DNA of 52,523 bases from Erysipelotrichaceae bacterium 7770_A6 (GTDB lineage Bacteria > Bacillota_I > Bacilli_A > Erysipelotrichales > Erysipelotrichaceae), in the NCBI GenBank assembly GCA_014610835.1, contig QQXM01000020.1, positions 1-52,523 of the forward strand. Reading direction: 5' to 3'. Positions 1-52,523 of this stretch are shown here, in pieces (position 1 is the stretch's first letter; every line of letters starts with the position of its first letter). Made by a program: the position numbers and the translations under genes. The notes under the pieces are model-generated. The model worked only from the letters and a program-made list of their open reading frames with translations, was not told where the DNA came from and ran no database searches.

Positions 1-111
1 ACGGTGAATCGAGCACGTTGCCAGGTCTTTGCTTTTTTTTTATTTGTCTGTACAATACCTTGTATGAATATCAGAAGTTTATATATGAAGATAGTGAAAG
101 CTATCTTTTTT

Positions 112-120
112 TGTTATAAA
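112..120 (+). promoter_or_regulatory. extended -10 element, near-leaderless start of the lactonase gene
   Basis: TG-T-TATAAA (112-120) ends 8 nt before the ATG at 129. Transcription would start at about 127, so the mRNA would be essentially leaderless; no Shine-Dalgarno sequence is visible before the ATG. No good -35 is seen. A small hairpin (AGATAG/CTATCT) with a T run lies just upstream and may be the terminator of a preceding gene. Confidence 0.45.
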
Positions 121-128
121 ATAGTGAT

Positions 129-1061
129 ATGAAAACTATGGTTTATGCGGGTACCTATACCGCGAAATCCTCACAGGGGATTTACAGCTTTTCATTTGAA
201 GATGGAAGGCTATCTTCTTCACAATTATTTTGTGAAATCAAAAATCCAAAGTACTTAACGAAAAATGATAATTGTTTAATTACTGTTGCTGATTTTGATT
301 ATGAGAGTGGTGTTGCTTTAATCAATGCGGAAGGAGATATTAAAAGTAAAATTGCATTTGAAAAAAGAACCTCTTGTTTCATTACATCTGAAGATGATGA
401 TATTTATACTGCTAATTATCATACTGGTGTTGTTACACATTTAAAACTTGTGCAAGATGAATTGAAGTTTATGAATTCTATTCAGATCCAGGATGGTGCA
501 GGATGCCATCAGATACTTGTTTTTCATGATCGTATTCTTGTCCCTTGTCTATTTTTGGACCGTGTATTTATCTTTGATCGTTCTTTAAAAAAAATTGGAT
601 CCATTCATTTCAATGCAAATACTGGTCCTAGACATGGAGTATTTTCAAAAGATGGGAAGTATCTATATTTAGTATCAGAACTATCCAATGAACTATTTGT
701 TATAGAAACAAATGAATGGAATATTATTCATCAAATTCCTGTTTTAATGAGTCAGGAAATTCATGTCAGAGATACAGCAGCAATTCGCTTAAGCGATGAT
801 GAAAAGTTTATATATGTTTCTACAAGAACGAAAGACGTCATCTCTGTGATTGAGTTAGAAGATCATAAGCCAACAGTAATTCAAACTGTGAGCTGTGGTG
901 GAAAGCATCCACGAGATTTTATTTTATTAGATCATTATCTGTTGTGTGCTAATAAGAATACGAATGAAGTAGTTAGCTTTAAAATCAATGATGACGGCAC
1001 ACTAGGGAAGATTGTAGACAGAATTGAAGTGCCAGAAGTTGTTGCTCTAATTCAGCAATAA
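129..1061 (+). CDS. lactonase family beta-propeller protein (6-phosphogluconolactonase-like)
   Basis: 310 aa. The protein has the repeated blades of the YbhE/Pgl lactonase family (PF10282 type): an opening VYAGTYT strand, a mid-protein GPRHGVFSKDGKYLYLVSE motif, and a late HPRDF...ANKNTNEVVSF blade. Family members hydrolyse 6-phosphogluconolactone in the oxidative pentose phosphate pathway or act on other lactones. There is no signal peptide, so it is cytoplasmic. It is monocistronic, and its start is chosen because it is the only ATG before conserved sequence although there is no ribosome binding site. The family is clear; the exact substrate is an inference. Confidence 0.85.
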   Translation: MKTMVYAGTYTAKSSQGIYSFSFEDGRLSSSQLFCEIKNPKYLTKNDNCLITVADFDYESGVALINAEGDIKSKIAFEKRTSCFITSEDDDIYTANYHTGVVTHLKLVQDELKFMNSIQIQDGAGCHQILVFHDRILVPCLFLDRVFIFDRSLKKIGSIHFNANTGPRHGVFSKDGKYLYLVSELSNELFVIETNEWNIIHQIPVLMSQEIHVRDTAAIRLSDDEKFIYVSTRTKDVISVIELEDHKPTVIQTVSCGGKHPRDFILLDHYLLCANKNTNEVVSFKINDDGTLGKIVDRIEVPEVVALIQQ

Positions 1062-1126
1062 ATTTCACAGCTTTGAAGCATGTTCAGTAACATTTAGTAT
1101 GTATACTTCATGCTTCTTTTTTTCAG

Positions 1127-1429
1127 ATGCAGCCACTGTACTATTACAAAAAAGACAGAGGTCAGGAAAACATGAATGGTATCCTTGAAAACTATTGTGG
1201 AGTGATACAGTTAGATGGATATCAGGTATATTCAAAATTCTATTCTGCAGATTGCAATGGCAAGAAAGAAATTTCTGCTTGCGGATACAATAGAAGCTGT
1301 ACAGGCAACTTCTATGTGGTTCGGTTTAATTGTTTCAGCAAGAATGAACCGCCTGGATGCATAGAAGTATCTGATCTATGTACTGGAGCAGCTGTCTGCC
1401 TCAGAAACGATAACAGAAGAACTGGTTGA
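1127..1429 (+). pseudogene. IS66-family transposase fragment
   Basis: The first ~40 codons read PLYYYKKDRGQENMNGILEN and then a GVIQLDGYQVYSKF segment. This matches the catalytic core of IS66 transposases, where a short Y-x-x-x-R stretch is followed by GxxQxDGYxxY. After that the frame loses similarity, and family-like pieces (about LNACRLL-YLLE) can only be glimpsed in other frames to about 1500. The N-terminal two thirds of the transposase, the accessory orfs and the ends are absent. It is a dead relic; no terminal repeats were found. Confidence 0.65.
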
Positions 1430-1720
1430 AATATGTCTGTCATATTCAGACCAATTACCAGCATCTCTTAGAATGTAAAAAAACAGTACAAATACTATTT
1501 GCTCATTAAGAACACTTTTATAGTACATATCCCGTTTTTCTTTATCTAGATAGTATTTATTTGATACTTATCAATATCATCTGATTGACGGTGTCAGTCA
1601 ATGATGTATCTTCATCAACTATATGATGGTTTCCAAACATTATATGCTGTTAACGTATTTCATAGTTTTTCATTATCTCGTGGTCTTCTTTGATTCGCTA
1701 TTCGCGGCAAATTTTTTTTG
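1430..1720. other. intergenic stretch without a recognisable gene
   Basis: AT-rich DNA between the IS66 relic and the tRNA cluster. It may contain further IS66 debris in its first 100 nt. I see no open frame with a ribosome binding site, no RNA motif and no promoter that I would defend. Confidence 0.5.
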
Positions 1721-1750
1721 ATAAAAAAAGATCGTCAATTGACGATCTTT
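1721..1750 (-). terminator. terminator of tRNA Ile-Ala unit 1
   Basis: Read on the minus strand, a near-perfect hairpin AAAGATCGTC-AATT-GACGATCTTT is followed by a T run. It lies 5 nt beyond the 3' end of tRNA-Ala. Confidence 0.85.
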
Positions 1751-1755
1751 AGAAG

Positions 1756-1828
1756 TGGAGCTAAGGGGAATCGAACCCCTGACCCCCTGCTTGCAAAGCA
1801 GGTGCTCTCCCAGCTGAGCTATAACCCC
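1756..1828 (-). tRNA. tRNA-Ala (anticodon TGC), copy 1
   Basis: 73 nt cloverleaf on the minus strand, starting GGGGTTATAGCTCAGCTGGG, with anticodon loop TTTGCAA and the T-arm GGTTCGATTCC. Acceptor stem GGGGTTA pairs with TAGCTCC and the discriminator is A. CCA is not encoded (CTT follows). It is co-transcribed with the tRNA-Ile gene upstream. Confidence 0.95.
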
Positions 1829-1852
1829 AGGATGCAATATGAGAATAAATGG

Positions 1853-1926
<74 letters not shown>

Positions 1927-1951
1927 ATATCTTTCTCAACAGTGCTTAAAT

Positions 1952-1980
1952 ATAATATCAAGACATAGGTAATATGTCAA
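1952..1980 (-). promoter_or_regulatory. strong tRNA promoter, unit 1
   Basis: Minus strand: TTGACA (1975-1980), 17-nt spacer, TATTAT (1952-1957), followed by the conserved initiation region ATTTAAGCACTG. The same -10 and downstream sequence is repeated in the promoters at 2230-2258 and 52304-52332. Confidence 0.85.
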
Positions 1981-2000
1981 TAAAAACTTTTCAAAAATTC

Positions 2001-2028
2001 AAAAAAAAATCGTCAATCGACGATCTTT
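2001..2028 (-). terminator. terminator of tRNA Ile-Ala unit 2
   Basis: Minus strand hairpin ATCGTC-GATT-GACGAT followed by nine T. It is the counterpart of 1721-1750, differing by one base in the loop. Confidence 0.8.
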
Positions 2029-2033
2029 AGAAG

Positions 2034-2106
2034 TGGAGCTAAGGGGAATCGAACCCCTGACCCCCTGCTTGCAAAGCAGGTGCTCTCCCAGCTGAGCTAT
2101 AACCCC
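2034..2106 (-). tRNA. tRNA-Ala (anticodon TGC), copy 2
   Basis: Identical in sequence to the copy at 1756-1828, displaced by 278 nt. CCA is not encoded. Confidence 0.95.
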
Positions 2107-2130
2107 AGGATGCAATATGAGAATAAATGG

Positions 2131-2204
<74 letters not shown>

Positions 2205-2229
2205 ATATCTTTCTCAACAGTGCTTAAAT

Positions 2230-2258
2230 ATAATACCAAGACATAAGATATGTGTCAA
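2230..2258 (-). promoter_or_regulatory. strong tRNA promoter, unit 2
   Basis: Minus strand: TTGACA (2253-2258), 17-nt spacer, TATTAT (2230-2235), then ATTTAAGCACTG. Confidence 0.85.
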
Positions 2259-2301
2259 CAAGAAATATTAGAAAAATTCAAAAATTTTTCAAAAAACTTT
2301 A

Positions 2302-2330
2302 TTGAGTATGATAATAAAGCATGTTACAGT
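2302..2330 (+). promoter_or_regulatory. possible promoter of the small-exporter gene
   Basis: TTGAGT (2302-2307), 17-nt spacer, TACAGT (2325-2330), 25 nt before the chosen ATG at 2355. Both hexamers match the consensus at four positions or more, so it is plausible but not strong. Confidence 0.4.
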
Positions 2331-2354
2331 ATCACAGTTAAGTTGAGGTATATT

Positions 2355-2846
2355 ATGCAAGGATTTGTTGCTTGGTGGGCTGCACATGTTGCCTTACCAC
2401 ATTGGTTAAGTGTATTTATCGTTTCAATGATTCCTCTGATTGAAGAGCGTGGAGGTCTCATATTAGCAAAATTATTAAATATGCCATTATGGACTGGAGT
2501 ATTCTGGTGTGTTATTGGCAATATCATTCCAATTCCATTTATTCTTTTATTGATTAAAACAATATTACATTGGATGAGTGATCATCATATGAGTAAAATT
2601 ACTGACTGGATTATGGAAAAAGCTAATAAGAATCGACCAAAGATTGAAAAATATGGATTCTGGGGTTTGATGCTTTTTGTCGGGATTCCTCTTCCTGGTA
2701 CAGGTGCATGGACAGGTGCTTTAGTTGCTTCTGTATTTGATATGGATTTAAAAAAATCTTCCTTATCAATTTTACTAGGTATTTTCTTAGCAGCTGTAAT
2801 TATGACATTTGTATCATATGGAATGATTGGCGCTGTTGTTTCTTAA
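2355..2846 (+). CDS. small multidrug export protein family (Sm_multidrug_ex / COG2426) membrane protein
   Basis: 163 aa with four or five hydrophobic segments. Typical family features are the IPLIEERGGLILA motif near the N-terminus, a cytoplasmic loop rich in K/R, and the IPLPGTGAWTGAL motif in the second half, with the charged and glycine-rich loop flanked by helices. The family is annotated as small multidrug export but its substrate is poorly known. The open frame extends upstream to 2250, but those 35 codons lie over the tRNA promoter and are hydrophilic and atypical. The ATG at 2355 has a GAGG site 6-9 nt upstream and begins conserved sequence, so I use it. Monocistronic, ended by its own terminator. 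Confidence 0.8.
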   Translation: MQGFVAWWAAHVALPHWLSVFIVSMIPLIEERGGLILAKLLNMPLWTGVFWCVIGNIIPIPFILLLIKTILHWMSDHHMSKITDWIMEKANKNRPKIEKYGFWGLMLFVGIPLPGTGAWTGALVASVFDMDLKKSSLSILLGIFLAAVIMTFVSYGMIGAVVS

Positions 2847-2873
2847 CTTCCTTTTCACAAGGAAGTTTTTTTA
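2845..2873 (+). terminator. rho-independent terminator
   Basis: AACTTCCT-TTTCACA-AGGAAGTT followed by seven T, directly after the stop codon of the exporter gene. Confidence 0.85.
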
Positions 2874-2899
2874 TGTTTTAATGGAATGGGGTGATGAAT

Positions 2900-3544
2900 A
2901 TGAAATATAGTGCTTTGATTTGTGCTGCAGGCAGTGGTACAAGAATGAAACTTGGCTATAATAAGGTTTATGCAAAATTAAATGACGGACAAATGATCAT
3001 AGATAAAACAATAAATGTTTTTCTAAATGATATAGATTGTGAAGAAATTATTGTTGTAAGTGATCCAGATGTATTTTTAGAAATGCATAATGGTGTGATA
3101 GATCAAAGAATAACCCTTGTACAGGGAGGCAGCACACGCCAAGAATCAGTTTATCATGGATTAGTTAAAGTAAAAAATTCATATGTAATGATTCATGATG
3201 GAGCAAGACCATTTTTGAATCAAGATCTTTTAGACAGTATTAAAAATACATTGACAACAGAAGATGCTTGTTTATTGATGGTTCCTTGTAAAGATACAAT
3301 CAAAAAAGTAATTGATGGATATGTAGAAACGACATATGACCGCAGTACATTGATGGCAGCACAAACACCACAGGCATTTAAAACAAATTTGATTTTATCT
3401 TGTACAAAAAAAGCAATGGAAGAAAACTATACTGGTACAGATGATGCATCATTAGTTGAAAAATATAGTGATGTTAAAGTGAAAGCTGTGGAAGGCAGTT
3501 ACGCTAATATTAAAATCACAACAATTGAAGACTTAAAAGGATGA
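2900..3544 (+). CDS. ispD: 2-C-methyl-D-erythritol 4-phosphate cytidylyltransferase IspD
   Basis: 214 aa. It joins CTP and MEP in the third step of the non-mevalonate isoprenoid pathway. The nucleotide-binding signature AAGSGTRM is at residues 9-16, the VQGGSTRQESV motif near 75, the family motif HDGARPF near 105, and AAQTPQAF with the TDDASLVE motif in the C-terminal third. Length is close to the usual 225-235 aa. Upstream in-frame GTG 2891 and ATG 2894 exist, but the GGGGTG site at 2888-2892 is correctly spaced only for ATG 2900. The pathway partners are not nearby. Confidence 0.93.
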   Translation: MKYSALICAAGSGTRMKLGYNKVYAKLNDGQMIIDKTINVFLNDIDCEEIIVVSDPDVFLEMHNGVIDQRITLVQGGSTRQESVYHGLVKVKNSYVMIHDGARPFLNQDLLDSIKNTLTTEDACLLMVPCKDTIKKVIDGYVETTYDRSTLMAAQTPQAFKTNLILSCTKKAMEENYTGTDDASLVEKYSDVKVKAVEGSYANIKITTIEDLKG

Positions 3545-3566
3545 TGAAAATCATTCTTTTTTTTGG
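3541..3566 (+). terminator. weak terminator after ispD
   Basis: A short ATGAT-GAAA-ATCAT stem overlaps the ispD stop and is followed by a run of eight T. Confidence 0.45.
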
Positions 3567-3608
3567 AATTTATAAAAAACATGTGAATAGTAATAGTAGG
3601 AGGCTGTT

Positions 3609-4757
3609 ATGAAATGTAAACGATGTTTGAATGAAGATCCAGAATGGTTTTATTTGGGAAGTAAAGGCTGGTATTGTCGAAAATGCATCTCTTTTGGAAG
3701 AATTTTGATTGAAGAAGATTTAGAAGCAGAGCATGCATTGGAAATTCAAGATAGTGCTGAAGAGTATACTTTAAAATATCCTCTAACAAAACAACAGGTG
3801 AAAATAGCAGCAGAAGTCATAAAAAATATTAAAACGAAAGATGTACTTGTAAAAGCGGTATGTGGCGCTGGAAAAACAGAAATTGTGGTTCCAGTGATTT
3901 CTGAATATCTTTCAAAAAAGAAAAAAGTGTGTTTTACAATTCCTAGAAGGCAAGTTGTATTGGAAGTTGCTGAAAGATTACAGTCATATTTTAAAAATGC
4001 TAAAGTTGTTGCGGTTTGTGGTGGACACACACAAGTGCTGGATGGAGATTTGATTATATGTACAGCACATCAGTTATATCGCTATTATCAACGTTTTGAT
4101 TTGTTAATATTAGATGAAAGTGATGCATTTCCGTATCATGGCAATGAATTACTTCATTCTATAGCTCTTACAAGTTGCAGAGGAAATATAGTGTACTTAA
4201 CAGCTACACCAGATAAAGAATTGATCAAAAGACGTGAAGAAGGCAGTTTACTATGTCTTGAATTGAATGTTCGACCACATGGGAAACCAATGCCTGTTCC
4301 AAAAAGTTTTGTATTACCAGAATTAATTTGTATTTTCGTTATGCTTTACTGGCTGAAATGCCATGATAATCATCCACGAATCGTGTTTGTTTCAACAATA
4401 AAGAAAGCTTTGTGGATTGGAAAATTAATTTGTTTATTTATGCCTGCATATGTTTGCACTTCAAAAACTGAAAATCGTGATGAAGTGATAGAAAAATTCA
4501 GAGTTGAAGGAAATGGAATTATGATATCCACAACTGTTTTAGAAAGAGGTGTGACATTTCCGCATACTGATGTTTGTGTTTTAGATGCCAATAGCGGTGT
4601 ATTTGATGAAGCAAGTCTGATCCAGATGGCTGGAAGAGCAGGAAGAGACTTTCAAGATCCAACAGGGAATGTTTTATTCCTGTGCAATGAAATGAGTGAA
4701 GTAGTAAAAAAATGTATTTCATCAATAAGGAAGGCTAATGAATCATGTATTGTTTGA
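3609..4757 (+). CDS. comFA: ComFA-like DEAD-box helicase (late competence protein)
   Basis: 382 aa ATPase that in Bacillus and Streptococcus helps pull transforming single-stranded DNA through the ComEC channel. An N-terminal zinc finger has Cys3/Cys6 and Cys23/Cys26. Walker A CGAGKT is at 85-90, the DESD box at 169-172, TATP near 200, and motif VI QMAGRAGR near 345. The start has a perfect AGGAGG 5-10 nt upstream. The stop overlaps the comFC start by 13 nt, so the two are translationally coupled. DESD in place of the common DEVD is a minor variant. Together with comFC it points to retained DNA-uptake capacity, although the pilus genes at 37-47 kb are broken. Confidence 0.9.
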   Translation: MKCKRCLNEDPEWFYLGSKGWYCRKCISFGRILIEEDLEAEHALEIQDSAEEYTLKYPLTKQQVKIAAEVIKNIKTKDVLVKAVCGAGKTEIVVPVISEYLSKKKKVCFTIPRRQVVLEVAERLQSYFKNAKVVAVCGGHTQVLDGDLIICTAHQLYRYYQRFDLLILDESDAFPYHGNELLHSIALTSCRGNIVYLTATPDKELIKRREEGSLLCLELNVRPHGKPMPVPKSFVLPELICIFVMLYWLKCHDNHPRIVFVSTIKKALWIGKLICLFMPAYVCTSKTENRDEVIEKFRVEGNGIMISTTVLERGVTFPHTDVCVLDANSGVFDEASLIQMAGRAGRDFQDPTGNVLFLCNEMSEVVKKCISSIRKANESCIV

Positions 4758-5347
4758 TGTGTGGAAAATTAATAGAAGAAGGAAACTGGAAAGATGTGTT
4801 ATTTTCAGAAGATCCCTTATGTCAAGAATGCAGGCAGCAATGGAATAAAAAGAAGATTCATTTTCATTTAGATGGTGTGAATGTAAATACAGATTATGTA
4901 TACAACGCTGCATTTTCAAGTGCTTTGATTCAGTTTAAAGAGTGCGGGGATGAAGCATTAAAAGATGTTTTTCTATATGAAGTGAAAAAGAAAATACAAA
5001 GAAAATATAAAGGATACACAATTTGTTTTATGCCAAGTGCTTTAGAAAAACAAAAACTAAGAGGATTTAATCATCTAGAAGAAATGTATTCCTGTTTACA
5101 TATGCCGATGATAGATCCGTTTATGAAAACATCATCAGAGTCTCAAAAACAACTTCCAGGATATCTTAGAAGAAATATGGTACATGAAATAGCATTGAAG
5201 AGTGGAATAGTATTGCCTAAAAAATGTTTGCTTGTAGATGATACAATCACAACAGGGTCAACATTAAAAGGCGCTTTACATTGTCTGAATCAACAAGTGA
5301 AGGATATCGAAATCTATTGTGTAAGCGCAAATGAGACATGGATATAA
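4745..5347 (+). CDS. comFC: ComFC-like phosphoribosyltransferase-domain protein
   Basis: 200 aa. An N-terminal double zinc ribbon (Cys3/Cys6 and Cys26/Cys29) is followed by a type I phosphoribosyltransferase fold with the PRPP-loop signature LLVDDTITTGST near residues 160-171. Family members support natural transformation and also occur in non-competent Firmicutes; their biochemical activity is not settled. The AAGGAAGG site lies inside the end of comFA. Length is slightly shorter than typical (about 220-240). Confidence 0.88.
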   Translation: MYCLMCGKLIEEGNWKDVLFSEDPLCQECRQQWNKKKIHFHLDGVNVNTDYVYNAAFSSALIQFKECGDEALKDVFLYEVKKKIQRKYKGYTICFMPSALEKQKLRGFNHLEEMYSCLHMPMIDPFMKTSSESQKQLPGYLRRNMVHEIALKSGIVLPKKCLLVDDTITTGSTLKGALHCLNQQVKDIEIYCVSANETWI

Positions 5348-5370
5348 GTGTACATTGCTATTTTAAAGAC

Positions 5371-5399
5371 TTGACGATATAATTATTTAGCTATTTTAT
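5371..5399 (+). promoter_or_regulatory. candidate secA promoter
   Basis: TTGACG (5371-5376), 17-nt spacer, TTTTAT (5394-5399). It lies 22 nt before the secA ATG, which has its own GGAGG site. Confidence 0.45.
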
Positions 5400-5420
5400 A
5401 CGTAAAAAACGGAGGTATTT

Positions 5421-7784
5421 ATGGCAAATTTCTTATCAAAGATTTTTAACGAGGACGCTCGTAAGATTAAACAAATTGAAAAAAGAATCCAACCAGTATT
5501 GGATAAAGAAGAAGAATATAAAAATAAATCCGATGAAGAATTAAAGGCAATGACACCTGCACTCAAAGAAAGACTTGCCAATGGAGAAACATTAGATGAT
5601 ATCTATGTAGATGCATTTGCTACAGCACGTGAAGCAGCTAGAAGAGTCATTGGTGAATTCCCTTATCCTGTTCAGCTGATGGGTGCTACTGTTATGCAAG
5701 GTGGCGATATTGCTGAAATGAAAACAGGTGAAGGTAAAACACTAACATCTGTTATGGCTGTATATTTGAATGCACTTGAAGGAAAAGGAGTTCATGTTGT
5801 TACAGTTAATGAATATCTTTCAGAACGTGATGCCAACTGGATGGGACAAATTTATCGTTTCTTAGGACTTACAGTTGGTGTTAACTTGAGACAATTGACA
5901 AAATTTCAGAAGAAGCAGGCATATGCATGTGATATTACATATACAACAAACTCTGAACTTGGATTTGACTACTTAAGAGACAACATGGTTACAAATATCA
6001 ATGACCGTGTTCTTAGAGGTTTGAATTTTGCATTGGTCGATGAAGTCGACTCTATCTTGATTGATGAATCAAGAACACCATTAATTATTTCTGGCGGACA
6101 GAAGCAAACTGCAAACCTTTATTTACAGGCAGATCGTTTTGCTAAGAAGTTAAATAAAGAAGAAGATTATGAAATTGATGCAAGAAGCAAGACAGTTACA
6201 TTAACTGAAACTGGTGTTTCTAAAGCTGAGAGAATCTTCAAAGTAGAAAACTTATATGACATCTCTCATACACAGTTATTGCATCATATTAACCAGGCAC
6301 TGAAGGCAAACTTCATTATGATCAGAGATATTGACTATGTCGTTGATGACGAAAATGATGAAATCGTTATTGTCGATCCAAACACTGGTCGTTTAATGAA
6401 GGGTAGACAGTGGTCTGATGGTTTACACCAGGCAGTAGAAGCTAAAGAAGGTATTTCTATCAAACAGGAAACAACAACACTAGCTACAATTACTTATCAG
6501 AACTTCTTCCGTCTATATAACAAGCTTTCTGGTATGACAGGTACAGCAAAAACTGAAGAAGAAGAATTCCTTGAAATTTATAACATGTATGTTTATGAAA
6601 TTCCAACAAACCGTCCAGTTGCTCGTATTGATTATCCAGATGCTGTTTATGGAACAAAGAAAGCTAAGTTTAAAGCTCTTGTTGATGAAGTTGTTGAAAA
6701 ACACGCTACAGGTCAGCCAATTCTTGTTGGTACAATTGCAGTTGAAACTTCTGAATTAATTTCTAAATATCTAACTGAAAGAAAGATTCCTCACAACGTA
6801 TTGAATGCAAAGAACCATGCACGTGAAGCTGAAATTATTTCACATGCTGGTCAGAAGGGTGCAGTCACAATTGCAACAAACATGGCTGGTCGTGGTACGG
6901 ATATTAAGCTTGGTGAAGGTGTTAGAGAACTTGGAGGATTATGTGTATTAGGTTCTGAAAGACATGAATCTAGACGTATTGATAACCAGTTAAGAGGTCG
7001 TGCAGGTAGACAAGGTGACCCTGGTATGAGCAGATTCTTCGTTTCTGTTCAAGATGATCTGATGATTCGTTTCGGTTCTGAAAGAATGGAAGGTATCTTT
7101 GCTTCTTTAGGTGATGAAGCTGTAGAATCTAAGACAATTACAAAGGCTATTTCATCTGCACAAAGAAGAGTTGAAGGTGTTAACTACGATGCTCGCAAAC
7201 AATTGCTTCAATATGATGACGTCATGAGACAACAAAGAGAAACAATGTATGAACAAAGAGATTTCATCCTTGAAAATGATGATGTTCATGAAGTTGTTCA
7301 GCAGATGTTTAAGAGAGTTATTTCTGATAGAGTTTCTGCTTGTACAAATTTTGATACAAAGAGTCAGGATGTTGATGCAGAAGCATTGATCAAGGGATTA
7401 AATGAAATTGGATTTAAGGATCTTGTCAATGTTGAAGAACTTTCTGGTAAAAACCGTGAAGATATTTCTTCCTATGTATATGAAAAGGCATGGGAATATT
7501 ATGAACAGAAAGTTGAACCAGTCAAAGATAAGATCAGAAGTGTTGAAAAAGAAGTTAGCTTAAGAACAATTGACCGTGCATGGAGCAACCACATTGATAC
7601 AATGGATAAGCTAAGAAATGGTATTGGACTAAGAGGTTATGCACAATCTAATCCTTTACAGGCTTATGTTCAGGAAGGCTATCAGTTATTCGAAGATATG
7701 ATGGCAACAATTTCTCAAGAAATTGTATCCTTCTGTATGAATGTACGCGTTGTTCCAGTAAATGAAGCCAACAAGGAGGCCTAA
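5421..7784 (+). CDS. secA: preprotein translocase motor SecA
   Basis: 787 aa ATPase that drives unfolded preproteins through SecYEG at the membrane. Seen: Walker A MKTGEGKT around 100-107, the DEVDS helicase box near 207, the preprotein cross-linking region, [11 protein letters not shown], the AGRGTDI and [13 protein letters not shown] motifs in NBD2, and the helical wing/scaffold to the end. The C-terminal zinc-binding tail (CxCxnCH) found in many SecA1 proteins is missing; the chain ends shortly after the scaffold. Start has GGAGG with 7-nt spacing. The TAATG junction couples it to prfB, the classic secA-prfB pair of Firmicutes. Confidence 0.97.
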
Positions 7785-8899
7785 TGGAACTTTATGAAAT
7801 GAAGCAATCTCTTTCTAAGAATCAGAATAAATTGAAATCTATGGGTATTTCATTGGATCTTGATTCTAAGAGAAAGCAGATTGAAGAGAATAATCAGAAG
7901 ATGCAGGAAGCAGATTTCTGGAATGATCAGAAAGCTGCACAGAAACTAATCAAAAATAACAATCAAATGAAGCAGCTTGTTGATAGTTATGATGAATTGA
8001 CAATGATTTTATCTGATTTAAATGAATCCGTGAATGAATTAAGTTCAACATTTGATGAAGATATGAATGAACTTGTACAAGAAGAATTTCTGGAAGCATC
8101 AAAAAAGTTTGAAGAATTTGAAATTCAGGTATTGTTGTCTGGACCATATGATAACCATAATGCAATTCTTGAAATTCATCCAGGTGCTGGTGGAACAGAA
8201 GCTATGGACTGGGCTGGAATGCTCTATCGTATGTACATGAGATATTGTGAGCGTAGAGGATTCAAGATTACACTTCTTGACTATCAGGAAGGTGAAGAAG
8301 CTGGTTTGAAATCTTGTTCTGTACAGATTGAAGGACCAATGGCATATGGATATTTAAAAGCTGAAAATGGAGTACATCGCTTAGTTCGTATTTCTCCATT
8401 TGACTCAAATGCTAGAAGACATACATCTTTCGCATCTGTTGAAATCGTTCCTCAGTTTGAAGATGATATGGATATTGAAATCGATGAAAAAGATCTTGAT
8501 GTGATTACAATGCGTTCTTCCGGTGCAGGTGGTCAGCATATTAATAAAACAGACTCTGCAGTACGTATGACACATAAGCCAACTGGCATTACAGTATTCT
8601 GTCAGACACAGCGTTCTCAATTGCAGAATAGAGAAGCATGTTTGAATCAGTTGAAAAGTAAGTTACTTCAGTTGAAGATTCGTGAACAGGAAGAAAGAAT
8701 GGCTTCTATTAAGGGTGAAGTAAAAGCAAATGAATGGGGCTCACAGATTCGTTCCTATGTATTTGCTCCTTATACGATGGTAAAAGATCTTAGAACTGGA
8801 TATGAAGTAGGAAATATTCAATCTGTTATGGATGGTGATCTCGATGGATTTGTTGATTCTTACTTGAGAAGCCAGATTACAAGTGATTCCAATGAATAA
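7784..8899 (+). CDS. prfB: peptide chain release factor 2 (no programmed frameshift)
   Basis: 371 aa. RF2 recognises UGA and UAA stop codons; the discriminator tripeptide SPF is at 204-206 and the catalytic GGQ at 249-251 in [10 protein letters not shown]. In many bacteria the gene carries an in-frame UGA near codon 25 that needs a +1 shift, giving autoregulation. Here the same region (codons 21-27) reads G-I-S-L-D-L-D without any stop, so the frame is continuous and that control is absent. An AGGAGG site in the end of secA lies 5 nt before the ATG; the two genes overlap by one base. Confidence 0.95.
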
Positions 8900-9761
8900 G
8901 ACAATTGAAGTTACAATTGAACAAACAGAAGACAGACTTGCTTTAAAGGCTGTTTTAAGTAAAAGTGTTGGTTTAAGTAGAAGAGAAATTTCTAGATTGA
9001 AGTTTACAAACGGAATTCTATTAAACGGAGAAAATTGCAGAATTACTGAAATTGTTCATACAGGAGATATTGTTACTTTAACATTTACAGAAAAAGATCT
9101 TCCACATGTTATTCGCATGACAGGCAAACCAGAAATCTTATACGAAGATGAAGATCTTGTAATTGTGAATAAACCTGCAGGAATGGTTTGTCATCCATCT
9201 CATGAGCATCTGGATGATGATATGGGAACCGTTTTGCAGAACTATTATGGCAGTCATTTTACTGTACGTGCAATCGGTAGATTGGATAAAGATGTATCTG
9301 GTCTGATGGTGTATGCAAAAAATCAGCCAGCGGCATCTAGATTGAGTGCCCAAAGAAGTAAAGAAGAATTGCATAAGGTATATCATGCAATTGTTGAAGG
9401 TATCTTAGAAAAAAAGAAGGGTACACTAGTATACTCTTTGATTCGCCAAGAAGGAACAAAGCAAAGACTGATTTCAAAAGATGGTCAAAAATGTATTACA
9501 CATTATAAAGTCTTAAAAGAATTTGATACATATTCCTTTGTGGAAATCTCTATTGAGACAGGTAGAACACATCAAATTAGAGCAGGAATGGCAAATGCAG
9601 GCCATCCTTTGTGTGGGGATGTACTGTATGGTGGAAGTACAAATCTGATTTCTAGACCTGCTTTACATTGTGCAGTATTAGATTTAAAGCAGCCATTCAA
9701 AAATACTCCAATTCATATTGAGCTTGAAGAAGCTGAAGATATGAAGAAATTATTGAAATAG
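8892..9761 (+). CDS. RluA/RluD-family 23S rRNA pseudouridine synthase
   Basis: 289 aa. An N-terminal S4-like RNA-binding part (about 15-65) precedes the catalytic domain. The active-site motif [12 protein letters not shown] carries Asp132, and the GRTHQIRAG motif is in the C-terminal half. It isomerises specific uridines in rRNA; whether it acts at the RluD sites (helix 69) cannot be told. The ATG overlaps the end of prfB by 8 nt; an in-frame GTG lies 9 nt further upstream. It is the last gene of the secA-prfB operon and ends at a strong terminator. Confidence 0.88.
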
Positions 9762-9763
9762 AC

Positions 9764-9792
9764 AGGCGCTCCAATTTTGGAGCGCCTTTTTA
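9764..9792. terminator. bidirectional terminator between converging genes
   Basis: A perfect GGCGCTCC-AATT-TTGGAGCGCC hairpin with T runs usable for the + strand synthase; it lies between the stop codons of two converging transcription units. Confidence 0.85.
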
Positions 9793-9793
9793 C

Positions 9794-11101
9794 TTACCAT
9801 TTTGTATAAATGATCTGGAATGATTTTCTTTCAAGATCTAGGGAACCTGTGAACTTGATTTCATGATCAGTGAATAGATCAATACCACTTTCACATCCTG
9901 CATCAAAATAAACAGTCGCAGGATCATTGTCGATATTCATACAGAAAATGAGCTGACCATTTTCATCACATCGTTTAAATACAATCTGTTTATTTTGAAT
10001 GTATAGCTGTGTATAATCACCGTATGTAAATGTTGAAATCGAAGTATGGAATGTATTGAGCTTCTGAATTGTATCTGTTAATGCATTCCATTCAGCTTTT
10101 TCAAAACATGGTCTAAGATCATCGTCGGAATTATTTGTTTTCTTTCCTTCACAGCCCCATTCACTTCCATAATAGATGCAAGGAATGCCAGGCATTGCTT
10201 CCATTAATGCATAAATCAGTGGAAGATCTTCTTTGTCTTCTAGAATGGAAGCAATACGATCAACATCATGGTTATCTACAAAGCTTAATAAATGCTTTTC
10301 CGTATATAAACACCATGGGTCTTTACCAAACTGTCGGTTCAATGAATATCCAATTTCAAACAGGTTTTTACTGTTAAATGAAGAGTAGAGACCCTTTCTG
10401 CATTCATAGTTTGTTACGGAATCTAATAAATGATCATTCATAATGGCGTTATAATCACCACCAATCATTTCTCCAAGAAAGAAGAAATCGGGATGTGAAG
10501 CACGCACATGATCACAAAGTTCATGCATGAAATTACGATCTACCATATATGCTACATCTAAACGTAATCCACTGATATGAAACTGTTCAATCCATGTATC
10601 AACACACTGTATTAAATAATTTCTAACATCAGGATTATACATATTTAATTTCACAAGTTCCTGATGACCTTCCCATCCTTCATACCAGAAGCCATCTTCA
10701 TGATTTGTATCATCGAAATTGATATGAAACCAGTCTTTATATGGGGAATCCCATTTCTTTTCAATGACATCCTGGAAGTATGGAAAACCTCTTCCGACAT
10801 GGTTGAATACACCATCTAAGATGATTGAAATGCCATTATTGTTAAGTTCGGTACATACTTTTTGAAAATCTTCGTTCGTTCCTAAACGGCAATCAATTTT
10901 TGTATAGTTTCTTGTATCATATCCGTGACGATCACTTTCAAATACAGGATTGAATAAGATTGAAGTGATTCCTGCTTTTTTGAAATGTTGGATCCAGTCA
11001 ATCACTTTTAAAATGCGATGGGATAAAATACCATCATTTTCTTTTGGTGCTCCACAGAAACCAAGCGGATAGATTTGATAAACAACTTGATTAAAATCCA
11101 T
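9794..11101 (-). CDS. GH13 alpha-amylase family glycoside hydrolase (cyclomaltodextrinase / neopullulanase-like, intracellular)
   Basis: 435 aa with a complete (beta/alpha)8 catalytic set: region I DGVFNH near 96-101, region II GLRLDVAY with nucleophile Asp182, region III FFLGEMIG with acid/base Glu211, and region IV LSFVDNHDVDR with Asp276. There is no signal peptide, so it acts on imported maltodextrins in the cytoplasm. The opening VVYQIYPLGFCGAP is the usual start for oligo-1,6-glucosidase and cyclomaltodextrinase relatives without the N-terminal CBM34 domain. Its AAGGAG site lies in the end of the upstream nudC-like gene, 3 nt away, so they form an operon. Substrate preference is an inference. 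Confidence 0.88.
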   Translation of the reverse strand: MDFNQVVYQIYPLGFCGAPKENDGILSHRILKVIDWIQHFKKAGITSILFNPVFESDRHGYDTRNYTKIDCRLGTNEDFQKVCTELNNNGISIILDGVFNHVGRGFPYFQDVIEKKWDSPYKDWFHINFDDTNHEDGFWYEGWEGHQELVKLNMYNPDVRNYLIQCVDTWIEQFHISGLRLDVAYMVDRNFMHELCDHVRASHPDFFFLGEMIGGDYNAIMNDHLLDSVTNYECRKGLYSSFNSKNLFEIGYSLNRQFGKDPWCLYTEKHLLSFVDNHDVDRIASILEDKEDLPLIYALMEAMPGIPCIYYGSEWGCEGKKTNNSDDDLRPCFEKAEWNALTDTIQKLNTFHTSISTFTYGDYTQLYIQNKQIVFKRCDENGQLIFCMNIDNDPATVYFDAGCESGIDLFTDHEIKFTGSLDLERKSFQIIYTKW

Positions 11102-11104
11102 AAA

Positions 11105-11911
11105 TTATAATTCTCCTTCTAAATACTTGTGGATCATTTCAGAAGTAATACTTGCATCATCTTTTGGATCTACATATGTATCGTTGCGAGTTACCCATTG
11201 TGCAATCTTTAATTCATGATCTTCTAGTGTGATCTTTTGATTCCCATGCGCTTTTGCAACATATGTAAAAATCAAAGAAGAGGAGAATCCCCATGGCTGA
11301 TCTTTGTAGAATGTTAAATCAGTGATATCTAATCCTGTTTCTTCTTTTGCTTCACGAATTGCGGCTTCTTCACTTGTTTCACCAATTTCAATGAATCCCG
11401 CAACAAGTGCAAATTTGGAATATGATGCATGTGCATACTTTGTAACAAGTAATTCATCTTGATCGTTTTTGATGGCAACGATGACTACGGGATTGATTCT
11501 TGGATAAACAAGATTGCCACAATTTGGACAACGCATTGCACGTTCTTTTGTATCTTCGATCATTTTTGAAGCACATCTTCCGCAAAAAACATTATTACGA
11601 TACCAGTCATACAAGTGCCAGCCTGTGATTGCCGCAAATGCATATTCTTTTGGCTGATAAGAACGCATTGTCTGTATATCCAGAGATATTGGATGCATGA
11701 ACATGAGATCACATAGATAAAAGTTAGTATCATCAATTTTAAATAGATAACGATACTGTATATCTTGAGAAATATCTTCATAGTGAAAGAATGACATACC
11801 GTTTTTTAGAAGAATATTTCTTCCATCATATGATAAAAGAATATCTCCTTTTTTTGGAAGTTCTGGTTCGTAGTGATTATAGAAATGATGTGGTTGACTC
11901 GTTTGATACAT
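11105..11911 (-). CDS. nudC: NudC-type NAD(H) diphosphatase
   Basis: 268 aa. A zinc ribbon (Cys110, Cys113, Cys128, Cys131) precedes the Nudix box at about 172-194 (GFIEIGETSEEAA through REAKEETGL). A QPWGFSSSL motif follows, the family equivalent of SQPWPFPxS that sets NAD(H) specificity. Such enzymes split NAD(H) to NMN(H) and AMP and can remove NAD caps from RNA. It is the first gene of a two-gene minus-strand operon with the GH13 enzyme. A TATAAT (minus strand, about 11941-11946) lies upstream; a GAGGG lies rather far from the ATG. Confidence 0.9.
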   Translation of the reverse strand: MYQTSQPHHFYNHYEPELPKKGDILLSYDGRNILLKNGMSFFHYEDISQDIQYRYLFKIDDTNFYLCDLMFMHPISLDIQTMRSYQPKEYAFAAITGWHLYDWYRNNVFCGRCASKMIEDTKERAMRCPNCGNLVYPRINPVVIVAIKNDQDELLVTKYAHASYSKFALVAGFIEIGETSEEAAIREAKEETGLDITDLTFYKDQPWGFSSSLIFTYVAKAHGNQKITLEDHELKIAQWVTRNDTYVDPKDDASITSEMIHKYLEGEL

Positions 11912-12344
11912 AATACTGTCTTATTTGACCCTCAATAATATAATTATACAGAAAAAAATCTTTAAATTATAGACTATTCTTATAGAAAATATGATCTATA
12001 TTATAAGTACAAACAAGAAGGACTTCTAAAAAGAAAAAGGAGGAATTCATATGAAGGAGATCCTACTCGAATATTAAGTAAGTTCTTCTAGATGTAATGC
12101 AGGAACATCCAGAAGAACAACAATCATTAGAACCATTGATTTTCACAAATAATGGAAGATCAAAAAAAGAACTGTAACAGAAAATAGAAAGTAGAAAAGT
12201 CTGCATAAGAGTTAGACCAATGGACAGTCTAAACTGAAAAACTGAATAGATTCCTGATTCAGGAAAACTCCTGATGACAATTAGATTACAGTATCTAAAG
12301 AAAAGCTTTTGATAGCTGAAGAAAAAGAAAATAATAAGAGAAAA
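11912..12344. pseudogene. decayed ORF of unknown origin (about 12050-12300 on the + strand)
   Basis: A strong AAGGAGG site at 12039-12045 precedes ATG 12050, which gives only MKEILLEY before TAA. Reading on with one frame change gives LLDVMQEHPEEQQSLEPLIF and then TNNGRSKKEL, and after further stops CIRVRPMDSLN. The amino-acid composition looks like former protein-coding DNA with several frameshifts and stops. I do not recognise the family. It sits at the left edge of the hicAB-Wadjet segment. Apart from this the 430 nt hold no feature I can support. Confidence 0.4.
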
Positions 12345-12380
12345 TGCTACTTGCCACATAATAAGGTGAGTAGCTTTTTT
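12345..12380 (+). terminator. hairpin / terminator left of hicAB
   Basis: GCTACT...AGTAGC stem followed by six T. Its right arm GGTGAGTAGCTTTTTT is nearly the same as that of the hairpin after hicB (13046-13083). Confidence 0.6.
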
Positions 12381-12395
12381 AATTTATAAAAAACA

Positions 12396-12424
12396 TTGAC
12401 ACCATATGTGGTATCAATTATTAT
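12396..12424 (+). promoter_or_regulatory. hicAB promoter with an internal palindrome
   Basis: Consensus-like TTGACA (12396-12401), 17-nt spacer, TATTAT (12419-12424). The spacer contains ACCA-TATG-TGGT, a small inverted repeat that is a natural candidate operator for HicB autorepression. The operator role is an inference from toxin-antitoxin biology. Confidence 0.75.
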
Positions 12425-12442
12425 TTGGGTAGGAGGTTGAAG

Positions 12443-12700
12443 ATGTCGAAATGGGAAAAGATATTAATGCGTATACAGAAATTATCAAACGATCTCCGAT
12501 TTCAAGAATTGCGTAGAGTATTGGAAAGCTATGGATATGAAATGAGAGCACCAAAAAATGGAAACAGTCATTATACATTCAGAAAGAAAGGATGTATGCC
12601 TATTACAATTCCAAAACATGAACCAATAAAAAAAGTATATGTTGAAATGGTGCGACAAGTTGTAGAAAGTGAGGAAATGAAACATGAAAACGATAGATGA
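12443..12700 (+). CDS. hicA: HicA toxin (mRNA interferase)
   Basis: 85 aa. The dsRBD-like HicA fold is shown by the FQELRRVLESYGYE helix, the catalytic histidine in GNSHYTF (His43), and the TIPKHEPIKKVY strand. HicA cleaves mRNA and arrests growth until neutralised by HicB. The open frame starts upstream at a TTG, but the AGGAGG at 12431-12436 is spaced for ATG 12443. The gene precedes its antitoxin, the usual hicA-hicB order, and overlaps it by 17 nt. It has an N-terminal extension of about 14 residues compared with minimal HicA proteins. Confidence 0.9.
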   Translation: MSKWEKILMRIQKLSNDLRFQELRRVLESYGYEMRAPKNGNSHYTFRKKGCMPITIPKHEPIKKVYVEMVRQVVESEEMKHENDR

Positions 12701-13046
12701 TTATATGAAAAAAGCTTATCGTATGGAAATTGTTGAAGATAAGGATGAAGGCGGTTTTATTGTTACCTATCCTGATTTGCCTGGATGCATTAGTTGTGGC
12801 GAGACAATTGAAAGTGCAGTGGCAAATGCAATTGATGCAAAGGAAGTATGGCTTGAAGCTGCAATAGAAGAAGGTATTGAGATAAATGAACCAGATTCTT
12901 TAGATGATTATTCAGGGCAATTTAAATTGAGAATTCCAAAAAGTCTTCATAAATCGCTTGCAGAACATTCTCAAAGAGAAGGAATAAGTATGAATCAGTA
13001 TTGCGTCTATCTTCTTTCTAAAAATGATGTATTATATTCAAAATGA
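12684..13046 (+). CDS. hicB: HicB antitoxin
   Basis: 120 aa. An N-terminal degraded RNase H-like domain has the hallmark EGGFIVTYPDLPGCISCGET segment (about 26-45). The C-terminal part KLRIPKSLHKSLAEHSQREG looks like a ribbon-helix-helix DNA-binding domain, so this protein should both bind HicA and repress its own promoter. It is translated from a start inside the end of hicA. Confidence 0.92.
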   Translation: MKTIDDYMKKAYRMEIVEDKDEGGFIVTYPDLPGCISCGETIESAVANAIDAKEVWLEAAIEEGIEINEPDSLDDYSGQFKLRIPKSLHKSLAEHSQREGISMNQYCVYLLSKNDVLYSK

Positions 13047-13083
13047 AGCTACTTACTGAATGAGATAGTGAGTAGCTTTTTTT
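13046..13083 (+). terminator. terminator after hicB
   Basis: AGCTACTTACT...AGTGAGTAGCT hairpin followed by seven T. It resembles the hairpin at 12345-12380, so the hicAB pair is bracketed by matching elements. Confidence 0.75.
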
Positions 13084-13135
13084 ATGAAAAGGTTTTTACT
13101 GTCTAAAAAAACGAACATTAAAATCTTTGGATTTG

Positions 13136-13144
13136 TGCGATAAT
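13136..13144 (+). promoter_or_regulatory. extended -10 of the Wadjet operon
   Basis: TG-C-GATAAT (13136-13144), giving a leader of about 53 nt before the chosen jetA ATG. No convincing -35 is visible. Confidence 0.4.
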
Positions 13145-13203
13145 AGTGTCAAGAAAAAAAGATTTTCATATCATTTATAATGATGAAATCGTGGGGAAAT
13201 AAA

Positions 13204-14673
13204 ATGGCAATTTATCAAAATCAAGTATTAGAATCTTCCTATTTAACCGCACCTAATTATGTAACCTATAGAAGTATTATGCGCGTTATGTTTCTTGAAA
13301 GTGAACAAATGAATAATCATTTATATAAAGAAGAAATATTTCAGAAATTAAAAGAGGATTCAGAATTTCAAGATTATAGTTTGGAAGATATGAGGCAAGA
13401 TTTAGATCAATTAGTAACATGGGGTAATTTAATTGCAATCCAAGATCCTGGAACTGTCCATACAATTGCAGAATATAAAAATAGACAATATCGCTATTCT
13501 ATGAGTGAAAGAGCGATTGAAGTGGAAAGAATGACAATTCGTCTGGAAAATCTTGAAATTGAAACAAGTAGCTTATCTACTGGATATTTCCAGAGAATTG
13601 AAGATGCATTGAAAAATGCAGAAAAAGTTAATTCACTTTCATTACAAGAAATTAATGAATGGTGGCATTTATTACAAGATGATTTTAAAAACCTGGATTT
13701 AAATTATAAAAGTTATTTAAGGGAATTTTATTCTGCAGATACAATGACATTGATGAAATCTGTTGAATTTATTTTGCATAAAGATAAATTGATTCAATAT
13801 CTTCAGACTTTTATTAGACAGATGCAATTAAAATCTAAGAGAATTAAAAGTCAAATTTCGACGATACAAATTTTATTTGAAACAAGTTTAATGAATAAAA
13901 TTGTAAAGAGTGAAATGGCTATTCCCCATCTAGGAAATAAAGTTCAAAATGAAGAATTATTGAAAGAATCCATTCAAAAGAAATGGATATCATTTGAAAA
14001 ATGGTTTATTGCGATTGATGGACATAAAGCTGAGTGTGAAAGAATATTAGATATAACAAATGAAATTATTCGATCCGTCATTGAAAATGCAAATATGATT
14101 GTGCAATTATCTAACTATGGAGTGAGTAGAAAAGATGATTATAAACAATTTATCCAAATGTTTGGAAATTGTAGCAACATTAATGATGCACATTGTTTAT
14201 CTGCACATGTGTTCGGAATTCAAAATGTTGAACATTTTAGAATGTATCAATCTATTGATACAGAAGATATCAAAAAAAGTGCGTATATACAAGAATGTGA
14301 TGTTGTTCAATTGCAATCTCATTCAAGAAATTATCGTGAAAAAAGGCAAAGACAAGGTGTGGTGCGTCGAACAATGGATAAAATAATAGCTCTTCAAGAG
14401 TATGAAGAAGCAGCAAATAAAAAGAAAAGTCAAGTATATCAGTATATTAAGAATAATCGATTGTGTATTGAAGAAATTCATGATGTTATTTCTCCTGATT
14501 TAAGAATTTCAATTCTACAATGGATTTCACTTGCTAATATGAATACTTCAAAAACTGGCAATACGGAATTTGGTGAAAAATATATTTTAAGAAGAGAAAA
14601 AGGAAATTGTGTTTTACATTGTGAAGATGGTGATATTACGATGCCAAGATATATATTGGAGTTTGAAAAATGA
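13204..14673 (+). CDS. jetA: Wadjet type II protein JetA (DUF2397 / TIGR02677, MukF/kleisin-like)
   Basis: 489 aa, largely helical and charged. It corresponds to the TIGR02677 family: an N-terminal winged-helix region (YRSIMRVMFLESE ... MRQDLDQLVTWGNL) followed by long helices and a C-terminal GEKYILRREKGNCVLHCEDG strand region. In Wadjet this is the kleisin subunit that bridges the SMC-like heads of JetC and with JetB forms the complex that recognises small circular DNA. The GTGGGG site at 13191-13196 fits ATG 13204; an upstream in-frame ATG (13180) has no such site. The stop overlaps jetB in ATGA. Assignment rests mainly on the ordered four-gene context plus sequence character. Confidence 0.87.
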   Translation: MAIYQNQVLESSYLTAPNYVTYRSIMRVMFLESEQMNNHLYKEEIFQKLKEDSEFQDYSLEDMRQDLDQLVTWGNLIAIQDPGTVHTIAEYKNRQYRYSMSERAIEVERMTIRLENLEIETSSLSTGYFQRIEDALKNAEKVNSLSLQEINEWWHLLQDDFKNLDLNYKSYLREFYSADTMTLMKSVEFILHKDKLIQYLQTFIRQMQLKSKRIKSQISTIQILFETSLMNKIVKSEMAIPHLGNKVQNEELLKESIQKKWISFEKWFIAIDGHKAECERILDITNEIIRSVIENANMIVQLSNYGVSRKDDYKQFIQMFGNCSNINDAHCLSAHVFGIQNVEHFRMYQSIDTEDIKKSAYIQECDVVQLQSHSRNYREKRQRQGVVRRTMDKIIALQEYEEAANKKKSQVYQYIKNNRLCIEEIHDVISPDLRISILQWISLANMNTSKTGNTEFGEKYILRREKGNCVLHCEDGDITMPRYILEFEK

Positions 14674-15806
14674 ACGGATTAGAAATGTTACTTGGACAAT
14701 ATTGGATTATCAGAAATGAAAACAAAGAGCAGTATTATCAAGTGAAAAAAGAGTTATCTGACAAGAATACACTTAAATTTATTCAAGAAGTACTTGGCTG
14801 GAAATTAATTCATACAGAACAATTGATAAAAATAGAAAAATGTCCAGCACATGCAAAAGCATTTATGGGAATTCAAGAGTTTACAGAAGTGCGAGATTAT
14901 TGCTTTTTATGTGCACTATTAATGTTTTTAGAAGATAAAGAAGAGAGCAGCCAATTTTTGCTATCGGAATTAATCCACTATATTGAAATGGTGATGAAAG
15001 AATATATGGAAGTAGATTGGACCGTATACAATCAAAGAAAATCATTGGTACGTGTTCTTCAATATGCTGAAAAAATGTATATGTTGAAGAACTATGAAGG
15101 AAATGTAAGCAATTATTCAAATGAAGCTAGTAGTGAGGTTCTGTATGAAAATACAGGAGTATCAAGGTATTTTGCTACTAATTTTTCATCATCAATAAAA
15201 AATATGAATGATTGGAAAGATTTTGAAAACGAAAATAACAATGCCCAAAAAATTGAGAAAACTTCACAAACTGTATTTCAAGATTTGATTACATCACCTG
15301 CAATGTACTGGAATGATGATAATGGAAAAGAAGCTATGTATGTTAAATCAAAAAGGCAATTTATTCAAAGAGAAGTGATGCACTATTTAAAAGCTTCTTT
15401 ATTAGTAAATTCTCATAATGCATCTATTGTTTATGTGGATGCGCAACCAGTTGGCGATTTTCATCCAAGAACAAATATGATTAGTGAAATCGTATTACTG
15501 GTTTCTCAATGGATTCATGAAGCAGCTATGGATAAAAGAAAGATGAGTTTGAATGAAGATGAAACAATCATTATTTCTAAAGAGAGATTTCAAGATATCC
15601 TTTTAAAAGTGAAGATGGAATACCAGGAACTTTGGACAAAAGAGTATAGAGAAATCCAAAATGAAAAATTTGTTTCGATTGTTAAAGAATATATGAAGAA
15701 ATGGATGATGATTGATGAAAATGATGAAGAAATTGTTATATATCCAGCATGTGTGCTGACTGGTGGTAACTATACAAAAGACGTGGAGGAAAAAATACAT
15801 GAGTGA
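14670..15806 (+). CDS. jetB: Wadjet type II protein JetB (DUF2398 / TIGR02678, MukE/KITE-like)
   Basis: 378 aa. The N-terminal helices (LLGQYWIIRNENKEQYYQV, WKLIHTEQLIKIEK) resemble the TIGR02678 family opening, with a winged-helix core and acidic C-terminal part. In the complex it acts as the KITE subunit that binds the kleisin JetA. It starts in the ATGA overlap with jetA and its stop lies 5 nt past the jetC ATG, so translation is coupled along the operon. Confidence 0.85.
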   Translation: MNGLEMLLGQYWIIRNENKEQYYQVKKELSDKNTLKFIQEVLGWKLIHTEQLIKIEKCPAHAKAFMGIQEFTEVRDYCFLCALLMFLEDKEESSQFLLSELIHYIEMVMKEYMEVDWTVYNQRKSLVRVLQYAEKMYMLKNYEGNVSNYSNEASSEVLYENTGVSRYFATNFSSSIKNMNDWKDFENENNNAQKIEKTSQTVFQDLITSPAMYWNDDNGKEAMYVKSKRQFIQREVMHYLKASLLVNSHNASIVYVDAQPVGDFHPRTNMISEIVLLVSQWIHEAAMDKRKMSLNEDETIIISKERFQDILLKVKMEYQELWTKEYREIQNEKFVSIVKEYMKKWMMIDENDEEIVIYPACVLTGGNYTKDVEEKIHE

Positions 15807-18800
15807 AAGATGGAAAATGAATCGAATTGGGTTTGTGAATTTTTGGCTATATGTGGACGAAGATTTTGAATTAGAAGATGGAAAACTACTTTTAAGAGGT
15901 CAAAATGGTTCTGGTAAATCAATCACAACACAAAGTTTTATTCCATTTATTTTAGATGGTGATCGCTCTCCTTCACGTTTGGATCCATTTGGTACGGGAA
16001 GCAGAACGATGGATTATTATTTTTTGGGAGATAATGAAAAAGAAGAATCTACAGGCTATTTATATTTAGAGTTTAAAAAAGGAAATGAATATAGAACGAT
16101 TGCAATTGGACAAAATGCGCATAAAGGTCGTTCAATGACATTTTGGGGATTTGTATTACTGGATGGAAGAAGAATAGGAAAAGATTTGAAATTATATAGA
16201 GAATCTGGGGATAACATTGTAATTCCTTTGTCAAAACAAGAAATGAAAAAGGCATTATCTGAAGATACTCCATTTACTACTTCTCCAAAAGAATATAAAT
16301 CTTTTGTAAACGAGTATTTATTCGGCTTTGACAGAATTGAACAATATGATCAATATATAAAATTATTGATCAAGGTAAGAGCTCCGAAATTATCAAATAC
16401 ATTCAAGCCAACTAGAATGTATGAAATCTTGAATGAATCGTTACAAGTATTGAGTGATGATGATCTTCGTCCTATGGTTGATGCAATGGAAAAGATGGAT
16501 TACATACAAGAGCAATTAGAAGCGTTGAAGAGAGCGTATGCAGATGCAAATACGATTATGAAAGAATATGACCACTACAATCGTTATATGATTTCCAAAA
16601 AAGCACATAATTATTTGGAAGCGTTAAAAATAGCAAAAACTAGTGAAAAAGACTATGATGATATTCTGCATGAAGTGGAACAGTGGAAAAAAGATCAATT
16701 AGAAAAGAAAAAAGAATTAGAAGATTTAAAAATAGAAGAAGATTTTGTTCAAAAGCAAATTGAGCAATGTATTGATCCAGAAATTGAAAATCTTGATATA
16801 AAATATCAAAATACAAAAAAAGAATTGGAAGAATACACTGAAAACACAGAGAATAAAAATAAACAAATTCAACAGAAAAATGATTCAGTTTTTGAAGCAG
16901 AAACTGAAATAAAAAGATACAAAAATCTTGAAGAATATTCTCAGAAACAAATGAATGACACTATCAGCTGTCTGGAAGAATTACATGATGAAATCAAAGA
17001 TGATTTTCACGTATCTTTAAAAGAACAACTTTCAACAAATCAAACATTTGATGATCAACTATATTTTTCAAAGTTGGATACATTAAAAAACAGTGTTAAG
17101 CAAGGTCAAAATTTATTGAGAAAATCAAATGATTTAGAGAAAAAATATGCATCAGATAAAGAAGAAAATGATCAAAACAGAAAACTATATGAAGATACAG
17201 AATTTCAAATTGAACAATTCACTAATGATAAAGAAAAGGTGCAAGATGCATTATTGCTAGATATCTCCAAATTGTCAGAAAATCGTTTCTGGCATTTGGA
17301 CGATATCACAATGAAGTCAGCTTCAAAAGTAATTGAAGAATATGAAGTACCATCAGATGCAACAAAATTGATAGAAATTTTATATAATGATTACTCTAAC
17401 AAGCAAGAAAAGAAAAAATATTATTTTGCACAATTGAAGGCACAAGAAAAACAATTGTTTTCTGAATATAATCAAAAGAAAGAAGAATATCGTAAAGTTG
17501 AAAGCCAAAAAGAAGTGGAACCTATTCGTGATGAAGATGCGATTGCTTCTAGAGAAAAATTGAAACAAGCAGAAATACATGCATTTCCTTTTTATCAGAC
17601 AGTAGAATTTTCCGATTCATTGTCTGAGAGTGAACAGGCTATTTTGGAACAACAATTACATAAAGCTGGTTTATTAGATGCTTTAGTTGTATCTAAACAT
17701 GATTATCTTCGTATTCAAAATGAATTTCCACAATTGTTAGATGCTTTGATTTATGAAGATAGTTTTGGAATAAATGTTTTTCATGATCTTACAATCGAAG
17801 AAAATCTTCCAGATGAAGTAAAGCAATCTGTAAAAAACATACTATCTAATATAACAAATGATGGTGGGAAACTTGTTTTAAAAAAAGATGGATACTATCG
17901 TCATGGGATGATTGAAGGCCATGTAAAAAAAGACAGTAGTGAATATATTGGAGTCAACGCCAGAAAAAGAAAAAAGGAACAATTATTATTCAATATTGAA
18001 CAACAAATCAATGAAATAAAGCAACTTTTAGATGACAAAAGAGCAGAAATGGATTCTGAACAAAATGATTTACTTGAAATGCAGAAAGAATATTTATTGA
18101 TTCCTGATACAAAAGAATTGAATTCCATATTAGATTGTATTCATAAGCTAGAAGTACAATTGCAGGTTTTACGAGAAAAACAAGATACATTGGATGAAAA
18201 AATGAATCGTTCATACCAACTGTTTAAGGAAGCAGAACGAGAAATGTTATCTATCTGTAAAATGTTACCATATGCTAGAAATATAGATACTTATGAAGAT
18301 ATTTTAAATGCAATAGATTCTTATAAAGAATATGTTCACGCTCTTTCACAAACACTTCTTCAAAAAGAAAGCTATGTGGACCAAATAGAAATACAGCAAT
18401 CAATGAGAGATACAGCTCTGTGCGAAATTGATGATTTGTACCTTGAAAGAGATAAATATAAATCCAAAGCAGAATCCTGTGAAAAACAATTATCTCAAAT
18501 TCAAGAATTGATGAATAATCCAGAAATCATTGAAAATGCTCGTAAGGTTAAAGCACTGAGAGAACAAGAAAAAACATTGCAAGAACGAATTCAAAATTTA
18601 AATAGTGATCTTGCAATTCTAGAACATGATCTAAATAAATCTAAAGATACAATTGTTCAAAAAGAAAATGATAAGAATGAAAAACAAAAGTTTCTCGCTA
18701 TTGTACAACAATATTATCAGGAAGAAACAGAATTGAAATTTGTTATTCAAGATCAGAAACAATCTCTTGAACAATCTGCAAAACAGGCAATAGCACAGGA

Positions 18801-19827
18801 AGAAAAGAATTTTATCATGAAACCATCGACAGAAATGGATGGAAGATTACGTGAAATTTCACAACGAAATACAAGCAATCTTGTGAACTATAATGTAACA
18901 ATTACCCCTGTATTTGCGGAAGAACAAGAGCAGAAATCAGATCGAAGAAGACTTATTGTAGAAGGTATTATTAGTGGTCAAAAACTAGGACTGGGAGAAT
19001 TCATAGAAGAGTTAAGTCAGAAAATAGAAAGCCAAAATGAATTAATACGTGAAAATGACAGGAAGATATTTGAAGAAATACTATCTCAAACGATTTCTGA
19101 AAAACTAACGGATCGTATTGAAGAAAGTCGTACATGGGTAAAAGAAATGTCGCGTTTGATGAAAAAAATGGATACCTCAATGGGATTAACATTTTCATTG
19201 GAGTGGAAAGAAAAGGCACCTGAAGATATCGATGAAATGGATGTTAAAGACCTTGAGAAGATTTTAATTCGCGACAAGCAATTGATTACTACAGACGATA
19301 TAACACGTGTATCTAAACATTTTCGAAGTATAATTCAAAGAGAAAAACAACAATTAGAAATGAATAATTTGATTGTTAATTATATGGAGCTTGTTAGAAA
19401 TGCTTTAGATTATCGTAAATGGTATACATTCAGAATGAGCTATACAAGAAAAAATGAATCAAAGAAAGATCTAACCAATGCTGCATTTAATAGATTTTCC
19501 GGTGGTGAAAAAGCAATGGCAATGTATGTTCCATTGTTTGCTTCTGTCAATGCACAATATCAGAAGTGTAAAAAAGAAGATCATCCAAGGTTGATTGCAT
19601 TAGATGAAGCTTTCGCAGGCGTAGATGAAATAAATATAGCAAGTATGTTTGAAATGGTGGAAGCATTAGATCTTGACTATATTATGAATTCGCAAGTATT
19701 GTGGGGATGTTATCCAACCGTTCAGAGGTTGCACATTAGTGAGTTATTAAGACCACTCAATGCTAATTTTGTTACTGTAGTCAATTATTTGTGGAATGGA
19801 AAAGAGAAAGTTTTAAATGGAAGGTAG
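15799..19827 (+). CDS. jetC: Wadjet type II SMC-like ATPase JetC (TIGR02680, MukB/MksB-like)
   Basis: 1342 aa. An N-terminal ABC half has Walker A GQNGSGKS at 34-41. Long heptad-rich coiled coils run from about 280 to 1170, interrupted by a central region near 590-720 that should form the hinge. The C-terminal half has the ABC signature FSGGEKAM at 1233-1240 and Walker B LIALDEAFAG at about 1264-1273. The motor loops DNA by extrusion so that JetD can cut plasmids. GGAGG at 15785-15789 supports ATG 15799 over the upstream in-frame ATG at 15763. The gene overlaps jetD by 11 nt. All catalytic motifs are intact. Confidence 0.93.
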   Translation: MSERWKMNRIGFVNFWLYVDEDFELEDGKLLLRGQNGSGKSITTQSFIPFILDGDRSPSRLDPFGTGSRTMDYYFLGDNEKEESTGYLYLEFKKGNEYRTIAIGQNAHKGRSMTFWGFVLLDGRRIGKDLKLYRESGDNIVIPLSKQEMKKALSEDTPFTTSPKEYKSFVNEYLFGFDRIEQYDQYIKLLIKVRAPKLSNTFKPTRMYEILNESLQVLSDDDLRPMVDAMEKMDYIQEQLEALKRAYADANTIMKEYDHYNRYMISKKAHNYLEALKIAKTSEKDYDDILHEVEQWKKDQLEKKKELEDLKIEEDFVQKQIEQCIDPEIENLDIKYQNTKKELEEYTENTENKNKQIQQKNDSVFEAETEIKRYKNLEEYSQKQMNDTISCLEELHDEIKDDFHVSLKEQLSTNQTFDDQLYFSKLDTLKNSVKQGQNLLRKSNDLEKKYASDKEENDQNRKLYEDTEFQIEQFTNDKEKVQDALLLDISKLSENRFWHLDDITMKSASKVIEEYEVPSDATKLIEILYNDYSNKQEKKKYYFAQLKAQEKQLFSEYNQKKEEYRKVESQKEVEPIRDEDAIASREKLKQAEIHAFPFYQTVEFSDSLSESEQAILEQQLHKAGLLDALVVSKHDYLRIQNEFPQLLDALIYEDSFGINVFHDLTIEENLPDEVKQSVKNILSNITNDGGKLVLKKDGYYRHGMIEGHVKKDSSEYIGVNARKRKKEQLLFNIEQQINEIKQLLDDKRAEMDSEQNDLLEMQKEYLLIPDTKELNSILDCIHKLEVQLQVLREKQDTLDEKMNRSYQLFKEAEREMLSICKMLPYARNIDTYEDILNAIDSYKEYVHALSQTLLQKESYVDQIEIQQSMRDTALCEIDDLYLERDKYKSKAESCEKQLSQIQELMNNPEIIENARKVKALREQEKTLQERIQNLNSDLAILEHDLNKSKDTIVQKENDKNEKQKFLAIVQQYYQEETELKFVIQDQKQSLEQSAKQAIAQEEKNFIMKPSTEMDGRLREISQRNTSNLVNYNVTITPVFAEEQEQKSDRRRLIVEGIISGQKLGLGEFIEELSQKIESQNELIRENDRKIFEEILSQTISEKLTDRIEESRTWVKEMSRLMKKMDTSMGLTFSLEWKEKAPEDIDEMDVKDLEKILIRDKQLITTDDITRVSKHFRSIIQREKQQLEMNNLIVNYMELVRNALDYRKWYTFRMSYTRKNESKKDLTNAAFNRFSGGEKAMAMYVPLFASVNAQYQKCKKEDHPRLIALDEAFAGVDEINIASMFEMVEALDLDYIMNSQVLWGCYPTVQRLHISELLRPLNANFVTVVNYLWNGKEKVLNGR

Positions 19828-21106
19828 TAAGAAATGTGCAGAATATCTTTTGACGAAAAATGTTGAAAGATGTATGAATGAGATTAAAAAGCGATGGGTT
19901 TCTTATGGCCGATTTACAGGGAAAATAACGATTTTAGATGCTACAAAAGAAGAAATCAATGATTTGACTAGAATTACAGGTATTCGTTTTGAGCGTGATA
20001 AGATTAAATTATCTGTAAAAGACTTTGAAAACTCTTTGAAGGAAAGTGATTTTGCACCATTAGATTTAAAAGAAGTTATAGATTGCTACTTTGGTTATAC
20101 GATCATAACGAAAAATGATTTGCAGAGAAATAAAGAAGATGAAGAAAATCGATTTCAATCGAATCTATATACAATTCTGAAAGAAAATAATGCTCATGAA
20201 ATTTTATATGAATGGGTTGATCATCTATTTTTAAATAAAGAATCAGGATATAGAATTCTTGTTCGATTAAAAAAAGAAAAACAAGAAAAAGTGTTTGATA
20301 TATTTAAAAATGTTATTTTTGGTGCGAAACTTGTATTAGAAAATCAAACAAACGTTCCTATTGCTGTATTTGCATCTCGCATTAGTGGAAATCCTCATTT
20401 TTTAGATAAAGGAAGTGAATCTGCAAACCTGTTTGTTTCTTTTTTGACATATATTTTTCATGTTGGGCAAATAAAAAGCACACAAGACTGGTATACATTG
20501 ATGGAAAAAGCCGGCTTAAGTAAAGATGAAATCGCAGGATGCGTAGCAATTTATAATGTGCATCTAAATAGAAATGATGGATTTCATCAAGGATGTGAAG
20601 CATGTTATGCGTATGAACAGCCATTTATGGCTTCATATGCCAATATTATGGATGTAAATGCAATTACAACAGATGATAATAAAGTTTATGTAGTAGAGAA
20701 TGAAATGGTCTTTTCGTATCTCCTGAAAGAAATTAGAAACAAACATGTCGCTATCATTTGCACTTCTGGACAATTGTCAACTACTGCACAAAAAATCATT
20801 TCTTTACTTGCTGAAAGTAACAATCAAATCTATTACAGTGGAGATTGTGATCCAGAAGGTTTGATGATTTGTGATAAATTATTTCAAAAGTATCCAAATC
20901 AGTTGCATGTTTGGAGAATGCATCCAAAAGATTATCAAAATAGCATATCTCAAGAAACTATATCTGAAGCTAGATTGAGACAATTAGAGAATTTAGAAAA
21001 TGTTGTTTTAAAACAGACGGCTCTTCAAATGCAAGAAATGAGAAAAAGTGGATATCAAGAAAATATATTAGAGTATTTCCTGGATGATTTAAAATACGAC
21101 AAATAA
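19817..21106 (+). CDS. jetD: Wadjet type II nuclease JetD (DUF2399 / TIGR02679, Toprim)
   Basis: 429 aa. The C-terminal Toprim domain shows the glutamate in VVENEMVFSYL (about 295), CTSGQLSTTA, and the metal-binding YYSGDCDPEGLMI. This fold is related to topoisomerase VI subunit A and cleaves the DNA that JetABC has reeled in. The N-terminal part (about 1-130) is the DUF3323-like arm. It overlaps jetC by 11 nt and is the last gene of the operon, followed by a terminator. With jetA, jetB and jetC it completes the system. Confidence 0.92.
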   Translation: MEGSKKCAEYLLTKNVERCMNEIKKRWVSYGRFTGKITILDATKEEINDLTRITGIRFERDKIKLSVKDFENSLKESDFAPLDLKEVIDCYFGYTIITKNDLQRNKEDEENRFQSNLYTILKENNAHEILYEWVDHLFLNKESGYRILVRLKKEKQEKVFDIFKNVIFGAKLVLENQTNVPIAVFASRISGNPHFLDKGSESANLFVSFLTYIFHVGQIKSTQDWYTLMEKAGLSKDEIAGCVAIYNVHLNRNDGFHQGCEACYAYEQPFMASYANIMDVNAITTDDNKVYVVENEMVFSYLLKEIRNKHVAIICTSGQLSTTAQKIISLLAESNNQIYYSGDCDPEGLMICDKLFQKYPNQLHVWRMHPKDYQNSISQETISEARLRQLENLENVVLKQTALQMQEMRKSGYQENILEYFLDDLKYDK

Positions 21107-21113
21107 TGTTATA

Positions 21114-21154
21114 AACCAAGGACGCTTCCTTAAATGGAAATGACTTGGTTTTTT
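21114..21154 (+). terminator. terminator of the Wadjet operon
   Basis: AACCAAG ... CTTGGTT stem with an extra inner pairing (TTCC/GGAA) followed by six T. The T run is reused as the -35 region of the next promoter. Confidence 0.7.
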
Positions 21155-21180
21155 ACAACTGCAATATCAAAGTGTATAAT
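21152..21180 (+). promoter_or_regulatory. promoter of the sodium/alanine symporter gene
   Basis: TTTACA (21152-21157), 17-nt spacer, perfect TATAAT (21175-21180); AGAGG site at 21193 before ATG 21203. Confidence 0.8.
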
Positions 21181-21202
21181 TGTAAATCAAAAAGAGGTTT
21201 TT

Positions 21203-22594
21203 ATGGGGAATTTAATACATTCGTTAGATACATTCCTTTGGGGATGGCCACTCATTTTAGTTTTGATTGGTACACATATATTCATGACGATTCGCACTGG
21301 ATTTATTCAAAAGGAAATATTAAAAGCTATTAAATTATCAGTTACAGATGATGATGGAGAAAATGGAGAAATCTCACAATTCGGTGCTTTAACAACCGCA
21401 TTATCTTCCACGATTGGAACAGGAAATATCATTGGCGTTGGAACTGCGATAGCTTTGGGCGGTCCGGGAGCAGTTTTATGGATGTGGGTCACTGGTATCT
21501 TTGGAATGGCAACAAAGTATTCTGAAACTTTGATTGCATTGAAGTATCGTGTGAAAAGTGAAAATGGAAGCATGATTGGCGGCGCAATGTATGCCTTAGA
21601 TCGTGGCTTGCATATGAAATGGCTTGGAATCATATTTGCTGGTTTAACTGCAGTGTGTGGTTTAGGTATTGGATGCATGGTGCAGTCGAATGGCGTCGCA
21701 GAAAATCTGAATCAGAATTTTGGAATTCCATCGATTGTTGCCGCAATTGTATTAACAGTTGTTGTTGCTCTTGTCATTCTTGGAGGAATTCAAAGTATTT
21801 CTAAAGTTTCTGAAAAACTAGTGCCTTTTATGGCAGGTTTTTATGTGATTGGATGTTTCGTTATTCTTATTATGAATATTCAATATATTCCTCAAACAAT
21901 CGCAACAATTGTAAAAGGAGCATTTGATCCAAATGCAATTGGTGGTGGATTTGTTGGAACAACAATCAGTGTATGTTGCAGATATGGATTTGCTAGAGGA
22001 TTATTTTCAAATGAATCTGGTATGGGAAGTGCACCACTGATTGCGTCTGCCGCAAAAACAAGAAATCCAAAAAGACAGGCACTTGTTTCAATGACAGGTA
22101 CATTCTGGGATACAGTAGTTATCTGTCTGTTAACTGGACTGGTTCTTGTTTCCTGTATTCTTCGCTATCCAGGTATTGATGCATTAAGTGGAAATGGTGC
22201 ATTACTAACTTCACAGGCTTTTTCAACAATACCAGTCATTGGGATGCCAATTCTTGTGCTGGGCTTGATTACGTTTGCCTTTTCAACGATTCTTGGATGG
22301 TATTATTATGGCGAAAGATGTGCTGTGTATTTATTTGGTGAAAAGGCAATCAAGCCATATAAAGTTATCTGGGTCGTTTGTGTATTTATTGGTGCAGTCA
22401 CTTCGATTGATGTGATTTGGGATTTTGCAGATTTGATGAATGGTTTAATGGCAATTCCAAATATTGTTGCGGTACTTTTATTAAGCAGAATCGTTGTAGA
22501 AGAAACAAAGAAATATGCAGGAAAACATATTGATGATGTAGATGCAGCTGAAGTTGAAGTATTGAAAAACGCAGATAAAGGTGTCATAGGGTAA
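21203..22594 (+). CDS. alanine/glycine:cation (Na+) symporter, AGCS family
   Basis: 463 aa, about 11 membrane segments. Family signatures seen include GALTTALSSTIGTGNIIGVG near 65-85, GPGAVLWMWVTGIFGMATKYSE, the ARGLFSNESGMGSAPLIA motif near 270, and FAFSTILGWYYYGERC in a late helix. Members take up alanine or glycine with sodium. The upstream in-frame ATG at 21134 overlaps the promoter and the terminator, so the ATG after the AGAGG site is used. Single gene between two terminators. Confidence 0.92.
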   Translation: MGNLIHSLDTFLWGWPLILVLIGTHIFMTIRTGFIQKEILKAIKLSVTDDDGENGEISQFGALTTALSSTIGTGNIIGVGTAIALGGPGAVLWMWVTGIFGMATKYSETLIALKYRVKSENGSMIGGAMYALDRGLHMKWLGIIFAGLTAVCGLGIGCMVQSNGVAENLNQNFGIPSIVAAIVLTVVVALVILGGIQSISKVSEKLVPFMAGFYVIGCFVILIMNIQYIPQTIATIVKGAFDPNAIGGGFVGTTISVCCRYGFARGLFSNESGMGSAPLIASAAKTRNPKRQALVSMTGTFWDTVVICLLTGLVLVSCILRYPGIDALSGNGALLTSQAFSTIPVIGMPILVLGLITFAFSTILGWYYYGERCAVYLFGEKAIKPYKVIWVVCVFIGAVTSIDVIWDFADLMNGLMAIPNIVAVLLLSRIVVEETKKYAGKHIDDVDAAEVEVLKNADKGVIG

Positions 22595-22595
22595 G

Positions 22596-22625
22596 AAGAT
22601 TCTATTGTGTGTAGAATCTTTTTCT
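22596..22625 (+). terminator. terminator after the symporter gene
   Basis: AGATTCTA-TTGTGTG-TAGAATCT followed by five T. Confidence 0.85.
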
Positions 22626-22660
22626 TTTCGTGATTATAATAGTCACGTGAGGTATAAATA

Positions 22661-24457
22661 ATGACAGTACAAGAAAGAATTGAACAACTAAGAAAATTAA
22701 TGCAGGAAAGAGGCATTGATGTTTATTACATGCCAAATGCAGATGATCATCTATCTGATGAATATACGGCTGACTACTTTAAATGCAAGAGCTATATGTC
22801 TGGATTCTCTGGAGATTCTGGATGCACAATCATCACAAAGGATTTTGCGGGTCTATGGACAGATGGCAGATACTTTACACAGGCAGAAGATGAACTTGAA
22901 GGAACAGGTGTTGAATTAATGCGTATGGGACAGGAAGGTGTTCCTGCAGCAGTTACTTTTGCAATCGAGAATACACCAGAAAATGGTCTTTTAGGTTTTG
23001 ATGGTTCTGTTGTTTCTAGTGGAGATGCATTGATGATTTCTGATGCATTGAAAAAGAAGAATGCAAAAATGCACGTTGATGAAGATCTTGTTGGTATGAT
23101 CTGGAATGATCGCCCATCTCTTCCTATGGAAAAAGTCTATGTTCTTGATACAAAATATACAGGAACAGATGCAAAACAGCGTATTGAAATGGTACGTGAA
23201 GAAATGAAGAAAAAAGATGCAGATGTATTGATTCTGACTTTATTGGAAGATCCATGCTGGCTGTTGAATATTCGTGGAAATGATATTCCATGTACTCCAG
23301 TAACATATGCATTTGCTATGGTAACAAATGATGATGTTTTCTATTATGTTGATGAAGAAAAGATTGCTGATGTAAAAGATTATCTGACTGAAAATGGTGT
23401 TACATGCAAGGCTTACAATGCTTTGAGTGAAGATATTGCTTCTTTACATAACAAGACAATCTGGGTTCAGTTAAGTTCATTAAATGTTAAGCTATATACA
23501 AATATTGCTTCTGATAATGTGATTGTAAATGAAATTTCTCCAATTATGCATTTCAGATCTGTTAAGAATGAAACTGAAATTGAAGTGATGCATAATGCAC
23601 AAGTAAAAGATGGCGTTGCCATGGTGAAGTTCATCAAGTGGATCAAAGAAACTGTTGGTGAAGATACAATGAGTGAAGTATCTGCCCAGAATAAGCTGTA
23701 TGAATTACGTGAAGCACAGGAAGATTACATTGAACCATCCTTCACAACAATTTCAGCATATCAGGAAAATGGTGCAATGATGCACTATACTGCTACGGAA
23801 GAAAAATTCTCTTATGTTCATCCAAAGGGATTCCTGCTTGTAGATTCTGGTGGAACATACAAAGATGGAACAACAGATATCACACGTACAATCGCATGTG
23901 GTCCTTTAACAGATGAAGAAAAGATGTACTATACACTTGTTTTAAAGGGACATATTGATTTACAGGAAGCTGTATTCTTAAAGGGCTCAACAGGAAATAA
24001 CCTGGATATTCTTGCACGTCGACCAATGTGGAATATTAACATTGATTACCAGTGTGGAACAGGTCATGGTGTAGGACATGTATTGGGTGTACATGAAGGT
24101 ATCCATGGTATTCGCTGGGGCATGCCAACAGCTGCTAGACCATCCGTACCATTAGAAGATGGCATGATCGTTACAGATGAACCTGGTATTTATCTGCCAC
24201 ATAAATTAGGTATTCGTATTGAAAATGATCTTTTAGTTGTTAAGGATACCAAGAATTTCTATGGCCAGTGGTTGAAATTTGAAGCAATGACATACTGTCC
24301 ATATGATCTTGATGCAATTGATGTAAACTATCTTGAAGATTGTGAAGTCAAGGCAATCAATGACTATCACAAGATGGTATATGAAAAGCTGTCTCCATTC
24401 TTGAATGAAGAAGAAAAAGCCTGGCTAAAGAATGAAACAAGAGAAATCGTAAAATGA
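22661..24457 (+). CDS. Xaa-Pro aminopeptidase (aminopeptidase P family, M24)
   Basis: 598 aa with three parts: two creatinase-like N-terminal domains (the second about 160-300) and a C-terminal pita-bread M24 domain with a tail of the long eukaryote-like aminopeptidase P type. Metal ligands are visible: LLVDSGGTYKDGTTDITR (two Asp), GTGHGVGHVLGVHEG (His), TDEPGIY (Glu) and GIRIENDLLV (Glu). It removes N-terminal residues that precede proline and is cytoplasmic. GTGAGG lies 10 nt before the ATG. The stop overlaps the exonuclease gene in ATGA. Confidence 0.92.
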   Translation: MTVQERIEQLRKLMQERGIDVYYMPNADDHLSDEYTADYFKCKSYMSGFSGDSGCTIITKDFAGLWTDGRYFTQAEDELEGTGVELMRMGQEGVPAAVTFAIENTPENGLLGFDGSVVSSGDALMISDALKKKNAKMHVDEDLVGMIWNDRPSLPMEKVYVLDTKYTGTDAKQRIEMVREEMKKKDADVLILTLLEDPCWLLNIRGNDIPCTPVTYAFAMVTNDDVFYYVDEEKIADVKDYLTENGVTCKAYNALSEDIASLHNKTIWVQLSSLNVKLYTNIASDNVIVNEISPIMHFRSVKNETEIEVMHNAQVKDGVAMVKFIKWIKETVGEDTMSEVSAQNKLYELREAQEDYIEPSFTTISAYQENGAMMHYTATEEKFSYVHPKGFLLVDSGGTYKDGTTDITRTIACGPLTDEEKMYYTLVLKGHIDLQEAVFLKGSTGNNLDILARRPMWNINIDYQCGTGHGVGHVLGVHEGIHGIRWGMPTAARPSVPLEDGMIVTDEPGIYLPHKLGIRIENDLLVVKDTKNFYGQWLKFEAMTYCPYDLDAIDVNYLEDCEVKAINDYHKMVYEKLSPFLNEEEKAWLKNETREIVK

Positions 24458-25212
24458 AATGTGTCTCTTGGAATGTAAACGGATTGCGTGCATGCATGAA
24501 GAAAGGCTTCATGGATTTCTTTCAAGAGGTAGATGCTGATATCTTTGCGATACAGGAAACAAAGATGCAGCTAGAACAGCTGGAAGAAACGATGAAACCA
24601 CAAGGGTATCATTTGTATATGAACAGTGCTGAGAAAAAAGGGTATTCTGGTACTCTGGTATATACAAAAAAAGAACCAATCCAATGTATTTATGGGATTG
24701 AAGGTGATGATACAAAAGAAGGCAGAGTCATTACACTTGAATATGAGGATTTCTACTTTGTATGTGCGTATGTTCCCAATTCAAAAGATGGCTTAACACG
24801 ACTTCCATTCCGTGTTATGTGGGAAGATCTTTTAAGAAATCATTTGAAAAAACTGGATGAAAAGAAACCTGTGATTTACACAGGCGATCTAAATGTGGCC
24901 CATGAAGAAATTGATATTAAAAACCCACAGGCAAATCGTAAAAATGCTGGATTTTCTGATGAAGAAAGAAATAAAATGAGTGAACTGCTGGAAGCTGGAT
25001 TTACAGATACATTTCGTTCACTCTACCCAGATACAGTAAAATATTCCTGGTGGTCATATCGTTTTAAGGCACGTGAAAGAAATGCGGGATGGCGTATTGA
25101 CTATTTCTTTGTTTCTAATCGAATCCGTCAAAATGTAAAGGATGCAATGATTTATGATCAAATTCAAGGAAGTGATCATTGTCCTGTTGGATTAGATATA
25201 TCACTTTTATGA
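24454..25212 (+). CDS. xth: exodeoxyribonuclease III (AP endonuclease)
   Basis: 252 aa. All Xth motifs are present: SWNVNGLRA at the start, the metal-binding Glu in QETKMQ (about 34), YVPNS, TGDLNVAHEEID, and the catalytic GSDHCPVGLDI end. It cleaves at abasic sites and trims 3' blocks in base excision repair. The start is in the ATGA overlap with the aminopeptidase gene, giving a two-gene operon that mixes peptide turnover and repair. Confidence 0.95.
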   Translation: MKCVSWNVNGLRACMKKGFMDFFQEVDADIFAIQETKMQLEQLEETMKPQGYHLYMNSAEKKGYSGTLVYTKKEPIQCIYGIEGDDTKEGRVITLEYEDFYFVCAYVPNSKDGLTRLPFRVMWEDLLRNHLKKLDEKKPVIYTGDLNVAHEEIDIKNPQANRKNAGFSDEERNKMSELLEAGFTDTFRSLYPDTVKYSWWSYRFKARERNAGWRIDYFFVSNRIRQNVKDAMIYDQIQGSDHCPVGLDISLL

Positions 25213-25263
25213 AAAAGAGAGTAAAATAGAGCCATTAAAATTCTAGGAAGGGAGTTTTGGAAT

Positions 25264-26622
25264 ATGGATGTTAAATCTATGTGTGAAGGATACCGTGAGG
25301 AAATCATTAAAAGATTAGGTGAACTGGTATCTATTAATAGCGAACAGTCAGAAGCAGAAGCAGATGCACCATTTGGAAAAGGGCCAAAAGAAGCATTGCA
25401 TGCTGCGTTGGATATGCTTGAAAAAGATGGACTAAAGACTGTGAACTTAGATAACTACATTGGATATGGTGAAATGGGTGAAGGAGATCAATTGATTGCA
25501 ATTGTTGGTCATCTTGATGTTGTTCCTGCACGTCGTGAAGATGGATGGAATACAGATCCATATACAATGGTTGAAAAAGATGGCATTCTTTACGGAAGAG
25601 GTGTCTCTGATGATAAGGGTGGTGTTGTTGCCAGCATGATTGCAATGAAAGTCATCAAGGATATGAATATTCCAGTGAATAAGAGAATTCGTTTGATCAT
25701 GGGATGTAATGAAGAAACAGGTTCTGCCTGCTTGAAATATTATGTTGATCATGATGAACAGCCAGATTATGGTTTTACACCAGATGGTGATTTTCCATGT
25801 ATCAATGGAGAAAAGGGCATCATGGATGCACACTATGTATCCAGAAAAACAAATATTATTGATATTGATGGTGGTACTGCAGGAAACATCGTCTGCAGCA
25901 GCTGTTATATCGTTGTTGAAAAATGTTCTTTCTCTAAGAAAAAGCTGGAAGATTATTTCAACAATAACAACATTGAATTTGAAGTTGTAGATCAGGATGA
26001 AGCTGTAAAGATTACAGTACAAGGTGTAGCTGCACATGCCAGCACACCAACACTTGGAGTGAATGCAATTTCTTACCTGCTGACAGGCTTGAAAGAAGCT
26101 GGTTTCCAGGATCCATTTGTAGATTTCTACTGCAGTAGAATTGGTTTAAATACAAATGGGGAAGGCTTAGGTTTAAATCTCAAAGATGAATACAGTGATT
26201 TAACATTGAACTGTGGATATATTCATATGAATGATGGTGTTATCAGTGGTAATATTGATGTTCGTTTCCCAGTTACAATGACTGGCAAGCAGATTGTAAA
26301 AGCATGCAGTAAGTATCTGGAAGATGAAGGTGGAGAAATCATCGTTGATTCAACACATGATCCATTGTATTATTCTCCAGATTCACCACTCATTCAATCA
26401 TTATGTGATGCATATACTGAAGTGACAGGTGATGAACGTGATCCACTTGTTATCGGTGGTGGTACATATGCAAAGGGTATCAATAATACTGTTGCCTTTG
26501 GATGTGCATTCCCTGATGTGGATTATAAGATTCATAATGCAAATGAATGGTGTCCAGTAGATGATCTTGTAAAGCAGGTTGAAATCTATGTTGCTGGAAT
26601 CTTGAAGTTATTAGAACTTTAA
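25264..26622 (+). CDS. pepV: Sapep/PepV-family M20 metallo-dipeptidase
   Basis: 452 aa. The di-metal site is visible: VGHLDVVP with ligand His and catalytic Asp, YGRGVSDDKGG with the bridging Asp, GCNEETGS with the catalytic Glu pair, FTPDGDFP, and the late GGGTYAKGI histidine-equivalent region. The lid domain (about 180-330) is that of PepV dipeptidases, which split Xaa-Xaa dipeptides with N-terminal hydrophobic residues. AAGGGAG precedes the ATG. Monocistronic and followed by a terminator. The gene symbol is by family resemblance. Confidence 0.9.
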   Translation: MDVKSMCEGYREEIIKRLGELVSINSEQSEAEADAPFGKGPKEALHAALDMLEKDGLKTVNLDNYIGYGEMGEGDQLIAIVGHLDVVPARREDGWNTDPYTMVEKDGILYGRGVSDDKGGVVASMIAMKVIKDMNIPVNKRIRLIMGCNEETGSACLKYYVDHDEQPDYGFTPDGDFPCINGEKGIMDAHYVSRKTNIIDIDGGTAGNIVCSSCYIVVEKCSFSKKKLEDYFNNNNIEFEVVDQDEAVKITVQGVAAHASTPTLGVNAISYLLTGLKEAGFQDPFVDFYCSRIGLNTNGEGLGLNLKDEYSDLTLNCGYIHMNDGVISGNIDVRFPVTMTGKQIVKACSKYLEDEGGEIIVDSTHDPLYYSPDSPLIQSLCDAYTEVTGDERDPLVIGGGTYAKGINNTVAFGCAFPDVDYKIHNANEWCPVDDLVKQVEIYVAGILKLLEL

Positions 26623-26626
26623 TGAT

Positions 26627-26656
26627 AAGTGCTCTTTGTTGTAAAGGGCACTTTTT
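26627..26656 (+). terminator. terminator after the dipeptidase gene
   Basis: AAGTGCTCTTT-GTTGT-AAAGGGCACTT hairpin (one bulge) with a T run. Confidence 0.8.
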
Positions 26657-26661
26657 GTTTG

Positions 26662-26670
26662 TGATATAAT
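26662..26670 (+). promoter_or_regulatory. extended -10, leaderless start of the HAD gene
   Basis: TG-A-TATAAT ends at 26670, 9 nt before the ATG at 26680. Transcription should begin at about 26677, leaving no room for a Shine-Dalgarno site. Confidence 0.6.
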
Positions 26671-26679
26671 ATTGTCCAT

Positions 26680-27498
26680 ATGAAAAAGATAGCAATTGTA
26701 TATGATTTTGATAAAACATTATGCACAAAAGATATGCAGGAATATTCTTTAATTCCATCTCTTGGTTATTCTAAGGCAAGTGATTTCTGGGATGAAGTTA
26801 CTGAAGTTGCAGTTAGAAATGAAATGGATTCTATTTCTGCATATTTGTATTTATTAGCGAAAAAATTCCGGGAAGCTGGACAGCCATTAAGAAAAGAATA
26901 TTTTTATGATAAAGGAAAAGATATTGTCTTGTTTGAGGGTGTGGATACATGGTTCAAAAGAATCAATGACTATGGTAGAAAAGCTGGATTTCTAGTAGAG
27001 CACTATATTATTTCTTCTGGAATGAGAGAAATCATTAAATCAACATCGATTGCAGATGAATTTAAAAGAATTTATGCATGTAGATACTATTATGATGAAA
27101 CACATACAGCGACATGGCCTGCACAGGTTGTCAACTATACAGCGAAAACACAATATATCTTCCGTATCAATAAGCAGGTATTAGATGTGAATGATGATGC
27201 AGACTTAAATAAGTATGTTCCACAGACAGAACGTCCAATTCCATTTGAAAGAATGATTTATATTGCAGATGGCTTAACGGATGTTCCTTGCATGCGTCTT
27301 GTGAAGGAGTATGGTGGTAAATCTATTGCGGTATATTCCAGTAACAATGCAGTTGCAAAGTCACTCAAAGATGTTGGAAGAGTCAACTATATCGCAAAGG
27401 CTGATTATTCAAGTGGAAGTGAAATGGAACAGATCGTACAGAGTATTCTAGACCACATGAAAGCTGATGAAGTATTGAAAAAGTATGAGGAAAAGTGA
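26680..27498 (+). CDS. HAD-superfamily phosphatase (phosphoserine-phosphatase-like)
   Basis: 272 aa. HAD motif I YDFDKTLC carries the nucleophile Asp9 and Asp11; motif II is the serine in IISSGMREI; motif IV is IADGLTDVPCM with two Asp. A cap segment lies at about 20-100. The substrate is not evident from the sequence. It is the first gene of a three-gene run with the amidase-like and CBS genes, linked by 1- to 17-nt overlaps. The mRNA start is probably leaderless. Confidence 0.85.
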   Translation: MKKIAIVYDFDKTLCTKDMQEYSLIPSLGYSKASDFWDEVTEVAVRNEMDSISAYLYLLAKKFREAGQPLRKEYFYDKGKDIVLFEGVDTWFKRINDYGRKAGFLVEHYIISSGMREIIKSTSIADEFKRIYACRYYYDETHTATWPAQVVNYTAKTQYIFRINKQVLDVNDDADLNKYVPQTERPIPFERMIYIADGLTDVPCMRLVKEYGGKSIAVYSSNNAVAKSLKDVGRVNYIAKADYSSGSEMEQIVQSILDHMKADEVLKKYEEK

Positions 27499-28232
27499 TG
27501 AAGCGTAATCAACTGATTGAAAATTTAAAAGATCCTATGATCATTATTCTGGCTGCATTGCTTATCTTTTTGACATGCGGTACTGCAATTTCTGGATGTA
27601 GAGGAAGGAAAACAGTGATTGCTTTAGATGCCGCGTTTGGTGGAGAAGATACTGGGTATCAAGGTATTATCAATGAAGCTGACTTTACAGAAAGCGTTGT
27701 TGAAAAGCTTGCGGTATTATTAACAGATGATGGTCATTTTGATGTTGTATTAACACATGATGCTTCTACTTCTGCGACTGTTGAAGATAGAGTGAATAAG
27801 ATCAAACAGGATGGTGCAGATATTGTTTTGAGTATTCATGCAACCGGTACACCAGATGCAACAAGAAATGGGCAGCAGATCTATGCAGACATTCCAACAA
27901 AAACAACACACGATGCTTCTTTGAAATTGGCAAATTGCATCCATGATGCATTTACAAGTGATACATGGACACCTTCCGTCAATTATCTTTACTATCAGCC
28001 ATTTGATGATGATTCATATCAGATTGAAACAGTAGCGAGTGATGACACGAATGATTATCAATTAGAAACATGGGATATGATGGAAAAGTGTGATGTTCCT
28101 GTTGTAATCTGTAATCAAATCTATGTAACAAATCAGACGGATATTGATACGTGGGCAAATGAAGCAGGATATCAAAAAGCTGCAGACGCTTACTATCAGG
28201 CAATAAAAAAATATTATGGAATTGAAAAGTAA
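27498..28232 (+). CDS. amidase_3-like lipoprotein, probably catalytically inactive
   Basis: 244 aa. The N-terminus has two Lys/Arg, a hydrophobic stretch (14-33) and a lipobox ISGC ending at Cys34, so it is probably a lipoprotein or otherwise membrane-anchored. The rest follows the zinc amidase fold of N-acetylmuramoyl-L-alanine amidases: VIALDAAFGGEDTG aligns with the usual DxGHGGxDxG, Glu60 with the second ligand, and SIHATG with His114 as the third. The first zinc His is replaced by Phe47, and the catalytic Glu expected in the late PVVICNQIYVTN segment is Asn. Hence probably a pseudoenzyme or binding protein. GAGG precedes ATG 27498; ATG overlaps the upstream stop. Confidence 0.7.
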   Translation: MKRNQLIENLKDPMIIILAALLIFLTCGTAISGCRGRKTVIALDAAFGGEDTGYQGIINEADFTESVVEKLAVLLTDDGHFDVVLTHDASTSATVEDRVNKIKQDGADIVLSIHATGTPDATRNGQQIYADIPTKTTHDASLKLANCIHDAFTSDTWTPSVNYLYYQPFDDDSYQIETVASDDTNDYQLETWDMMEKCDVPVVICNQIYVTNQTDIDTWANEAGYQKAADAYYQAIKKYYGIEK

Positions 28233-28905
28233 TGCGGAAAGATTTCTAGATGCGTATGCACAGCTGGAAACAAAAATGGCTTCACTTGCTAAAGGGACAA
28301 GATATGTTCCATTTTCACAACTATTATCTCGTTTAGCACCACACAATCGTATTATTGCAAATAATCAGGAAGAACTAAGAGAATATAGTGAACTTAGAAA
28401 TGCATTAGTACATATGCGTGGTGTGAAGCAGGAAATCATTGCACAGCCTTGTGATTCTGTTGTAGAAAATATTGAAAGAATTGCACGTTTATTAGATATG
28501 GATGATTCAATACTGAATTTTGCACGTACACCTGTAAAAACAGTGAAAAAGTCAGATTCTATCAAACATGCATTTTCCTTAATGGAGCAGATGGATTCCA
28601 GTAAGATTCCAGTATATGAAGAAAATCGCTATGTCGGTTTATTAACAGCACCTATGATTGCAAAATATGCTTTATATCATCAGGAAGAAGGCTGCGTAAA
28701 AGATGCAATGATACATAGAGAGAATGAAAGAGTGCTGTTTCTTCCTAAGAATTCAAATATTCAGTTAGCAATTCATGGATTTGATAGAGCGGTAAGAGAA
28801 GGAAATTCATTACTTGCAATATTGATTACAGAACATGGAAAAACAAATGAAAAACCATTAGGAATCATTACATATGCAGATTTCCCAACAATTATGAAAG
28901 GTTAG
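28216..28905 (+). CDS. CBS-domain pair protein
   Basis: 229 aa. The N-terminal ~100 residues form a helical region with the ELRNALVHMRG motif, a pattern also found in HEPN-like or DUF-type helices. The C-terminal part has two CBS motifs (about 105-160 and 165-228) that typically bind adenine nucleotides. No catalytic domain is attached, so it may be a regulatory sensor. It overlaps the amidase-like gene by 17 nt in another frame and has no ribosome site of its own, so it should be translationally coupled. A terminator follows. Confidence 0.7.
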   Translation: MELKSNAERFLDAYAQLETKMASLAKGTRYVPFSQLLSRLAPHNRIIANNQEELREYSELRNALVHMRGVKQEIIAQPCDSVVENIERIARLLDMDDSILNFARTPVKTVKKSDSIKHAFSLMEQMDSSKIPVYEENRYVGLLTAPMIAKYALYHQEEGCVKDAMIHRENERVLFLPKNSNIQLAIHGFDRAVREGNSLLAILITEHGKTNEKPLGIITYADFPTIMKG

Positions 28906-28930
28906 ATTGTTTGATATCTAATCTTTTTTT
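28902..28930 (+). terminator. terminator after the CBS gene
   Basis: TTAGAT-TGTTTGAT-ATCTAA followed by TCTTTTTTT. Confidence 0.75.
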
Positions 28931-28966
28931 GTATCTATTTGTTTAAAATGAATCTACAATAAGAGT

Positions 28967-29413
28967 ATGAATATTCCATTTTTTCATCGAAATCTTGATG
29001 AAGTATCATTACATTTGAATTATACGGAAGATGCATCTGATTCTACAAGTTGGGTAAAAGATGTTCATTTTTCAATTTGTAAAAAACATACAAATCAAAA
29101 AGTAGGTGAATGTGATCTTCGATTAGGAATGAATGATGAAATTTATTATGCAGGACAGGTTGGGTATCGTATCTATTATCCATTTCGTGGAAACAGTTAT
29201 GCATACAAAGCTTGTCTGCAGTTATTTGAAGTTGCAAAAAAAGAATATGGAATGAAAGAACTGATCATTACTTGTTCCCCAGATAATATTCCTTCTTTAT
29301 GTACGCTGCAGCGTTTACATGGAACACTTTTAGAAACTGTTGATGTACCAGAAAGTCATTGGCTCTATCAAAGGGGAGAGACAGTAAAGTGTATTTATCA
29401 ATATGAGCTATAA
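28967..29413 (+). CDS. GNAT-family acetyltransferase-like protein
   Basis: 148 aa. The fold is indicated by a strand with KVGECDLRLG, then QVGYRIYYPFRGNSYAYKAC, the acetyl-CoA loop with a following helix, and LIITCSPDNIPSLCTLQRLHG, which is the N-P-S helix of RimJ/RimL-like enzymes. The substrate is unknown. TACAAT ends 6 nt before the ATG and there is no Shine-Dalgarno site, so this mRNA too may be leaderless. Single gene. Confidence 0.75.
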   Translation: MNIPFFHRNLDEVSLHLNYTEDASDSTSWVKDVHFSICKKHTNQKVGECDLRLGMNDEIYYAGQVGYRIYYPFRGNSYAYKACLQLFEVAKKEYGMKELIITCSPDNIPSLCTLQRLHGTLLETVDVPESHWLYQRGETVKCIYQYEL

Positions 29414-29444
29414 GAACAAATAATTATACAATTTATCACATTTG

Positions 29445-29474
29445 TTGACACTATTTACTCTTTTGAAATAGAAA
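29445..29474 (+). promoter_or_regulatory. candidate promoter of the cardiolipin synthase gene
   Basis: Perfect TTGACA (29445-29450), 18-nt spacer, TAGAAA (29469-29474). The ATG follows at 29491 after a short leader without a properly spaced ribosome site. Confidence 0.5.
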
Positions 29475-29490
29475 TGATAGAATATAAGGC

Positions 29491-31017
29491 ATGCGAAGAA
29501 TATTGAAGATCTTAACAAGCCGTCTATTTATTGTGGCACCACTTGTAATATTACAGTTTGTGTTTTTTGCACTGCTTTTTTATAGTGTTGCATATACAGA
29601 AAAAGCATTACCTTTTATTTCTTTGATTGCTATTTTATTTTGCATTTATATTATCAATCGTGAAGAAGATCCATCCTATAAAATTGCCTGGGTAGCAGTG
29701 ATTCTTGGTGCTCCAGTCATTGGGATTCCATTGTATGTTTTAGCTGGAAATCGACATGTTCCAAAGAAACTGTATTATGGAACGATTCGGGCAAACAAGA
29801 AAATGGAACATCTCTTGCGGGAAAATGTAGATATAGATACCCATAATGATATTGATGCAGGTGCAAAAAGGATATTCCATTATGGAGTCAATCGACTTGG
29901 ACTGCCAGTCTATAACCACACTTCTAGTGAGTATTATGCTTCAGGAGAAGAATGGTTTCCACATTATATTGAAGCTTTGAAAAACGCAAAACATTTTATC
30001 TTCATTGAAACGTTTATTATCGTACAAGGTTCTGTATGGGATGAAATTCTAGAAGTTTTAAAGCAAAAAGTAAAAGAAGGCGTAGAAGTAAAACTCATCT
30101 ATGATGATTTTGGTTCCATTACACTTCCACATCACTATTCAAGACAGCTGAGAGAAATAGGCATTGAAGCACATCGATTCAATCATGTAAGAGCACGTTT
30201 TATCATTCAGATGAATAATCGAGATCATAGAAAAATTACTGTGATTGATAATCAGATTGCATTTATTGGCGGTGTGAATCTAGCAGATGAATATGTCAAT
30301 CGCATTGTTCGTTATGGATACTGGAAAGATAGTGCCACGAAGATTGAAGGGGAAGCAGTATGGTCATATACAGTCATGTTTATGGGAATGCTTTCCTATG
30401 TTCGCAGCAAAGAGGAAGGAAAAGTTGATTATGAAAAGTATCATATTCCTTATTCTGTAAAAGAAAATTATGGATATTATCAGCCATGGTCTGATACGCC
30501 TACAGATAAAGAAAGCGTTGCATTAAACATGCATTTGAATATGGTAAAATATGCCCGTGATTATGTGTATATTGATACACCATATTTGATTTTGAATGAA
30601 ACGATGAAACAAGAATTGATTTTAAGTGCGAAGAGTGGAGTTGATGTAAGAATCCTGACACCGCATATTCCCGATAAGAAAATTGTTTTTGAAATAACAC
30701 GTGGTTTTTATAAGCAGCTTGTAGAAGCAGGTGTTAAGATTTATGAATTTACACCAGGATTTAATCACACAAAGAATTTTGTGGCGGATGATACTCTTGC
30801 AATTGTAGGCAGTGCAAATACAGATTATCGCAGTTATTTTCTGCATTATGAAAATGGTTGTTTAATGTATAAAACAAGTGAAATCAGAAAGATTAAACAG
30901 AACTTTTTAGATGCTTGTGAGAAATCACATTTAGTTACATTAGATGAAATTCATAAAACAAATGTCATTGTTCGAATGATTCGAGCAGTATTGAATCTTA
31001 TGATTCCGTTGGTATAG
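29491..31017 (+). CDS. cls: cardiolipin synthase (phospholipase D family)
   Basis: 508 aa. Two N-terminal membrane helices (about 10-55) with the EEDPSYKIAW linker anchor two PLD catalytic halves. HKD motifs are DHRKITVIDNQIAFIGGVN near 245-265 and NHTKNFVADDTLAIVGSAN near 425-445. The enzyme condenses two phosphatidylglycerols to cardiolipin at the membrane. It is followed 11 nt later by a patatin-like lipase gene, so both may act on membrane phospholipids. Confidence 0.93.
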   Translation: MRRILKILTSRLFIVAPLVILQFVFFALLFYSVAYTEKALPFISLIAILFCIYIINREEDPSYKIAWVAVILGAPVIGIPLYVLAGNRHVPKKLYYGTIRANKKMEHLLRENVDIDTHNDIDAGAKRIFHYGVNRLGLPVYNHTSSEYYASGEEWFPHYIEALKNAKHFIFIETFIIVQGSVWDEILEVLKQKVKEGVEVKLIYDDFGSITLPHHYSRQLREIGIEAHRFNHVRARFIIQMNNRDHRKITVIDNQIAFIGGVNLADEYVNRIVRYGYWKDSATKIEGEAVWSYTVMFMGMLSYVRSKEEGKVDYEKYHIPYSVKENYGYYQPWSDTPTDKESVALNMHLNMVKYARDYVYIDTPYLILNETMKQELILSAKSGVDVRILTPHIPDKKIVFEITRGFYKQLVEAGVKIYEFTPGFNHTKNFVADDTLAIVGSANTDYRSYFLHYENGCLMYKTSEIRKIKQNFLDACEKSHLVTLDEIHKTNVIVRMIRAVLNLMIPLV

Positions 31018-31028
31018 GAGAAAAAGTT

Positions 31029-31889
31029 ATGGAAAAGTTAGGACTTGTATTAGAAGGCGGCGGTATTCGTGGTGCGTATACTGCTGGTGCCCTGGAATGG
31101 CTGAAAGATAACAATGTAAAGTTTGATTATTATGTTGGTATTTCAAGCGGAGCTGCCTATCTATCTTTTTATCTGGAAGATCGTGTAGAAGTTGCACATA
31201 AAATGGCAACATATTATACATGTCAAAAGGATGTCGTTGGACTAAAAGCATTGTTACGCTGTGGACACTATGTTGATTATCAGCGTGTATTCGAAGAAGA
31301 TATGAGAAAAAAAGAAGGTATGAATGTCGATAAAATCATTTCAGAAAACCTTCCTATGGAAGTTGGATGTTATGATCTAGCGCAGGGCAAAACAATTTAC
31401 TTCAATGCAGAACAATTAGATCGAGAAATGAAGATTATTCGTGGTGCATGTGCGCTTCCAATTGCATCTGCAGTTGTTGATGTAAATGGCTATCGTTTGA
31501 TGGATGGTGGCATTACAAAAATGATTCCAATTGAAAGAGCACTTGAACAGAACTGTACAAAATGTCTTGTTATTACAACGAAACCAAAAGATTATGTACG
31601 TAAACCATCTTCTAAGATTGTTTGCTGGTTAATGAAACTGATTTATAGAGAATGTCCTCAAATGGCAGAAGACTACAAAGTAAGACATTTAAATTACTAC
31701 AAGCAAAGAAAAATCATAGATGATATGTGTGAAAAAGGCGATGCAATTAACATCTATCCTTCTAAAACACTGAAGGTATCTCGATGGAAAGGTGATCCTG
31801 CAACTTGTGAGGAATTGTATCAGTTAGGATATTCTGATATGGAGAAGCAGAAGGATCAAATCTTTGCATTATTACAGAATGGAGAATAG
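31029..31889 (+). CDS. patatin-like phospholipase
   Basis: 286 aa. The catalytic dyad and oxyanion loop are visible: LEGGGIRGAYTAGAL (10-22), the nucleophile elbow GISSG (Ser39 or Ser40 region), and DGGITKMIP near 160 with the catalytic Asp. Family members release fatty acids from lipids. There is no signal peptide. The AGGAG site lies between the cls stop and this ATG, so it is the second gene of a lipid operon. Confidence 0.9.
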   Translation: MEKLGLVLEGGGIRGAYTAGALEWLKDNNVKFDYYVGISSGAAYLSFYLEDRVEVAHKMATYYTCQKDVVGLKALLRCGHYVDYQRVFEEDMRKKEGMNVDKIISENLPMEVGCYDLAQGKTIYFNAEQLDREMKIIRGACALPIASAVVDVNGYRLMDGGITKMIPIERALEQNCTKCLVITTKPKDYVRKPSSKIVCWLMKLIYRECPQMAEDYKVRHLNYYKQRKIIDDMCEKGDAINIYPSKTLKVSRWKGDPATCEELYQLGYSDMEKQKDQIFALLQNGE

Positions 31890-31911
31890 GACTGGAAACA
31901 GTCTTTTTTTC
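31889..31911 (+). terminator. terminator after the patatin gene
   Basis: GACTG-GAAA-CAGTC followed by seven T. Confidence 0.8.
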
Positions 31912-31988
31912 TTAAAAATGGATGTCAACAGTTGAATATAAAAATAAGCATGCTAAGCTATATGGCGGGTTGATACCCAAAGGAGAGA

Positions 31989-33875
31989 ATGAAAATGAAA
32001 AAGATTGGAAAGCTCCTGTTGAGTGCAATGATGGCGATGAGTCTTGTTGCATGTTCTTCAGCAGGAAAAGGTGTATCAGGTGAATATACTGGTACAGCAA
32101 AAGGTCTTGGTGGTGATGTTAATGTTACATTAACACTTAAGGATTCTGTCATTACTGATGTTAAGGCAGAAGGAAAACAGGAAACAGAAGGAATCGGTAC
32201 AAAAGCTCTTGAACAGTTGCCTGGTGAAATGGTTGAAGGAAATACAATCAATGTTGATGGTGTTTCTGGTGCAACTGTAACTTCTGATGCTATTAAGGAA
32301 GCAGCTAAGGAAGCTTTAAAGAGTGCTGGTCTCAATCCTGATGACTATGCAACAGCAAATGCTGGCAAGAAAGAAGAAGACGTTACAAAGGATGCAGATG
32401 TCGTTGTCGTTGGTGCTGGTGGTGCTGGTATGACAGCTGCAATCGTTGCTGCAAATGAAGGTAAAAATGTAGTTGTTGTAGAAAGTCAGTCTGCAGCTGG
32501 CGGAAACTCTGTTAGAGCAACAGGTGGAATGAACGCTGCTAAGACAACTTACCAAGATGAAAATACATTTGAAGAATCAGCTGGTGTTGAAAAGACATTA
32601 GCAGCAGCTGAAGCATATAAAGACAATAAAGACATTGCTGCATTAACAGAAACAGTTAAGAAGCAGTGGGATGAATATCAGAAGGATCCTAAAGGATACT
32701 TTGATTCAACTGAATTAATGGAATTAGATACAATGATCGGTGGTAAGGCTGTTAACAACTTTGATCTTGTTAAGACATTAGTTGAAAACAGTGCTGATTC
32801 TATCGAATGGTTATCCACAATTGGTGCTGATCTTAAGAATGTTGGTCAGTTCGGTGGAGCTTCTGTTAAGAGAATTCATAGACCAGTGAATGATCAGGGA
32901 CAGGTTGTTTCTGTAGGTTCTTATTTGATTCCAATTCTTGAAAAGCAGGTTGAAAAAGAAGGTGTAGAAGTTCTTTATAACACAACAGCTAACAAAATCA
33001 TTATGAAGGATGGTAAGGCTGCAGGTATTGAAGCTGAAGGTAAGACAGGTAACAAGGTTACTGTAAATGCTAAGGCTGTTGTACTTGCTACTGGTGGTTT
33101 CGGTGCTAACAACGATATGGTTGCTGAACAGAATCCTGATCTCAAGGGTTATATTACAACAAATGCTAATGGTGCACAGGGTCAAGGTATCACAATGGCT
33201 ACTGCTGATGATGTAAATGCTGCTACAGTTGATATGAAGCAGATTCAGTTACACCCAACAGTACATGTTGAAGGAGATAATGCTGTATTAATTACAGAAG
33301 GTCTTCGTGGTGATGGTGCTATCTTAGTTAACCAGTCTGGTGAAAGATTTACAGATGAAGTTGGTACAAGAGACGTTGTAAGTGCTGCTGAAAATAGCCA
33401 GGAAGGTGGCTATGCTTGGTTGATCGTTGATCAGAAGATGGCTGATGCTTCTGCAGTTATCCAGGGCTATATTGACAAGGGATATGCTGAAAAGGGCGAA
33501 ACATATGAAGAATTAGCTAAGGCTATGGAAATGGATGAAAAGACATTTGCTTCCACAATGGATGAATGGAACAAGTGTGTAGAAAGCAAGAAGGATGAAA
33601 AGTTCAACAGAACTACATTCGCTGATAAGTTAGATACAGCTCCATACTATGCAATTAAGGTTCAGCCAGGTGTTCACCATACAATGGGTGGTCTTGTAAT
33701 TGATACAAATACAGAAGTATTAGATACAGACAATAATGTTATCCCTGGATTATTTGCTGCTGGTGAAGTTACTGGTGGTGTACACGGTGCTAACAGACTT
33801 GGTGGTAATGCAGTTGCTGACTTCGTAGTATTCGGTAGAATTGCTGGTACTCAGGCAGCTGACTACGTTGGCTAA
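31989..33875 (+). CDS. FMN/FAD-dependent fumarate-reductase-like lipoprotein (flavocytochrome c family, urocanate/fumarate/acrylate reductase type)
   Basis: 628 aa. A lipoprotein signal ends in SLVAC (Cys about 21). Residues 30-110 form an FMN-binding domain with DGVSGATVTS, where the second Thr is the usual covalent FMN site. From about 135 a FAD-binding Rossmann segment (DVVVVGAGGAGMTAAI) starts the flavoprotein domain; MKQIQLHPT, TEGLRGDGAILVN and GEVTGGVHGANRLGGNA follow to the end. Such extracellular enzymes respire fumarate, urocanate or related enoates with electrons from a membrane flavin carrier. The exact acceptor cannot be read from the sequence. AGGAG lies just upstream; ATG 31995 is an equally possible start. 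Confidence 0.88.
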   Translation: MKMKKIGKLLLSAMMAMSLVACSSAGKGVSGEYTGTAKGLGGDVNVTLTLKDSVITDVKAEGKQETEGIGTKALEQLPGEMVEGNTINVDGVSGATVTSDAIKEAAKEALKSAGLNPDDYATANAGKKEEDVTKDADVVVVGAGGAGMTAAIVAANEGKNVVVVESQSAAGGNSVRATGGMNAAKTTYQDENTFEESAGVEKTLAAAEAYKDNKDIAALTETVKKQWDEYQKDPKGYFDSTELMELDTMIGGKAVNNFDLVKTLVENSADSIEWLSTIGADLKNVGQFGGASVKRIHRPVNDQGQVVSVGSYLIPILEKQVEKEGVEVLYNTTANKIIMKDGKAAGIEAEGKTGNKVTVNAKAVVLATGGFGANNDMVAEQNPDLKGYITTNANGAQGQGITMATADDVNAATVDMKQIQLHPTVHVEGDNAVLITEGLRGDGAILVNQSGERFTDEVGTRDVVSAAENSQEGGYAWLIVDQKMADASAVIQGYIDKGYAEKGETYEELAKAMEMDEKTFASTMDEWNKCVESKKDEKFNRTTFADKLDTAPYYAIKVQPGVHHTMGGLVIDTNTEVLDTDNNVIPGLFAAGEVTGGVHGANRLGGNAVADFVVFGRIAGTQAADYVG

Positions 33876-33892
33876 TTCATAGAATCATGTTG

Positions 33893-33928
33893 AAAACAGA
33901 TGCTTGTGAAAGAGTGTCTGTTTTTTTT
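33893..33928 (+). terminator. terminator after the reductase gene
   Basis: AAAACAGA ... TCTGTTTT stem followed by T run, loop about 16 nt. Confidence 0.65.
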
Positions 33929-33929
33929 G

Positions 33930-33957
33930 TTGAGAAAATAAAAAAACAGACTATACT
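33930..33957 (+). promoter_or_regulatory. promoter of the MATE leader RNA
   Basis: TTGAGA (33930-33935), 16-nt spacer, TATACT (33952-33957). The predicted start at about 33964 lies directly before the first strand of the structured element. Confidence 0.6.
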
Positions 33958-33967
33958 ATTTCTAACA

Positions 33968-34059
33968 AATACTGCGAGGCTGAAAGAATCCCTGGACAGC
34001 TGATGATACGATATGTGGGGTCTGCTATTTTTGATAGCTGGGGGGCCCACGGCAGTATT
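33968..34059 (+). ncRNA. structured leader RNA before the MATE gene, candidate guanidine-IV (mepA-type) riboswitch
   Basis: A closing stem AATACTGC (33968-33975) pairs perfectly with GCAGTATT (34052-34059). Inside, GTGGG pairs with CCCAC around a GCTAT-TTTTG-ATAGC hairpin, and the AATCCC stretch near 33987-33992 can reach the GGGGGG near 34040-34045 as a pseudoknot. A terminator hairpin follows 10 nt later and the MATE gene 90 nt later. This promoter-aptamer-terminator-exporter layout is that of a transcriptional riboswitch. Guanidine-IV RNAs are known upstream of mepA-type MATE genes in Firmicutes, which makes that class the first candidate. The class assignment is an inference; the structure is seen directly. 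Confidence 0.5.
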
Positions 34060-34068
34060 GAGGAACAT

Positions 34069-34092
34069 AGGATGACTTCTGTCATCCTTTTG
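34069..34092 (+). terminator. terminator downstream of the leader RNA
   Basis: AGGATGAC-TTCT-GTCATCCT followed by TTTTG. It stands between the structured leader and the MATE gene, so it could be the expression platform. Confidence 0.8.
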
Positions 34093-34148
34093 TTTGTTAA
34101 TAGTAAAAATGATGTAAAATACTATTTATTATTCAGGAGGTGATGTGA

Positions 34149-35516
34149 GTGAAAGGAAATATGGTGAATGGAAATCCATTGAAGTTGATTTTGAATTTTG
34201 CTTTGCCACTGTTGCTAGGTAATTTATTTCAACAAACATATAACATGGTGGACGCTGCTATTGTAGGACAGACATTAGGTTCTTCTTCTTTGGCTGCTGT
34301 TGGTGCAACTTCTTCTGTGCAGTTTCTAGTGTTGGGATTCTGTATGGGAACATGTGTTGGATTTGGTATTCCAGTTGCACAAAGATTTGGTGCAGAAGAC
34401 TATGATGGTTTAAGGAAGTATGTGTATTGTGGTGGTATTTTATCCGCAGTCATTGCAGTTGTGATGGCTGTTGGAACAGTTGCATTATGTGCTTTAATTC
34501 TTGAATTATTACAAGTGCCAGCAGATATTTTTTCACAGTCATACAGTTATTTAGCAATCATATTTGCAGGAATTCCTTGTACAATCCTGTATAACTATTT
34601 ATCTAGTATCTTACGTGCAATTGGCGACAGTAAAACACCATTCTATTTTTTAGCAATGTCTGCAGTATTAAATATCTTTTTGGATTTCTTCTGTATTGTT
34701 GTTTTGAAATGGGGCGTTGCAGGTGCTGCAATTGCTACGATATTCTCACAAGGCGTTTCTGGAATTCTTTGCTTATTATTAATTGTTAAAAAATTTCATA
34801 TACTACACCCTCATAAAGAAGATCGTCATATGAATGGTAAAATTTCAAAAGATTTGATTGTTATGGGAATGCCAATGGGACTGCAGTTCTCTATTACTGC
34901 GATTGGTTCCATGGTTATGCAAAGTGCAAATAATGGCTTAGGAACAATCTATGTTTCAGGCTTTACTGCAGGAATGAAAATCAAGGCATTTATGATGTGT
35001 CCTTTCGATGCAATTGCTACAGCAGTTTCCACATTTGCTTCCCAGAACTATGGTGCCGGAAAGATGGATCGAGTTAAAAATGGTATTAGACAGGGTACGG
35101 CAATTGGCGTAGGCTATGGTGCAATTGCTGGTGTTATATTGTTCTTTTTTGGAAGAACATTGTCAATGTTATTTGTTTCAGCCAGTGAAGCAGCAGTACT
35201 GGATGCGAGTGCATTATATTTAAGAAGAATGGGTATTTTCTGGTGGACACTTGGAATCTTGAATGTTTTAAGAACATCTGTACAGGGGCTTGGATATGCT
35301 TCAAGAGCTGTCATGGCTGGAGGCGCAGAAATGTTCTGCAGATGCTTTGTAGCAATCTTATTAGTTCCAGTTTTCCATTATGATGCGATTACATTCTGTG
35401 ATCAGGTTGCATGGGTTGGCGGATGCCTATACATCATTCCAGCTTGCATTTTAACTGTCAGACACCTGGAACAAGAAGTGAAATCCAGGGCAAACCTAGA
35501 TCAGTTGCAAGCATAA
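34149..35516 (+). CDS. MATE-family efflux transporter
   Basis: 455 aa with 12 predicted membrane segments in two homologous halves; the first opens with ILNFALPLLLGNLFQQTYNMVDAAIVGQ-like sequence and the second near 235 with VMGMPMGLQF. MATE proteins export cationic compounds in exchange for Na+ or H+. The start is GTG 34149, seven nt after AGGAGG. The leader RNA suggests control by a small ligand; if that RNA is guanidine-IV, guanidine export is the likely role. A bidirectional terminator follows. Confidence 0.9.
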   Translation: MKGNMVNGNPLKLILNFALPLLLGNLFQQTYNMVDAAIVGQTLGSSSLAAVGATSSVQFLVLGFCMGTCVGFGIPVAQRFGAEDYDGLRKYVYCGGILSAVIAVVMAVGTVALCALILELLQVPADIFSQSYSYLAIIFAGIPCTILYNYLSSILRAIGDSKTPFYFLAMSAVLNIFLDFFCIVVLKWGVAGAAIATIFSQGVSGILCLLLIVKKFHILHPHKEDRHMNGKISKDLIVMGMPMGLQFSITAIGSMVMQSANNGLGTIYVSGFTAGMKIKAFMMCPFDAIATAVSTFASQNYGAGKMDRVKNGIRQGTAIGVGYGAIAGVILFFFGRTLSMLFVSASEAAVLDASALYLRRMGIFWWTLGILNVLRTSVQGLGYASRAVMAGGAEMFCRCFVAILLVPVFHYDAITFCDQVAWVGGCLYIIPACILTVRHLEQEVKSRANLDQLQA

Positions 35517-35553
35517 AAAAAGGATTTTGAAGTTTGACTTCAGAATCCTTTTT
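35514..35553. terminator. bidirectional terminator between MATE and aldo/keto reductase-like genes
   Basis: AAAAAAAGGATT and TGAAG pair with CTTCA and AATCCTTTTTTT around a TTTGA loop, giving A and T runs on both sides for two converging genes. Confidence 0.85.
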
Positions 35554-36405
35554 TTAGAAGCTGCAAGTATCTGGATTAATATTTTCTGGTCCATAGTTTT
35601 TCATGGCATCTAAGAATTTCATATCTGTATCACTGATATCGAAATTAAATGCTTCAAAACATTGTCTTAATTCATCTTCATTCTTTCCGGAACATAATGA
35701 GATACAATCTTTTTCAAGATGATATCTTGTTGCAATTGCACGTGGGGTTGTGTGATACTTGTTTGCGAAAATTGCTAATTCGTTTGAATTAAGAATGACA
35801 TCATTCATAGGAGGTAAAAATGCCTCTGTTTGAATGTTGTGTTCATTTGCACAATATAAATTGTCATTGAATGGGAATCCTGGATAGATTCTAGCCTGGT
35901 TTACCATTGGGGCAATTTCTGACTGTTCTAGACAGAATTCAATATGTCTAGCTTCATAGTTTGCAACACCAATTGCTCTAGCTTTTCCTTCTTTATAAAT
36001 CGTTTCTAATGCTTTCCATGTTTCGATTGCAGTTTCTTCGTACGTATCACGATATTTTGAAGGATTTGGCCAGTTGATTAAGAAGAGGTCAACGTAATCT
36101 GTCTGTAATCTTTTTAGTGTATGATCAAATTCTCTTAAGGCCTGTTGATATCCATGATTATCATTATCTAGTTTCGCTGTGATAAAAAGTTCGCTTCGAT
36201 TGACTTTGGAATCCTGGAAGGCCCTTCCAGCTGCTTTTTCTGTAATGCTTTCTGGAGAAATATCAAAATGTCTAAAACCGACATTGATTGCACTTAATAT
36301 TCTTTCATAGTTGTTTTCACCATGATTTTTATCTACACGATATCCAAGAGTTGGAATCACAACGCCATTATGTAGTTGAATTTCTTTAGTATCAATTTGA
36401 CTCAT
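35554..36405 (-). CDS. aldo/keto reductase-family protein with a degenerate catalytic tetrad
   Basis: 283 aa, the length and order of an AKR barrel: an opening LHNGVVIPTLGYR, FDISPESITEKAAGRAF, ELFITAKLDNDNHG, DYVDLFLINWPNP, ARAIGVANYEARHIE and VNQARIYPGF are all recognisable. Two catalytic residues are changed: the usual Tyr is Ser53 and the usual His of LxHWP is Asn111, while Asp48 and Lys78 remain. The NADP-binding KNEDELRQ segment is partly kept. It may therefore bind a cofactor or ligand without normal reductase activity. Monocistronic with its own promoter and a GGAGG site. Confidence 0.8.
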   Translation of the reverse strand: MSQIDTKEIQLHNGVVIPTLGYRVDKNHGENNYERILSAINVGFRHFDISPESITEKAAGRAFQDSKVNRSELFITAKLDNDNHGYQQALREFDHTLKRLQTDYVDLFLINWPNPSKYRDTYEETAIETWKALETIYKEGKARAIGVANYEARHIEFCLEQSEIAPMVNQARIYPGFPFNDNLYCANEHNIQTEAFLPPMNDVILNSNELAIFANKYHTTPRAIATRYHLEKDCISLCSGKNEDELRQCFEAFNFDISDTDMKFLDAMKNYGPENINPDTCSF

Positions 36406-36422
36406 AGGTACCTCCGACTAGT

Positions 36423-36451
36423 ATTATACGCCTATTATTTCCACTCGTTAA
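36423..36451 (-). promoter_or_regulatory. promoter of the aldo/keto reductase-like gene
   Basis: Minus strand TTAACG (36446-36451), 17-nt spacer, perfect TATAAT (36423-36428); CGGAGG follows before the ATG. Confidence 0.7.
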
Positions 36452-36477
36452 AAAACAAAAACAGCAAAATGTATATG

Positions 36478-36495
36478 TGTCCATAAAAATGGACA
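36478..36495. repeat. perfect palindrome, possible operator
   Basis: TGTCCAT-AAAA-ATGGACA, 7-bp arms without a T run. It lies between two divergent genes, upstream of the small ORF at 36552 and 27 nt from the -35 of the minus-strand promoter. An operator role is an inference. Confidence 0.4.
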
Positions 36496-36551
36496 GTAAA
36501 AATAACGATGAATGCTAAAGTATTGGCGTACAAAGAAAGAAGGACACATAT

Positions 36552-36689
36552 ATGAACACAGAACAGAAAGTATGCATTAGAATTTGGAATCATGAAGTTG
36601 ACGCTGATCAAATGACGGCAGAAGAATTGTATGAAAGTTTAATGAACTCTTTTGATGCAATTAAGCTTCCATCCTATTCCAAGTTGTAA
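36552..36689 (+). CDS. small hypothetical protein (45 aa)
   Basis: MNTEQKVCIRIWNHEVDADQ starts a 45-aa acidic, soluble protein with a predicted helix at TAEELYESLMNSFDAI. AAGGA lies 8 nt before the ATG. I do not recognise a family. It sits alone between the palindrome at 36478 and the HPt gene; no homologous neighbour suggests a role. It may be a genuine short protein, since the codons look native, but this rests on the ribosome site and composition only. Confidence 0.45.
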   Translation: MNTEQKVCIRIWNHEVDADQMTAEELYESLMNSFDAIKLPSYSKL

Positions 36690-36858
36690 ATAGCATAAAT
36701 AAAGCAAAATTCAAGGAAATATATAGGAAAATGCGTGCTGATAGCTATGGCAAATCGGTTATATACTTGTTATAATATTTGGTGGAATCTCTAGTTATAT
36801 TTTCCTTTTAATAATAACCAGCCTTTCCTCTTGAACAATGATATAGGGAGACAATTGT

Positions 36859-37206
36859 ATGGATATAAAAGAATGCTATGAAGCAATGCATGGCGATTAT
36901 GAAGATATTTTTTCTCGCCTTAGAAATAACGCATTGATTATTAAACTTGTTAAGAAATTTGAATCTGATCAAAGCTATGCAGAATTAAAACAGGGCTTAG
37001 CTGACAAAGATGTTGAAAAAGCATTTCGTGCAGCACATACATTAAAAGGTATCTGTTTGAATCTTGGCTTTTCTCAGTTGACAGAAGATGTTGTTAATAT
37101 TACAGAAATTTTAAGAGCTGGGAAACTTGAAGGTACAGATGAACTATTCTCAAAGATTCAGACAACTTATGAGAATACAGTTGCTGAAATTAAAAAATTG
37201 GACTAA
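36859..37206 (+). CDS. Hpt-domain phosphotransfer protein
   Basis: 115 aa, nearly all one HPt four-helix bundle. The phosphoacceptor is His60 in RAAHTLKGICLNLG. Such proteins pass phosphate from the receiver domain of a hybrid kinase to another response regulator. The hybrid kinase at 49096-51969 in the same segment would be a natural partner, but that gene has a stop codon. GGGAG lies 8 nt before the ATG, and TG-T-TATAAT around 36768-36776 is a candidate extended -10. The leader also contains a GGAAAAT/ATTTTCC pairing. Confidence 0.88.
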   Translation: MDIKECYEAMHGDYEDIFSRLRNNALIIKLVKKFESDQSYAELKQGLADKDVEKAFRAAHTLKGICLNLGFSQLTEDVVNITEILRAGKLEGTDELFSKIQTTYENTVAEIKKLD

Positions 37207-37230
37207 GAGGAATCGAAAGATTCCTTTTTT
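37206..37230 (+). terminator. terminator after the HPt gene
   Basis: AGGAATC-GAAA-GATTCCT followed by a T run. Confidence 0.8.
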
Positions 37231-37257
37231 GCATTAGTTTACAGGTATAATAAAAAC

Positions 37258-38162
37258 ATGTTGAAAATGAAGAATAAAGGATTTACATTAGCAGAATTAC
37301 TTATTGTTGTAGCTATCATTGCAATACTTGTGGCAATTTCATTGCCATTGTTTTCATCACAGATTGCAAAAGCAAACCTATAGGCAGACCAGACACACGT
37401 ATCTGCGGCAAAAGCAGTGCAGTAGCAGAATATTTAGATTCAGACAGCCATGATACAATCACTTTTTATTTTGATGCTGGAATTGTAATGGCAAATAAGA
37501 ATAATAGTGAAGGTATTGCTGGATACGGAAAGAGTACAAAAGAACCATATAAAAATCAAACAGGTGCAAATGGTGTACCTGTGAGTGAAGATGGTTCAAA
37601 GAATATCATTCAAGTCATTGTTGGAAACAATGGAACTGTAATGTCTACGAGCTGGGTACCAGTGGGTACAAATTCAAACTCTCAAGGTGGTGGAAGTATT
37701 CAACCAACATCTGTACCTATACCTACACAAGAACCTGCACCTTCAGCAGCGCCAAATCCTAATGTACCAGATTGGGTAATCACTAATTGTAGTGGAAGCT
37801 GGCCAACAATACAAAACGACAACACAGTTAAGCCAAATTCTGTCGTGAAGGGCAATATTTATACATACGATGGTAATTATTATGTAGCATCTCAAGATCA
37901 AGCTATAGATAAAAATAATTATTGGAAACCTTCAGATAATAAGGGCAGGCTTGCAGTGAAGATTGATAATACGAATTCTGTATATACTGTTAACGATTTA
38001 ATTCCAAATCCTGAAAATCCTACACAAAAGCATATAGATGTTAAACAGGGCGATATTTTTAAATATTCAGATACAGAAATCTATATTAGACAATATACGA
38101 GTGATTGGGTTAGTGAACTACATGTTGAAATGAGAGATTGGATCCGTGTCAATTTAAAATAA
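37258..38162 (+). pseudogene. prepilin-like protein gene broken by TAG and a frameshift
   Basis: The first frame starts at ATG 37258 (or 37267) and gives the class III prepilin leader KGFTLAELLIVVAIIAILVA with the G/F cleavage site. It hits TAG at 37381. After a frame change between about 37400 and 37425 the same protein continues (AVAEYLDSDSHDTITFYFDAG) through 38162: a Pro/Thr/Ser-rich linker near the PTSVPIPTQEPAPSAAP segment, then a C-terminal domain with GNIYTYDGNYYVASQDQ, similar in style to carbohydrate-binding modules. Two lesions in 50 nt make it a pseudogene. TATAAT ends 7 nt before the ATG. A downstream ATG at 37488 keeps a 224-aa ORF open. Confidence 0.75.
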
Positions 38163-38167
38163 TTTTC

Positions 38168-38200
38168 AACCATCTGCTGAATTCCTGGCAGGTGGTTTTC
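38168..38200 (+). terminator. terminator after the prepilin pseudogene
   Basis: ACCATCTGC ... GCAGGTGGT hairpin followed by TTTTC. Confidence 0.65.
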
Positions 38201-38246
38201 TTTATACTGAATATGGTAGAATATTGCTTATACGGAGGTATTTACG

Positions 38247-38798
38247 ATGATCATAACACTTACTGTAATTATTCTTTGTATTGCGAATTATATACGTCTA
38301 GTACAAAAGCAAAAGAGTGAGACATATGACATAGCACTTGTAGAATGCGGTGCTCTACAAAAGCCATCCTATAACATTCAAAAAGAATTCTATAGATTCT
38401 TAACAGCGGGATTTGTTCACTTCTCAGTAGCACATCTACTCATTAACATGTATTGCTTATGGTCAATGGGATCAAGTATGGAAATGATGTTAGGACCAGT
38501 GAGATACTGTATCTTACTGTTTGGCTCTATCATCACAGGAAATATATTTGCATATCTTATGGGAGATGAGTATTCCATTTCTGGTGGCATGAGCAGTGGG
38601 ATTTATGGGTTGCTTGCAGTGGATGTTACTTTGATATTTGCTACATATGGTATAGAAGGAATTATAGGAAATCCTTCATTGCTAACTGCATTATTATTGA
38701 ACTTAGGAATGAATTTTATGCCGGGTGTTGGATGGAAGTCGCATCTTGGCGGTGCATGCTTTGGCGTGTTATTTGTATCATATTTATTCTATTTTTGA
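38247..38798 (+). CDS. rhomboid-family intramembrane serine protease
   Basis: 183 aa, about six membrane segments. Conserved rhomboid elements are FYRFLTAGFVHFSVAHLLINMYCLWSMGS in the first half, the nucleophile Ser116 in SGGMSSGIYGL, and the catalytic His in WKSHLGGACFG near the end. The consensus GxSG reads GMSS, a slight deviation. It is shorter than many rhomboids and has no extra cytoplasmic domain. Rhomboids cut membrane proteins in the bilayer. GGAGG is spaced 7 nt from the ATG. Confidence 0.85.
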   Translation: MIITLTVIILCIANYIRLVQKQKSETYDIALVECGALQKPSYNIQKEFYRFLTAGFVHFSVAHLLINMYCLWSMGSSMEMMLGPVRYCILLFGSIITGNIFAYLMGDEYSISGGMSSGIYGLLAVDVTLIFATYGIEGIIGNPSLLTALLLNLGMNFMPGVGWKSHLGGACFGVLFVSYLFYF

Positions 38799-38826
38799 GT
38801 ATTTCCTCAGGGAGATACTTTTTTTT
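38799..38826 (+). terminator. terminator after the rhomboid gene
   Basis: GTATTTCC-TCA-GGGAGATAC hairpin followed by eight T. Confidence 0.8.
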
Positions 38827-38863
38827 GTAGAACGAATTAGAAAAATATTTAACAAAAAAATAA

Positions 38864-38893
38864 TTGACAATGAATCTATTTTTCCGTTATCCT
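38864..38893 (+). promoter_or_regulatory. promoter of the structured RNA
   Basis: TTGACA (38864-38869), 18-nt spacer, TATCCT (38888-38893). Start expected at about 38900. Confidence 0.55.
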
Positions 38894-38899
38894 ATTGCA

Positions 38900-39168
38900 G
38901 TACAAATCGTACAGAAATTGACCGCCTAGAAATAGGCTAAGGCTACACGGACGGCCGGGTCAAATGCCGAAGACTTGTTGAAGAAGCAAGAACCGTATTT
39001 AGGGAATACGTAAGGGTGTTTACCCTTATTGATTGAGTTAAAAGCTCAGTTTTGTAAAGTTATGTGTAATATATACCTTATAAAATGGTCAATAAGCTGG
39101 AATTTCTGTAACGGAAAGTATGCAGGTAGATTGTGAAGATAGGTGTGTATTGCGCATCTATCTTTTTT
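38900..39168 (+). ncRNA. large multi-hairpin noncoding RNA, possibly of the raiA motif
   Basis: About 270 nt without an open frame, more GC-rich than its surroundings and packed with short helices. TTGACC (38918-38923) pairs with GGTCAA (38958-38963) and encloses GCCTA-GAAA-TAGGC. Then come CTTGT/GCAAG (38974-38990), CGTATT/AATACG (38994-39010), TAAGGGT-GTTT-ACCCTTA (39011-39028) and TGAG/CTCA (39034-39048), a less paired AT-rich part, and a terminator. A promoter lies directly upstream. Size, hairpin number and Bacillota host agree with the raiA-motif RNA, but I could not compare to a model. 6S, tmRNA, RNase P and SRP RNA signatures are absent. It could also be a leader for the peptidase gene 27 nt downstream. 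Confidence 0.6.
39137..39168 (+). terminator. terminator of the structured RNA
   Basis: AGATAG ... CTATCT stem with an inner TGTGT/GCGCA pairing, followed by six T. Confidence 0.8.
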
Positions 39169-39194
39169 GTTTGTGAAAGGGGAATGAATTAAAA

Positions 39195-41351
39195 ATGAAA
39201 AAGACATTGCAAGCAAGCCTTAGTGCAGTATTAGTGTTGAGTTTAGCTGGATGTAAATCTACAGCAGCTTCAGTATCTTCAACACAAAGTGCGCAAAACA
39301 ACACTTTCTATCAAGATGCTATTGATGCATATGTGAATGAAATTGATATGGATTATGCATATGATTTCACAAAAACATTATCATTGGATCCATCACTACA
39401 TGACAATTCACTTGGTTTTAGAACAAGTGGATCTGATGCGGAACATAGAACTGCAGATTATCTTGCAGAAAAAATGGAAGAAATTGGTTTAAAGAATGTA
39501 GAAAAGATTCCAGTCACAGTTGATAAGTGGCAGTACAATGATGCTTCTTTAACAATTGATGGTACAGATATTGACTTGATGCCTGTGTCTTATATGGTTA
39601 ACGGTACTGATGAAAAGGGTATTACAGCTGAAATCGTTGATTGTGGAACTGGTTTTGCGGAAGATTATGAAGATAAAGATGTTAAAGGAAAGATTGCATT
39701 AGTTGGTGTTGACCAATATAACGAATCTTGGATTGGCGGATATATTTATGAAGCATATGAACATGGAGCAAAGGCTTTAGTTACATATGACTTAGATGGC
39801 TATGGCAGATACAGTGATGATGATCATCAGATTCAGGATGTATGTGCTGAAGATGTTATGCCAACAGCAATCATTACAATGAGTGAATACAAGCAAATCA
39901 AAAAGGCATTGGATGCAGGTCATAACAAAGCAAATTTAGTCATTGACAGTGTCATGGAAGAAGGCAAGGGAACAAGCTACGATGTTGTTGGCTATATTCC
40001 TGGCAAGTCTCATGATCAGCAGATTATTTTTGCAGGTCATTATGACATGTATTTCACAGGTTTTCAGGATGACTGCAGTGCTATTGGCACAATCATGACG
40101 ATGGCTAAAACAATGATTGATAGTGGCTATGTTCCTGAAAATGACATTGTTGTAGTAGCACATGGTGCAGAAGAATGGGGTGCAACAGGTACAGAATTTG
40201 ACTGGACAAGGGGTGCATATGAACTCATTAACAATGTTCATCCTGAATGGGCAAGCAAGACATTAGCAATGTTCAACTTTGAATTGGATGCATTTGATGA
40301 TGGTGGTGATACATTCATGATCACAAGTGTTCCTGAATATGCAACTTTAGTAAAGAACTTAGTTGATGAAGGTGTATTGGATGGTGCTGTAAAAGACTAT
40401 GAAAAGGGTATTTCTGCAGAAACATTTGATACAACAACAATGGAAGATGGTATTTCTTATAGAGGTGCAGGTGTGCCTTACTTCTTGAATACAACTGATA
40501 CATGTTCTGGTTCTACAAGTGAAGATGGTGAATATACATGGTCACAGTTACACTATCATACAGAATCTGATAATACAGATACATATAGTGAAAAAGTCAT
40601 GAAGGCAAACATTGCGGTATTTGGAAGTATTGCGATTGCAATCGATCAGCTTCCAGCAATGACATTAGATATGCAGGCTACAATTGATGATCTTTCTGAA
40701 AGCTTCAATGAAGACTTGGCAGAAGAAGCAGGCGTTTCTAAAGAAGACTGGGAAAATGCACTTTCAGTATTCCAGAAAGAAGTTGATGCATTGAATGCTG
40801 AAGGTAAAGATATCAATGAGAGATATGTAAAGGCTGTATCTTCTAAGGCTGATGTAGAAGCAATCCAGGAAGAAGGAAAAGCTTACAACAAGAAAGTATT
40901 AGAGTTATTTAAGTATGTTCAGGATAACTTTATTGGTATTGTTTTCTCTAGTGATGTTGTGATGAAGCATGTTGGCTATCAGAATAACATTGAATACATG
41001 GATGAAGTCATTGATGATTTAAACGATAACAAGATAAGTGATGCATTAGATGTTGCATATCAGTTAAATGGTCTATGTGAATATAATTACTATTTATTCT
41101 CACCAAATGCTGCAGCTAAGATTGATGCGCATGCTGATAAAGCTGTTGATAATAACAAATGGTGGGGAAATGACAAGGGATTCTATTTCACAAATACAAA
41201 AGAAGCTACTGCTTCCTTACTCAAAAGGGAAGATGGAGATGATGTGAGTGAAGAAATCAAAGTTTATGAAGATGCTAGAGCACAACAGTTAAACTACTAC
41301 AAAGATTCTCTTGAAAAAGAAATCCAGGCAATGGAGAAGATTGGTAAATAA
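39195..41351 (+). CDS. M28-family zinc peptidase, surface lipoprotein
   Basis: 718 aa. A lipoprotein signal ends at LSLAGC (Cys20). A protease-associated domain spans about 110-260. The M28 core follows, with zinc ligands seen in FAGHYDMYF (His), QDDCSAIGT (Asp), HGAEEWGATG (Glu-Glu), FNFELDAF (Glu/Asp) and LHYHTESDNTD (His). The last ~230 residues are a helical extension. M28 enzymes remove N-terminal residues or dipeptides from extracellular peptides. The start is preceded by AAAGGGG at an unusually long distance (12 nt); a 2-codon ORF (ATG AAT TAA at 39184) lies in between. The gene sits inside the pilus block without an obvious link to it. Confidence 0.9.
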   Translation: MKKTLQASLSAVLVLSLAGCKSTAASVSSTQSAQNNTFYQDAIDAYVNEIDMDYAYDFTKTLSLDPSLHDNSLGFRTSGSDAEHRTADYLAEKMEEIGLKNVEKIPVTVDKWQYNDASLTIDGTDIDLMPVSYMVNGTDEKGITAEIVDCGTGFAEDYEDKDVKGKIALVGVDQYNESWIGGYIYEAYEHGAKALVTYDLDGYGRYSDDDHQIQDVCAEDVMPTAIITMSEYKQIKKALDAGHNKANLVIDSVMEEGKGTSYDVVGYIPGKSHDQQIIFAGHYDMYFTGFQDDCSAIGTIMTMAKTMIDSGYVPENDIVVVAHGAEEWGATGTEFDWTRGAYELINNVHPEWASKTLAMFNFELDAFDDGGDTFMITSVPEYATLVKNLVDEGVLDGAVKDYEKGISAETFDTTTMEDGISYRGAGVPYFLNTTDTCSGSTSEDGEYTWSQLHYHTESDNTDTYSEKVMKANIAVFGSIAIAIDQLPAMTLDMQATIDDLSESFNEDLAEEAGVSKEDWENALSVFQKEVDALNAEGKDINERYVKAVSSKADVEAIQEEGKAYNKKVLELFKYVQDNFIGIVFSSDVVMKHVGYQNNIEYMDEVIDDLNDNKISDALDVAYQLNGLCEYNYYLFSPNAAAKIDAHADKAVDNNKWWGNDKGFYFTNTKEATASLLKREDGDDVSEEIKVYEDARAQQLNYYKDSLEKEIQAMEKIGK

Positions 41352-41382
41352 GGTTATAATCCTGACTTTAGGAGTTGAAGAT

Positions 41383-41769
41383 ATGGATAAGAAAAATAAA
41401 GGTTTTACATTGGCTGAATGACTGGTGGTTGTGGCAATTATAGCTGTACTTGTAGCTATTTCAATTCCTATCTTTACATCTCAATTACATAAAGCAGAGG
41501 TGACAACGAACCAGGCAAACCTTAGAGTTTACTATGCTGAGATTCAGACGGATTATCTTCAAAAAGATAAATATAACAGTTTAGTTCCAGAAAATGATGG
41601 TGGTGTAAATAAAAACCATATTATTAGACATTTAGATGGAACAACAACGGAATTGAAAGCTGGCTTCTATGCGGTAGCTAAATTATCATCTGGTGGCTAT
41701 CAAATATCATATTATTGTGATGACTACATGAAAGATTTTCATAAAGAATGCATGATAGTTATTGGATGA
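41383..41769 (+). pseudogene. prepilin gene with an in-frame TGA in the signal motif
   Basis: ATG 41383 after AGGAG gives MDKKNKGFTLAE, then TGA at 41419-41421, then LVVVAIIAVLVAISIPIF in the same frame, and a short pilin body (to 128 codons) ending ECMIVIG. In functional prepilins the residue after Glu5 is Leu or Met; TTA to TGA is a single change. So this is a major-pilin-like gene inactivated by one nonsense mutation inside the most conserved part. UGA readthrough is unlikely because UGA serves as a stop elsewhere here. Confidence 0.8.
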
Positions 41770-41790
41770 TTCATTTAAAATAATTTCATA

Positions 41791-41826
41791 AACTGAGGAA
41801 ATGTATTATCGTTCCTCAGTTTTTTG
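41791..41826 (+). terminator. terminator after the prepilin pseudogene
   Basis: AACTGAGGAA ... TTCCTCAGTT stem followed by a run of T. Confidence 0.85.
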
Positions 41827-41889
41827 ATTGATAGGGATAATATTTATGTGTAAAATTGAGTAACGATTATTGATCAGAATCAACAGGAG

Positions 41890-42401
41890 ATTGATGGAAA
41901 AAACAACTTCAAGCTGGTGATACTGCTTTATCTGGCATGAACTATCCATTCCCAACTGTTATTACACAAAAAGATGGTGAAAGTCTTGTGAATGTGCATT
42001 ATGGTGTCTGGCCATTTGATGGTGCATATTGGAAAAATGGTTCTACAGTAATGAATTTGTTTAGTAATCTTGATCAACAAGGTGTTTCTGTAAAACAGTT
42101 CAAAATCTTGAAGAATCAAGATACTTCCATTGAGGAAACATTCCAGAAAAGAACGCTGCAGATCACAGGTAATACAGAATATATTGAAACGGTTCAGCCT
42201 GCAGATATTACTATAGATGCTGATGGCAATTATCTTGTGACGATTCGTGCAAAGAAAGCAGGTGCAGTAAAAATTACTGCCAGCTGGCCTGATCAAAATA
42301 GAACAAAAGAAGTTTATTTTACATTGAGTATTACAGATGAATTCTCTATTGATACAAATGTATATATAGAAGAAGATACAGGATACTATTATTATGAATA
42401 A
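41890..42401 (+). pseudogene. 5'-truncated pilin-like / Ig-like domain protein
   Basis: An open frame of 154 codons from ATG 41937 begins in mid-domain and has no ribosome site. The frame continues upstream as WKKQLQAGDTALSG back to a TGA at about 41892, with more likely coding sequence (SESTGD) beyond it. The C-terminal 60 residues (ADITIDADGNYLVTIRAKKAG ... VYFTLSI) look like a bacterial Ig-like strand set. It overlaps the next pilin gene by 8 nt. I interpret it as the 3' part of a former minor pilin or adhesin that has lost its prepilin leader; the family is not recognised. Confidence 0.5.
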
Positions 42402-42969
42402 AAACGTACTTACAAGATCACAAAAGATTCTTTCTTATGGCTTTACATTAACAGAGATGTTATGTACGGTTCTTTTAGTGTCGCTTGTGAGTACAATGCT
42501 TGTGACTGGTGTACTTATGGGAAGCAAGCAGTATAATCGCTCCATTCGTATTTCAGAGGCACAGCAATTAAACTTAACAATTGAAACAATTCTGGCAAAT
42601 GAATTAAAGTATTCAAATAGAATTGAAGAAGAAAATGGACAAGTGAAAAAGATTTATTCTACAACATATGTTTTGTCTAATGATTTAACTGCGATTTCTA
42701 TTTTGAAAAATGATAAAGATGAAGCAGTCAGTGATGGGAAATATGGACAATTGTCATTCACGGATGGAACTTCATACAATCGTGTTTTGCCCAAAGGGTC
42801 GTATGCAAAGGAATTAGGTGTCAAGATTACCTCATTGACATACGATCAAAATCAAAAATGTTTCCACGTAGCAATGGATATAGGTACAGATAAAATTGGA
42901 TCTTTGATTAGTGAAAACTTTGTGGTCAGAGCGTTAAATCCAGTAACAATCAATGGAGGAAATGCATGA
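42394..42969 (+). CDS. minor prepilin (PilW/GspJ-like)
   Basis: 191 aa. Prepilin leader with the YGFTLTEMLCTVLLVSLVS motif: Gly/Phe cleavage site at about residue 16-17 and Glu5 of the mature chain. A long helix and beta-rich globular part follow (NRSIRISEAQQLNLTIETIL ...). It should be processed by the prepilin peptidase encoded downstream and join the pilus tip or initiation complex. Overlaps neighbours by 8 nt and 4 nt (ATGA), so it is inside an operon. The gene itself is intact. Confidence 0.7.
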   Translation: MNKNVLTRSQKILSYGFTLTEMLCTVLLVSLVSTMLVTGVLMGSKQYNRSIRISEAQQLNLTIETILANELKYSNRIEEENGQVKKIYSTTYVLSNDLTAISILKNDKDEAVSDGKYGQLSFTDGTSYNRVLPKGSYAKELGVKITSLTYDQNQKCFHVAMDIGTDKIGSLISENFVVRALNPVTINGGNA

Positions 42970-43388
42970 AAAGAAGAATGACATTGATTGATTTGCTTGC
43001 TTTGATCTTGATTGTATGTGAAATTGTATTTCTTTGTATCGAAGGATATGACTGGATGAATATTCATGTGCGTCGAGGAAATGATGCAAACTATGTAAAT
43101 ACGTGTGAAAGTGTAGCGAAAGTGAATCGCTTGAATGGAATTCATTGTTCAGTCGATGGTTGTTTAAATGCAAATGAAGACTGCGTACATCATCATTCCA
43201 ATGGATATATCGATTATTTTGACAGCGTATCTAATTCAATTGTTGCGCATAAAACAAAAGGGTATAACAGTTGTAAAAATCCAGAAGTGCAAGGAAAAGA
43301 GTATTCTGGTAATGCAGGAGAAATGATATTGGAAGTAATTGTTAAAGATGGAACAATCAGTGTACAGTGGACAGGAGGGAAGCAATGA
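42966..43388 (+). CDS. pilus-operon protein with one N-terminal membrane helix
   Basis: 140 aa. The N-terminus RRMTLIDLLALILIVCEIVF resembles a degenerate class III pilin signal (TLI-D-LL) but lacks the Gly before the usual Phe, so peptidase processing is doubtful. The outside part has six or seven Cys/His residues (CESVAK, HCSVDGCLNANEDCVHHH) that could form disulfides or bind metal. It starts in an ATGA overlap with the minor prepilin gene. Function not recognised; context says pilus biogenesis. Confidence 0.6.
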   Translation: MKRRMTLIDLLALILIVCEIVFLCIEGYDWMNIHVRRGNDANYVNTCESVAKVNRLNGIHCSVDGCLNANEDCVHHHSNGYIDYFDSVSNSIVAHKTKGYNSCKNPEVQGKEYSGNAGEMILEVIVKDGTISVQWTGGKQ

Positions 43389-44146
43389 GTATATATGAAG
43401 ATACATTTCTAGCTGTCTATTGTATTGTGATAGCGTTTATCTTAGGCAGTGTATTTGGGAGTTTCTTGAATTGTGTCAGTGATCGTATCATTGCACATGA
43501 AAAATGGTGGACTGGCAGAAGCAAGTGTGATGCATGTGGACATACATTAGGTGTTTTGGATCTTTTTCCTGTTTTTTCTTATCTATTATTGAAGGGAAAA
43601 TGCAGATATTGCGGTACAAGGCTGTCAAAGACATATGTATGCAGTGAAGCATTGCTTGGAATACTGTTTGTTATCATGGTAGCGTTACACGGAACGTTAG
43701 ATTTGATACTGCTTCGAGATTTAGGATTTGTGACAGTGTTGTATGGGTTGTCATTATCAGATTTAAAATCTTATGAGATTCCAGATGGATTTATTCTTTT
43801 TGGAATCGTATGGTGGATATTGTTCAGCTTCTCTTTACAAGGTCTTGTAAGTGGATTTGTCATTGCGGCAAGTGTCCTGATGATATCGCTCATTACAGAA
43901 AAAGTATTAAAAAAAGAAGCAATGGGTGGCGGAGATATTAAATTATTCTTCGTTGTTGGACTGTATTTAGGAATGCTTGGAAGCTTGTTTAATTTAATAT
44001 TAGCTTGTTTGATTGGCCTGGTATTTGTTGTGGGAATGAAAAAGAATAAAATTCCTTTTGGACCATCCATCTCTATCGCAACATATATATTCTTGTTGTA
44101 TGGGAATGAATTTATCAACTGGTATATGCATTTAATTGGAATGTGA
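43385..44146 (+). CDS. pilD: type IV prepilin peptidase (A24)
   Basis: 253 aa. A membrane-bound aspartyl protease that cleaves prepilins after Gly and N-methylates the new end. Seen: FGSFLNCVSDRI, the zinc-type cysteine quartet (CDACG and CRYCG), the first catalytic Asp in LSDLKSYEIPDG, and the second in MGGGDIKLFF, with about seven membrane segments. AGGAGG precedes ATG 43385; the start overlaps the previous gene in ATGA. It is intact although its substrate and partner genes around it are broken. Symbol by homology to PilD/ComC. Confidence 0.92.
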   Translation: MSIYEDTFLAVYCIVIAFILGSVFGSFLNCVSDRIIAHEKWWTGRSKCDACGHTLGVLDLFPVFSYLLLKGKCRYCGTRLSKTYVCSEALLGILFVIMVALHGTLDLILLRDLGFVTVLYGLSLSDLKSYEIPDGFILFGIVWWILFSFSLQGLVSGFVIAASVLMISLITEKVLKKEAMGGGDIKLFFVVGLYLGMLGSLFNLILACLIGLVFVVGMKKNKIPFGPSISIATYIFLLYGNEFINWYMHLIGM

Positions 44147-44156
44147 GGAATAGAAT

Positions 44157-44540
44157 ATGAAGAAATCAATGTTAGGAATTGATGTTGGAACAGGATCAAT
44201 CAAGCTTGTTACAAAGGATCAGTGTGTTTTGACTGATACGGCAGAGAATGTATTTGAAAATGATCACTTTATTGCTTTTGATGGAATGAGTGAAATTTTC
44301 AAGACAGCAGTGAAAGAACATGGCATTCGTAATAAAAAAGTATCTCTGATTCTTCCAGATGAAGATCTATATTTTTCTAGAACAACATTACCATTAATGA
44401 GTGAAAAGCAATTGAAAGTAAATCTTCCATATGAATTCTCTAAAATTGTTGGAAAAGATGCAGATCAATATATTTATGACTACTCTTTGATTTCAAGAAA
44501 TGATCATGAAATGGATCTTCTAGATGTGAAAGAAACATGA
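44157..44540 (+). pseudogene. truncated pilM (N-terminal third only)
   Basis: 127 codons. LGIDVGTGSIKLV is the actin-like nucleotide-binding start of PilM, and YFSRTTLPLMSEKQLKVNLPYE with the following IVGKDADQYIYDYSLI is its conserved first subdomain. PilM is normally about 350 aa; the frame here ends after DLLDVKET, removing the second half of the ATPase fold. The next ORF starts in the ATGA overlap but encodes a PilN C-terminus, so a deletion of roughly 1 kb joins the two genes. Confidence 0.75.
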
Positions 44541-44929
44541 AAAGCTATATTGAAGAACATAGTGATGCAAATCAAGGAGAAGTTGCGGTATATAACAATC
44601 TTGCAAATGAAATTGATGCATTAGCAAATATACTTCAGCTAACTGCTTCAAATGTTTCCATTCAGTGGGCAGAACCATATTTAACAGATACAATCGTTAG
44701 AAGAAATGCAGATATTACATGTACTGTTCCAAGTTATGTCATTGCGGAAAGTGTCATTGATCAAATTGTAAATCTACAATATAAATGTATTATTTCATCG
44801 TTATCCATCTCTGGCAGTGATACAATGAGCGTAAATACATCAGAAAGTGTTTCTGTCAGTATGACAATAACATTCTTTGAAACAATTGATGGTGCAGTCA
44901 ATATAAACGGATTAACAGAAGCACAATGA
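44537..44929 (+). pseudogene. truncated pilN/pilO-like gene (C-terminal part only)
   Basis: 130 codons. YNNLANEIDALANILQLTASNVSIQ followed by a beta-strand pattern ending in VSMTITFFE is like the C-terminal domain of PilN/PilO alignment proteins. The usual cytoplasmic start that binds PilM and the transmembrane helix are missing. The ATG is probably accidental. The 3' end is intact and a pilB start follows 14 nt later. Confidence 0.6.
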
Positions 44930-44958
44930 GCAGGGGTTAATATATGAAAAATAAAAGA

Positions 44959-44966
44959 TTAGGTAA
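44959..44966. repeat. target-site duplication, left copy
   Basis: TTAGGTAA, repeated at 46149-46156. Its presence at both ends shows direct transpositional insertion without later rearrangement. Confidence 0.9.
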
Positions 44967-45056
44967 TCGGCTAATCTACAATCGTGTGGTTGCAGATTAG
45001 CTATTTTTGTGAATGAACAAAATAATAAGATATAATAAATGAGCCAAAGAAAGTTA

Positions 45057-45135
45057 ATGTCTAAGCAGTTATTCAGAACTTTGTTTGGCGACAATCCTCA
45101 CTGGATAACTGCTTAGACATGTTGAGGATTTTTTT
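45057..45135 (+). promoter_or_regulatory. structured leader of the IS transposase (SD-sequestering / attenuator)
   Basis: TATAAT at 45031-45036 should start an RNA near 45043. In it, a 19-bp stem with one mismatch (45059-45077 with 45101-45119) is possible. Its loop carries AATCCTCA (45093-45100), which is complementary to TGAGGATT (45123-45130). That downstream copy contains the transposase ribosome site AGGA and is followed by seven T, so it can act as terminator and as anti-Shine-Dalgarno. A short ORF (45057-45116, 19 codons, MSKQLFRTLFG...) runs through the first stem. Confidence 0.6.
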
Positions 45136-45138
45136 ATT

Positions 45139-46113
45139 ATGTCTAAACAGATAAATCCATATCTGGATTTTGTGCTTGGTTTAGATGCAACACAGTTTGA
45201 TTCACTGTGTGACGCTATAAACCAGCGAAAAGATAGAGAAAGATATGGTGCTACTTCTTTTGAAGAAGCTGCTCTTAATTATGGTCGAAAACCGATATGT
45301 CCAAAGTGTCTATCAGATAAGTATCATGAAGATGGCTACACTCCATCGCTGGCAAAGCGGTATAAGTGTGAAAACTGTGAATGCAGTTATACATTACTGT
45401 CTGATTCCATATTTAATTCTTCAAAAATATCATTCCACAAGTTGATGAGCTATATTCAGCTCATGAGTTTTAATGTACCTCTAGAATTGATATGTGAAGT
45501 ATTGGATATAGCCAGCAATACTGCAGAACTATGGAGAAAAAAGATATTTTCAACTGTAAACAATTACCAGAATCATCTCAGGCTTTACAATCGTGTATGG
45601 ATTGATGAAACGTACATAGAAGATTATCAAGTGCTGGAATCAGATAATTACGAAAAGCATCCAAGAGGACTGTCGAAAACTAAGATATGCATCGTAGTGG
45701 TTATTGATTCCAGTAAGAATATGCTGGCAATTATTTGTGGTCATGGAAAACCAAGTTCTAAAAGAGTATATGCAGCTTTGAAAAATCATATAAGACCAGG
45801 ATCAACAATAATACATGATGGAGATAATTCGCATAAATATCTTATTGATGCACTCAGTCTGAAATCAGAAGTATATATAGCTAATACAAAAGACAGTGAA
45901 TATATAAAGAATATGGCAATGATCAATAATATGTGCAGCTGGTTGAAAAGATATATCTGGAGGTTTATAGGAATGGAAGTAGAAAACTTACAATCTTATT
46001 TAAATTGGTTTATATATCTGCAGAGATGTAAAAGAGATAATGAAAAATGGCCGAAATCTAATAGAATTCTGCGCCATTTAGTTCTTGAGAGAGTTAGATT
46101 TAAGCGTAAATAA
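45139..46113 (+). CDS. IS1595-family DDE transposase
   Basis: 324 aa. An N-terminal zinc ribbon (CPKC ... CENC at about 52-79), a helix-turn-helix region, and an ISXO2-like DDE catalytic domain beginning RVWIDETYIEDY, with HDGDN near 235 and a late Asn/Glu region. It moves the surrounding 1182-bp element. Its start ATG 45139 follows AGGA in the attenuator. The first four codons copy the leader ORF start (MSKQ). Intact, so mobility is possible. Confidence 0.9.
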   Translation: MSKQINPYLDFVLGLDATQFDSLCDAINQRKDRERYGATSFEEAALNYGRKPICPKCLSDKYHEDGYTPSLAKRYKCENCECSYTLLSDSIFNSSKISFHKLMSYIQLMSFNVPLELICEVLDIASNTAELWRKKIFSTVNNYQNHLRLYNRVWIDETYIEDYQVLESDNYEKHPRGLSKTKICIVVVIDSSKNMLAIICGHGKPSSKRVYAALKNHIRPGSTIIHDGDNSHKYLIDALSLKSEVYIANTKDSEYIKNMAMINNMCSWLKRYIWRFIGMEVENLQSYLNWFIYLQRCKRDNEKWPKSNRILRHLVLERVRFKRK

Positions 46114-47107
46114 GCCATTTGTCAACCACACGATTGTAGATTAGCCGATTAGGTAAAATGCTCGTTGATGCGGGTATATTAAGTGAAAAGCGGATTGAAG
46201 AAGCAATTGCACTTCAAAAAAATTCATGCAAAAGATTAGGTACAATTTTATTAGAAAATCATTATATTAATGAAACACAATTGATTGAAGTATTGAGAAT
46301 ACAGTTAGGTATTGATTTCATTGATTTAAATAAAACAAAGATTGATCCATACATGGCTGGTGTTGTTTCAAAAGTCATTGCACAACAATATCGTGTTGTT
46401 GCGTTTCGAAAAGAAAAGAATGTGATTCTTTTAGCGATGGAAGATCCTCTGAATTTTAGAGCATTGGAAACAGTAAAACAGACTACTAAGTGTAAAGTTC
46501 GTCCATATATTGCATATTCTGAAGCAATTGACCGTGCTATTTCTGTATTGTATGAAAATGAAGGTGCGTCCATAGCGATTGCACAGATAGAAGCAGAAAA
46601 AGAATCAGAAATGACTGTAGAAGATCTTGCACAAAAGAAAGAACAAGATCAAAGCTCTTCAGAACCAACTGTAAAACTCGTAAACTCTATTTTAGAAAGA
46701 GAAATTGCTGAAAAGGCATCAGATATTCATATTGAATCAAGAGAAAATGATGTGCTTGTGCGTATTCGTGTTGATGGAAGACTCAATCGTATTCTGACGA
46801 TTCCAAAATCTTTACAAGAATCAGTCATTTCTCGTTTGAAAGTCATGTCAGAAATGAATATTACAGAGCATCGTGTACCACAGGTTCTAAGAGAAATGAG
46901 TGGTGTAGGTGAAAAGAGTGGAGAACTTGTCGCAACATTGAAAACAATTGGTGATTATTATATAAATGAAACTGATTATGCGGTGAAATCTGCATTAGAT
47001 AAGCTAGAACCAGCAATGCTTGTATTACTTGCGTTGTTTGGGAAATTTATTGTTGTAGCAATCTATTTACCAATGTTTACGATGTATAGTTTGATGTGAG
47101 GTGCAGT

Positions 47108-49066
47108 ATGCCAGATTTAAAAAAGAATTATACAAAAGAGGAAGCGGCCGCTTTCGTGAAATCTTTGCGTCAAGTGTCGGAATTTGTACGTATCTTATCC
47201 AAAGATGAAATTGAAGGAAAACATCCTTTAACGGCTGATTTTAAGCAAAGCTATTGTTATCGTGCATTAAAAAAAGATAGTGCATGTGAAAATTGTATTT
47301 CTAAGATCGTCTTGGAAAATAAAAGTGATTCTACAAAGATTGAGTTTATTAATGGACAGTGCTATCAATTTTTTGCTCGATATATCATTGTAGAAGGGGT
47401 AGAATGCTCGATTGAGACTGCAGTTAAGATTAATGAAAAAGTATTAGTGGATTCCATTGGATATAAAGAGCTTGTTGAAAAATACTCAGCAACATATGCA
47501 AGCATGTATACAGCTCCTTTAACAGGTGTATATAATCGTGCATATTATGAAAAAGTAGAAAAGAATGTAAATACACCTGCAGGGATTGCGGTGATTGATA
47601 TTGATGACTTCAAGTTATGTAATGATATCTACGGTCATAAAGCTGGAGATGTTGCTTTACAGACAGTAACGCAAATTATTCGAAATAATATTCGTAGTAA
47701 TAATAAGATCATACGTATTGGTGGGGATGAAATCTTATTGATTCTGGATGGAATTCAAGAGGAAAGCTTTGAAAGAAAACTGGAAAGAATTCGCTCTCAA
47801 GTTCGTATGGCACGTGTGAAAGGCTATAATAAGCTGCAATTATCAATTTCTATCGGTGCGGTGGTTTCGATGACAGAGACAAGAGAGGTATCCGTTACGA
47901 AAGCTGATTGATTGATGTATATTGCCAAATCTTCTAAGAATCGTGTTGTTTCTGAATGGAATGAAAATAAACAGATAACTAGTTCCTTGAATGAAAGAGA
48001 TGACAATAAACCTCTTGTTCTTGTTGTTGATGATTCTGACATGAATCGTTTCCTTCTTTCGCAAATCTTACTGGACGATTACAATGTAATAGAAGCATGT
48101 GATGGTGTAGAAGCAACGCAAATCATTCAAGATCATTTCAAAGAACTTTCTATTGTTTTACTGGATATTGTAATGCCTAGAATGGATGGATTTGGTGTTC
48201 TGGAATTTATGAATGCGAATGATTTGATTCAGGATTTACCAGTCATTATGATTTCCAGTATGGATGAAGACAGTGCAATTCGTCGCTGCTATGAGTTAGG
48301 CATTTCTGATTATGTTCGTCGTCCTTTCTCTGCAGATGTTGTTGGAAAACGTGTGTATAATATCGTTCGTTTGTATCAAAGACAAAGAAATCTACAAAGA
48401 GAAATCCGAGAACAGGTAGAAGAAAGAGAAAAGAATTCTAGAGTCGTTACATCAATTATTTCTCACGTTGTTGAAAATCGTAATGGTGAAAGTGGACCGC
48501 ATGTGATCCATGTAGAACAAATAACAGAAATTATTTTGAATCGTTTAACAGAATTAACTGACATGTATAAACTTTCTAAAGAAGATAAAAAACAGATTTC
48601 TTTAGCGAGTGCATTACATGATATTGGTAAAATTGGAATTGATGAAAAGATTTTGAATAAACCTGGAAAGTTGACAGAGGAAGAGTATGAAATCATGAAG
48701 ACACATACAACCATTGGTGCAATCATGATTCATCAGGTGCAGATGGAAGAGGATGATACTCTCATTCAGTTTGCATATGAAATCTGCAGATGGCATCATG
48801 AAAAGTGGGATGGTAGAGGATATCCAGATGGATTAAAGGGAAACTATATTCCAATTTCTGCACAGGTTGTATCAATTGCTGATGTGTATGATGCTTTGGT
48901 GTCAGAAAGAGTATATAAAAAAGCTTATTCTCATAAAAAGGCAATAGAAATGATCATCAATGGAGAATGTGGTGAATTCAATCCGTTGTTAATACAATGT
49001 TTGAAAGATTGTTCAGATCGTATTCAACTGGCTGAATCAAAAAATTCTCGAAACCGCGTTAGATAG
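47108..49066 (+). pseudogene. GGDEF-REC-HD-GYP c-di-GMP protein with an in-frame TGA
   Basis: One continuous frame of 653 codons is interrupted only by TGA at 47909-47911. Part 1 (267 aa): an N-terminal sensor-like region with Cys residues (YCYRAL, CENC), then a GGDEF domain with TGVYNRAYY, IDIDDFKLCNDIYGH and the active-site IRIGGDEILLI. The TGA falls in the conserved AD-x-LMYIAKSSKN end of that domain, where Arg or Lys is usual; CGA to TGA is one change. Part 2 (47912-49066): a receiver domain (LVVDDSDMNR, phospho-Asp in LLDIVMPRMDG) and HD-GYP (LHDIGKIGI, HHEKWDGRGYPDG). It could make and degrade c-di-GMP. Start chosen at ATG 47108 after AGGTG. Confidence 0.8.
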
Positions 49067-49095
49067 TTTTTTTTAAGAAACCAAAGGTGAATAAA

Positions 49096-51969
49096 ATGGA
49101 ACAAGATCAGATACTTTTAGAAATGTTTAATCAAGGGAAAAGAGCAATGTACGTTGTGCATGTTCTTTTAGATAAACATTCTCAACCTGTAGACTGGGTC
49201 TTTGTTTATGTAAATCAAATAGCAATGGAGTTATCTGGTTTTACAAGAGAAGATTTATACGAGAAAAAGTATTCTGAAGTATTCCCAAATCAAAAGAATA
49301 AGTGGCTGAAAAAGTATTCTGAGGCAGCATGGGATGGAAAGACTGTTGAACTAGAGGAATTCTCTGATGAGCTTGGGGCAATGATTCATCTGAAAATTAC
49401 GCCTACACATCAGAAAGGATATTGTCTCTGTTATATTTCGGATACAAAAGATGACTTGATGTCTGCTTTAGAATATAGAGAAGATATTAATACAGAACAA
49501 AGAAGAACTGCATTATTAAATGCACTTTGTATTGATTATACAGATGTATATTTGTGTGATTAAAAAAAAGACACATTAGAAATACTCAAACAGGGAAATT
49601 ATTCGCATAATAGCTTGTTGAATTCCACTCTAGAAGAAAAAGATTTAAATTCATATACAAAAAGATTCCAGTATTATTTTAATAATCTGATTGTTAGTGA
49701 TAGAAAACAAGATTTCTGGCAATATATGCGCCCAGAAGTTTTGATGTACGAATTACGGAAACAAGACAGTTTACAATACCGCTATCAGACAATTCCTAAT
49801 CCAGCAGGAAAAGAGTATTTCAATATTAAAATTGTTCGTATGCATGTAGATGAAGAGCGATTTCAGGTAGTCATTGGAATTCAGCCAATTGATGAAATCG
49901 TTCAAAAGGAAAATGAATATCAAATGCAATTGGAATATGCTTTGAAACAGCAGGAAGCTAGAACAGAAGTTATACAGTCACTTGCATCTCAATATCAGGA
50001 AATGGTTGTATTAGATTTTAAAGAAGACAAGTATTCTGTCATTCATGGCCGGGAAAGTGGTTTTTATATTGCACAGCCAAAACAATCTTTACAAAACCTG
50101 CATAACATATTGTTTGATAGAAATTTGAATGATGAATTCAAAAAACAAGAAAAAGTAAAAGCATTTTTTGATCTTACAACGCTGCAGAATCGATTGCGTT
50201 ATAAAAATTTCATCAATATGGAAGTGAAATCTAGAAATAATCACTGGTATCGTGCAACGTATATTTCTAAGAAACGTGATGATAATGGAAAAATTGTAGA
50301 AGTTTTGTTTGTTGTAAAAGATATTCATGAAGAAAAAAAGAAAGAATTAGAAGCAAAAGAAAAACTTGAAGAACAGGAGAAAGCCTTGCGTGATGCTTTA
50401 CAGATGGCAGAAAATGCAAATAAAGCAAAAACAACATTCTTGAATAATATGTCTCATGATATCCGAACACCAATGAATGCAATCATTGGCTATACTGCTT
50501 TAGCAGCAACACATATAGATAACAAAGATGCATTAAATAACTATTTAACAAAAATCAATATTTCTTCAAAGCATTTATTGAGTTTGATCAATGATGTGCT
50601 AGATATGAGTAGAATTGAAAATGGTGCTGTAAATATTGAATGTCATGAAGTTCATATCCCAGATATACTCCATGACTTGACAACAATTATTCAAGGCAGT
50701 ATTCATTCAAAACAGTTAGATCTTTGTATTGATACACAAGACATTGTTCATGAAGATGTCATTACAGATAAGCTGCGTTTAAACCAGATTTTATTGAATC
50801 TGACAGGGAATGCGATTAAATTCACGCAAGTCGGTGGTAGAATCAATATTCGCATCAAAGAAAACCCATGTGATGATCCAGGTTATGCATATTTTGAATT
50901 TACAGTAAAAGATAATGGGATTGACATGTCAGAGGAATTTATAAAACATGTATTTGATTCCTTTTCTAGAGAACGTTCTTCTACAAATAGCGGAATAGAA
51001 GGTACTGGACTTGGCATGGCAATCACAAAGCATCTTGTAAATATGCTGGGTGGAACGATTCATGTGAATTCGAAAGAAGGAGAAGGCAGTGAATTTGTTG
51101 TTTGTCTAACAATGAAGATCAACGATACTGCATCTACTTATGAAACGATTTCTTCTTTGGCTGGTGCAAGAGTTCTTGTGGTGGATGATGATATTGATAC
51201 GTGTATGAGCGTTAGTAAAATGCTTAGAGATATTCAAATGCGTGCAGACTGGACAACCTCTGGCAAAGAAGCTGTGGTTCGTTCTCAAGAGGCGTATGAA
51301 CAGTCTGAGCCATTTGAAGTATTTATTATTGACTGGCTGATGCCTGATATGAATGGAATTGAAACGGCTCGAAGAATTCGTTCCAGTATGAAAAATGAAG
51401 TTCCAATTATTATTTTGAGTGCATATGATTACTCTGATGTTGAACAGGAAGCTTTGGATGCAGGTGTAACCGCGTTTATTTCAAAACCATTATTTAAATC
51501 AGAATTGATTTCTGTATTAAAAAATCCAAAAACTGTAAGAAAACAATCAGTTGAAACACTTCACAGCTGTTATGAAGGAAAACATCTCTTGCTTGTGGAA
51601 GATAATGAATTGAATCGTGAAATTGCTGAAGAGATGTTAAAAAATGCTGGTTTTATTGTAGATAGTGTCAATGATGGAATAGATGCAGTAGAAAGAATGA
51701 AAGCTTTAGATGAAAATGCGTATGATCTTATTTTGATGGATATTCAAATGCCAAAGATGGATGGATATACTGCAACAAAAGAAATTCGACATCTTTCAAA
51801 CCGAAGAAAAGCAAATATTCCAATTGTTGCGATGACAGCGAATGCCTTTGAAGAAGATAAGAAAAAATCAATGGCAGCTGGTATGAATGCACATTTATCA
51901 AAACCGGTAAATATCAAAAATCTAGTGGAAACATTGGATGGCATATTTAAAAATGATAAGTATCAATGA
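49096..51969 (+). pseudogene. hybrid sensor histidine kinase with an in-frame TAA
   Basis: One frame of about 957 codons, broken by TAA at 49561-49563 where the family has Leu (DVYLCD-stop-KKDTLEILKQG). Before the stop: a PAS domain (VFVYVNQIAMELSGFTRED). After it: a second PAS-like domain, coiled coil, HisKA with NNMSHDIRTPMNAIIGY (His), HATPase with NLTGNAIKFT and GTGLGMAITKHL, then two receiver domains (VVDDDIDT/IIDWLMPDMNG and LVEDNELN/LMDIQMPKMDG). In the ATPase G1 box DNGIG reads DNGID, a second possible defect. Translation might restart at TTG 49615, giving 784 aa. The HPt protein at 36859 may be its partner. Start ATG 49096 follows AAAGGTG. Confidence 0.8.
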
Positions 51970-51996
51970 GAATGGATCTATGATTCATTCTTTTTG
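51970..51996 (+). terminator. terminator after the histidine kinase gene
   Basis: GAATGGATC-TAT-GATTCATTC (one G-T pair) followed by five T. Confidence 0.8.
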
Positions 51997-52005
51997 ATAG
52001 AAAAT

Positions 52006-52044
52006 AAAAAAGCATATGATCAAGAAACTGAATCATATGCTTTT
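52006..52044. terminator. bidirectional terminator between the kinase gene and the tRNA-Lys genes
   Basis: AAAAGCATATGAT pairs perfectly with ATCATATGCTTTT across an 11-nt loop, with A and T runs on both sides. It ends the minus-strand tRNA-Lys copy 1 transcript. Confidence 0.8.
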
Positions 52045-52050
52045 ATCATA

Positions 52051-52126
52051 TGGTGGTTCCTGACGGGCTCGAACCGTCGACCCACTGATTAAGAGTCAGT
52101 TGCTCTACCAACTGAGCTAAGGAACC
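52051..52126 (-). tRNA. tRNA-Lys (anticodon CTT), copy 1
   Basis: 76 nt on the minus strand including an encoded CCA. Begins GGTTCCTTAGCTCAGTTGG; anticodon loop CTCTTAA, T-arm GGTTCGAGCC, acceptor GGTTCCT/AGGAACC with discriminator A. Confidence 0.95.
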
Positions 52127-52168
52127 AATTGCTTATCTATTATAATCATTTTATTTTGAAAATGCAAT

Positions 52169-52199
52169 AAAAAACTCATTCAATTTTGAATGAGTTTTT
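52169..52199 (-). terminator. terminator of tRNA-Lys copy 2
   Basis: Minus strand: AAAACTCATTCAA-AATTGAATGAGTTTTTT-type hairpin directly behind the second tRNA-Lys gene. Confidence 0.75.
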
Positions 52200-52204
52200 C
52201 TTTA

Positions 52205-52280
52205 TGGTGGTTCCTGACGGGCTCGAACCGTCGACCCACTGATTAAGAGTCAGTTGCTCTACCAACTGAGCTAAGGAACC
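52205..52280 (-). tRNA. tRNA-Lys (anticodon CTT), copy 2
   Basis: Identical to the copy at 52051-52126, 154 nt away, CCA encoded. It is the one next to the strong promoter. Confidence 0.95.
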
Positions 52281-52303
52281 ATGCTTTTTAACAGTGCTTA
52301 AAT

Positions 52304-52332
52304 ATAATACCAAGACACTGTGATTGTGTCAA
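52304..52332 (-). promoter_or_regulatory. strong tRNA promoter of the tRNA-Lys unit
   Basis: Minus strand: TTGACA (52327-52332), 17-nt spacer, TATTAT (52304-52309), followed by ATTTAAGCACTG. Its -10 and initiation region equal those of the Ile-Ala promoters 50 kb away. Confidence 0.85.
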
Positions 52333-52352
52333 TAAAAAAATAAAAAAATTTC

Positions 52353-52380
52353 AAAAAAGAACTCACAATTATTTTGTGAG
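52353..52380 (-). terminator. terminator of a minus-strand gene at the window edge
   Basis: CTCACAA-AATAA-TTGTGAG hairpin followed by a T run on the minus strand; the stop codon of the ORF below lies in its loop. Confidence 0.7.
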
Positions 52381-52476
52381 CTCTTGAAGTGCGTTTTCAT
52401 ATTCTTCTTCATCAATGCTTCCTGTAGCAATCATTTCTTTTACCCGGGAGTTTAGGAGTTGTAAAAAATATCGAAT
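52369..52476 (-). pseudogene. C-terminal fragment of a SHOCT-like protein
   Basis: A frame of 35 codons ends NSRVKEMIATGSIDEEEYEN and then ALQELTK. The last ~25 residues follow the SHOCT pattern (short helix, GxIxEEEYExxxxEL). It begins directly after a stop codon without a start or ribosome site, and a + strand-type hairpin (52484-52508) follows. So this looks like the tail of a broken gene, or of one shifted by a sequence error; the window ends too soon to decide. Confidence 0.4.
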
Positions 52477-52483
52477 TTAAGAT

Positions 52484-52508
52484 CGTGGCTTATTTACCAC
52501 GTTTTTTT
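52484..52508 (+). terminator. hairpin with T run at the window edge
   Basis: CGTGG-CTTATTTA-CCACG followed by seven T. No + strand gene leads into it here. Confidence 0.55.
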
Positions 52509-52523
52509 ATGCTTATTTTTGTC

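Follow-up and report, generated by a model that had tools for sequence, protein, structure and literature searches.

A leader RNA of the RF02440 (SpF59) family before an M28 peptidase gene in an Erysipelotrichaceae bacterium, probably a transcription attenuator linked to polyamine status

Layout of the locus

The window analysed here is a 52,523-nt stretch of contig QQXM01000020.1 from Erysipelotrichaceae bacterium 7770_A6. Between a separately terminated rhomboid gene (38247–38798) and the gene for a lipoprotein-like M28-family peptidase, it contains a leader RNA of about 270 nt with the following features:

38864–38893, plus strand: promoter-like pair, −35 TTGACA (38864–38869) and −10 TATCCT ending at 38893, 18-nt spacer
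38900–39168, plus strand: entire leader RNA, from expected start to terminator end; fold z −4.76, single copy
38910–39110, plus strand: closing stem P1, 38910–38917 (UACAGAAA) with 39103–39110 (UUUCUGUA); p 0.015 versus shuffles
38918–38963, plus strand: P2, UUGACC (38918–38923) with GGUCAA (38958–38963), enclosing P3 and P4; pair counts
inside P2, plus strand: P3, 38924–38928 with 38933–38937, GAAA loop; pair counts
inside P2, plus strand: P4, 38941–38943 with 38954–38956, invariant ACGGAC at 38947–38952; pair counts
38919–38970, plus strand: match to RF02440 SpF59_sRNA ('Streptococcus sRNA SpF59 (ldcC RNA)'), 64.8 bits, gathering score 37.2
38974–39010, plus strand: two extra, subtype-specific hairpins (38974–38990 and 38994–39010)
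39012–39027, plus strand: hairpin P5, AAGGGU/ACCCUU; double changes at all 6 pairs
39026–39095, plus strand: P6, UUAUUGA (39026–39032) with UCAAUAA (39089–39095), enclosing P7 and P8; pair counts
inside P6, plus strand: P7, 39034–39037 with 39045–39048; pair counts
inside P6, plus strand: P8, 39050–39057 with 39078–39085; pair counts
39069–39078, plus strand: proposed antiterminator strand AUAUAUACCU, overlapping the P8 3' strand; pairs with 39141–39150
39135–39168, plus strand: intrinsic terminator between sensor and gene start, a 14-pair hairpin followed by a U-run
39141–39150, plus strand: AGGUGUGUAU, within the terminator (left arm and loop); pairs with 39069–39078
39195–41351, plus strand: lipoprotein-like M28-family peptidase with a PA domain, 718 aa (Pfam PF04389, PF02225)

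The 270-nt RNA folds at −80.7 kcal/mol, versus −59.1 ± 4.5 kcal/mol for dinucleotide shuffles (z −4.76), and none of 200 shuffles was as stable. With the conservation of the helices in homologues, this bears out the first-pass annotation, which had claimed a structured RNA built of short perfect helices; these are present as P2, P3 (with its GAAA loop), P4, the two extra hairpins, P5, P6, P7, P8 and the terminator. The leader sequence occurs once in the 2.28-Mb draft genome, and the ORFs overlapping it are small and none is convincing, in agreement with the earlier claim that the RNA contains no ORF. Control by a leader peptide was rejected, the AUG in the conserved AAAUGCCG having no conserved reading frame or length in the homologues.

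The promoter-like pair matches 10 of the 12 consensus bases and would place the transcription start near 38900. Promoter-like matches taken alone were about as frequent as expected by chance within the 1.4-kb region (8 found versus 5.4 expected); among 113 homologues, pairs matching at least 10 of 12 bases were found upstream of the RNA in 35%, versus 5% of shuffles. The start codon at 39195 lies 30 nt past the terminator stem. The TTGACA promoter and the terminator that had been attributed to this RNA were both recovered as sequence features. The earlier reading, in which the terminator closes an independent RNA, was not: the comparative evidence makes it a premature one, within the leader of the gene at 39195.

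Other features of the window were noted in passing. On either side of the region lies a type IV prepilin-like gene with a GFTLAE signal (41384–41769 and 37258–38162), and both look interrupted, the former by an in-frame TGA directly after GFTLAE and the latter by a stop after 41 aa, with another ORF then at 37488. A two-tRNA block is present twice in tandem (1756–2204), as is an identical tRNA present twice at 52054–52280.

Family membership, sensor structure and covariation

The RF02440 match covers the full model (positions 1–54), yet only 52 of the approximately 270 nt of the leader, and is the sole convincing Rfam match across this stretch. Membership of the window RNA in RF02440 is established at the level of sequence, and the RNA is not the unnamed one envisaged earlier. 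Its size and many short helices had suggested a raiA motif RNA; however, a scan of the stretch for RF03072 was negative at E ≤ 10, whereas RF02440 was far above its cut-off, so the family scan refutes this identity, to which we attach practically no probability. A search for RF03072 in the bacterium's own genome was also empty, although its positive controls gave no signal either. Neither SAM-I nor any further Rfam family was found at E ≤ 10 for the window RNA or at E ≤ 5 for homologue L012, and identity with the SAM-I-type spermidine riboswitch was rejected on these scans. The homologues, rescanned against Rfam, matched RF02440 and no other family in the corresponding stretch.

Homologues were collected by scanning for ACGGACRGCYNGRTCARATGCCG, and at least 120 stretches were present among the matches listed, so that the tallies below describe a sample. 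Those listed came mostly from Bacillaceae, Paenibacillaceae, Clostridia and Erysipelotrichaceae, with single metagenome-assembled genomes of Spirochaetes and Synergistaceae outside the Bacillota; one of those listed (L114) looks like a chance match, the rest of the RNA being absent. The RNA was patchily distributed in genome searches (8 of 60 relatives, 3 of 395 in the class and 3 of 392 in the phylum), the class and phylum scans scoring few candidates per genome. In a genome of the same genus with 10% contamination (G015), the RNA (L003) precedes an Orn/Lys/Arg decarboxylase gene on a short contig (contig 46) that may be a contaminant.

The 54-nt Rfam model spans only P2–P4, while the similarity among members runs over about 230 nt. 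Alignment and pair counts, for members other than the Streptococcus and Lactococcus copies, revealed a full-length architecture beyond the model that is common to the window and other members, including long stretches with little or no variation (ACGGAC, AUGCCG, UAUAAG, CUUGU and UCAAUAAG). P1 is formed in the homologues by differing yet complementary sequences, and in 49% of sequences the pairing of its 5' and 3' flanks exceeds that of shuffles (p < 0.05); this stem was tested sequence by sequence since MAFFT misaligns it, and some of the failures reflect a 5' strand cut off by the chosen start. For the remaining helices, RNAalifold recovered only 19 pairs from the raw alignment, because insertions break it up. 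P2–P8 were therefore defined manually on a single Paenibacillus sequence and then counted in an alignment of 47 diverse members (A1). In this alignment, 92.7% of 2224 cells were paired and 23 of 50 pairs had changes on both sides, and none of 500 shuffles reached any of these measures; the helices are thus preserved in homologues, the check that the first-pass annotation had proposed. Moving the partners by 1–3 columns reduced pairing to 29–47%, an excess that arises partly by construction, the double changes being independent of that. The counterpart of P5 in other members is GGCAAC/GUUGCC.

An alternative 5-bp hairpin with hardly any sequence change, CUUGU/AUAAG (A1 columns 307–311 with 323–327), is paired in all 47 sequences and competes with both P6 and P8. 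The sensor itself may therefore have two alternative folds.

Downstream genes and the subtype of the window copy

Genes for polyamine synthesis or uptake were found downstream of the RNA in 110 of the 120 classifiable homologues among the matches listed (window included), counts that are not independent, since many come from related Bacilli. The first gene encodes a carboxynorspermidine synthase-like protein (55), SpeD (44), PotA (7) or an Orn/Lys/Arg decarboxylase (4), and in the remainder a C39-like lipoprotein (5), an M28 lipoprotein (3), an amidohydrolase (1) or a carbon-nitrogen hydrolase (1). These names are supported by family scans, the carboxynorspermidine synthase scoring 422 bits, below the strict equivalog cut-off of 800. 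Several homologues head whole spermidine or pot operons; from their N-termini, we take the genes that follow to encode Orn/Lys/Arg decarboxylase, spermidine synthase, an agmatinase-like protein, carboxynorspermidine dehydrogenase/decarboxylase and further Pot proteins.

The gene downstream in the window is an exception to this context, and we know of no polyamine role for an M28 peptidase. The window copy belongs to a subtype with the P4 loop UACACGGACG rather than CAUACGGACA, two extra hairpins and no AGAGUGGUAAAAG...GACUCU module; the extra hairpins are shared with L007, L016, L020, L024, L034 and L128. Its nearest RNA relatives among the matches listed, L016 and L020 (both Erysipelotrichaceae), precede potA, and another Erysipelotrichaceae copy of this subtype (L128) precedes the gene for an amidohydrolase lipoprotein. 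The genome of the window encodes a homologue of PotA that shares 61% identity with its L020 counterpart, and no SpeD was found in it. Two Intestinimonas copies (L024 and L034) share this P4 loop and the extra hairpins and lie ahead of an M28 lipoprotein gene, and the protein encoded behind L034 is 40% identical to the window peptidase. The recurrence of the RNA–M28 pairing in such distant bacteria argues that it is functional. Our guess is that the secreted hydrolases of this group might release polyamines or polyamine-bearing peptides and be turned off when polyamines are plentiful.

In several other homologues (L009, L010, L095, L102, L127 and L139), the same RNA precedes the gene for a C39-like lipoprotein (GNYTDEM... 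family), and in copies of this kind a hairpin covering the ribosome-binding site at times replaces the terminator.

A proposed switch, its alternatives and known systems

An intrinsic terminator was identified in most homologues, roughly 40–180 nt past UCAAUAAG and ahead of the gene. Its left arm is complementary to the P8 3' strand and flank: in 82% of 103 homologues, it outperformed shuffled arms (p < 0.05), with a mean native duplex energy of −13.5 kcal/mol and a median p of 0.003, and 77 of the 103 carry CAAGU within this arm. The two strands change together: many Clostridia carry CACUUG/CAAGUG, direct reading of the sequences gives GUACUUG/CAAGUAC for L009, L111 and L127, and the window subtype has AUAUAUACCU/AGGUGUGUAU (window), AUACCU/AGGUAU (L016), UGCCU/AGGCA (L020) and CUACACC/GGUGUAG (L128); the native arm was the best in three of these last four, with a near tie in the fourth. 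The CAAGUAC element of L127 adjoins a hairpin able to cover the ribosome-binding site and does not lie in a terminator, so translational versions of the switch may exist.

Partition-function folding of growing window transcripts (starts 38899–38901) gave an antiterminator probability of 0.7–1.0 at 3' ends 39150–39160 and a terminator probability near 1 from 39165 on; the alternative full-length folds differ by 1.3 kcal/mol. For most copies from Bacilli, the sensor stays folded in the model and no antiterminator is predicted at equilibrium, which is compatible with a stable sensor and is no proof of switching. The equilibrium test on transcripts ending just past the left arm gave a weak signal; when it was extended, the window subtype improved, but 4 expected pairs were attained by only 15 of the 103 homologues, versus 0 controls. 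Terminator and antiterminator would form a mutually exclusive platform, backed by equilibrium folding in the window subtype and not in most Bacilli.

We propose that the RNA is a cis-acting 5' leader of the RF02440 family (about 230 nt plus terminator) that acts as a transcription attenuator tied to polyamine status, with a probability of about 0.6. The leader is probably a polyamine riboswitch, as far as sequence comparison can indicate. Transcription would start from the promoter at 38864–38893, and the multi-helix sensor would fold within P1, comprising P2–P4 with the invariant ACGGAC loop, P5, and P6 enclosing P7 and P8. An effector, most likely a polyamine such as spermidine, would hold the sensor folded, such that P8 retains its 3' strand and the terminator at 39135–39168 forms, stopping transcription ahead of the gene at 39195. 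At low effector levels, 39069–39078 (P8 3' strand and flank) would pair with 39141–39150 and RNA polymerase would read through. Direct sensing of a polyamine is our hypothesis within this scheme, and ligand binding, ligand identity and the OFF direction are all features that we infer.

The reading as a leader attenuator is well supported. The covariation, terminator and gene data would fit equally well an attenuator of polyamine genes that responds to an RNA-binding protein or to another signal (amino acid, translation state or Mg2+), and, with some members linked to secreted hydrolases, the associated genes do not point exclusively to polyamines. However, long invariant stretches over about 230 nt are more usual for a binding pocket built by the RNA itself, and no conserved upstream peptide frame was found in the homologues; we therefore regard such a sensor as an unlikely alternative, albeit one to be taken seriously. 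A free-standing, trans-acting small RNA, of which the terminator would be merely the 3' end, appears less probable still. Rfam classifies the family as 'Gene; sRNA', a discrete 318-nt transcript is known in S. pneumoniae, and a lung-fitness phenotype is given for F59 in a review (PMC4387999). Nevertheless, a terminating riboswitch likewise yields a discrete short transcript, and the steady position of the RNA shortly before genes of one functional class, in the same orientation, together with a terminator arm complementary to the sensor, speaks against a trans-acting role.

In cells, few small molecules are RNA-bound to the extent that polyamines are. If the leader binds a polyamine, as we favour, many Gram-positive bacteria would control the synthesis and uptake of spermidine through a common riboswitch class of distinct structure. 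Even with a protein sensor, a 54-nt 'sRNA' entry becomes a covarying leader of about 230 nt with a testable switch, and a secreted peptidase is tied to polyamine control. More tentatively, and at slightly under even odds, RF02440 may be the visible tip of a large, widespread and unrecognised class of Bacillota polyamine riboswitches, the regulon of which includes secreted hydrolases; the M28 peptidase, C39-like lipoproteins and amidohydrolase would then be new players in polyamine scavenging.

The namesake of the family, SpF59 (F59/srn235/SN20/Spd_sr49) of Streptococcus pneumoniae, was detected by tiling arrays as a transcript of 318–327 nt that lies between SP0915(−) and SP0916(+) and has a promoter as well as a Rho-independent terminator (PMC2887815, PMC3395615, PMC12323649), and SP_0916 is an arginine decarboxylase (PMC7531197). 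The pneumococcal and window RNAs share the family match over the 54-nt model, a position upstream of a co-directional gene and an end at a terminator; however, the former precedes an arginine decarboxylase gene and the latter an M28 peptidase gene, and the window copy differs from RF02440 in its two extra hairpins and in the absence of the usual 3' module. The alias 'ldcC RNA' probably arose because SP_0916 was formerly annotated as a putative lysine decarboxylase; its origin was not found in the literature searched, and it suggests that the RNA had already been linked to the gene. One study proposed an FMN-switch-like motif for SN20. The raiA motif (ModT, RF03072) resembles the window RNA in size, many short helices and occurrence in Bacillota, but differs in model match and gene neighbourhood, and ModT has been described as a stable, abundant RNA in its own right, whereas we read the window RNA as a leader attenuator.

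Among candidate RNA elements likewise linked to polyamine genes, odc1 is a single hairpin at the start codon in alphaproteobacteria, and the potE motif is restricted to Veillonella and lacks an obvious expression platform (PMC8632094). The literature searched, the coverage of which did not extend to Weinberg et al. 2017, held no description of the RF02440 leader as a polyamine riboswitch and no convincing polyamine riboswitch besides a rare SAM-I variant that recognises spermidine (Salvail et al. 2023, PMC10853860), the authors of which expect further polyamine riboswitch classes. That variant is likewise a leader of polyamine genes (ldcC, speE, speB, speD) with terminator/antiterminator control (PMC10853860). 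However, the window RNA has no SAM-I match and differs from it in size, helices and conserved bases, and the RF02440 leader is far more widespread than this rare variant.
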